The translations under genes were made by a program, and so were the position numbers. From Dehalococcoidia bacterium (GTDB lineage: Bacteria; Chloroflexota; Dehalococcoidia; Tepidiformales; Tepidiformaceae): DNA of 32,969 nucleotides. The number at the start of each line of letters is the position of its first letter. Positions within the stretch are counted from its first letter, which is position 1. The stretch is from positions 1-32,969 of the forward strand of contig VXLW01000003.1 of NCBI GenBank assembly GCA_009841435.1, written 5' to 3'. The notes beneath the pieces are model-generated. The model was not told the origin of the DNA, made no database searches, and was given only the letters and a program-made list of their open reading frames with translations. This document shows, in pieces, positions 1 through 32,969 of the stretch.

Positions 1-250
1 GGGATGCGGGGGCGGTGGGGGGAGAGGTCGGCGTAGCGGCGGACGTGGGATCAGGCGAGGGGGTGGGAGAAGGGGATGGCGTGGCGGTGTCCGGGTCGGG
101 GGGAGCCGGGGTCGAGGCGGGGGGCTCGGGAGGTTCGGCAGGCTCCGAGGTCGGCGTGGACGAGCCGTCCTCGAGCACGAAGAACAGCACGACGGCAAGT
201 CCGGCGACGAACGCCAGGATGACCGTGAAGACCCACCGGCTCGGGCGCAT
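1..250 (-). CDS. Membrane-anchored protein with Pro/Thr/Ser-rich linker (C-terminal part cut by window edge)
   Basis: Partial gene running off the left edge on the minus strand; 83 codons are visible. It starts with ATG at 250-248, MRPSRWVFTV, followed by one hydrophobic helix (about residues 7-25, TVILAFVAGLAVVLFFVL). After that comes a low-complexity linker of Pro, Thr, Ser and Ala with a few Asp/Glu, continuing to the edge. The pattern is a type II membrane anchor or uncleaved signal followed by a wall-spanning or spacer stalk. The functional domain would lie outside the window, so no function can be given. The other reading frames here look like proteins only because of the skewed GC composition. 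A promoter with -10 TACAGT lies 6 nt before the ATG, so the transcript is probably leaderless. Confidence 0.7.
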   Translation of the reverse strand, partial: MRPSRWVFTVILAFVAGLAVVLFFVLEDGSSTPTSEPAEPPEPPASTPAPPDPDTATPSPSPTPSPDPTSAATPTSPPTAPAS

Positions 251-256
251 CCGTCC

Positions 257-284
257 ACTGTAGCCGCATCACCCGCAGGGCCAA
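257..284 (-). promoter_or_regulatory. Promoter of the membrane-anchored gene, leaderless type
   Basis: On the minus strand, TTGGCC (284-279), a 16-nt spacer and TACAGT (262-257) lie with the -10 box ending 6 nt before the ATG at 250. Transcription would begin at or next to the start codon, leaving no room for a ribosome-binding site. The same TACAGT-to-ATG geometry recurs in front of gcvT. Confidence 0.5.
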
Positions 285-296
285 GATCGCGCTGTC

Positions 297-325
297 TTGT
301 GAGAACCCTCCAGAGGCGGCATAGT
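297..325 (+). promoter_or_regulatory. Promoter of the SDR gene
   Basis: TTGTGA (297-302), a 17-nt spacer and CATAGT (320-325) match sigma-70 type boxes at four or more positions each. The start site would be near 332, giving a leader of about 30 nt that contains the purine-rich ribosome-binding site before the ATG at 362. It is back to back with the minus-strand promoter at 257-284. Confidence 0.5.
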
Positions 326-361
326 CGCGCCGCCGGGCGGTTGGCCCGCAAGGGGAGAGCG

Positions 362-1189
362 ATGGCTGGACTGAATCTCACGGGAATCGAGGGCAAGGTG
401 GCGGTCGTGACGGGCGCGGGCCGCATGAAGAGCATCGGCCGCAGCATCGCCGTCGAGCTGGCGAAGGCCGGGGCCGACGTGGTCATCACCGGCACTGGGC
501 GTCCTCCCGAGCGCTACCCCGACGACGAGAAGGCCGCGGGTTGGCGCGACATCGCCTCCGTGGCGGAGGAAATCGAGGCGGAGGGCCGGCGCGCCCTGCC
601 CCTCGTGAGCGACTCGGGGGACGAGAACTCCGTGCAGGAGCTCCTCGACGCCACGCTCGCGGAGTTCGGACGCGTGGACTTCGTCGTGAACAACGCCGGG
701 GCGGCGCGCGGCCCCGACCGCGTGCCTGTCGTCGACATGCCCATCGACGCATGGGACACCGTCATCCGGGTCAACCTGCGCGGTCCGTTCCTGATGTCGA
801 AGATCTTCGGGCAGCAGCTCATCGACGCCGGGAACGGTGGCGTGATCATCAACATCTCCTCGATCGCGGGGAAGGTGCTGGGCCCGAACATGGCCGCGTA
901 TGTCGCCAGCAAGGCCGGCCTCCAGGGCATGACCGGCGGCATGGCGCGGGAGATCGGGAAGCACGGCGTCCGTGTGAACGCCATCTGTCCCGGGCTCGTC
1001 GACACCTCGCGCATGGCGGACGTGTTCGACGACCCCGACTTCGCCGCACGCGCCTCGATGATCCCCATCGGCCGCGCCGGCCTTGGCGAGGACATCGGCT
1101 GGGCGACGGTCTACCTGTGCAGCGACCAGGGGTCGTGGATCACCGGCCAGTCGATCAACGTCTGCGGGGGCAATGCGGTCGCGCATTGA
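362..1189 (+). CDS. Short-chain dehydrogenase/reductase (SDR family)
   Basis: A 275-residue classical SDR, a cytosolic NAD(P)-dependent oxidoreductase of alcohols or ketones; the substrate cannot be told. The Rossmann motif is TGAGRMKSIG (residues 17-26), longer than the usual TGxxxGIG by a few residues. NNAG is at 110-113, the catalytic Ser at 166/167 in NISS, and YxxxK at Tyr180/Lys184, followed by the RVNAICPG segment. The length is typical. I chose the ATG at 362 because it follows an AAGGGGAGA ribosome-binding site and starts directly with the family-like N-terminus; an upstream in-frame start at 299 would add 21 Arg-rich residues and overlap the promoter. The downstream PIN gene overlaps its stop codon. 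The glycine-rich loop variation resembles SDRs that are often involved in lipid or cyclic alcohol metabolism, but that is weak evidence. Confidence 0.9.
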   Translation: MAGLNLTGIEGKVAVVTGAGRMKSIGRSIAVELAKAGADVVITGTGRPPERYPDDEKAAGWRDIASVAEEIEAEGRRALPLVSDSGDENSVQELLDATLAEFGRVDFVVNNAGAARGPDRVPVVDMPIDAWDTVIRVNLRGPFLMSKIFGQQLIDAGNGGVIINISSIAGKVLGPNMAAYVASKAGLQGMTGGMAREIGKHGVRVNAICPGLVDTSRMADVFDDPDFAARASMIPIGRAGLGEDIGWATVYLCSDQGSWITGQSINVCGGNAVAH

Positions 1190-1629
1190 AGGGCGAACGC
1201 GAACCGCTGCGCGCGATCGTCGACACGAACCTGCTCGTCGGGGCGTTGGCACGGCCCGACGGCACGGCGGCACGCATCCTCGATCACTGGCGGGCGGGCG
1301 ACTTCGAGCACGTCGCCTCGACGGCAACCCTGCGGGAGGCGGAGCTGGTGGTGGGGGCGCGCTGGGTGGCACGCATTGCCGATAGCCGTGCGCGCGACGC
1401 CCTGCTCGCCGAGCTTCGCGAGCACTCGGTGCTTGTTGAAGCGTCGGTGCTCGATGAGCTCACGCTCAAGGACGCGGGCGACCGTCGCTTGGTGGAGGCC
1501 GCGCACGCGAGCGGTGCGTCCTACCTGGTGACTGCCGATCGCGAGGTGCTCCTGGCGCGCGGCTACGGCGCCGTCGAGTTCGTAACGGCCGGGGAGTTCC
1601 TGCGGGCGCTCGCCACTCGCGCCGGTTGA
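1186..1629 (+). CDS. PIN-domain protein (COG1569-like putative toxin/ribonuclease)
   Basis: A 147-residue protein with a PIN-fold RNase pattern: Asp13 in IVDTNLLVG, a Glu at 51 or 53, Asp99 in DAGDRRLVEAA and Asp118 in YLVTADREVL. These acidic residues normally hold the Mg/Mn ions of the nuclease site. The overall form (VDTNLLVGAL, then ILDHWRAGDFE) resembles the PIN family often labelled a toxin-antitoxin toxin component. I place the start at TTG 1186, whose bases overlap the SDR stop (TTGA), implying translational coupling; no ATG or GTG is available before the first conserved Asp. The same frame stays open far upstream inside the SDR gene, but that is a shadow. No antitoxin gene adjoins it, so a toxin role is not supported by context. 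Confidence 0.75.
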   Translation: MKGEREPLRAIVDTNLLVGALARPDGTAARILDHWRAGDFEHVASTATLREAELVVGARWVARIADSRARDALLAELREHSVLVEASVLDELTLKDAGDRRLVEAAHASGASYLVTADREVLLARGYGAVEFVTAGEFLRALATRAG

Positions 1630-1654
1630 CGCGTCCCGCGGGCGCTCCTACGGT
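1626..1654 (+). promoter_or_regulatory. Promoter of the esterase gene
   Basis: TTGACG (1626-1631), a 17-nt spacer and TACGGT (1649-1654) make one of the best sigma-70 matches in the window. The -35 box overlaps the stop codon of the PIN gene. The start site would be near 1661, leaving room for the GAGGAGG ribosome-binding site before the ATG at 1679. Confidence 0.6.
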
Positions 1655-1678
1655 TCCCGAACCCGAGGAGGCGGACCG

Positions 1679-2602
1679 ATGACACTGAACCCGCAGGCGA
1701 AATTCCTTCTTGATCAGATGGCGGCCATGGGCATGCCGCCGATCCACGAGCAGGAACCCGAGGCCGTGCGCGAGGCCAACCGCCTGCCACCGGCTGTCCC
1801 GGGTGCCACGATGGCCAACGTCGAGGACCGCAACATCCCTGGTCCCGCGGGCGACATCCCCGTGCGCATCTACCGCCCGACGGATGCCGGCGACCACCCT
1901 CTGCTGGTCTGGTACCACGGCGGCGGCTGGGTTATCGGCGACCTCGACGGCGCGGACGTGACCTGCCGCGAGCTGGCAGCGAAGAGCGGCTCGGTCGTCG
2001 TCTCGGTCGACTACCGCCTCGCGCCCGAGCACCGCTACCCGGCGGCGCACGAGGACTGCTACGCGGCGACGGTCTGGGCGGCGGAGAACGCCGCCGACCT
2101 TGGGGCCGACGCGGGCAAGCTCGCAGTCGGCGGCGACTCGGCGGGCGGCAACCTCGCGGCGGTCGTGTCCTTGCGAGCGCGCGATGAGGACGGGCCAGCG
2201 ATCCGCTTCCAGCTGCTCGTCTACCCCGTGACCGACCACGACTACGGAACCGACTCGTACCGGGACAACGCGGACGGCTACCTGCTGACACGCGATGGCA
2301 TGGAGTGGTTCTGGAACCACTACCTCGGACCGGACGGCGACGGCTCGCACCCGCACGCCTCGCCGCTGCGCGCCGAGGACCTGTCGGGGCTGCCGCCAGC
2401 GCACGTCATCACGGCCGAGTACGACCCGCTCCGGGACGAGGGCGAGGCCTACGCGAAGCGCCTTCAGGATGCAGGCGTGGACGTTACGCAGACGCGCTAC
2501 GCCGGCCAGATCCACGCCTTCTACGGCATGCACGGCGTCCTTGACGACGCCACGAACGCAGCCGACGAATCGGCGGAGAAGCTGAAGGCGGCGCTGGCCT
2601 AG
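1679..2602 (+). CDS. Alpha/beta-hydrolase, hormone-sensitive-lipase-like esterase
   Basis: A 307-residue cytosolic carboxylesterase of the bacterial HSL (family IV) group, hydrolysing short or medium acyl esters. The oxyanion-hole motif HGGG is at 80-83. The nucleophile elbow is GDSAGG at 152-157 (Ser154). The acid is probably Asp249 in AEYDPLRDEG and the base His279 in IHAFYG. DYRLAPEHRYPA at 111-122 is also typical. The length matches the family. The ATG at 1679 follows a strong GAGGAGG site. Its stop codon shares the palindrome CTAG (2599-2602) with the convergent thrS stop, so the two genes overlap by 4 nt. The natural substrate is not indicated by its neighbours. Confidence 0.92.
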   Translation: MTLNPQAKFLLDQMAAMGMPPIHEQEPEAVREANRLPPAVPGATMANVEDRNIPGPAGDIPVRIYRPTDAGDHPLLVWYHGGGWVIGDLDGADVTCRELAAKSGSVVVSVDYRLAPEHRYPAAHEDCYAATVWAAENAADLGADAGKLAVGGDSAGGNLAAVVSLRARDEDGPAIRFQLLVYPVTDHDYGTDSYRDNADGYLLTRDGMEWFWNHYLGPDGDGSHPHASPLRAEDLSGLPPAHVITAEYDPLRDEGEAYAKRLQDAGVDVTQTRYAGQIHAFYGMHGVLDDATNAADESAEKLKAALA

Positions 2603-4380
2603 GGGACAAGCGCTTTCGTTTCGCGCTCCTCCTCGATGCGCCCGAGGAAGTCGGCGATCGGAATCGCCCCGAGGTCCTCGCCGGTGCGGACCCGCACCGC
2701 GACCGTGCCCGCCTCGGCCTCGCGATCGCCGGCGACGAGCATGTAAGGGACCTTCTGCAACGTTGCGTGGCGGATCTTCGCATTCATGCGTTCGCTGCGG
2801 GCGTCCACCTCGACGCGGAAGCCGGCCTCGCGCAACGTGGCGGCCACCTCGTCGGCGTAAGGCTGGTGGCGGTCGGCGATGGGGATGACCGTCGCCTGCA
2901 CCGGCGCGAGCCAGAGCGGGAAGGCGCCCCCGAAGTGCTCGATGAGCACGCCCAGGAAGCGCTCGGTCGCGCCGGTGACGGCCTGGTGGAGCATGACGGG
3001 GGTGTGCTCCTTGCCGTCCTCGCCCGTGTAGACGCAGCCCAAACGACCCGGCTGGATGAAGTCGACCTGGATGGTCGAGAGCTGCCACTCGCGGCCGAGC
3101 ACGTCCTTCGCGATGAAGTCGGCCTTGGGGCCGTAGAAGGCGGCCTCGCCTTCCTCCTCGGCGAACTCGAGACCCGAGGCTTCCATCGCGTTCCGCAGGG
3201 CCGCGACGGCCTGCTCCCACTGCTCTGGTGCGTCGACGAATTTGCCGTCGCCGCCCGTATCGGGCAGGGAGAGGGCGACGCGGTAGTCGGTCAGGCCGTA
3301 CGTCTCGAACGCTTCCCGGATGAGCGAGAGGCCGAGGGCGAACTCCTCCTGGATCTGGTCGGGCGTGCAGAACACGTGGATGTCGTCCTGGGTGAGGGAG
3401 CGCACGCGGGTGAGGCCGTTGAGCTCGCCCGACTTCTCGTAGCGGTAGAGCGTGGCGAACTCGGCGTAACGCAGCGGCAGGTCTCGGTAGCTGTGGGGCT
3501 CCGCGTTGAAGAGCATCATGTGCGAGGGGCAGTTCATCGGCTTCAGCAGGAACTCCGTCTCGCCGTCGACCATCGGAGGGAACATGGCGTCGGCGTAATG
3601 CTCGCGGTGCCCGGAGCGTTCGTAGAGCTGGCCCTTCACCACGTTGGCGGTCCAGACGTGCTTGTGGCCCGCGCGCTCCTGCAGCTCGCGCACGTAGCTC
3701 TCCATCAGGTGCCGGACGGTTTCGCCCTTCGGCAGGAAGAGCGGGATGCCCTGCCCGACGACGTCGGAGAAGGTGAACAGCCCGAGTTCGCGACCGACGC
3801 GGCGGTGGTCGCGCTTGCGGGCTTCCTCGAGCCGGCGCTCGTACTCGTCGAGCTCCTCCTGCGTCTCGAAGAGGGCGCCGTAGACCCGCTGGAGTTGAGG
3901 GTTGTTTTCGTCGCCGCGCCAGTAGGCCCCGGCGATGCTCATGAGCTTGAAGGCGGGGATCTCGCCCGTGTGGTTCACGTGACCGCCCCGGCAGAGGTCG
4001 GTGAACTGGCCGTGGGTGCACTGCGTGATGTTGTCGTCCTCGATGTCGGCGATCAGTTCGAGCTTGAAGGGTTGGTCGGCCCACTGCTCTTCGGCCTCTT
4101 CGCGGGTGATGGAGGACATCTGGAAGGGGAGCCGCCGTCCGATCGACTTGCGCATGCGGCGTCGCAGCCAGGTCAGATCTTCCTGCGTCAGGGCGCGGGG
4201 CAGGAGGAAGTCGTAGTAGAAGCCCGTGTCAGTTGGCGGCCCGATGCCGATCTCGGCCTCGGGCATGAGCTCGACCATGGCCTCGGCCAGCACGTGCGCG
4301 GCCGAGTGGCGCATGCGTGAGAGCCGCTCTTCCTTCTCGAGGGCGGCGAGATCAACGTGGTCTTCGATGGGTTCTGGCAT
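2599..4380 (-). CDS. thrS: Threonyl-tRNA synthetase lacking the TGS domain
   Basis: Charges tRNA-Thr with threonine. It has 593 residues, about 45-50 fewer than the usual 640. The protein starts directly before the N2 editing domain, so the N-terminal TGS domain is absent. The editing site is intact: HSAAH (His25, His29) and CRGGH (Cys130, His134). The class II core contains MNCPSHM (zinc ligand Cys284), motif 2 TLYRYEKSGEL, zinc ligands His335 and His465, and motif 3 ERFLGVLIEHFGG. The C-terminal anticodon-binding domain ends near VRVRTGEDLGAIPI. I place the start at ATG 4380-4378 because it follows CGGGGAG and a T-box leader; the open frame extends 38 codons further upstream, but that stretch is the leader RNA and is not protein-like. 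Confidence 0.95.
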   Translation of the reverse strand: MPEPIEDHVDLAALEKEERLSRMRHSAAHVLAEAMVELMPEAEIGIGPPTDTGFYYDFLLPRALTQEDLTWLRRRMRKSIGRRLPFQMSSITREEAEEQWADQPFKLELIADIEDDNITQCTHGQFTDLCRGGHVNHTGEIPAFKLMSIAGAYWRGDENNPQLQRVYGALFETQEELDEYERRLEEARKRDHRRVGRELGLFTFSDVVGQGIPLFLPKGETVRHLMESYVRELQERAGHKHVWTANVVKGQLYERSGHREHYADAMFPPMVDGETEFLLKPMNCPSHMMLFNAEPHSYRDLPLRYAEFATLYRYEKSGELNGLTRVRSLTQDDIHVFCTPDQIQEEFALGLSLIREAFETYGLTDYRVALSLPDTGGDGKFVDAPEQWEQAVAALRNAMEASGLEFAEEEGEAAFYGPKADFIAKDVLGREWQLSTIQVDFIQPGRLGCVYTGEDGKEHTPVMLHQAVTGATERFLGVLIEHFGGAFPLWLAPVQATVIPIADRHQPYADEVAATLREAGFRVEVDARSERMNAKIRHATLQKVPYMLVAGDREAEAGTVAVRVRTGEDLGAIPIADFLGRIEEERETKALVP

Positions 4381-4636
4381 GGCTGGGACTCCCCGGACGT
4401 TCTGGCGCCTGCTCAGGGACGGCGCGCGGCCCGTGGTCCCACCCTGATTCCCCGCGCGGCTGCGCGGGCTCGTTGTGGCCGGTAACGGGGCCAACCGTGC
4501 GCGCCTATCCGCCGGGGCTTCGGGCGCAGGCTCGCGGGTGGTGTTCGCCGCCGGGCGCCGCGCTTCCAGCCAGTGGCGCGGCTCTCTGTGGGGGGCGGGT
4601 ACTCGTCCCGGTCGTCGCCTCTCTCTGTGCGGTTGT
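4381..4636 (-). promoter_or_regulatory. T-box riboswitch leader of thrS, translational type
   Basis: The leader RNA (minus strand, about 255 nt) carries the T-box sequence AGGGTGGGACCACGG at 4446-4432, close to the consensus AGGGTGGNACCGCG. The matching 3' strand CGTCCCT is at about 4421-4415, as in an antiterminator-type helix. Upstream are the GAGTACCCG bulge region and the AGAGAGCCGCGC...GGAAGCGCGG distal stem I. Next comes GAACACCACC, where ACC is a threonine specifier codon. A 7-bp stem III hairpin lies at 4468-4451. There is no U-tract. Instead TCCCT can pair with GGGGA of the ribosome-binding site (4396-4388), so uncharged tRNA-Thr would free the site for translation. T-boxes of this class are established for aminoacyl-tRNA synthetase genes; the fold was done by eye. 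Confidence 0.85.
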
Positions 4637-4642
4637 GCTTCG

Positions 4643-4670
4643 AGTATAGCGAGCGGGGCGGACGGGTCGA
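4643..4670 (-). promoter_or_regulatory. Promoter of the thrS T-box transcript
   Basis: On the minus strand TCGACC (4670-4665), a 16-nt spacer and TATACT (4648-4643) precede the leader. The predicted start is near 4636. The promoter begins only a few bases after the stop codon of the upstream GIY-YIG gene, so thrS can be transcribed independently. Confidence 0.6.
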
Positions 4671-4677
4671 GGGGTGG

Positions 4678-5238
4678 TCAGAAGCCCCCGCTACTCGCGT
4701 AGACGACCAGCAGCACGATGCCCACCGCGATCGCGCCCCACATCCGCCGTTTCCGGCGGCTGCGGAAGAGTCCCCGGATCTCACGCCGGAGGAAGCGTGC
4801 GAACCAGTCGTCGTGAGGACGGCCGTACCCGCGACGCCGGTGCGAGCTGCCTCGGCGAGAAGGCCTTGGCCCCGACATGGAGGGGTTGGCGAAGGGGATG
4901 GGGTTGAGGGCGGTGATCTCCTTGAAACGGACGGCGCGCTGGTCGCGCAGGGACTTCATGGCTGCTTCGAAGCCGGCCGCGTCCTTTCGTGTCGCTCTCG
5001 GACCCGACTTCCACACCAACGTCGGGTGTCCCCCGGCCGTCGAGGGAACTTCGCCATCCTGGTGTTCCCGCAGTCGCCTCCCGACGTGCGCCGTGTGTCC
5101 GACGTAGTGCCCGTAGTCGGTGTCGAGCACGTAGACAAAGAACCGCCGGTTGGGGTCGGCGGCGTCTCGGAGATCCTGCTCGTAGCCGAGGTCTTCCGGC
5201 TCGTAATACCTGCGTCGTCTACGCATACAACGGGGCAT
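4678..5238 (-). CDS. GIY-YIG domain protein with C-terminal membrane segment
   Basis: A 186-residue protein. Residues about 33-115 form a GIY-YIG nuclease-like domain: FFVYVLDTDYGHYVGHT supplies the VYV...YVG pair, HVGRRLREHQ the conserved Arg, and FEAAMKSLRD the Glu region. This resembles the small UPF0213/YhbQ-like proteins. A basic, Arg-rich linker (about 128-164) leads to one hydrophobic helix at the extreme C-terminus (about 166-182, WGAIAVGIVLLVVYASS). That would place the catalytic domain on the cytosolic face of the membrane, which is unusual for the family. The start may be ATG 5238 or ATG 5226. A CATAAT box at 5242-5237 covers the first and would favour 5226 as a near-leaderless start. 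No clear ribosome-binding site is seen for either. Confidence 0.75.
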   Translation of the reverse strand: MPRCMRRRRRYYEPEDLGYEQDLRDAADPNRRFFVYVLDTDYGHYVGHTAHVGRRLREHQDGEVPSTAGGHPTLVWKSGPRATRKDAAGFEAAMKSLRDQRAVRFKEITALNPIPFANPSMSGPRPSRRGSSHRRRGYGRPHDDWFARFLRREIRGLFRSRRKRRMWGAIAVGIVLLVVYASSGGF

Positions 5239-5294
5239 TATGCCAAGCCGGGATGCCTCGTGGCGCGGCGGAAGCGGTCGCGGGGAAAACGCGC

Positions 5295-5300
5295 TAGGCT
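5295..5300 (+). promoter_or_regulatory. -10 box of the tRNA-Val gene
   Basis: TAGGCT at 5295-5300 lies 11 nt before the first base of the mature tRNA, suitable for a short 5' leader removed by RNase P. No convincing -35 box is seen. An identical TAGGCT precedes the gene at 21166. Confidence 0.4.
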
Positions 5301-5311
5301 GGTCAATCCGT

Positions 5312-5388
5312 GGGCGGTTAGCTCAGATGGTTAGAGCGCTGCGTTGACATCGCAGAGGTCACTGGTTCGAATCCAGTATCGCCCACCA
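5312..5388 (+). tRNA. tRNA-Val (anticodon GAC)
   Basis: A complete 77-nt cloverleaf including an encoded CCA. The acceptor stem GGGCGGT (5312-5318) pairs with ATCGCCC (5378-5384), with one G-T pair; the discriminator is A and CCA is at 5386-5388. The D stem is GCTC/GAGC. The anticodon stem is CTGCG (5339-5343) with CGCAG (5351-5355) around loop TTGACAT, giving anticodon GAC at 5346-5348. The T arm is ACTGG-TTCGAAT-CCAGT (5361-5377). It decodes GTC and GTT, common valine codons in this GC-rich genome. Confidence 0.97.
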
Positions 5389-5471
5389 CGAAACCCCACA
5401 CCACCCATGCCGGATTGGTGGGTCCGCACCCTGGTGCGAAGCCGTCCCCGTTCCCGACCCGAGGGTGTCAC

Positions 5472-5903
5472 ATGAACACGCAAGACGACGACCTGCAGAG
5501 CAATGCCCGCGCCACGACCCGCCTGCGCGACCTCGTTTCGCGGCTGGACGAATCCGCGATGTCCCGTTCGCTCGGCGGTGGGTGGACAGCCGCTTTCGCC
5601 CTCGTCCATCTGGCCTTCTGGGATGCGCGCCAGGATGTTGCCCTCCAGCGCTACATGCGCGGTGACGCGTTTCCGGGCGAGGACGTGACGACCAACGCAA
5701 CCCTGGAGGCGATCGCCCCGCTGTTCGACGCCGGGGAGGCTGGCGCCATCGCCGTGCAGGCGGCGGAACAGCTCGACGCGACCCTGGAAGCCCTCACCGG
5801 CGACCAGCTCGAGTCGCTCCGTCAAACCGGCTTCGCGTACGCGATCGAACGCTGGCGGCACCGCGAGGACCATGTCGCCCAGATCGAGGCGGTCCTGCCC
5901 TGA
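5472..5903 (+). CDS. DinB-like four-helix-bundle protein
   Basis: A 143-residue protein resembling the DinB_2/maleylpyruvate-isomerase N-terminal superfamily, small helical bundles that bind a divalent metal with three His residues. Visible candidates are His46 in ALVHLAFWDAR and His130 and His134 in WRHREDHVAQIE, the typical HLAxWDxR and HxxDHxxQI signatures. Members act as thiol-dependent transferases or hydrolases, or have no known activity, so no reaction can be assigned. I chose the ATG at 5472 over an in-frame start at 5415, because the extra 19 residues (Pro-rich, MVGPHPGAKPSP) lack family character. It is the first gene after tRNA-Val on the same strand. Its ribosome-binding site is weak (GAGGGTG). 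Confidence 0.8.
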   Translation: MNTQDDDLQSNARATTRLRDLVSRLDESAMSRSLGGGWTAAFALVHLAFWDARQDVALQRYMRGDAFPGEDVTTNATLEAIAPLFDAGEAGAIAVQAAEQLDATLEALTGDQLESLRQTGFAYAIERWRHREDHVAQIEAVLP

Positions 5904-5929
5904 GCGAGTGATCCCGCTCCGATAATGCC

Positions 5930-5959
5930 TTGACCGCCCCTGCCCGCCACTGGTAGGCA
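5930..5959 (+). promoter_or_regulatory. Possible promoter of the GYD gene
   Basis: TTGACC at 5930-5935 is followed after 18 nt by TAGGCA (5954-5959). The -10 match is weak. The box overlaps the left arm of the 8-bp dyad at 5949-5974, which would suit a repressor-controlled promoter. Confidence 0.3.
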
Positions 5960-5974
5960 TACAGCACTACCAGT
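5949..5974 (+). promoter_or_regulatory. 8-bp inverted repeat upstream of the GYD gene (operator candidate)
   Basis: ACTGGTAG (5949-5956) and CTACCAGT (5967-5974) are perfect inverted repeats separated by 10 nt. The right arm ends just before the GGAGG ribosome-binding site at about 5976-5980. The centre-to-centre spacing of 18 nt is between one and two helical turns. It could be a dimeric repressor site or a hairpin in the leader RNA. Confidence 0.45.
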
Positions 5975-5986
5975 TGGAGGAAGAAC

Positions 5987-6307
5987 ATGGGGAAGTACCT
6001 GCTTCAGGCGAGCTACACGCAGACCGGCCTTGCGGGCCTCGTCAAGGAAGGCGGAACGAGCCGCCGGGCGGCCCTGACGGAGACCATCGAGGGTGTTGGC
6101 GGCTCTCTGGAGTCCCTCTACTTCGCGTTCGGCAAGAACGACCTCTTCATCACCGCGGATCTTCCCGATGACGCCGCCGCGACCGCCGTCTCGCTCGCTA
6201 TCAGCTCCGCCGGGGCTCTTGGCGTGAGCGTCACCGTGCTGCTGACCGCCGAGACCGTGGACCAGGCCGTCTCCATGAACGTGCCTTACCGACCTCCCGG
6301 CGCCTGA
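5987..6307 (+). CDS. GYD-domain protein
   Basis: A 106-residue protein of the GYD family (ferredoxin-like alpha/beta fold, common near oxidoreductases; function not established). The typical N-terminus is MGKYLLQASYTQTGLAGLVKEGG, here split as YLLQASYTQTGLAGL (4-18) then the SRRAAL helix (25-30). GVGGSLESLYFAFGKNDLF (36-54) corresponds to the G(G)xxxxxYxxxGxYD core, with ND replacing YD. SAGALGVSVTVLLT follows. The length is standard. The ATG at 5987 follows TTGGAGGAAGA, a strong ribosome-binding site. It ends 141 nt before the PKS start and has its own candidate promoter and dyad, so co-transcription with the PKS is possible but unproven. Confidence 0.82.
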   Translation: MGKYLLQASYTQTGLAGLVKEGGTSRRAALTETIEGVGGSLESLYFAFGKNDLFITADLPDDAAATAVSLAISSAGALGVSVTVLLTAETVDQAVSMNVPYRPPGA

Positions 6308-6393
6308 CCCGCTCCAGGCTGTCGGTTGGCCCTGTGGGGTAAGCCGACTCACACCGCGATTCGGAGTGCGCCACCAACAGGCGGGCGCTTCTT

Positions 6394-6423
6394 CATAATG
6401 ACCCAGACAGGCTCCTGCGCAGG
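6394..6423 (+). promoter_or_regulatory. PKS upstream region: -10 box and 10-bp palindrome
   Basis: CATAAT (6394-6399) is a good -10 box without a clear -35 partner. Fifteen nt further, CCTGCGCAGG (6414-6423) is a perfect 10-bp palindrome lying just after the expected transcription start. The PKS ribosome-binding site AGGAG (6441-6445) and the ATG at 6449 follow. The arrangement would suit a repressor binding near +10, but a 10-bp GC-rich palindrome can arise by chance. Confidence 0.35.
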
Positions 6424-6448
6424 GAGACCCTGTCGCGGGTAGGAGCCC

Positions 6449-9400
6449 ATGTCGGCCAACGAGCAGTCCAGCCCCACGATGCAACCTCACTCCGCCGGCG
6501 AGCCCATCGCCATCGTAGGGATGGCCTGCCGGTTCCCCGGTGCGAACGACCTCGATTCCTTCTGGAAGCTCCTCGAAGAGGGCGGGAACGCGATTACCGA
6601 GAACGTCCCCGGCGCCACCGGGGGGCGGATGGGGACGCTCTTCGGCGATGCCGAGCTCCCGAACGAAGCCTGCCGCTTCGGCGCGTTCGTCGACGACATC
6701 GAGCAATTCGACGCCGCCTTCTTCCGCATCTCCCCCGTCGAGGCGCAGCTCCTCGACCCCCAGCAGCGCATGATGCTGGAGACGACCTGGCTGGCGCTCG
6801 AGGACGCCGGAATCGACCCCGAACGGCTGCGCGAGACGCGCACCGGCGTCTACACCGGTATCAGCAACGACGAGTACCGCATGCTCGTCCTCGATACCAC
6901 CAGGCCAACCGAAGCGGCTGGCTCCCTCTACGCCCTCAGTGGCACCAACCTGAACGGCACCAGCGGCCGAGTCTCCTTCGTCCTCGGCCTGATGGGCCCC
7001 GCCAAGGCCGTCGACGCCGCCTGCGCGTCCGCGCTCGTGGCCGTGCACGACGCCGTCGCCGACCTCCAGGCGGGGAAGGCCGACCTCGCCATCGCCGGCG
7101 GCGTCCAGGCCATCCTCAACGGTCGCATCTACGAACTGCGCGCCGACTCGATGATGTTGTCCCCCGATGGGCAGTGCAAGGCGTTCGACGCCTCCGCGAA
7201 CGGCTACGTACGGGGCGAGGGCTGCGGCGTAGTCGTGCTCAAGCGGCTCAGCGAGGCGGAGGCCGACGGCGACCGTATCTGGGCCGTCATCCGCGGCGCC
7301 GCCGTCAACCACGGGGGCGCCAGCGTCGGCCTGACCGTCCCCCACACGCCAGCCCTGGAGGCGGTCATCAAGGCGGCGCACGCTGATGCCGGTATCCCCC
7401 CCTCCGAGGTCGACTACCTGGAGGCCCACGGCACCGGAACCGCCGTCGGCGACCCCATCGAGATCAACGCCGCCGCCACTGTGTACAGCGAGGGCCGCGA
7501 CCCCGACCACCCGCTCCTCGTCGGGTCCGTGAAGACGAACATCGGCCACCTCGAGTCGGCCGCCGGAATTGCCGGGCTGATGAAGGCCGCCCTCGTCCTG
7601 AAGCGCGGCGTGATTCCCAGGCACCTGCACTTCAACGACCCCAACCCGAGCCTCGATTGGGAGCGCCTGCCCCTCCAGGTGACGTCCGAGAGCATGGAGC
7701 TCCCGAAGCGCGACGGCCGCCCCCGCCTGGCAGGCGTGAACTCCTTCGGCATCTCCGGAACGAATGCCCACGTCGTGGTCGAGGAGTACTGCCGCCCCGA
7801 CGGCGACGGCGACGGCGCAGGGGCCGAAGGCGCCGCGCAGATCGTCGCCGCATCACTGCCTGCCCCCCTGGCCGGACTTCCCTTGCCGGAAGAAGGGCTG
7901 GATTCCCGCCCGACGCGTCTCCTGCCGCTCTCGGCCAAGTCCGAGAACGCCCTTCGGGACCTTGCCCGGGGCTACCTTGCATGGCTCGACGAGCGAACCG
8001 CCAAGCTCCCCTCCGAAGGCGCCGCCTCCGACCCCCTCCTGTCGGACGCGGCATGGACGGCAGCTGTCGGCCGCAGTCACTTCGACTACCGAACGGGCGT
8101 CGCCTTCGAGGATGTTTCCTCATTGCGCGAGCGGCTAGGCGAGCTGGCCGAAGGAGCCGAGCCGGTGGAGCCGCGATCCGCAAGCACGATCGCGTTCGTC
8201 TACACCGGGCAGGGGAGCCAGTGGGCCGGCATGGGCCAGGCCCTCTACGAGAGCGAGCCCGTCGCCAGGGCCGTCTTCGACCGCTGCGAGGCCGTGTTCC
8301 GGGAGGCGCGGGGCGCATCCCTCCTGGATGTCATGTTCGGGCGAGCCGCCGGCCAGGGCGACCTCGGCGACACCGCATGGGAGCAGCCCGCTCTCTACGC
8401 GCTCGAGTGTGCGCTGACCGCCCTCTGGTCCAGTGTCGGCATCCGGCCGGAGGTGGTGGTTGGCCATAGCGTCGGGGAGATAGCGGCGGCGCAGGCGGCG
8501 GGCGTGTTCAGCCTCGAAGACGGCATGCGCTTCGCCGAGGCGCGCGGCTCGCTGCTCTCCGGGATGGAAGGCGGTGGCATGGCCGCCGTCTTCGCGCCCC
8601 CGGAGCAGGTGGCCGCGGCGGTTGAAGCGTTCAACGCGGAGTCGGAGGGCGTCGGGCTGAGCATTGCGGCCGACAACGGCGCCCACCAGGTCGTCAGCGG
8701 TCCTGTTGCGGACATCGAGACCATCTCGGACAAGCTTGAGGCGCAAGAGCTACGGGTCAGGCGGCTCGACACCGCCAAGGCCTTCCACAGCGCCCTCGTC
8801 GAACCGGTCCTGGAGGGGCTGGAGGCCTCGCTCGAAGGAGTGGAGATCCGCTCGCCCGAGCTGACCGTGATCAGCAACGTCACGGGCCGGCCGGTAGACC
8901 CGGACACGCCCCTCGATGCCGCCTACTGGCAGCGCCATGCGCGGCAGGCCGTCGCCTTTGCCGGCGGCGTCGAGTCACTCGCGGAGCTCGGCGTCGACCT
9001 CGTGGTCGAGATAGGCCCGGACTCCGTCCTCGGCACGATGGCGACGCTTTGCTGGCCTTCCGACAAGGCCGCCCCCGCCGCCCTCGCCAGCCTGCGGCGT
9101 CCCCCCCGGGACGGTTCCTCGCCCGACCCCGAGGCCGGTTTCGCCGACGCGGTGGCTGCCGGTTACGAGGCCGGGCTGGACATCGCCTTCGAGGGACTCT
9201 TCGCCGGAGAAGCTCGCCGGCGAGTCTCCCTGCCGAGCTACCCCTTCCAGCGCGAGCTTCACTGGGTCGAGGCGACAAAGCAGCGGCGCCTCGGCGCGGG
9301 CCACCCGCTCCTGGGCGCCCGCCACGAGTCCGCCCGTGGCGACGTCGCGTTCGAGACGGAAGTCTTCCCCTCCGACCCCGCCTGGCTGGAGGACCACCGC

Positions 9401-12400
9401 GTGTTCGGGCGCTACGTGGCCCCAGGGGCGCTCTACGGCGCGATGGCGGCTACCGCCTCGCTCGTCGAGGAGAACAGCAACTCGCTCGTGATCGAGGACA
9501 TGCAGCTGCACAACCCCCTCGTCTTCGCCGAGCAGAGCCCCGAAGACGGCGCGCCTGAAGAGGGCCGCAGGATGCAGGTCGTGCTCGACGTTGCCGAGGG
9601 AGCGTCGGCGCGACAGGTCACCGTCTTCAGCAAGGGGACAGAGGAAGGCTGGACGGTCCACCTCGAAGGCCGCGTTCTGCCGGGCGCCCCGATGCCGGAG
9701 GCCGGAGAGCGCATCGACCTCGACGAGCTGAAGGCCCGCCTCTCACAGGCGGACGTGTCCGACTACTACCGCGCCAAGGCCGCGACCGGCATCAATCTCG
9801 GGCCGTTCTTCCGCACGCTGGGACGGGTCTGGTCCGCGCCGGGCGAGGCGCTCGGTGAGGTCACCCTCCCGGACGCCCTTGGCCGGAACGAGTTGGACAT
9901 CCACCCGCTTGTGCTCGACGGCTGCTTCCAGGTCGTGGGCGTGGCTCGGAACATGTCCGGCGCCCCCGGTGAGGCCACCTACCTGCCCTTCGGCTGGGAC
10001 CGCATGTGGCTGAGCGGGCGGCTGCCCGACCGCGTCCTCTGCCACGTGGTCATGAGCGACTCCGCCGCGGACGCGGAGTCGAGCGAGACCCCCGAGGTCC
10101 TGACCGGCGAGGTACGCATCTACGACACGAATGGCGTCCTCCTCGGCGGGCTCGGCGGGTACACCGTCAAGCGGGCCACCCGCGCCGCCCTGCTGTCGGC
10201 TGTTGAAGGCGTGCGCGACCTGCTCTACGAGGTCACCTGGCGGGACCGCGCCCTCGAGTCGGGTATCCAGCCCGCGGACTTCTTCCCGCGCGCTGCCAGC
10301 GTCGCGGCCGCCTCGGACTCCTTCGCCGAGTACCTTGCCGCTGCCGAAGTCGATCCCGACGACCGCGTCGCGCTCCTTGCCGACCTGGAACGCTGGTCGC
10401 ACGCCTACGCCCTGCTGAACCTGGAGAAGCTTGGCTGGCAGCGCCGGTCGGGCGATGTCGTCGATGCAGACGAGTTGAGGCAGCGCCTCGGCGTTGTCGA
10501 GGAGCACGACCGCCTCTTCCGCCGGATGTTCGACATGCTCGCCAGGGCGGGCGTCGTGGAGGAGAAGGACGGAAGCTTCGTCGTCGTGATCGGGGCGGAT
10601 GATCCCCTGCCCGAACAGCTGCCCGCAGACCCCGAGGGGTACGCCGCCGAGATGGCGAGCCGCTACTCCCACGGTCTGACTGAGGTCGGGCTATTCAGCC
10701 GCTCCGCCGGTGCCCTCGCCGATGTGCTACGCGGCGAGATGGACCCCCTCACGCTCCTCTTCAGCAGTGGCGAACCGACCGCCGGCGACCTTTACCTGAA
10801 GGCGCCCGTCGCCCGCGCCGCCAACGGCATGCTCGCCGACGCCGTCCGGGCGATCGTCACCGAGCTGCCCGAGGGACGGCGGCTGCGCGTGCTCGAGGTC
10901 GGAGCCGGCACCGGATCGGCGACGGCGTCCGTGCTGCCGGAGCTGCCCGAAGGACGATTCGACTACGTCTACACCGACATTTCCGCCGGCTTCTTCGCGG
11001 AAGCGGAGGAGCGCTTCGGCGATGGCGGCGGGAGCATCGACTACCGCCCACTGGACATCGAGAAGGATCCGATCCCGCAGGGCTTCGACTCCCACGGCTA
11101 CGACCTCATCATCGCCTCCAATGTCCTCCACGCCACGCGCTACCTTGGCGAGACGCTGGCGCACTGCCTGGACGTGCTCTCGCCCTCCGGACACCTCGTC
11201 GCCCTCGAGAACCTTCGCGGCCTGGGCTGGATGGACCTGACCTTCGGCCAGCTCGACGGCTGGTGGCGCTTCGCGGACCCGTTCCGCACCGAGCACGCCC
11301 TCATGGGCCCGACCATGTGGCGCCAGGCGCTCGCCGACGCCGGGTTCGACGAAGCCGAGGTCATTGGCGTCGGAGAAGACGCCCCGACGGAGAAGCTGGA
11401 CAAGGGCGTGATCGTGGCCAGGGGACCGGCGCAGATCACCGAGCCTCCGGGCACCTGGATCCTGACCGCCGATCAGGGTGGCCTCGCCGAACAGCTAGCC
11501 GCCGAGCTCGCCGAGCGCAACCAGACGGTCGTGCTGGCCGGCGAGGAAGCTGTCGATCCTGAAAGCCGCGAGTCCTGGGCGGCGCTCATCGAGGGTCTTC
11601 CCGCGGACCTCCCCCTCAACGGCGTCGTGCACCTCCAGGCGCTTGAGGGCCATGGCGAAGGGGCGACCACCGAAGAGATTACGCAGGACGTGAAGGACGC
11701 CGGCGCGAGCGGGCTGGCGCTGGTCCAGGCCATTTCCGATTCCGACGTCATCCCCGAGAAGGGCATCTGGTTCGTCACGCGCGGAGCGCAGGTCCTCGAG
11801 CGGGAGCGCGGCGGGGAGCTCGCCGGCGCCGTGTTGTGGGGGCTGGGCAAGGTGGTGGCGCTGGAAGCTCCTCACCTCCAGCCGCGCATGATCGACCTCG
11901 ACCCCGCCGGGACGGGCGCGCTCTCCGACCTCGTGAACGAGCTGCTCCATCCCGACGAGGAGAACCACATCGCCTACCGCCTCGGACGCCGCCTCGCCGC
12001 GCGACTCGTCCGGCCCGAGGACGCCGCCCAGCGCCTCGCCCTGCCCGAAGACTCCGAGTGGGTGCTCGCCCCGGACAGCGCCGGTGTCTTCGAGCGCCCT
12101 GAGGTCAAGCAGCTCCCCGCACGCCCGCTGGAGCCGAAGGAGGTGCGTGTCGCCGTTGAGGCTTCGGGCCTCAACTTCTGGGATGTCTTCCGTTCGCTCG
12201 GCTTCATCGAGGAAGGCGACCTCGGCCGCGAGCTCTGCGGCTTCGTCGTCGACACCGGCTCCGAGGTCTCGACGGTCTCGCCCGGCGACCACGTCGTCGG
12301 ACTCGGTTTCGGCGCCTTCGCACAGGAAATGGTGACCCGCGAGGAGCTGGTCGCTCCCGCGCCCGAGGGTGTATCCGTGTCCGCGCTCGCCACCATCCCG

Positions 12401-15400
12401 AGCGCGTTCGTCTCGGCCGACCTCTCCTTCCGCTTCACCGGTCTCGAGCCCGGCGAGCGGGTCCTCATCCACGCCGGCGCCGGCGGCGTCGGACTCGCAG
12501 CCATCCAGCTCGCGCAGGCCGCCGGCGCGGAGGTGTTCGCCACCGCCAGCGCCCCCAAGCAGGGCTACCTCCGCTCCCTCGGCGTCGAGCACATCTTCGA
12601 CAGCCGCACCACCGACTTCGGGGAGGCGATCCTCGAAGCCACCGGCGGCGAGGGCGTCCACGTCGTCCTCAATAGCCTCACGAGCGAGGGCTTTATCGAT
12701 GCCAGCCTCGCCTGCCTGGCGAAGGGCGGCCGCTTCGTCGAGATGGCCCGCCGGGACATCCTCAGCTACGAGGAGATGGCCGCCCTCCGTCCCGACGTGC
12801 CCTACCACATCCTCGAGCTCGACGTCCTCAAGAAGACCGACCCCGCGCACGTCGGCGTCGTCCTGACCGAACTCATGGCGCGCTTCGCGACGGGTGAGCT
12901 CAAGCCCATCATCCACAGCCGCTGGCCGCTGGCCGAGGCGGGATCGGCGCTTGGCTTCATGCGGTCGGCCCGGCACATGGGCAAGATCGTCCTCACCGCG
13001 CCCCCCATCGTGGACGGCCAGCTGCGCCAGGATCGCACGTACCTTGTGACCGGTGGCCTCGGCGGCATCGGCATCGCCGTCGCCAACTGGCTCGCCGACA
13101 ACGACGCCGGCGCCATCGTGCTCAACGGACGCCGCGATCCCGATCCCGAGGCGGTAGAGGCCATCGAGGCCCTGCGCGCCCGTGGCGTTCGCATCGAAGT
13201 CGAGCTCGCCGACGTCACCGACCCCGCCGCCATCGACGCCATGCTGGCCCGCATGGACGAGAGCCTGCCGCCCCTCGGCGGCGTCATCCATAGCGTCGGC
13301 GTGCTCTCCGACGCCGCTCTCGGCAACCAGACCTGGGAGAGCTTCGAAACCGTCCTCTCCCCCAAGATCGTTGGAGCCTGGCACCTGCACCGCGCGACCA
13401 TCGACCGCGACCTGCACATGTTCCTGCTCTTCTCCAGCCGGGTCGGCGTCATGGGCAATCCGGGCCAGGCGAACCACGCCGCCGCCAACGCCTTCCTCGA
13501 CCAGCTCGCAGGCCACAGGCGCGCGCTCGGCCTGCCCGGACAGGCCATCGCCTGGGGCGCCTGGTCCGAGATCGGCGAGGCCGCGGAACAGCGCGAGCGC
13601 ATCGAACGCCAGCGCGCCTCCCGCGGCGGACGCTGGTTCACGCCGCAGCAGGGCATCAGGGCCCTCGAACGCATCGTCCGTCAGGACGCCACCACCTCCG
13701 TCGTCATGTCGATGGACTGGTCCGTATTCGAGGAAGCCGTCGAGGAGCGCCCCGCCTTCCTCGAGGACATGCTGTCGTCACCGGACGACGCGGCCGGTGA
13801 CTCGGCATCGTCCGAAGACGTGCTCTCGCAGCTCCGCATGGCCTCGGCCGCGGGGCACGAGGAGTTGCTCGCGTCCTTCCTGCAGCAGGAAGTGCGGGCC
13901 GTCCTCCGGCTGCCGACGGCCCCCTCGCCGACCATCGGGTTCTTCGACCTCGGCATGGACTCCCTGATGGCGGTCGAGCTGCGCAATCGCCTCAACCGCG
14001 CCTTCGCCGGCGAATACGTCGCGTCCAACACGGTCGTTTTCGACTACCCCGACATCTCCAGCCTCGCGCGCCACATCGCCGAGGAGCTCGGCCAGCCCGG
14101 CGAGCCCCGCGAGGCTCCCTCCGCCCCCGAGCCTGCTGCGCCCGAACGGCTCGTGCCCGGCCGCACCAGCGACGACGGCATCGCCGTCGTCGGCATGGCC
14201 TGCCGCTTCCCCGGCGCGGGCGATCTGGCGGCCTTCTGGGACCTCCTTGAGTCGGGGGCCGACGCCGTCACGGACGGCCGCCGGGACGCCGGTGAGTGGA
14301 GCGGCGCCGTGGGAGACCCAGAGGCGAAGGACGTTGCGAACCTGCGCGGCGGCTTCGTCGACGAGATCGACAGGTTCGATGCGCGCTTCTTCCGTATCTC
14401 CCCCATCGAGGCGCGGGCCATGGACCCCCGCCAGCGGATGATGCTTGAGACGAGCTGGGAAGCCCTCGAAGACGCCGGTTTCGACCCGAACCAGCTTCGT
14501 GGCAGCCGCACCGGCGTCTACGCTGGCCTTGGCGGCAGCGAGTACCGCGATCTGGTCGCGGCCAGCAACAAGGACCAGAGCTACCTCGGCACCACCGGCA
14601 GCGTCACGGTTGGCCGCATCGCCTTCGTGCTGGGCCTGGAAGGCCCCGCCATGCCCATCGACCTCGCCTGCGCTTCCTCGCTGGCGGCGGTCCACCAGGC
14701 GGGCGTTGCCCTGCAGCGCGGCGAGGTCGACCTCGCGCTCGCCGGCGGGGTCAACGTGGTCCTCTCGCCCGAGGTTTCCCGGTTCATGATGGAGCTGGGG
14801 ATGCTCTCGCCCACCGGCGAGTGCCGCCCCTTCGACGCCTCCGCCAACGGCTACGTCCGTGGCGAGGGCTGCGGGATGGTCGTGCTCAAGCGCCTGCGTG
14901 ACGCCGAGGCCGACTGCGACCGTATCTGGGGCGTGATCCGGGGCTCCGCCGTCAACCAGAACGGCGCCAGCGCCGCCCTGACCGTCCCCAACGGACCCGC
15001 CCAGGAGCGCATCATGGCCGAGGCGCTCGCCCAGGCCGGAGTCCTGCCCTCCGAGGTCGATTACCTCGAAGCGCACGCGACCGGCTCGCAGCTCGGCGAC
15101 CCGATCGAGCTGAACGCCGCCGCCTCCGTCTACGGCGAGGGTCGCGACACCGACCGGCCCCTGCTGGTCGGCTCCGTTAAGTCGAACATCGGCCACACCG
15201 AGTCGGCGGCCGGGATGGCGGCTCTCATCAAGACCGTCCTCGCCATGAACCGCGGCGTCATCCCCCAGCACCTCCACTTCGACGACCCGAATCCCCACGT
15301 CGAGTGGGACGACATTCCCGTGCGCGTGGCCTTGGAGGCGACCGACTGGCCAGACGTGTCCGGCCGCCGGCCGCTGGCGGGCGTCAACGCGTTTGGCCTC

Positions 15401-16669
15401 TCCGGCGCCAACGCCCACGTCCTCGTCGAGGGCTACGAACCCCCGCTCGGAGCGGCCGCGAGCAACGGGGCCACTGTTCCCGAGGGCAGCTCCCGGACCG
15501 TGCCCCTCGCGCTCCCGGACTCGACAGAGGCCGTTGGTGAAGAGTCGCCGGAGCGCGCGACCCGCTTCCTGCCGCTTTCGGCGAGGTCCGCGGGCTCGCT
15601 CCGCGACCTTGCCGAGCGCTACCGCTCGTGGCTCGACGGCGAGGACGGCGCCGCCTCCTCCGAAGCGCTCTCCGACCTGGCCTGGACCGCCGGCGCGGGC
15701 CGCGGCCACTTCCCCCACCGCGCGGGCGTCGTGTTCACCGACGCCGCGCAGCTCCGGCAAGGACTGGAGACGGTCGCCGCCACCTACGACGCCCCCGACC
15801 AGCCACCACCCGCCCCCGCGACCCGAGTGGCGCTCGCGTTCAGCGGACAGGGTGGCCAGTGGGCAGGCCTGGGCGAGTCGCTCTACCGCAGCGAGCCGGT
15901 CGCGCGAGCCGTCCTGGACCGCTGCGACGAGCTGATGCGGGAAGAGAGAGGCGTCTCCCTGCTTGAGGTCCTGTTCGGCGCCGAGCAGAACCTCGATGAC
16001 CCCGCATCGGCGCACCCCGCGGTGTACGCGCTCCAGTGCGCGTTGGCCGCGCAGTGGGCGAGTGTCGGCATCCGTCCACACGCGGTCGTCGGGGGCGGCC
16101 CCGGAGCTCTGGCGGCCGCGCAGGTTGCTGGAGCCATCTCCCTGGAGGAGGGCCTGCGGCTTGCGGCAGCGCACGGCGCCCTTGAAGCGCTCCCGGAAGA
16201 GGGTGCGCTCGGGGGCCTGGAAGCTGCCCTCGCTGCCGTGGCGCCCGAGGCCCCGTCCGCGTCGCTGGTCAACGGTGCGACCGGCCGCGTGGCCGAGTCG
16301 GTCGACGAGCTCGGCGCCGACTACTGGCGCACCCAGGCGCGTGATCCTGTCGAGCCCGGCGCCTGCGCGAAGACGCTCGCCCAGCTCGGCATCGACATCG
16401 TTATCGAAGTGGGCGCCGATGCAGCTCTGGGACCGGACTTGGGCGATGCCTGGCCGGAGTCCTCCGACGCGCCCATGGTGCTCTCAACCCTGGCGTGCCC
16501 ACCCGCCGAGGGAGCGTCACCGGAGACCGGTGACGGCTTCGTGAGCGCCGTCGCCGCCGCCTACGATGCCGGGCTCGACCTTGCATTCGCAGGGCTGTTC
16601 GCGGGCGAGTCCCGCCGCCGCGTCGCCCTCCCGACCTACCCCTTCCAGCGCAAGCGGCACTGGTTCTAG
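6449..16669 (+). CDS. Type I polyketide synthase, KS-AT-DH-cMT-ER-KR-ACP-KS-(degenerate)AT
   Basis: A 3406-residue cytosolic megasynthase. KS1: about 18-447, Cys192 (ACASAL), His327, His367. AT1: about 580-865, GHSVG with Ser674 and KAFH with His780, nearer to malonyl-type HAFH than methylmalonyl YASH. DH: about 950-1240, HxxxGxxxxP at His983 and HPLVLD with Asp1157. C-methyltransferase: about 1305-1645, VLEVGAGTGS. Structural psiKR about 1665-1830. ER about 1870-2185, GAGGVG. KR about 2195-2420, GGLGGIG, Lys2306, Ser2330, but His2343 at the usual Tyr position. ACP about 2468-2545, GMDSL with Ser2505. KS2: about 2576-2995, Cys2741, His2876, His2916. AT2: about 3126-3340, lacking catalytic residues. 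The protein stops at LPTYPFQRKRHWF, the usual post-AT linker. Module 1 should build reduced, SAM-methylated chains. No second ACP, thioesterase or PPTase is seen. It starts at ATG 6449 after GGTAGGAG. Confidence 0.93.
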   Translation: MSANEQSSPTMQPHSAGEPIAIVGMACRFPGANDLDSFWKLLEEGGNAITENVPGATGGRMGTLFGDAELPNEACRFGAFVDDIEQFDAAFFRISPVEAQLLDPQQRMMLETTWLALEDAGIDPERLRETRTGVYTGISNDEYRMLVLDTTRPTEAAGSLYALSGTNLNGTSGRVSFVLGLMGPAKAVDAACASALVAVHDAVADLQAGKADLAIAGGVQAILNGRIYELRADSMMLSPDGQCKAFDASANGYVRGEGCGVVVLKRLSEAEADGDRIWAVIRGAAVNHGGASVGLTVPHTPALEAVIKAAHADAGIPPSEVDYLEAHGTGTAVGDPIEINAAATVYSEGRDPDHPLLVGSVKTNIGHLESAAGIAGLMKAALVLKRGVIPRHLHFNDPNPSLDWERLPLQVTSESMELPKRDGRPRLAGVNSFGISGTNAHVVVEEYCRPDGDGDGAGAEGAAQIVAASLPAPLAGLPLPEEGLDSRPTRLLPLSAKSENALRDLARGYLAWLDERTAKLPSEGAASDPLLSDAAWTAAVGRSHFDYRTGVAFEDVSSLRERLGELAEGAEPVEPRSASTIAFVYTGQGSQWAGMGQALYESEPVARAVFDRCEAVFREARGASLLDVMFGRAAGQGDLGDTAWEQPALYALECALTALWSSVGIRPEVVVGHSVGEIAAAQAAGVFSLEDGMRFAEARGSLLSGMEGGGMAAVFAPPEQVAAAVEAFNAESEGVGLSIAADNGAHQVVSGPVADIETISDKLEAQELRVRRLDTAKAFHSALVEPVLEGLEASLEGVEIRSPELTVISNVTGRPVDPDTPLDAAYWQRHARQAVAFAGGVESLAELGVDLVVEIGPDSVLGTMATLCWPSDKAAPAALASLRRPPRDGSSPDPEAGFADAVAAGYEAGLDIAFEGLFAGEARRRVSLPSYPFQRELHWVEATKQRRLGAGHPLLGARHESARGDVAFETEVFPSDPAWLEDHRVFGRYVAPGALYGAMAATASLVEENSNSLVIEDMQLHNPLVFAEQSPEDGAPEEGRRMQVVLDVAEGASARQVTVFSKGTEEGWTVHLEGRVLPGAPMPEAGERIDLDELKARLSQADVSDYYRAKAATGINLGPFFRTLGRVWSAPGEALGEVTLPDALGRNELDIHPLVLDGCFQVVGVARNMSGAPGEATYLPFGWDRMWLSGRLPDRVLCHVVMSDSAADAESSETPEVLTGEVRIYDTNGVLLGGLGGYTVKRATRAALLSAVEGVRDLLYEVTWRDRALESGIQPADFFPRAASVAAASDSFAEYLAAAEVDPDDRVALLADLERWSHAYALLNLEKLGWQRRSGDVVDADELRQRLGVVEEHDRLFRRMFDMLARAGVVEEKDGSFVVVIGADDPLPEQLPADPEGYAAEMASRYSHGLTEVGLFSRSAGALADVLRGEMDPLTLLFSSGEPTAGDLYLKAPVARAANGMLADAVRAIVTELPEGRRLRVLEVGAGTGSATASVLPELPEGRFDYVYTDISAGFFAEAEERFGDGGGSIDYRPLDIEKDPIPQGFDSHGYDLIIASNVLHATRYLGETLAHCLDVLSPSGHLVALENLRGLGWMDLTFGQLDGWWRFADPFRTEHALMGPTMWRQALADAGFDEAEVIGVGEDAPTEKLDKGVIVARGPAQITEPPGTWILTADQGGLAEQLAAELAERNQTVVLAGEEAVDPESRESWAALIEGLPADLPLNGVVHLQALEGHGEGATTEEITQDVKDAGASGLALVQAISDSDVIPEKGIWFVTRGAQVLERERGGELAGAVLWGLGKVVALEAPHLQPRMIDLDPAGTGALSDLVNELLHPDEENHIAYRLGRRLAARLVRPEDAAQRLALPEDSEWVLAPDSAGVFERPEVKQLPARPLEPKEVRVAVEASGLNFWDVFRSLGFIEEGDLGRELCGFVVDTGSEVSTVSPGDHVVGLGFGAFAQEMVTREELVAPAPEGVSVSALATIPSAFVSADLSFRFTGLEPGERVLIHAGAGGVGLAAIQLAQAAGAEVFATASAPKQGYLRSLGVEHIFDSRTTDFGEAILEATGGEGVHVVLNSLTSEGFIDASLACLAKGGRFVEMARRDILSYEEMAALRPDVPYHILELDVLKKTDPAHVGVVLTELMARFATGELKPIIHSRWPLAEAGSALGFMRSARHMGKIVLTAPPIVDGQLRQDRTYLVTGGLGGIGIAVANWLADNDAGAIVLNGRRDPDPEAVEAIEALRARGVRIEVELADVTDPAAIDAMLARMDESLPPLGGVIHSVGVLSDAALGNQTWESFETVLSPKIVGAWHLHRATIDRDLHMFLLFSSRVGVMGNPGQANHAAANAFLDQLAGHRRALGLPGQAIAWGAWSEIGEAAEQRERIERQRASRGGRWFTPQQGIRALERIVRQDATTSVVMSMDWSVFEEAVEERPAFLEDMLSSPDDAAGDSASSEDVLSQLRMASAAGHEELLASFLQQEVRAVLRLPTAPSPTIGFFDLGMDSLMAVELRNRLNRAFAGEYVASNTVVFDYPDISSLARHIAEELGQPGEPREAPSAPEPAAPERLVPGRTSDDGIAVVGMACRFPGAGDLAAFWDLLESGADAVTDGRRDAGEWSGAVGDPEAKDVANLRGGFVDEIDRFDARFFRISPIEARAMDPRQRMMLETSWEALEDAGFDPNQLRGSRTGVYAGLGGSEYRDLVAASNKDQSYLGTTGSVTVGRIAFVLGLEGPAMPIDLACASSLAAVHQAGVALQRGEVDLALAGGVNVVLSPEVSRFMMELGMLSPTGECRPFDASANGYVRGEGCGMVVLKRLRDAEADCDRIWGVIRGSAVNQNGASAALTVPNGPAQERIMAEALAQAGVLPSEVDYLEAHATGSQLGDPIELNAAASVYGEGRDTDRPLLVGSVKSNIGHTESAAGMAALIKTVLAMNRGVIPQHLHFDDPNPHVEWDDIPVRVALEATDWPDVSGRRPLAGVNAFGLSGANAHVLVEGYEPPLGAAASNGATVPEGSSRTVPLALPDSTEAVGEESPERATRFLPLSARSAGSLRDLAERYRSWLDGEDGAASSEALSDLAWTAGAGRGHFPHRAGVVFTDAAQLRQGLETVAATYDAPDQPPPAPATRVALAFSGQGGQWAGLGESLYRSEPVARAVLDRCDELMREERGVSLLEVLFGAEQNLDDPASAHPAVYALQCALAAQWASVGIRPHAVVGGGPGALAAAQVAGAISLEEGLRLAAAHGALEALPEEGALGGLEAALAAVAPEAPSASLVNGATGRVAESVDELGADYWRTQARDPVEPGACAKTLAQLGIDIVIEVGADAALGPDLGDAWPESSDAPMVLSTLACPPAEGASPETGDGFVSAVAAAYDAGLDLAFAGLFAGESRRRVALPTYPFQRKRHWF
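15824..16468 (+). other. Degenerate second acyltransferase domain of the PKS
   Basis: Residues about 3126-3340 align with AT1: ALAFSGQGGQWAG at the start and DYWRTQARDPV before the end. The nucleophile motif GHSxG is replaced by GGGPG (3215-3219, codons at 16091-16105), so His and Ser are gone. Between AAHG (3241) and YWRTQ (3292) there are about 52 residues, against about 130 in AT1. The ferredoxin-like subdomain with the catalytic KAFH histidine is therefore deleted by about 78 residues. The reading frame and post-AT linker stay intact, so the remnant is translated and perhaps structural. Confidence 0.85.
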
Positions 16670-16675
16670 CGAGCC

Positions 16676-18163
16676 CTACTCCTCGGCTTCCGCCTCCTGC
16701 CAGCGGAGCACGGGCCGTCGCGCCGCCCTGGCCTCGTCGAGGCGCCCGATGGGAGCGGTGAGGGGTGCGGCGCGAAGCGTGTCGGGGTCGCGTTCCGCCT
16801 CCTCCGCGATGGCGATCATCGCCTCCGCCAGCGCCTCGATAGCCTCCGGCGGCTCCGTCTCCGTCGGCTCCATCATGAGCGCCTCCTCGACGATCAGCGG
16901 AAAGTAGACCGTCGGGGGGTGGAAGCCGTGGTCGATCAGCCGCTTCGCGATGTCGTAGGTGCGTACGCCGTGCTCGCGCCGCTGGCGCGACCCGGAGAAG
17001 ACGACCTCGTGCAGCACCGGCCGGTCGTAGGGCAGGTCGTAGTAGCCATGGAGGAGCACGCGCAGGTAGTTCGCATTGAGCACCGCCTGTCCGGAGACGG
17101 CCCGCAACCCCTCGAGGCCGAGTGCCCGCATGTAGGCGTACGCGCGAATCAGAACACCCACGTTGCCGTGGAACTGCTGCAGCTGGCCGATGCTTCGCTC
17201 GGGCGCCGTCAGGCGAACCACGCCGTCCTCGCACTCCTCGACGACCGGCGTCGGGAGGTACGGGGCCAACTCCTCGCTGCAGCAGACCGGCCCCGCGCCC
17301 GGCCCCCCGCCGCCGTGCGGCGTGCTGAAGCTCTTGTGCAGGTTCAGGTGCACCACGTCGAAGCCAAGATCGCCGTACCGCACCCGCCCCATGATCGCGT
17401 TGAAGTTCGCCCCGTCCCCGTACAGGTAGGCGCCTGCGTCGTGGATGAGCCCCGCCACCTCCTCGATGCCCTGTTCCCACAGCCCGAGCGTGTTCGGCGC
17501 CGTGACCATGACTGCCGCGACGCTCTCGTCCAGCTCCTCCTCGATCGTCGCCCGGTCCAGCGAGCCGTCGGCCGCCGTCGGGATCTGGGTCACCGTGAAG
17601 CCCGCCATCGCTGCCGTCGCGGGGTTCGTTCCGTGTGCCGAGTCCGGCACGAGGATGCGGCGGCGCCTCTCCAGCTCGCCCCGGTCCTCCAGCGCGCGCG
17701 TGATCATCAGGACGCCCGCCAGCTCGCCCTGCGCGCCTGCCGCGGGCGCGAGGCTAACCGCAGGCAGGCCCGTCGCCTCGGCCAGCCCCCGCCGCAGCTC
17801 CAGCAGCGTGCGCAGGGTGCCCTGCGCGTCCTCCGCCGGCGCCTGCGGATGCGCGGCTGCGAACCCCGGCAGCGAGGCCACGAGGTCATCGACCTTGGGG
17901 TTGTACTTCATCGTGCAGGACCCCAGCGGGTACGTACCCGAGTCGATGCCGTAGTTCCGCGCCGAGAGGGCCGTGTAGTAGCGGACAAGCTCGCCCTGGC
18001 TCAGCTCCGGCAGCCGCAGCGAGTCCCGCAGCAGGTGAGCGTCCGGGAGCGGCGTCGGTTCCCCGGTCCACGTGGGCACGTCGACCGCACGCCGCCCCGG
18101 CCCGCCGCGATCGAAGCTGAGGCGCGCGCCGAAGTCCTCGCCGCCCGGTCGCAGCGCGCTCAC
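16676..18163 (-). CDS. gcvPB: Glycine dehydrogenase (decarboxylating) subunit 2
   Basis: Beta half of the split P-protein of the glycine cleavage system; with subunit 1 it decarboxylates glycine and passes aminomethyl to the lipoyl arm of GcvH. It has 495 residues. The PLP lysine is Lys277 in NLHKSFSTPHGGGGPG. Other P-protein signatures are YPLGSCTMKYNPK (78-90) and DSAHGTNPATAAMAGF (174-189). The start is GTG at 18163-18161, overlapping the gcvPA stop as GTGA; the same frame stays open upstream inside gcvPA but is a shadow there. It is the last gene of the gcvT-H-PA-PB operon and ends 6 nt from the convergent PKS stop. The split PA/PB form is usual in Firmicutes, Chloroflexota, Thermus and archaea. 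Confidence 0.95.
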   Translation of the reverse strand: MSALRPGGEDFGARLSFDRGGPGRRAVDVPTWTGEPTPLPDAHLLRDSLRLPELSQGELVRYYTALSARNYGIDSGTYPLGSCTMKYNPKVDDLVASLPGFAAAHPQAPAEDAQGTLRTLLELRRGLAEATGLPAVSLAPAAGAQGELAGVLMITRALEDRGELERRRRILVPDSAHGTNPATAAMAGFTVTQIPTAADGSLDRATIEEELDESVAAVMVTAPNTLGLWEQGIEEVAGLIHDAGAYLYGDGANFNAIMGRVRYGDLGFDVVHLNLHKSFSTPHGGGGPGAGPVCCSEELAPYLPTPVVEECEDGVVRLTAPERSIGQLQQFHGNVGVLIRAYAYMRALGLEGLRAVSGQAVLNANYLRVLLHGYYDLPYDRPVLHEVVFSGSRQRREHGVRTYDIAKRLIDHGFHPPTVYFPLIVEEALMMEPTETEPPEAIEALAEAMIAIAEEAERDPDTLRAAPLTAPIGRLDEARAARRPVLRWQEAEAEE

Positions 18164-19527
18164 GCGTCTGCTCCGATCTCTGCCAGCGCCTCGACCAGCG
18201 CATCGACGTGCGCGTCCGGCGTCGCCTCCGTCACGGCGAGGAGCAGCGCCTCCCGCGCCTCTGGCTCGGCTCGCGATGAGACATCGAGCCCGGGCCCAAT
18301 GCCCCGTTCCCTGAGCCGCTGGGACAGTTCCGCCGCGCGAACGGGCCCGCGCACGAGGAACTCCTGGAACCACGGCCCCCGGTCCGGCGTCTCGTAGCCG
18401 GGCAGCGCGGCGATCCGCGCTGCCGCGTCGTGGGCGCGCTGGTAGCACAGATCCGCCGCCTCCCGCAGCCCCCGCGGTCCCAGCGCCTGCACCGTGATGG
18501 TGAAGGCCAGCGCAATGAGCGACTGCGCCGTCGAGACGTTCGAGGTCGCGCGCTCCCGCCGGATGAACTGTTCTCGCGCCTGCAGTGTGAGCACGTAGCC
18601 CGTGCGGGGCTCGCCTCCCTCGGGCGGCTCGTGCAGCTCCTGCGTGCGCCCCACGATGCGCCCGGGCATCTGCCGCATGAACGGCGTGCGGGCGGCGAAC
18701 AACCCCAGCGACGGCCCGCCGAAGGCCGGCGCGCCCGCCAGATCGCGTCCCTCGCCCGTGACGATGTCGGCGCCCGCGTCGCCCGGCGAGCGCAGTAGCC
18801 CCAGCGCGAACGGGTCGGCCACCGTGACCAGCAGCACACCGCTGGCGTGCGCCGCCTCGGCCAGCGGTTCGAGGTCCACGATCGCCCCCAGGAAGTCTGG
18901 CTGCTGAACCACGAGGCAGGCGTGCTCTTCGCTCACCGCATCCACCGACGTCAGGATGTCGACGCGCAGCCCCGCGCCGCGGGTGTAGGTGCGAACCACC
19001 TCGATAGTCCCGGGGTGGATGGGCTCAAGCAGCGCGACTGCGCCGCGCCTCGTCGCCCGCGTCGCCAGGAGGCAGGCTTCGGCCGTGGCGCTGGCCACGT
19101 CGTAGAGGCCCGTGTTCGACACGTTCATCCCCGTCAGCTCGCACACCACCGACTGGTATTCGAACGCCGACTGCAGCGTTCCCTGGCTGATCTCCGGCTG
19201 GTACGGCGTGTAGGCCGTTACGAACTCGGAACGGGAGGTCAGGTGCGCGGCAACGGCCGGGATCGAGCGCCGGTAGGCGCCCGCCCCGAGAAAGTTCGGC
19301 TTCGAGGCGTCGGCGTTCTCCCCGGCGCGCTCCTCCAGCAGCGCGATGAGCTCCGGCTCCGTGAGCGCGGGGGGAAGGTCGATGGCCGGGTCTCGCATGG
19401 CCGCCGGCAGGTCCGCAAACAGCGCGTCGAGGTCGGCAACGCCGACTCGCTCCAGCATCCGGGCGCGATCGGCCTCAGTGGCGGGAATGTATGGATGAGG
19501 CGCTCCGCCCGGCGCCGGCGATGCCAA
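18160..19527 (-). CDS. gcvPA: Glycine dehydrogenase (decarboxylating) subunit 1
   Basis: Alpha half of the split P-protein, 455 residues, close to the family's roughly 450. It shows the characteristic HPYIPATEADRARMLE opening, FLGAGAYRRSIPA, TAYTPYQPEISQGTLQ, FEYQSVVCELTGM and the NTGLYDVASATAEA segment. It forms a heterotetramer with GcvPB in the cytosol. The start is TTG at 19527-19525, two nt after the gcvH stop, with GAGG of the gcvH end acting as ribosome-binding site; no ATG or GTG lies at the right place before HPYIPAT. The frame remains open to 19749 within gcvH but does not look like a P-protein there. The stop overlaps the gcvPB GTG. Confidence 0.95.
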   Translation of the reverse strand: MASPAPGGAPHPYIPATEADRARMLERVGVADLDALFADLPAAMRDPAIDLPPALTEPELIALLEERAGENADASKPNFLGAGAYRRSIPAVAAHLTSRSEFVTAYTPYQPEISQGTLQSAFEYQSVVCELTGMNVSNTGLYDVASATAEACLLATRATRRGAVALLEPIHPGTIEVVRTYTRGAGLRVDILTSVDAVSEEHACLVVQQPDFLGAIVDLEPLAEAAHASGVLLVTVADPFALGLLRSPGDAGADIVTGEGRDLAGAPAFGGPSLGLFAARTPFMRQMPGRIVGRTQELHEPPEGGEPRTGYVLTLQAREQFIRRERATSNVSTAQSLIALAFTITVQALGPRGLREAADLCYQRAHDAAARIAALPGYETPDRGPWFQEFLVRGPVRAAELSQRLRERGIGPGLDVSSRAEPEAREALLLAVTEATPDAHVDALVEALAEIGADA

Positions 19528-19529
19528 CG

Positions 19530-19928
19530 CTAGTCCTCGGGGAGCTGCGCGCGGTAACCGGCGGCGTCGAGGAGAGCGTCCAGCTCGGCTTCGTCGGCGA
19601 TGCGCACGCGGATCATCCAGCCCTCGTTGTAGGGGGAGGAGTTGACGAGCTCCGGTTGGTCTTCCAGCGCCCCGTTTGCCGCGATCACCTCGCCGCTGAC
19701 CGGCGAGTACAGGTCGGACACCGTCTTCGCGGACTCGATCTCGCCGCACCGCTCTCCGGCGGTCACCGCATCCCCCTCTGCGGGCAGGTCGAGGTAGACC
19801 ACGTCGCCTACTTGGTCCTGGGCGAAGTCGGTGATGCCGATCGTGCCCTCGTCGGGGCTGCCCGCGTCACGGCGCAACCACTCATGGTTCGCGGAATAGA
19901 GCAGCTCCTCGGGGGTTTCGTGGTCCAT
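19530..19928 (-). CDS. gcvH: Glycine cleavage system H protein
   Basis: The 132-residue lipoyl carrier that shuttles the aminomethyl group between P, T and L proteins. The lipoylation site is Lys68 in GEIESAKTVSDLYSPVSGEV. The HEWLRRD opening, IGITDFAQDQVGDVVYLDLP and NSSPYNEGWMIRV segments are all standard, and length is normal. I chose the ATG at 19928 because it lies 4 nt after the gcvT stop and begins just before YSANHEW; a longer frame to 20060 is a gcvT shadow. No lipoate synthase, lipoyl transferase or L protein gene is present in the window, so these must be elsewhere. Confidence 0.96.
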   Translation of the reverse strand: MDHETPEELLYSANHEWLRRDAGSPDEGTIGITDFAQDQVGDVVYLDLPAEGDAVTAGERCGEIESAKTVSDLYSPVSGEVIAANGALEDQPELVNSSPYNEGWMIRVRIADEAELDALLDAAGYRAQLPED

Positions 19929-19932
19929 CGTG

Positions 19933-21048
19933 TTAGTCCTTCGGTTTTCGATAGAACGGCCGGCGCACCACCTCGACGGGGAGGGCGCGACCGCGCACGT
20001 CCACCTCGAGCGTGACGCCGGGTTTCGCAAGCCGCACGGGAAGGTAGGCCATGCCGACACCGAGGCGCAAGCTGGGGCTGAAAGCGCCGCTCGTCAGGTG
20101 CGCCACCGGTTCCTCGGTTCCCGGCTCGTGCACCGCATAGTGCGCGCGCAGGACGCCCCGTTCTTTGGCGACGAGGTGGGCGAGCCGTCGCGTGCGGGGC
20201 TGTGCTTTCGCCTCCACCAGCGCCTCCCGCCCCGTGAACGGAGCGCCGTCGTCGAGGGTGACGGCAAACCCGAGTCCGGCCTCGTAGGGATGCGTGGTTG
20301 TGTCGATGTCGTTGCCGTGCAGTGGCAGCGCCGCCTCCAGCCGGAGCGTGTCGCGTGCGCCCAGACCGGCGGGGGTGGCGCCCCCCTCGGTGAAGGCGTC
20401 CCAGAGAGCCGGCGCGTGGTCTGCGCCGACGATGCACTCGCCGCCGTCCTCACCGGTATAGCCGGTGCGCGCGACGAGCACGGACGTGCCGTTCCAGTCG
20501 AGCTCCGCGCAGTCACGCTGCTCCAGGCCCGCAAACCCGTCACCGAGGACGCTGCTCAGTAGCGCGACGGCCTCCGGCCCTTGCACCGCCAGCATCACCG
20601 TCTCCGGCGTGACCTCCGAAGCCGCGTCTCCGGCGACGGCGCGCAGCCGTTCGAAGTCCTTGTCCGCATTAGCGGCGTTGTGGATGACCAGCCAGCGGTC
20701 TCCGGGCAGGTGGTACAGAAAGATGTCGTCCTCGATGCCGCCATCTTCGGTGCAGTAGAGCGAGTAGTGGGCCTTCCCCACGGGCAGCGTGGTCACGTCG
20801 AACGTCGTCACCGAGCGCAGCAGCGCCGCAGCATCCGGTCCCTCCACCCAGGCGCGCGCCAGGTGCGAGACGTCGAAGACCCCTACGCGTTCACGCACGG
20901 CGTGGTGTTCGCCCACGATGCCCTCGTACTGGAGCGGCATCTCCCAGCCCGCGAACGGCGCGAACCGGGCGCCAAGCGCCTCGTGGCGATCGTGAAGGGC
21001 CAGCCTCGTGAGCACGCCGTTGCTGCCGGAGTGATCGGATCCAGCCAT
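19933..21048 (-). CDS. gcvT: Glycine cleavage system T protein (aminomethyltransferase)
   Basis: A 371-residue tetrahydrofolate-dependent aminomethyltransferase that releases ammonia and forms 5,10-methylene-THF from the GcvH intermediate. Motifs include LHDRHEALGARFAPFAGWEMPLQY (near residues 18-41), GVFDVSHLARAWVEGPDA, VARTGYTGEDGGEC and the folate-site region around NDIDTTTHPYEAGLGF. The length is typical. The ATG at 21048 is the first gene start of the operon and follows TACAGT by 7 nt, with no ribosome-binding site, so the message is probably leaderless. The frame is open upstream to 21927 only as a shadow of the opposite-strand gene at 21166. Confidence 0.95.
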   Translation of the reverse strand: MAGSDHSGSNGVLTRLALHDRHEALGARFAPFAGWEMPLQYEGIVGEHHAVRERVGVFDVSHLARAWVEGPDAAALLRSVTTFDVTTLPVGKAHYSLYCTEDGGIEDDIFLYHLPGDRWLVIHNAANADKDFERLRAVAGDAASEVTPETVMLAVQGPEAVALLSSVLGDGFAGLEQRDCAELDWNGTSVLVARTGYTGEDGGECIVGADHAPALWDAFTEGGATPAGLGARDTLRLEAALPLHGNDIDTTTHPYEAGLGFAVTLDDGAPFTGREALVEAKAQPRTRRLAHLVAKERGVLRAHYAVHEPGTEEPVAHLTSGAFSPSLRLGVGMAYLPVRLAKPGVTLEVDVRGRALPVEVVRRPFYRKPKD

Positions 21049-21055
21049 GCTTGCG

Positions 21056-21061
21056 ACTGTA
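21056..21061 (-). promoter_or_regulatory. -10 box of the glycine cleavage operon, leaderless
   Basis: TACAGT on the minus strand (21061-21056) is followed by 7 nt and the gcvT ATG at 21048. Transcription would start at or beside the ATG. No good -35 box is seen. I found no glycine-riboswitch motif in the 117 bp between gcvT and the divergent gene, and a leaderless transcript would leave no room for one. Confidence 0.45.
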
Positions 21062-21153
21062 GCCCACTGCCTGCCGGGGCCGCTAGCTCCCGGGTAAAGG
21101 CCACCGCCCTCTCCGGTTGCTGCTGGGAGCGTCGCACCTGGCAGGCGATGCGC

Positions 21154-21159
21154 TAGGCT
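21154..21159 (+). promoter_or_regulatory. -10 box of the gene at 21166, leaderless
   Basis: TAGGCT (21154-21159) ends 6 nt before GTG 21166. This is the spacing expected when transcription starts on the start codon. It matches the -10 box of the tRNA-Val gene. No -35 box is obvious. Confidence 0.4.
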
Positions 21160-21165
21160 GTGCTC

Positions 21166-22083
21166 GTGGCCATCCGTGGACTCTGGAAGCGAAGGCACTG
21201 GGGCTTCGGAAGCGGGGTCGAAGCGCCGGGGTCGTCCGATGAGGAGGAACGCATCCTCCTGCGGGCGCTTCAGGACCTCGCGGGCGCCGCTCGTGGCGTT
21301 ATCTACGACGTGTCCCGCGCCGAACGTCCCCTGCGACTGCCCCTCAGCCCCGTCTACCTCGAGGGGTCGTCGTCGTGGAGACGCTTCCTGCGGACCCGTC
21401 GCGCCCTTGATGACGGCCATCTGACCCTGCTCCTGTCCCTTCGCCAGTTGCCCGAGGACGAGCGCCGGCTTGTCGTCGACTGGGGTACCGCCCATGCCAA
21501 CGCTTTCCTCCTTGTCGAGCCGGGTGAGCCCGGCTGCGACCTCAGCGACCCCCGCTCGCCCATCGCCTCCGAGGTCCGTGACCTCTGCCGGCAGGCAGCC
21601 CGCCTCGAGCCCGCCGACGGCCGACCGGATGAGCCCTGGACGGCGCGCACGCCCCTGGGTGTACGGCTCCGCGAGCTGTACGGACGCTGGGTGTGGTGGG
21701 ACGAGCCGCTCCCGCATGGCCGTTCGCGAGAGGAGCCCCTTCGCCTGGCCGGCTCCTCCGACACGCTCTCCGTCCACCTCCTGCCCTTGCTCTACGAGCG
21801 TTTCCCCCAGCAGAGCTTCGACATCGCGCTCGCCGAGCTGCAGTCGACCGAACGCGAGCTTTTCGGCGGAGAGGTCGCGACCGCCCGTTCCGTCTTCCGC
21901 ACGCGCCTCGGGCTGCCCGTCCTCCACGACGCTCGCGCCGCCGACCGCGCCGTCCGGCAGCTCGTCAATCTCGGCCGGATGTCGGTCACGACCGGAGGCG
22001 GCGATGCTCTCGTCTTCGGCCCCGGCAACCCCGTCCCGGAGGACATGCCCGACGAGGAGTTCGAACGTCTCCTGATGGTGTAG
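21166..22083 (+). CDS. Unknown protein, about 305 residues
   Basis: I do not recognise a family. The protein is soluble by composition, with no signal peptide or membrane helix. The N-terminus is basic (GLWKRRHWGFGSG), followed by an acidic helix (SDEEERILLRALQDL). The C-terminal third (LPLLYERFPQQSFDIALAELQ, here residues near 205-225, then RSVFRTRLGLPVL and AVRQLVNLGRMSV) looks helical and could be a winged-helix-like region. That is only an impression. Codon use is like the neighbours. Start candidates are GTG 21160 and GTG 21166; I prefer 21166 because TAGGCT lies 6 nt before it. The gene is divergent from gcvT and ends 49 nt before the VapB-like gene. Confidence 0.65.
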   Translation: MAIRGLWKRRHWGFGSGVEAPGSSDEEERILLRALQDLAGAARGVIYDVSRAERPLRLPLSPVYLEGSSSWRRFLRTRRALDDGHLTLLLSLRQLPEDERRLVVDWGTAHANAFLLVEPGEPGCDLSDPRSPIASEVRDLCRQAARLEPADGRPDEPWTARTPLGVRLRELYGRWVWWDEPLPHGRSREEPLRLAGSSDTLSVHLLPLLYERFPQQSFDIALAELQSTERELFGGEVATARSVFRTRLGLPVLHDARAADRAVRQLVNLGRMSVTTGGGDALVFGPGNPVPEDMPDEEFERLLMV

Positions 22084-22091
22084 ACGCGCTC

Positions 22092-22122
22092 CTCCTTACC
22101 GAAGTACCATTTCGGTAAGGAG
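22092..22122 (+). promoter_or_regulatory. 12-bp dyad overlapping the antitoxin ribosome-binding site
   Basis: CTCCTTACCGAA (22092-22103) and TTCGGTAAGGAG (22111-22122) are perfect inverted repeats with a 7-nt spacer. The right arm contains AAGGAG, the ribosome-binding site of the gene at 22133. TACCAT (22105-22110) at its centre could be a -10 box, with TAGACG (22081-22086) 18 nt upstream. Antitoxins of the AbrB/MazE fold commonly repress their own operon at such dyads, so this is a likely autoregulatory operator. In RNA the same sequence would form a hairpin hiding the ribosome-binding site. Confidence 0.7.
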
Positions 22123-22132
22123 CTTTCACGCG

Positions 22133-22375
22133 ATGATCGTCAAGGTCACCTCGAAACGCCAGGTCACCTTCCCCAAGCGCGTCCTCGAAGCGCTGGGCGT
22201 GGGTCCCGGCGACCAGATCGAGCTGGAAGAGCACCCAGACGGCTTCATCCTTCGCCCGCGGCGCCTTTTGGAGGACTGGGTGCCCCCGTTGGCCGGCCAG
22301 ATACCGCCCGGACTCCCGCCCCCAGACCTCGAGAAGCTCAGAGAAGAGGGCTATGACTGGTCGCTTCGGGATTGA
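22133..22375 (+). CDS. AbrB/MazE-fold antitoxin (VapB-like)
   Basis: An 80-residue protein whose first 45 residues are a SpoVT/AbrB swapped-hairpin DNA-binding domain: VKVTSKRQVTFPKRVLEALG, then GPGDQIELEEHPDGFILRPRR. The C-terminal tail (PPLAGQIPPGLPPPDLEKLR) is the flexible part that would wrap around and block the toxin. It is followed by a PIN gene that overlaps its 3' end by 23 nt, the normal antitoxin-then-toxin order. The ATG at 22133 follows AAGGAG by 10 nt, and that site is inside the right arm of a strong dyad. Length and layout agree with VapB-type antitoxins. Confidence 0.85.
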   Translation: MIVKVTSKRQVTFPKRVLEALGVGPGDQIELEEHPDGFILRPRRLLEDWVPPLAGQIPPGLPPPDLEKLREEGYDWSLRD

Positions 22376-22748
22376 CACGTCGGTCCTGCTTCGGCTGGTT
22401 ACCGGCGAGCCAGAACAGGACTTGGCTCGCTGCCTCACTGGGCTGGCCGCCGAGATTGAAGCGGGCGGGGAAATTGTCGTCTCGAACCAGGTGCTGGGAG
22501 AGGCCTACATCGTCCTGCAGCGGTACTACGGCACGTCGAAGCCTGCCGCCCGCGCCGCCCTGCATGAGGTGTTGAGGAGAGGTCTTGTGGCCCCCCTGAA
22601 CGGCGAGTCCGTACTGGAGTTGCTGCGCGAACCGGGTGGCCCCGGCCTCGTCGACCGTCTCATCGTCGACGGCTACTCCCGGAACGACATCGAGACCTTG
22701 ACCCTGGATCGCCGGATGGCCGGTCTCCCCCGTTCCCGGCTCCTGTAG
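22353..22748 (+). CDS. PIN-domain toxin (VapC-like)
   Basis: A 131-residue PIN ribonuclease. The acidic site is Asp8 (FGIDTSVLLRLV), Glu50 (SNQVLGEAYIVL), Asp101 (GLVDRLIVDGY) and Asp119 (TLTLDRRMAGL). VapC toxins of this type cut tRNA or rRNA; the target here cannot be read. It overlaps the antitoxin by 23 nt, so translation is coupled. The ATG at 22353 starts close to the first conserved Asp as is normal for the family. All four acidic positions appear present, so the enzyme is probably active. Confidence 0.87.
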   Translation: MTGRFGIDTSVLLRLVTGEPEQDLARCLTGLAAEIEAGGEIVVSNQVLGEAYIVLQRYYGTSKPAARAALHEVLRRGLVAPLNGESVLELLREPGGPGLVDRLIVDGYSRNDIETLTLDRRMAGLPRSRLL

Positions 22749-22760
22749 CGCCCCGCGTCC

Positions 22761-22766
22761 TAGAAT
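22761..22766 (+). promoter_or_regulatory. -10 box of the molybdopterin oxidase gene
   Basis: TAGAAT at 22761-22766 lies 17 nt before the ATG at 22783. The same hexamer serves the Rieske gene. There is no evident -35 box and no clear ribosome-binding site in the roughly 10-nt leader. Confidence 0.4.
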
Positions 22767-22782
22767 TCCCGACATAGCTCCG

Positions 22783-24033
22783 ATGCCTGACCGTAACGTG
22801 GACGACCCGACAAGCCTCTGGACACTCGTCCAGCGGCGAGGGATGCCCCGCCGCCGCTTCCTCCAGCTCCTCGCCGCGGGCGGCGCGACTGCCGTCCTCG
22901 CGGCCTGTGGCACCGACACGTCCGGCGACGATGCCTCCGCCCCCGACGGTTCCGAGGCGCCCTCCCCCGAGCGTTCCGGCTGGTTCAAGGACACGGGGCC
23001 CTTCATCGCCCACGCCGATGGCAAGAGCCTCGAAGCGCGCCTCGAGAACATGCGGGGTTTGGTCACCCCCGTTCCCCTCTTCTTCGTCCGCAACAACTCC
23101 GTGAGCGTCGATGTGGATGGCGATGGCTGGCAACTCGTGGTGGAAGGCGACGCGGTCTCCGACCGGGTCGAGCTCTCCTACGACGCCATCCGCCAGTTGC
23201 CCAGCCGCGCGTTCATCTCCTATCTCGAGTGCGCCGGGAACCACCGTGCCATGTTCGACCGCGTCCAGGGACGCCCTGCCGAGGGCACCCAGTGGGGCAC
23301 CGGCGGGGTCGGGAACGGCGAGTGGACGGGCGTCGCCCTCCGCGACGTGCTGGAGCTGGCCGGCATCCGGGAGAATGCCGTCAGCGTCCTCCTCGTCGGC
23401 CTCGACGAAGAGTCGCCCGAGGAAGGCTTCCGCCGGGCCCTCCCGGTCGAGAAGGCCATGCACGCCGATACCCTTCTCGCCTACGCCCTCAACGGCGAGC
23501 CCCTCACCCGCGATCACGGCTACCCCCTGCGCGCTGTCATCCCCGGCTGGGTCGGCGCCGCGAACATCAAGTGGCTCGGCCGAATCATCGTCTCCTCGAA
23601 GAAGCACTGGACCCGCAACAACACCACCTCCTACGTCCTCATCGGCGACGACTACCCGCCCGAGGGCGAAGCGCTCGGCCAGCCGGTCACGACCCAGACC
23701 GTGAAGAGCGCGCTTGCCCTGCCCTGGCCCGCCGATCTGGCTCCGGGACGTCAGCGCCTGCAAGGCTTCGCCCACTCCCCCGACGGCCCCATCACCCGGG
23801 TCGAGTGGAGCGACGATTCGGGGCGGACGTGGCGCGAAGCGTCCGTCCTCGAACCCCGGTTCCGCTACTCGTGGTCGCGTTTCGAGCTCGTGTGGGAGGC
23901 CCGCCCGGGCGAGCACACCATCATGACCCGCGCCACCGACGCTTCCGGCGCAACCCAGCCCGACACGGTCCCCTTCAACAGGAAGGGCTATCTCTTCAAC
24001 CAGCCCGTTCCCCACCCGATCCGGGTGGGCTAG
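22783..24033 (+). CDS. Tat-exported sulfite-oxidase-like molybdopterin oxidoreductase
   Basis: A 416-residue protein of the sulfite oxidase family (SorA/SoxC/YedY-like), binding Mo-molybdopterin. The N-terminus has a Tat motif, RRRFLQLL (23-30), then a hydrophobic stretch ending in LAAC (39-42), a lipobox. It is therefore probably folded in the cytosol, exported and lipid-anchored. The core contains FFVRNN (100-105), the molybdenum ligand Cys150 in SYLECAGNHRAMF, and GYPLRAVIPGWVGAANIKWL. A C-terminal Ig-like dimerisation domain follows (SWSRFELVWEARPGEHTI). There is no heme site, so the electron acceptor must be another protein. It is alone on its strand, downstream of VapBC and convergent with a P450. 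Confidence 0.9.
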   Translation: MPDRNVDDPTSLWTLVQRRGMPRRRFLQLLAAGGATAVLAACGTDTSGDDASAPDGSEAPSPERSGWFKDTGPFIAHADGKSLEARLENMRGLVTPVPLFFVRNNSVSVDVDGDGWQLVVEGDAVSDRVELSYDAIRQLPSRAFISYLECAGNHRAMFDRVQGRPAEGTQWGTGGVGNGEWTGVALRDVLELAGIRENAVSVLLVGLDEESPEEGFRRALPVEKAMHADTLLAYALNGEPLTRDHGYPLRAVIPGWVGAANIKWLGRIIVSSKKHWTRNNTTSYVLIGDDYPPEGEALGQPVTTQTVKSALALPWPADLAPGRQRLQGFAHSPDGPITRVEWSDDSGRTWREASVLEPRFRYSWSRFELVWEARPGEHTIMTRATDASGATQPDTVPFNRKGYLFNQPVPHPIRVG

Positions 24034-24061
24034 GAGCGCCTAAGCGAGCTTCGTGAAGCTC
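24011..24061. terminator. Hairpins at a convergent gene junction (possible bidirectional terminator)
   Basis: Two perfect inverted repeats sit where the molybdopterin oxidase (plus) and the P450 (minus) meet: CCCACCCG/CGGGTGGG around a 3-nt loop (24011-24029) and GAGCTTC/GAAGCTC around GT (24046-24061). Each gene would end between them. Neither has a T-tract, so function as a Rho-independent terminator is uncertain; in very GC-rich genomes tail-less hairpins are often found at such sites. Confidence 0.4.
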
Positions 24062-25314
24062 AGCTTCAGCCTGATCGGGATGCGCTGGATCACGCTCGGA
24101 ACGTAGGGAGGATCGCCCTCCATCATGCGGATTTCGCCCATCCGCCGCAGCAGCTCCTGCATCGCCACGCGCCCCTCCTGCCGCGCCAGGCCGGCCCCCG
24201 GGCAGTAGTGCACCCCGTGCCCGAATCCCAGGTGCGGGCACGTCTGCTCGCGGCCGAGGTCGAACACCTCGCCGTTGTCGAACTTCTCCGCGTCGTGGTT
24301 CCCCGACCCGTAGATGACCATCAGCTTCTCGCCCCGCTTCACGGGCACGCCGCCGACGGTCGTGTCCTGGAGGGCGATCCGGAACACGCCCGGCACGGGC
24401 GTGTCGTAGCGCAGGACCTCTTCGATGAAGCCACCCGCGAGCGACGGGTCGTCCCGCAGCGCCTGCATCACGTCCGGTTGCCGCAACAGGACGAGCATTG
24501 CGTTCGTCATCAGCTCCGGCGTGTTCGCGTCGCCCCCCGCCGCGTACAGCAGCGTGATCATGCTCACGAGGGACTCCAGCGCCACGGGCTCGCCAGAATC
24601 CACGAAAGTGGCGTTCGCGAGGTCGCTCATGATGTCGCCCCGCGGCTGCTCCCTCCGCTCCGCCATCGCCTTCATGAAGTAGTCCGTGAGGAACTCGTTC
24701 TCGGTGATTTCCTCGCGCTCTTCTTCCTGCCGCTGGTAGGCCCCCGTCGGGTCCGCCGCCGCCTTGGCCATCACGGCGAGCCGGTCCATGAAGTACTGCT
24801 TGAAGTAGTCGTGGTCCTCGGGTGGCAGGCCGATCAGCTCGCCGACGACGAGCCGGGGCAGCATGTGCGAGAACTGCGTGACGAACTCGACCTCGCCTTC
24901 GTCGATGAACGTGTCGATGATCTCGTTCGTGATTTCGCGTACCCGCGGCTCCAGCCCCGCCACGTGGCGCGGCGTGAAGAAGCGGTTGATCAGCCGCTTG
25001 TGGCGCGTGTGGTCCGGCGGGTCGTTCGAGAGGATCTTGTCGCTGAACGGCTGCGAGTCGCGCCACGCCGGCAGGTCCTCGAGTGCCGCCGGCGGGTCCG
25101 TGTACGGCGCGTTCGCCACGAGGATGCTGGAGAACACCTCGGGCTGGGCGTTCACCTCCAGGATGTCCTCGTACCGGCTGAGCAGGAACACGTCGTAGTC
25201 TGGCTCCCGGTAGATGGGCGACTGCTCACGCAGCGCCCGGTAGAACGGGTACGGATTGGCCAGGATCTCCTCGTTCAGCTTGAGGAAACCGTAGTTCTCC
25301 AGCGCCTGGGTCAT
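24040..25314 (-). CDS. Cytochrome P450 downstream of the Rieske oxygenase
   Basis: A 424-residue soluble bacterial P450. The heme loop is LGFGHGVHYCPGAG with Cys371. The ExxR is Glu299-Arg302 (EEVLRY). The I-helix oxygen-activation motif reads AAGGDANT (258-265), so Ala263 stands where most P450s have the conserved Thr. This departs from the AGGETT of the second P450 in the window and may affect proton delivery. NDPPDHTRHKRLINRFFTP (98-116) is the usual C-helix region. The ATG at 25314 is 3 nt after the Rieske stop, so the two are co-transcribed and probably act on one substrate. No ferredoxin or reductase gene is adjacent. Confidence 0.93.
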   Translation of the reverse strand: MTQALENYGFLKLNEEILANPYPFYRALREQSPIYREPDYDVFLLSRYEDILEVNAQPEVFSSILVANAPYTDPPAALEDLPAWRDSQPFSDKILSNDPPDHTRHKRLINRFFTPRHVAGLEPRVREITNEIIDTFIDEGEVEFVTQFSHMLPRLVVGELIGLPPEDHDYFKQYFMDRLAVMAKAAADPTGAYQRQEEEREEITENEFLTDYFMKAMAERREQPRGDIMSDLANATFVDSGEPVALESLVSMITLLYAAGGDANTPELMTNAMLVLLRQPDVMQALRDDPSLAGGFIEEVLRYDTPVPGVFRIALQDTTVGGVPVKRGEKLMVIYGSGNHDAEKFDNGEVFDLGREQTCPHLGFGHGVHYCPGAGLARQEGRVAMQELLRRMGEIRMMEGDPPYVPSVIQRIPIRLKLSFTKLA

Positions 25315-25317
25315 GCC

Positions 25318-27006
25318 CTACTCAACCCCGAGCCACTGGTCGTACAGCTCGTGGAAGTGCCGGATCTTCCCCTCCGAGTAGGCGGAGAAGTAGACGTACG
25401 GATCCTGCTTCGTCTTCAGGCCCTTCTGGATCTTGGGCAGGTTGTAGCAGTCCTGGTTCAGGACGCGTGCCAGCCCGCCCATCTCCGGCGCGAGCGTGAA
25501 GTCCTCGTCTTCCTCCAGCCAGTGCATCTGGGCCGCTGGCGGCATCTCCTCGCCTTCCGGCCACGGCACCAGGTAGAGCACCTCCATGATGCTGCGGTCC
25601 GGGTCGTCCCCGTATGGGCGGAAGCGATACACGATGCGGCTGAAGCAGCCCCACGGGTGGAAGTTCGGGAACAGGTTGTTGAAGTATCCGTCCAGCACCT
25701 CCGCATCGCAGAAGATGTCGGCCTTGTCGCCCATCACCTGGCGCAGGCCCTCGCGGGCCATCTCCGCGCCGCCCCTGCGCATCGCGAAGATCTCCTCGTT
25801 GTTCGGGTAGATGCCTCGTTGTGGGCTCGTGTTGGCGCCGACCGTGATCGCCCGGCACCAGTTCCCGAAGACGTCGTACTGCATGTTCGCGCCGTCGCCG
25901 CCGAAGGCCATCGCCTGCGGGTGCGTCGCCATCACGTGGTAGCCCTCCATGAAGGCCTCCTGCGTGATCTTCCAGTTCGCCGCGATCACCTTCGCCACGT
26001 GCATCTGCTTGTAGCGCTTCTCGTACTCGTACTTCGCGTAGTGCTGCGGGAGCGACCCGATGAAGTCCTCGAACGGCTCGCAGTCCGGGTCCGGGTTGAT
26101 GAACACGAAACCGCCCCACGTGCCCGTCTTCGCCTCGCGCAGGTGGCTGGCGTCCTCGCGAACCTCGGGGAAGTCCCACTCCGAGGGGATCTCGCGCAGC
26201 GAGCCGTCGATCTCCCAGCACCAGCCGTGGAAGGGGCAGCGGAACTCCGTCGCCTTCTTCCCGTCGAACTCACGGATCTGGCGGCCACGATGGAGACAGG
26301 CGTTGTTGTACGCCTTGAACTCGTTCTCCCCCGTCCGCACAACGATGTAGGAGAGGTGGGCGATGTCGTAGACGATGTAGTCCCCCACCTCGGGAATGTC
26401 GTCGACGTGGGCGGCGTACTGCCACACCTTCTTCCACAGCTTCTCGACCTCGAGGTCGTGCCACGCCTGGCTCGTGAAGCGCTCCGTGGGCACGCGCGTG
26501 ACGCCGCCGGGCATGGGCGAGTCCTCCCACAGCTCCGGCGGGATGCGCTCGGGGTAGGTATCGCCCGCCAGCACCTCGTGGAACGAGATGCCCTTCGAGC
26601 GCGGACCCTTCTCGGTCTCCCGTCCCGGGTCGCCCACGTACTTCGCGACCGTCGTCTGGCCCTGCGCCATGATCATGTTGCGAACCCCGTAGCGGGGGTC
26701 GCGCACCGAGCCCGTGTAGGCGTCCTCGGCCAGGTCGCCGGCGCTCAGCTCCTGCTGTTGCGCTTCTTCCTGCGCCGCCTTCTCGCGCGCTGCATCGAGC
26801 TGCGCGGCCATCTCATCCACGCCCGGCGGCAGGTCCGGCCCGCCCACGTACTGGAGCAGGTGTGGGTCGGCGCGCGTGATGTCGCCTTCTTCCCAGCGCC
26901 CCTCCCAGTCGAAGATGCCGTAGCTTTCGCCCTTGTGGACGCGCACGCGCCCATCGCCAAGGTCGTCATAAGTCGCGCCACTGATGGCATGCACTTCACT
27001 TCGCAT
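25318..27006 (-). CDS. Rieske non-heme iron oxygenase, alpha-subunit type, with long N-terminal extension
   Basis: A 562-residue ring-hydroxylating-type oxygenase. The Rieske [2Fe-2S] ligands are CLH (Cys237, His239) and CPFH (Cys257, His260). The mononuclear iron ligands are probably His357 and His362 in EAFMEGYHVMATHPQ and Asp519 in NQDCYNLPKIQ. Ordinary members are about 380-460 residues; here the Rieske part begins near residue 170. The preceding part includes an FDWEGRWEEG region, a charged helix (EMAAQLDAAREKAAQEEAQQ, about 65-84) and NMIMAQGQ. Its role is unknown. I chose ATG 27006 because it follows GTGGGGG and a TAGAAT box; an upstream ATG at 27093 would put coding sequence over the promoter and dyad. 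It is the first gene of an operon with the P450. Confidence 0.9.
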   Translation of the reverse strand: MRSEVHAISGATYDDLGDGRVRVHKGESYGIFDWEGRWEEGDITRADPHLLQYVGGPDLPPGVDEMAAQLDAAREKAAQEEAQQQELSAGDLAEDAYTGSVRDPRYGVRNMIMAQGQTTVAKYVGDPGRETEKGPRSKGISFHEVLAGDTYPERIPPELWEDSPMPGGVTRVPTERFTSQAWHDLEVEKLWKKVWQYAAHVDDIPEVGDYIVYDIAHLSYIVVRTGENEFKAYNNACLHRGRQIREFDGKKATEFRCPFHGWCWEIDGSLREIPSEWDFPEVREDASHLREAKTGTWGGFVFINPDPDCEPFEDFIGSLPQHYAKYEYEKRYKQMHVAKVIAANWKITQEAFMEGYHVMATHPQAMAFGGDGANMQYDVFGNWCRAITVGANTSPQRGIYPNNEEIFAMRRGGAEMAREGLRQVMGDKADIFCDAEVLDGYFNNLFPNFHPWGCFSRIVYRFRPYGDDPDRSIMEVLYLVPWPEGEEMPPAAQMHWLEEDEDFTLAPEMGGLARVLNQDCYNLPKIQKGLKTKQDPYVYFSAYSEGKIRHFHELYDQWLGVE

Positions 27007-27047
27007 GGTCGAACCCCCACCGGCCGCCGAGGCCGTTCGTGCCGACG

Positions 27048-27053
27048 ATTCTA
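27048..27053 (-). promoter_or_regulatory. -10 box of the Rieske-P450 operon
   Basis: TAGAAT on the minus strand (27053-27048) would start transcription near 27041, about 35 nt before the ATG at 27006. No consensus -35 is seen. The dyad at 27073-27100 lies just upstream, in the position of an activator or operator site. Confidence 0.45.
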
Positions 27054-27072
27054 CGCTGGTGCGATTGGGAGG

Positions 27073-27100
27073 GTAGTAGCTTGCGCATGGCAAGTACTAC
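27073..27100. promoter_or_regulatory. Dyad between divergent operons (operator candidate)
   Basis: GTAGTAGCTTGC (27073-27084) and GCAAGTACTAC (27090-27100) are inverted repeats, perfect apart from one extra G in the left arm, with a 5-nt centre. It lies between the minus-strand Rieske-P450 operon and the plus-strand operon with the second P450. A single regulator bound here could control both. Confidence 0.5.
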
Positions 27101-27136
27101 GGCGACTATTCCCTGTCAGGAGGGACAACACAGTAG

Positions 27137-27382
27137 GTGAAGACCACCTGGTACTTCGACAACATCGTGCTTCCCGGTCGGCCTGAAGTGGACGCTGAAG
27201 CCTGCCTCTCGGTGCTCGCTGCACCCATGGCGACCGAGGCTCAGCCCAACGGCCGGATGCGTTTCTGGGGAGAAGTGCCCTTTGGGGACTCCACGCGCGT
27301 GCTTCGCGTAGTTACACTGGAAGACGGCGAAACCGTCCATAATGCGTTCTTCGATCGCAGTTTTCGGAGGGAGGCGCAGTGA
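27137..27382 (+). CDS. Small hypothetical protein paired with a DUF2283 gene
   Basis: An 81-residue protein starting with GTG at 27137 (VKTTWYFDNIVLPGRP). The end RVVTLEDGETVHNAFFDRSF is distinctive. I recall similar small proteins, with a RFWG...LRVVTLEDGxTVHNAFFDR core, encoded directly before DUF2283 genes and sometimes compared with DUF4258/RelE-like toxins. This was not checked. A GGAGGG site at about 27119-27124 lies 12 nt upstream, a little far. Its stop overlaps the next start (GTGA), so the pair is translationally coupled. A toxin-antitoxin-like role is possible but not shown. Confidence 0.65.
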   Translation: MKTTWYFDNIVLPGRPEVDAEACLSVLAAPMATEAQPNGRMRFWGEVPFGDSTRVLRVVTLEDGETVHNAFFDRSFRREAQ

Positions 27383-27597
27383 AGCTCCGCTACGACCGCG
27401 AGACCGACATGCTCCACATCTCGTTCGGACAGCGAGTCGAGGTGGAGGGTTTCGACCTGTGCGACGGGGTGGTCGTTCACCTGGACGCGGAGGAGAACGT
27501 CGCAGGTATCGAAATCGAGAACGCTTCAGAGCAGGTTGACTTGGAGAGACTGCAGGCGGTTGTGGAGCGTCAGGGGCAACTGACAACCCTGACATGA
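27379..27597 (+). CDS. DUF2283 family protein
   Basis: A 72-residue protein with the DUF2283 pattern: MKLRYDRETDMLHISF (1-16), then VVVHLDAEENVAGIEIENAS (31-50). The start is GTG 27379, overlapping the previous stop by 4 nt, and its own stop overlaps the ATG of the P450 at 27594 (ATGA). The three genes are thus one translationally coupled operon. DUF2283 proteins are small and often found next to small putative toxins; the biochemical role is not established. Confidence 0.8.
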   Translation: MKLRYDRETDMLHISFGQRVEVEGFDLCDGVVVHLDAEENVAGIEIENASEQVDLERLQAVVERQGQLTTLT

Positions 27598-28859
27598 CTG
27601 CCGACACCTTCGACCCCGCCCTCCTTGAGGGCGAAGAGTTCCACCTGAACCCCTACCCTGCGCTCAAGCGCCTGCGCGACGAGCATCCCGTCTGGCAGCA
27701 CCCCCGCGAAAAGATGTGGTTCGTCACGCGGTACGAAGACGTTGTGGCTGGCTTCCTCGACCACGACGTGCTTTCCAGCACCATCTTCGAGTCCTCCCAC
27801 AGCGCCGTCTTCGGGCCCTCCCTCACCGCCATGGATGGCGACGAGCACTCCCAGAAGCGCGCCATCATTGCCCCCGAGTTCGTCGGCCGGAAGCTCGAGG
27901 CCTTCCTCCCTGTCATTGAGGACAACGTCCGCCGGCTCATTGTGGGCTTCACCGAGAAGGCTGCCCGCGAGCTTGTCGAGGGCTTTATCGATCGCCGCGA
28001 GACCGACCTCGTCGATACCTTCAGCACGCGCCTCCCCGTCAACGTCATCGTCGACATGCTCGCCCTCCCCCAGTCCGACCACGACCGCTTCCACTACTGG
28101 TACCCCACCTTCCTCGCCGGCCTCGCTCCCGACCCCGTTCTCCGCAAGAAGGGCATCGAGGCCAACGCCGAGTTCCACGACTACCTCGAGCCGTTCGTCC
28201 AGGAGCGCCTGCGCAACCCCGGCGACGACCTCATCTCCAGGCTCTGCGAGGCCGAGGTCGACGGCGAGAAGCTGACCGTCCACGACATCAAGTCGTTCGT
28301 GAGCCTCCTCCTCACCGCGGGGGGCGAGACCACCGACCGCGCCATCGCCAACCTCTGGTGGCTCCTCCTCAACCACCCCGAGCAGTTCGAGGCGGTGCGC
28401 CAGGACCACTCCCTGATCGATCAGGCCTTCACGGAGACGATGCGCTGCGAAGCCCCCGTCGGCGGCGAGGTCCGCCTCGTCATGCAGGACTGGGAGATGC
28501 GTGGCGTGACCGTTCCCGCCGGGTCGGTCGTGAACCTCTCGATCCACGGCGCCAACCACGACGAGCGCGTCTTCAGCGACCCGGCCACCTTCGACATCTT
28601 CCGCGACGACCTCTACATCGGTCGCGAGATGCGCGTCGGCTACCGCGAGGGAGGCAGGGCCAGCCACATCGGCTTCGGCCTCGGCAAGCACTTCTGCGTC
28701 GGCTACCAGCTCGCCCGCACGGAGGCCGTCGTGGGAACCCGCATGATCCTCGAAGCGATCTCCGACGTGCGCATCAAGCCCGGCCGCAACCCCGTCATGG
28801 GCGGGAACGCCGGCATGCGCTCCGTTACCTCCCTCGATATCGAGTTCAATCCCGCCTGA
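27594..28859 (+). CDS. Cytochrome P450 of the plus-strand operon
   Basis: A 421-residue soluble P450. The heme loop is IGFGLGKHFCVGYQLAR with Cys368. The ExxR is Glu281-Arg284 (TETMRCEAP). The I-helix motif LLLTAGGETTDRA (238-250) has the normal acid-Thr pair. Upstream DGDEHSQKRAIIAPEF (81-96) is the C-helix signature. Length is normal, and there is no membrane anchor. The ATG overlaps the DUF2283 stop. It is divergent from the Rieske-P450 operon across a shared dyad and is followed by an aldo/keto reductase with its own promoter. A shared oxidative pathway for a lipophilic compound is a reasonable inference; the substrate is unknown. Confidence 0.93.
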   Translation: MTADTFDPALLEGEEFHLNPYPALKRLRDEHPVWQHPREKMWFVTRYEDVVAGFLDHDVLSSTIFESSHSAVFGPSLTAMDGDEHSQKRAIIAPEFVGRKLEAFLPVIEDNVRRLIVGFTEKAARELVEGFIDRRETDLVDTFSTRLPVNVIVDMLALPQSDHDRFHYWYPTFLAGLAPDPVLRKKGIEANAEFHDYLEPFVQERLRNPGDDLISRLCEAEVDGEKLTVHDIKSFVSLLLTAGGETTDRAIANLWWLLLNHPEQFEAVRQDHSLIDQAFTETMRCEAPVGGEVRLVMQDWEMRGVTVPAGSVVNLSIHGANHDERVFSDPATFDIFRDDLYIGREMRVGYREGGRASHIGFGLGKHFCVGYQLARTEAVVGTRMILEAISDVRIKPGRNPVMGGNAGMRSVTSLDIEFNPA

Positions 28860-28890
28860 GCCCACGGGCGCGCCCCGCGCCCCGTTGCCC

Positions 28891-28896
28891 TACACT
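28891..28896 (+). promoter_or_regulatory. -10 box of the aldo/keto reductase gene
   Basis: TACACT (28891-28896) would start transcription near 28903. The leader then contains CAGGAGG (from about 28918) before the ATG at 28935. No good -35 is seen. A leadered gene like this contrasts with the leaderless ones in the window. Confidence 0.4.
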
Positions 28897-28934
28897 GCCC
28901 CACGCGAACGAAACCCTCAGGAGGCGCACCCCTT

Positions 28935-29894
28935 ATGGAATACCGCAATATCGGCAACTCGGACCTGCAGGTCTCCGTCGTCGGCCTCGGCTGCAACAAC
29001 TTCGGCATGCGCATCGGCCAGGACGGCGCCAACGCCGTCGTTGACAAGGCGATCGAGCTCGGCGTCAACTTCTTCGACACCGCCGAGATGTACGCCGGCG
29101 AGCACGGCCCCTCCGAGGAGATCCTGGGCAATGCCCTCGGCGTCCGCCGCGGCGACGTCATCATCGCAACCAAGTTCGGCATGCCCACGGCGATGACCCC
29201 GACCGGCATCCAGTCGCCCGGTAGCGGCACCCGCGAGTACATCACGAACGCCCTCAACAACAGCCTGCAGCGGCTCGGCACCGACTACATCGACCTCTAC
29301 ATGGTCCACTTCCCCGACCCCGACACCCCTGCCGCCGAGACCGCGGGAGTGCTCAACGACCTCGTGAAGGAAGGGAAGATCCGCAACGCCGGCATCTCCA
29401 ACGTCAACGGCGAGCAGATCCGCGAGGCGAAGCAGGTCACCGAGTCGAACGGCTTCGCCCCCTACATCTCCGTTGAGAACGAGTGGAGCCTCGTTGACCG
29501 CAACATCGAGGCTGATGCCGCCCCCGCCGCCGTCGAGTGCGGCTACGGCATCTTCCCCTACTTCCCCCTCGCCGGCGGCTTCCTCACCGGCAAGTACAAG
29601 CAGGGAGAGGAGATGCCCGCCGGCGGCCGCCTCACCGAAGGCGCTCTCGCGGGCCTTGCGGGCAAGTACATCAACGACAAGAACTGGGGCATCCTCCATG
29701 CCGCCGAGGCGTACGCCGCCGACCAGGGCCACTCCGTGCTCGACCTGGCGATCGCCTGGCTGCTCGCGCAGGACGGCGTCCCCAGTGTCATCTCCGGCGC
29801 GACCCGCCCCGACCAGCTCGAGTCGAACGTCGCCGCCGGCGGCTGGAGCCTCAGCAGCGACGACGTGGCCGCCATCAACGCCCTCGCGAGCTAG
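28935..29894 (+). CDS. Aldo/keto reductase
   Basis: A 319-residue NADPH-dependent (beta/alpha)8-barrel oxidoreductase. The catalytic tetrad is Asp48 and Tyr53 (FFDTAEMY), Lys80 (ATKFG) and His125 (YMVHFPD). GNSDLQVSVVGLGCNNFG (7-24) is the usual opening, and VISGATRPDQLESN near the C-terminus belongs to the cofactor-binding region. The length is standard for the AKR11/12-like bacterial group. The ATG has a strong CAGGAGG site. It is followed 3 nt after its stop by the frameshifted VOC gene, so the two are probably one transcript. The substrate is not known. Confidence 0.94.
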   Translation: MEYRNIGNSDLQVSVVGLGCNNFGMRIGQDGANAVVDKAIELGVNFFDTAEMYAGEHGPSEEILGNALGVRRGDVIIATKFGMPTAMTPTGIQSPGSGTREYITNALNNSLQRLGTDYIDLYMVHFPDPDTPAAETAGVLNDLVKEGKIRNAGISNVNGEQIREAKQVTESNGFAPYISVENEWSLVDRNIEADAAPAAVECGYGIFPYFPLAGGFLTGKYKQGEEMPAGGRLTEGALAGLAGKYINDKNWGILHAAEAYAADQGHSVLDLAIAWLLAQDGVPSVISGATRPDQLESNVAAGGWSLSSDDVAAINALAS

Positions 29895-29897
29895 CTG

Positions 29898-30282
29898 TTG
29901 GCGATCCTGCCAGCGCTCTCGCTCAACCTCGGGAGCCCGGAGCCCGGAGCCCGAGCGGTTGATCGCGTTCTACCGCGACACCCTCGGGCTCACCCCCGCC
30001 CCCGAGATGAGCCCCGGCGCCTTCTCCCTCGGCAGCGGCTTCCTCATCATCAGCGCCCACAGCGGGGTCACCGGCCCCGCCACCGACCCCGTGCGCTACC
30101 TCATCAACTTCGTCGTCACCGACCTCGACGCAGAACAGTCGCGCCTTGAGACGGCCGGCGTCGAGTTCGTGCGGAGCAAGGGCGAGGAACCCTGGGGTGG
30201 CCGCATCTCCACCTTCCTCGACCCGGACGGCAACTACTGCCAGCTCATCGAGACCCCCGAGACGCGGGCCCTCGGCAGCTAG
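29898..30282 (+). pseudogene. VOC/glyoxalase-family gene with a frameshift in a 7-bp tandem repeat
   Basis: A vicinal-oxygen-chelate domain gene split over two frames. The first frame starts at TTG 29898 (LAILPALSLNLGSPEP) and the second carries the rest: ERLIAFYRDTLGLTP, FSLGSGFLIIS, RYLINFVVTDLDAEQSRLE and STFLDPDGNYCQLIE. The break lies in three tandem copies of GAGCCCG (29933-29953). Removing one 7-nt copy joins the frames exactly as LNLGSPEPERLIAFYRDTLGL, the normal family start, giving about 125 residues. So the gene is either phase-variable, recently inactivated, or affected by a sequencing or assembly error. Without the shift, only an N-truncated product from TTG 29959 would form. It follows the aldo/keto reductase closely and converges with the propeller gene. 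Confidence 0.75.
29933..29953 (+). repeat. Three tandem copies of a 7-bp unit (GAGCCCG)
   Basis: Exact copies at 29933-29939, 29940-29946 and 29947-29953. Since 7 is not a multiple of 3, each gain or loss changes the reading frame. Two copies would restore the VOC gene. Confidence 0.9.
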
Positions 30283-30294
30283 CTCGGGGGCCGG

Positions 30295-31245
30295 TCAGGG
30301 AACATCGAGCTCGGCGATCGCGATCCCGTGCTCGCCCTCCACGGCGTACAGCAGCCAGACCCGGCCGTCTTCCTCGAACACCGCCGGGTCGCGTAGCTGG
30401 TTGACCGGCTCCGGGGCGTAGCCCCGCACACTCGGGGCGAGCAGGAGCGCGGCTCCCTCCCAGTCGCGCTCCGGTCGCAGCACCTCCTCGGCGGGCCCCG
30501 CTTCCCACTCCCGCCAGTCCCCCTGGAGCGACACCGGCGACACGAGGATGCGTTCGGGCGCGTCACCCACATTGCTCCAGAAGACCCAGAGCGTGTCGCC
30601 GCGCCGGAGCAGGGCGCAGTGCCGCATCGTGTCGGGGAAGAGCTGCGGGCCGCGTTCGAACCCGCCCCGCCCGTCGTCCGAGCGGTAGACAATGCCCGGC
30701 ATCGACATGCCGTACCAGCCAGGTTCCGCAACGTCGTCGAGCCGGATCATGCGCAGGTAGCTGGTCGACAGGACCTCCTCCCGCGCCTCGAAGTGAATCC
30801 CGTCACCGGACAGGGCGAGCCGCGAGACCTGGCGGCCATCCCGCAACTGCCCGTGGAAGAAGAGCCGGATCCTTCGCGACTCGTCGTCGACGTGCACGTC
30901 CGGCGAGGCCACGTGGGGATAGACATCTCCTCGCTCGATGGCGTCCGCCAGTTCCGGTGCGAATTCGTCGAGCGCCGTCGGAAAGAACGACTCCCCCAGT
31001 TGGAGCGTCCCTGGCTCATAGGTCGTCCACGGACCGGCAAGGTCATCTGCATAGGCCAGGCGGATGTAGCGGCCCTTGTGGTGGGCGCAATACAGGTAGT
31101 ACCGCCCCAGCCGGCCAGCCTCCGTCTCCGAGAGCCACTCCGGCGCGCGAATGAGCGAGGGCCCGTTGACGTTGTCGCCCATGTGGGCGTCCATGTCGGG
31201 CCGGATGATGGGCGCGTCAACGAGTCGGGTGGCGCGTATCGACAT
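30295..31245 (-). CDS. Five-bladed beta-propeller glycoside-hydrolase-like protein
   Basis: A 316-residue protein with the blade pattern of GH43/GH32/GH130-type five-bladed propellers: NVNGPSLIRAPEW, RYYLYCAHHKGRYIRLAYADDLAGPW, then ASPDVHVDDESRRIRLFFHG, TLWVFWSNVGDAPERI and LRDPAVFEEDGRVWLLYAVEGE. Repeated RYYLYCAHH- and RLFFHG-like strands with Asp/Glu near their starts are compatible with an active glycosidase or phosphorylase, but I cannot assign catalytic residues. There is no signal peptide. It starts 36 nt after the Pro/Thr-repeat gene on the same strand and ends 12 nt from the convergent VOC gene. Confidence 0.75.
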   Translation of the reverse strand: MSIRATRLVDAPIIRPDMDAHMGDNVNGPSLIRAPEWLSETEAGRLGRYYLYCAHHKGRYIRLAYADDLAGPWTTYEPGTLQLGESFFPTALDEFAPELADAIERGDVYPHVASPDVHVDDESRRIRLFFHGQLRDGRQVSRLALSGDGIHFEAREEVLSTSYLRMIRLDDVAEPGWYGMSMPGIVYRSDDGRGGFERGPQLFPDTMRHCALLRRGDTLWVFWSNVGDAPERILVSPVSLQGDWREWEAGPAEEVLRPERDWEGAALLLAPSVRGYAPEPVNQLRDPAVFEEDGRVWLLYAVEGEHGIAIAELDVP

Positions 31246-31281
31246 CGGCAGAGGCCAGCCTGCTTTCCGGCGAGCACCGGG

Positions 31282-32694
31282 TCAACGCCCGCCCGAGGCT
31301 CGGCGCCCCAAAGCATGCCCGAGCAGGCGCACGACCAGAGAGGTCGCCCCGGCGCTGGCCGTGAACGATGCGACTGCCGCGGCGATGTTCGCCGCCAGAT
31401 CGCTCCCCGAACCACCCTCCGCAACATAAATCTCGTTCGGCCCTGGCCGTGAGGTGTACCCCTCGTCCGACCTTGGGGTCTGCACAGTCGGAGCTGGTGT
31501 TGCGGTAGGTGGCGGGGTATCCGAGGTGGTAGTCGGTGTCGGGGCGGGAGCCGGCGCGGGCGTGGGGGTTGGAGCCGGCATTCCCGTGGCAGTCGGTGCC
31601 CGGGTGGGAGCGGGAGAGCGAAGCGCTCTCCGTGAAGCCTCCGGCGCTGCCGATGCTGTTGGCGAGGAGATTGCCCTGGGCGCGGGTGTGGGTGTCGGGG
31701 TCGGGGATGGAGTGGCTGTCGGCGTTGCGGGAGTAGGCGTACCTGTCGGCGTGGGAGTAGGGCTCGGGCTGGGTGTGGGCGTTGGTGTCGGCGTCGGCGT
31801 TGGCGTCGGTGTCGCGGTCGGTGCGGGTGTTGGGGTGGGTGTGGGCGTTGGTGTCGGAGTCGGCGTTGGGGTCGGTGTGGGGGTTGGAGTCGGCGTCGGA
31901 GTCGGCGTGGGCGTCGGCGTGGGCGTCGGCGTGGGCGTCGGCGTGGGCGTCACCCTTGCCGGCGGAACGTAGACGAAGGCGGGCCGGGGACGCGGCGTTG
32001 GAGTAGGCGTGGGCGTCGGTGTTGGAGTAGGCGTCGGTGTCGGAGTAGGCGTCGGTGTCGGAGTAGGTGTCGGTGTCGGAGTAGGCGTAGGTGTTGGGGT
32101 AGGTGTGGGAGTCGGAGTCGGCGTGGGAGTCGGCGTCGGCGTGGGCGTCGGTGTAGGCGTAGTTGCGGGCAGAGGGTTGATGGCAAGCGTGACGGTTCGC
32201 CACGACCGCTTCGTCCCTTCCACGAACGAAAACTCAGCGGTTCCGCTGCTGCCGGGAGCGCCTTGCAGCGCGTCGGCCGCGCCGGCCTGGACGCCCGTGC
32301 TTCCCCTGCTGGTCCTTGAGAAACGGCCAGCTGTCTCGCGGGGCGCACTGACCGTTCGGTCCCCGTCACCGACTGCGTAGATGTACAGGACCCGCGTCCC
32401 GGCATCCGCCGCCGTGATGCCGGGCGCGAGCGGCGCGTTCCCCTCCCCCGTACTCGCGGCAATGGTGCCGATCGGCGCCGTGGGGTTGATGTCGCCGTAG
32501 CGGAGGATGGCTCCCACGGCTTGGCTCTCCCCCCACAGCCAGCTCAGGGTGTGGCTCGTCAACTCCGTCCCATCCGCCAGCCGGTACCAGACCGCAAGCG
32601 TCGCTTCCTTGTCGTGAGCCAGCCCGCTGTCAATGAGCATCCAGCCGTCCGGCGCGCTCGGCGACCGTTCGTGGCGGGTCGCGAGGATGGCCAC
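31282..32694 (-). CDS. Beta-sandwich domain protein with long Pro/Thr repeats
   Basis: The formal open frame starts at GTG 32694 (470 codons), but coding similarity continues upstream in the same frame to 32916, where no ATG, GTG or TTG is found. The folded part reads [49 protein letters not shown] and [10 protein letters not shown]. This resembles beta-sandwich domains of bacterial surface and phage-tail-like proteins. Two nearly pure (Pro-Thr)n linkers follow (about 32160-31998 and 31948-31690) around a short [15 protein letters not shown] spacer. Then comes a Pro/Ala/Thr-rich stalk and a C-terminal tail with an apolar stretch ([24 protein letters not shown]). It is probably an extracellular or envelope protein. 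The start is unresolved and no signal peptide is visible. Confidence 0.7.
31690..32160 (-). repeat. Two hexanucleotide-like (CCN ACN)n tracts encoding Pro-Thr
   Basis: Degenerate 6-bp repeats occupy most of this stretch, in two blocks (32160-31998 and 31948-31690) separated by about 50 bp of unique sequence. The third bases vary, so the repeat has been conserved as protein more than as DNA. Long tracts like this are prone to copy-number change and to assembly error. Confidence 0.85.
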
Positions 32695-32916
32695 GAGCAG
32701 GTCGCCGGGCTGTCCCTGGGGCGTGCTGACTGTGATCTCCTGACTCCCTCCGCTCCGGGTCTTCGCCTCTGACTCGCTGCCGAGGAACTTCGGGTTTTGG
32801 GGTGTCGGCGTTGGAGTGGGAGTAGGCGTCGGCGTGGGAGTGGGTGTCGGCGTTGGAGTGGGAGTAGGCGTCGGCGTGGGAGAACTTGTCCGCGTTGCAA
32901 AGATATTACGCGAGTT
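32695..32916 (-). other. In-frame upstream extension of the Pro/Thr-repeat gene
   Basis: The frame of the gene below stays open from 32916. It encodes [12 protein letters not shown], a (Pro-Thr) linker, then [18 protein letters not shown] and [18 protein letters not shown]. The last part is needed to complete the beta-sandwich domain, so translation must begin above GTG 32694. No ordinary start codon exists in the segment, and an in-frame TAG is at 32919-32917. Confidence 0.6.
32803..32882 (+). repeat. 42-bp tandem repeat (1.9 copies) inside the Pro/Thr linker
   Basis: A 42-bp unit at 32803-32844 is repeated identically for 38 bp at 32845-32882. Forty-two bp is 14 codons, so copy changes keep frame. 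The second copy ends exactly where the sequence turns AT-rich. Confidence 0.85.
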
Positions 32917-32969
32917 CTAGTATAGTCTAGAGGTAAATGAAACGATAGTGGGCGTGGGGGTGTGGGTGG
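32883..32969 (-). other. AT-rich patch and end of a second Pro/Thr-repeat reading frame
   Basis: Bases about 32889-32947 are clearly AT-richer than the rest of the window and include TATACT (32924-32919 on the minus strand), identical to the thrS -10 box. Beyond it, the minus strand again encodes Pro/Thr (THTPTPTIVSFTSRLY) in the same frame, ending at the TAG 32919-32917. So either one repeat protein ends and another begins here, or a single gene is interrupted. No complete gene can be called. Confidence 0.5.

Follow-up and report, generated by a model that had tools for sequence, protein, structure and literature searches.

The polyketide synthase (PKS) gene at the centre of this study raises the question of what a second KS and AT do behind the only ACP of a polypeptide that ends directly after them. 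The gene lies in the window, the whole 32,969-nucleotide stretch of DNA analysed here, which is an entire contig of a 2.7-Mb Chloroflexi metagenome-assembled genome (MAG) of 89.8% completeness. An earlier note on this DNA had read the protein as a single-module, SAM-methylating reducing synthase and its terminal KS-AT as something other than a truncated modular unit, and our analyses lend support to both readings. The PKS open reading frame (ORF) begins at an ATG preceded upstream by GGAG, is unbroken over 3,406 aa with a GC3 of 0.89, and has its stop codon directly past the post-AT linker (LPTYPFQRKRHWF). Pfam matches on the protein are, in order, KS, AT, PS-DH, methyltransferase, ER, KR, a single PP-binding domain, KS and a second AT match, and the linkers and pseudo-KR, which lie beyond Pfam, were located with purpose-built profiles. 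Both kinds of profile bear out the proposed order KS-AT-DH-cMT-psiKR-ER-KR-ACP-KS-AT in one polypeptide, with the stop at the post-AT linker. The features are as follows:

6449..16669, forward strand: Sup-like type I PKS, 3406 aa (ORF, Pfam and alignment)
6500..7783, forward strand: KS1 (Pfam; Cys, His, His and Lys all present)
8177..9058, forward strand: AT1 (Pfam; motif GHSVG...AFH)
9281..10183, forward strand: DH (Pfam; motifs DHRVFG and DGxxQ)
10376..11428, forward strand: C-methyltransferase, cMT (Pfam; motifs EVGAGTG and NVLH)
11441..12028, forward strand: pseudo-KR or structural region (alignment-based limits; named from its position)
12032..13000, forward strand: ER (Pfam and motif)
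13016..13738, forward strand: KR (Pfam; His at the catalytic Tyr position)
13856..14083, forward strand: single ACP (Pfam; GMDSL motif)
14168..15448, forward strand: KS2 (Cys-His-His present; sister of KS1 in the tree)
15554..15793, forward strand: KS-AT linker downstream of KS2 (Pfam and own profile)
15866..16483, forward strand: pseudo-AT2 (catalytic Ser and His subdomain lacking)
16544..16666, forward strand: post-AT linker (alignment and own profile; persists even in members with the AT2 core deleted)

Active-site motifs were found in AT1, the cMT, the ER and the ACP, the AT1 motif being presumably of the malonyl type, and a motif check confirmed that both KSs keep their Cys and two His residues. 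The DH His pattern gave a strict match in 52/82 cases, and DHRVF is retained in those variant forms that were listed. The catalytic Tyr of the KR is changed to His in 73/74 family members having the motif; the same change occurs in 7/16 outgroup KRs, and an interpretation of it as the mark of a dead KR was dropped for this reason. No thioesterase or terminal reductase family is present among the Pfam matches of the PKS protein. The claim that there is no exit domain takes no account of an alpha/beta-hydrolase that co-occurs with the PKS and is encoded on another contig in this genome.

Relatives were collected by a pattern scan of a named genome collection with a methyltransferase alignment, and the best 80 of 293 were used. 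All of these loci (80/80) are titled as MAGs and they span many phyla, KS2 being found in groups with ten different phylum or class labels. The titles include Chloroflexi, Gemmatimonadota, Gamma- and Deltaproteobacteria, Acidimicrobiia, Acidobacteria, Binatia, Latescibacterota, Nitrospinota and Nitrospirales, besides others, and single contigs may be subject to binning errors. A sponge is named in few of the titles of the best 80 (Candidatus Porisulfidus/lac_sponge, Palauibacter rhopaloidicola), the other bin names are, we assume, those of sponge studies, and the MAGs of the family appear to derive from sponges.

KS2 is present in 70/70 loci in which its place is visible among the best 80 of 293. 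In this set, 55 ORFs extend from the cMT to the tail, of which 52 finish with KS2-pseudoAT2-linker and 3 with KS2-linker, and the other loci comprise 10 in which the frame breaks near KS2 or the tail, 5 cut by the contig after KS2 and 10 cut before it. The 55 ORFs ending in this manner include 42 that are complete from KS1, 4 whose 5' part is lost at a contig edge, and 9 whose upstream part is missing or lies in another ORF. The same domain order recurs in relatives as 42 complete single ORFs, 3 of which (L066, L083 and L117) lack the AT2 core, and 13 further ORFs are open from at least the cMT up to this end. It had been considered earlier that close homologues might continue past the AT; none of the 55 ORFs that include the cMT and reach a stop codon among the best 80 of 293 does so. 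The only such member of the set is a 3' contig end (L046), where DH-like sequence follows the AT2 linker; it is only partly similar to the first linker-DH of the same contig and hence not a simple repeat, and L046 may be a chimera or a longer protein. The loci with frames broken around KS2 or the tail are L050, L051, L054, L064, L082, L092, L103, L115, L116 and L118; the available text on supA amplicons gives frameshifts in 15.4% (PMC4245539). The PKS of the window is one of a large family and no oddity.

Close relatives present the same picture on a finer scale. Two genomes of the same genus (G003 and G006) encode homologues of 3,405-3,408 aa with a layout identical to that of the window PKS, to which they show 95% identity overall and 89-90% identity from KS2 to the end. 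Open frames of 3,151-3,189 aa in three other genomes of the genus (G001, G005 and G007) and in one from another family of the class (G041) retain KS2 and both linkers and have no AT2 core. The PKS of G002, also of this genus, is split over contigs, and no PKS match was found in G004 (one contig) and G008 of the same genus. With the PKS as query at E 1e-10, matches were obtained in 17/294 genomes of the class and 41/400 of the phylum; the phylum-wide matches of up to 317 bits are mostly ordinary cMT PKSs, and a few are fragments.

The fates of the two terminal domains differ markedly in residue counts covering the window, the loci of five relatives and the best 80 of 293. In the 74 KS2 domains with >90% coverage, the Cys (74/74), the Lys (74/74) and the second His (74/74) are invariant and the first His is kept in 71/74, being replaced by Asn in L057, L114 and L116; KS2 has a looser form of the HGTGT motif found in KS1. 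The second AT, previously taken as an AT, does have an AT match, but lacks the catalytic Ser and the His subdomain. The GHSxG motif is replaced by GGGPG in the window AT2 and by GSRPG and GSGPG in the AT2s of the two nearest relatives, and the window AT2 also has no small subdomain, the part that would carry the catalytic His. Of the 70 tails that reach the stop, 2 (L105 and L108) have Ser at the nucleophile site, 58 have a different residue there and 10 have a gap, and at the position of the catalytic His there is a gap in 70/70; four of these tails (L064, L092, L115 and L118) are interrupted by frame breaks and carry little weight as to the His. L105 and L108 (Nitrospirales, Nitrospira) are the only two of the 70 tails to retain GHSLG in AT2, yet their His subdomain is missing. 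AT1 keeps its Ser in 75/76 and its His in 76/76 cases across the family set. The motif of AT2 reads GRGIG and GKGFG in the more divergent members L202 and L203, and eight members (L033, L034, L035, L037, L039, L066, L083 and L117) have lost the AT2 core and kept both linkers. Among the window, G003 and G006, dN/dS is 0.05-0.08 for KS2 and 0.15-0.23 for pseudo-AT2. These alignments and ratios provide clear indication of purifying selection on a KS2 with intact catalytic residues, and of relaxed selection, not freedom from constraint, on pseudo-AT2. AT2 is accordingly a pseudo-AT in all members examined, and KS2 is apparently a functional chain-joining domain. An AlphaFold model of KS2-pseudoAT2 (mean pLDDT 71.2, lower in KS2; pTM 0.53) adds little; nearly all of the 50 listed Foldseek matches of this model are KS-AT didomains or larger PKSs, with query TM scores of 0.43-0.46.

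The origin of the tail was addressed by a KS tree, constructed with FastTree using plasmid PKSs of Methylosinus, Methylocystis, Nostoc, Streptomyces, Rhodococcus and Bradyrhizobium together with Chloroflexota PKSs as outgroups. Support was 0.997 for the KS2 clade, 0.768 for the KS1 clade (1.0 in an earlier tree) and 0.996 for a sister relationship of KS1 and KS2; the earlier tree did not recover the FabF root set as a clade, and only the split from the outgroups was used. KS2 does not group with ordinary modular KSs, a placement that had been entertained before, and is the sister of KS1 among the KSs sampled. KS1 and KS2 identities are also correlated over 64 loci (Mantel r 0.52; 0/999 permutations as high). 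AT2 clusters with the AT1 of the family and is placed inside AT1, a position that may be due to long-branch attraction. With the limited outgroups used, these results would be most simply explained if the front KS-AT had been duplicated once, before the family spread over phyla, and AT2 but not KS2 had then decayed.

No biosynthetic cluster is apparent around the PKS in the window. Its upstream neighbours are a class II tRNA synthetase (tRNA_SAD domain), a tRNA-Val and a DinB-like match barely above the cut-off, and glycine-cleavage genes follow downstream on the opposite strand. Two cytochrome P450 genes flank one Rieske ring-hydroxylating oxygenase gene at 24043-28856 of the window; these genes and an aldo/keto reductase gene lie >7 kb from the PKS and are not claimed as part of the system. 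At 31469-32220 there is a long low-complexity array with 12/18-base steps within overlapping reverse-strand ORFs, perhaps encoding a repeat-rich surface or linker protein. The genome has nine matches to PF00109, two of which are KS1 and KS2 of the PKS and the other seven of which lie in frames of 224-573 aa. KSs of FabF size are present, and the only matches of PKS size are KS1 and KS2. An adjacent pair of KS-type genes (L005/L006, G000:C29:15282-17251) is possibly a KS/chain-length-factor pair.

These observations bear on whether the tail is the remainder of something larger. An incomplete modular PKS with its next module encoded elsewhere would be suggested by the fact that a terminal KS-AT normally precedes ACP-bearing parts, and also by the DH-like sequence past the linker at the L046 contig end; however, only two of the nine PF00109 matches in this MAG, with its high completeness, are of PKS size, AT2 lacks its Ser in 58/60 tails having the site, KS2 is sister to KS1, and none of the stop-reaching ORFs continues, and we judge this explanation very improbable. 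That the tail is the product of truncation, frameshift or misassembly could be argued from the 10 broken frames around KS2 or the tail among the best 80 of 293 and from the 9 more loci whose upstream part is missing or in another ORF, but the frame of the window is open over 10.2 kb and its layout is shared with G003 and G006 at the identities given above. This explanation has been ruled out for the window, and we accord it only a negligible probability.

The PKS tends to be accompanied by genes for three other proteins, namely an NCS2 permease, an alpha/beta-hydrolase and a HetI-like PPTase. Near the PKS, an Abhydrolase_6 protein is found at 51/84 loci, an NCS2 permease at 35/84 and a HetI-like PPTase at 24/84, counts that are lower bounds since flanks are short and L034, scored as lacking the hydrolase, yet has one. 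None of the three is found in eleven loci with >4 kb downstream (L049, L051, L052, L054, L058, L063, L085, L088, L094, L098 and the window). In the genome of the window, the hydrolase, PPTase and permease occur together on contig C126, apart from the PKS contig, and the three genes of G003 and G006 are likewise on a different contig from the PKS. The putatively catalytic Ser115, Asp248 and His277 of the hydrolase (numbering from the aligned L078 segment) show no variation in 61/61 rows, in which two pairs represent the same gene. The hydrolase was found in 7/7 genomes of a first comparison, 6 of them from the genus of the window; within this genus it is present in 6/6 PKS-positive genomes (G002 left out) and 0/2 PKS-negative genomes. 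In 26 chosen genomes, the hydrolase occurs in 12/13 with the PKS and 0/13 without it, and the NCS2 permease, at E 1e-30, in 13/13 and 0/13, respectively; all 13 PKS-negative genomes belong to the family of the window and all 13 PKS-positive genomes to other families, and the co-occurrence may for this reason reflect habitat or descent. The exception, G099, has the PKS and no hydrolase match, which speaks against the reading favoured below. Relatives of the NCS2 permease (cf. L207, G000:C126) are found in 2 to 6 places per PKS-positive genome in the 13 genomes.

In synthases composed of these domain types, the AT loads malonyl, the KS condenses, the cMT methylates the alpha carbon, and the KR, DH and ER reduce. 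From the conservation described above we infer that in this probable Sup-type PKS the KS1 module builds a methyl-branched chain, that KS2 takes this chain for condensation or transfer, and that a hydrolase or FAS II ends the process, a reading which we hold to be somewhat more probable than otherwise. AT1 would load malonyl onto the single ACP, and KS1, KR, DH, ER and cMT would iteratively make a short saturated chain to which an alpha-methyl is added. The branched chain would then pass from the adjoining ACP to KS2, which would carry out one or more additional condensations or an acyl transfer. As every AT2 examined is a dead pseudo-AT, only KS2 of the two terminal domains could extend the chain, and malonyl for KS2 would have to be loaded by AT1 onto the one ACP or be supplied by a carrier of FAS II. 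The acid would finally be released by the hydrolase, or the chain completed by FAS II. The His-to-Asn change in three KS2s and the relaxed HGTGT motif speak against a condensation by KS2, which could be weakened.

Two other roles for the tail have to be weighed against this one. KS2-pseudoAT2 could be a structural or docking platform that stabilizes the dimer or binds a partner and performs no catalysis; the dead AT2, the linkers that persist even where the AT core is gone, the relaxed HGTGT and the three His-to-Asn changes are all consistent with it, but a scaffold would not need the Cys, second His and Lys that every one of the 74 KS2 domains has kept over many phyla, and we consider such a role unlikely. 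KS2 might instead be an off-loading acyltransferase that delivers the chain to CoA, water, glycerol or another acceptor, with the hydrolase editing or releasing the product. The lack of a thioesterase or terminal reductase among the Pfam matches, and the presence near the PKS of a hydrolase with invariant Ser, Asp and His, would suit this proposal, which seems doubtful in that the decarboxylation His residues would be superfluous for it.

The reading that we favour, a methyl-branched chain built by the KS1 module and taken up by KS2, has a more specific form, a relay, which we consider rather unlikely and put forward tentatively: the two KSs would share one AT and one ACP, KS1 would make the straight chain, which methylation would mark, and KS2, as the duplicate of KS1, would accept only the alpha-methyl chain and finish it or hand it to FAS II. 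If this is true, the iteration programme would consist in which KS takes the chain. By arithmetic, 8-Me-C16 and 10-Me-C18 correspond to 2-methyldecanoyl plus three and four C2 units, respectively, as this arrangement would give. The available text of a study of five deep-sea sponges gives 8-/9-Me-C16:0 and 10-/11-Me-C18:0 as together making up at least 20% of the fatty acids, treats their producer as unsettled, and asks whether mid-chain branched fatty acids are common to several phyla (PMC7840048). Alpha-methylation gives branches at even positions only and the 9- and 11-Me isomers would not arise from it; hence, the PKS explains part of the mixture at best. For the even-position isomers, a conserved PKS with recurring partners in many phyla represents a concrete candidate, and a conserved KS2 beside a dead AT allows the programming of a synthase to be probed by one point mutation.

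Among known systems, fungal highly reducing PKSs have the first eight domains in identical order, and two of them (LovB and psoA) are PDB sequence matches of the window PKS, the first eight domains of which may work in the fungal manner; it differs from them in being bacterial and in its extra terminal KS-pseudoAT. The best PDB sequence match is mycocerosic acid synthase, which like Pks2 is an iterative lipid synthase not known to have a cMT, and the curated NCBIfam cut-offs were missed for Pks2 (1499.5/2400 bits), Pks13 (1258/2100 bits) and PfaA (614.4/1010.1 bits). The ketosynthases of trans-AT PKSs carry AT remnant linkers and resemble in this regard the eight family members with a KS followed by linkers without an AT core, but the family of the window has an intact cis AT1 alongside and no downstream ACP. 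Unlike in modular cis-AT PKSs, KS2-AT2 is followed by no ACP. In the available text on Swf, a PKS/FAS widespread in sponge symbionts, this enzyme is a single module of KS-AT-DH-ER-KR-ACP without a methyltransferase, and I or V replaces the second Q of DPQQR (PMC3908369). An identity with Swf was rejected: the window PKS has a cMT and its KS1 reads DPQQR.

By a circumstantial likeness to published descriptions, the PKS of the window is most likely a member of the Sup (sponge symbiont ubiquitous) group, which was reportedly described by Fieseler et al. in 2007. Like Sup, it is a FAS-like single module with a cMT, the latter being what we take as the basis of the branched-acid product proposed for Sup, and its family is spread over several phyla among the best 80 of 293 relatives. 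As far as the available texts extend, Sup is a small reducing PKS that dominates sponge metagenomes and has been proposed as a source of mid-chain branched fatty acids (PMC4245539), SUP-like clusters occur in Chloroflexota, Spirochaetota, Proteobacteria and Acidobacteriota (PMC9426513), and Sup PKSs are termed mono-modular (PMC4245539, PMC3908369). The window PKS consists of one complete module plus KS2-pseudoAT2. A terminal KS-pseudoAT is not mentioned in the available portions of the Sup descriptions (PMC4245539, PMC3908369, PMC9426513), and a domain-string phrase search of CC-licensed literature returned, in the text portions it covers, no description of a KS2-pseudoAT2 tail, a further search there matching only the Swf paper. 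Because the tail is found in every family member with a visible place for it among the best 80 of 293, the Sup clones of 2007 probably carry the KS2-AT2 tail as well.
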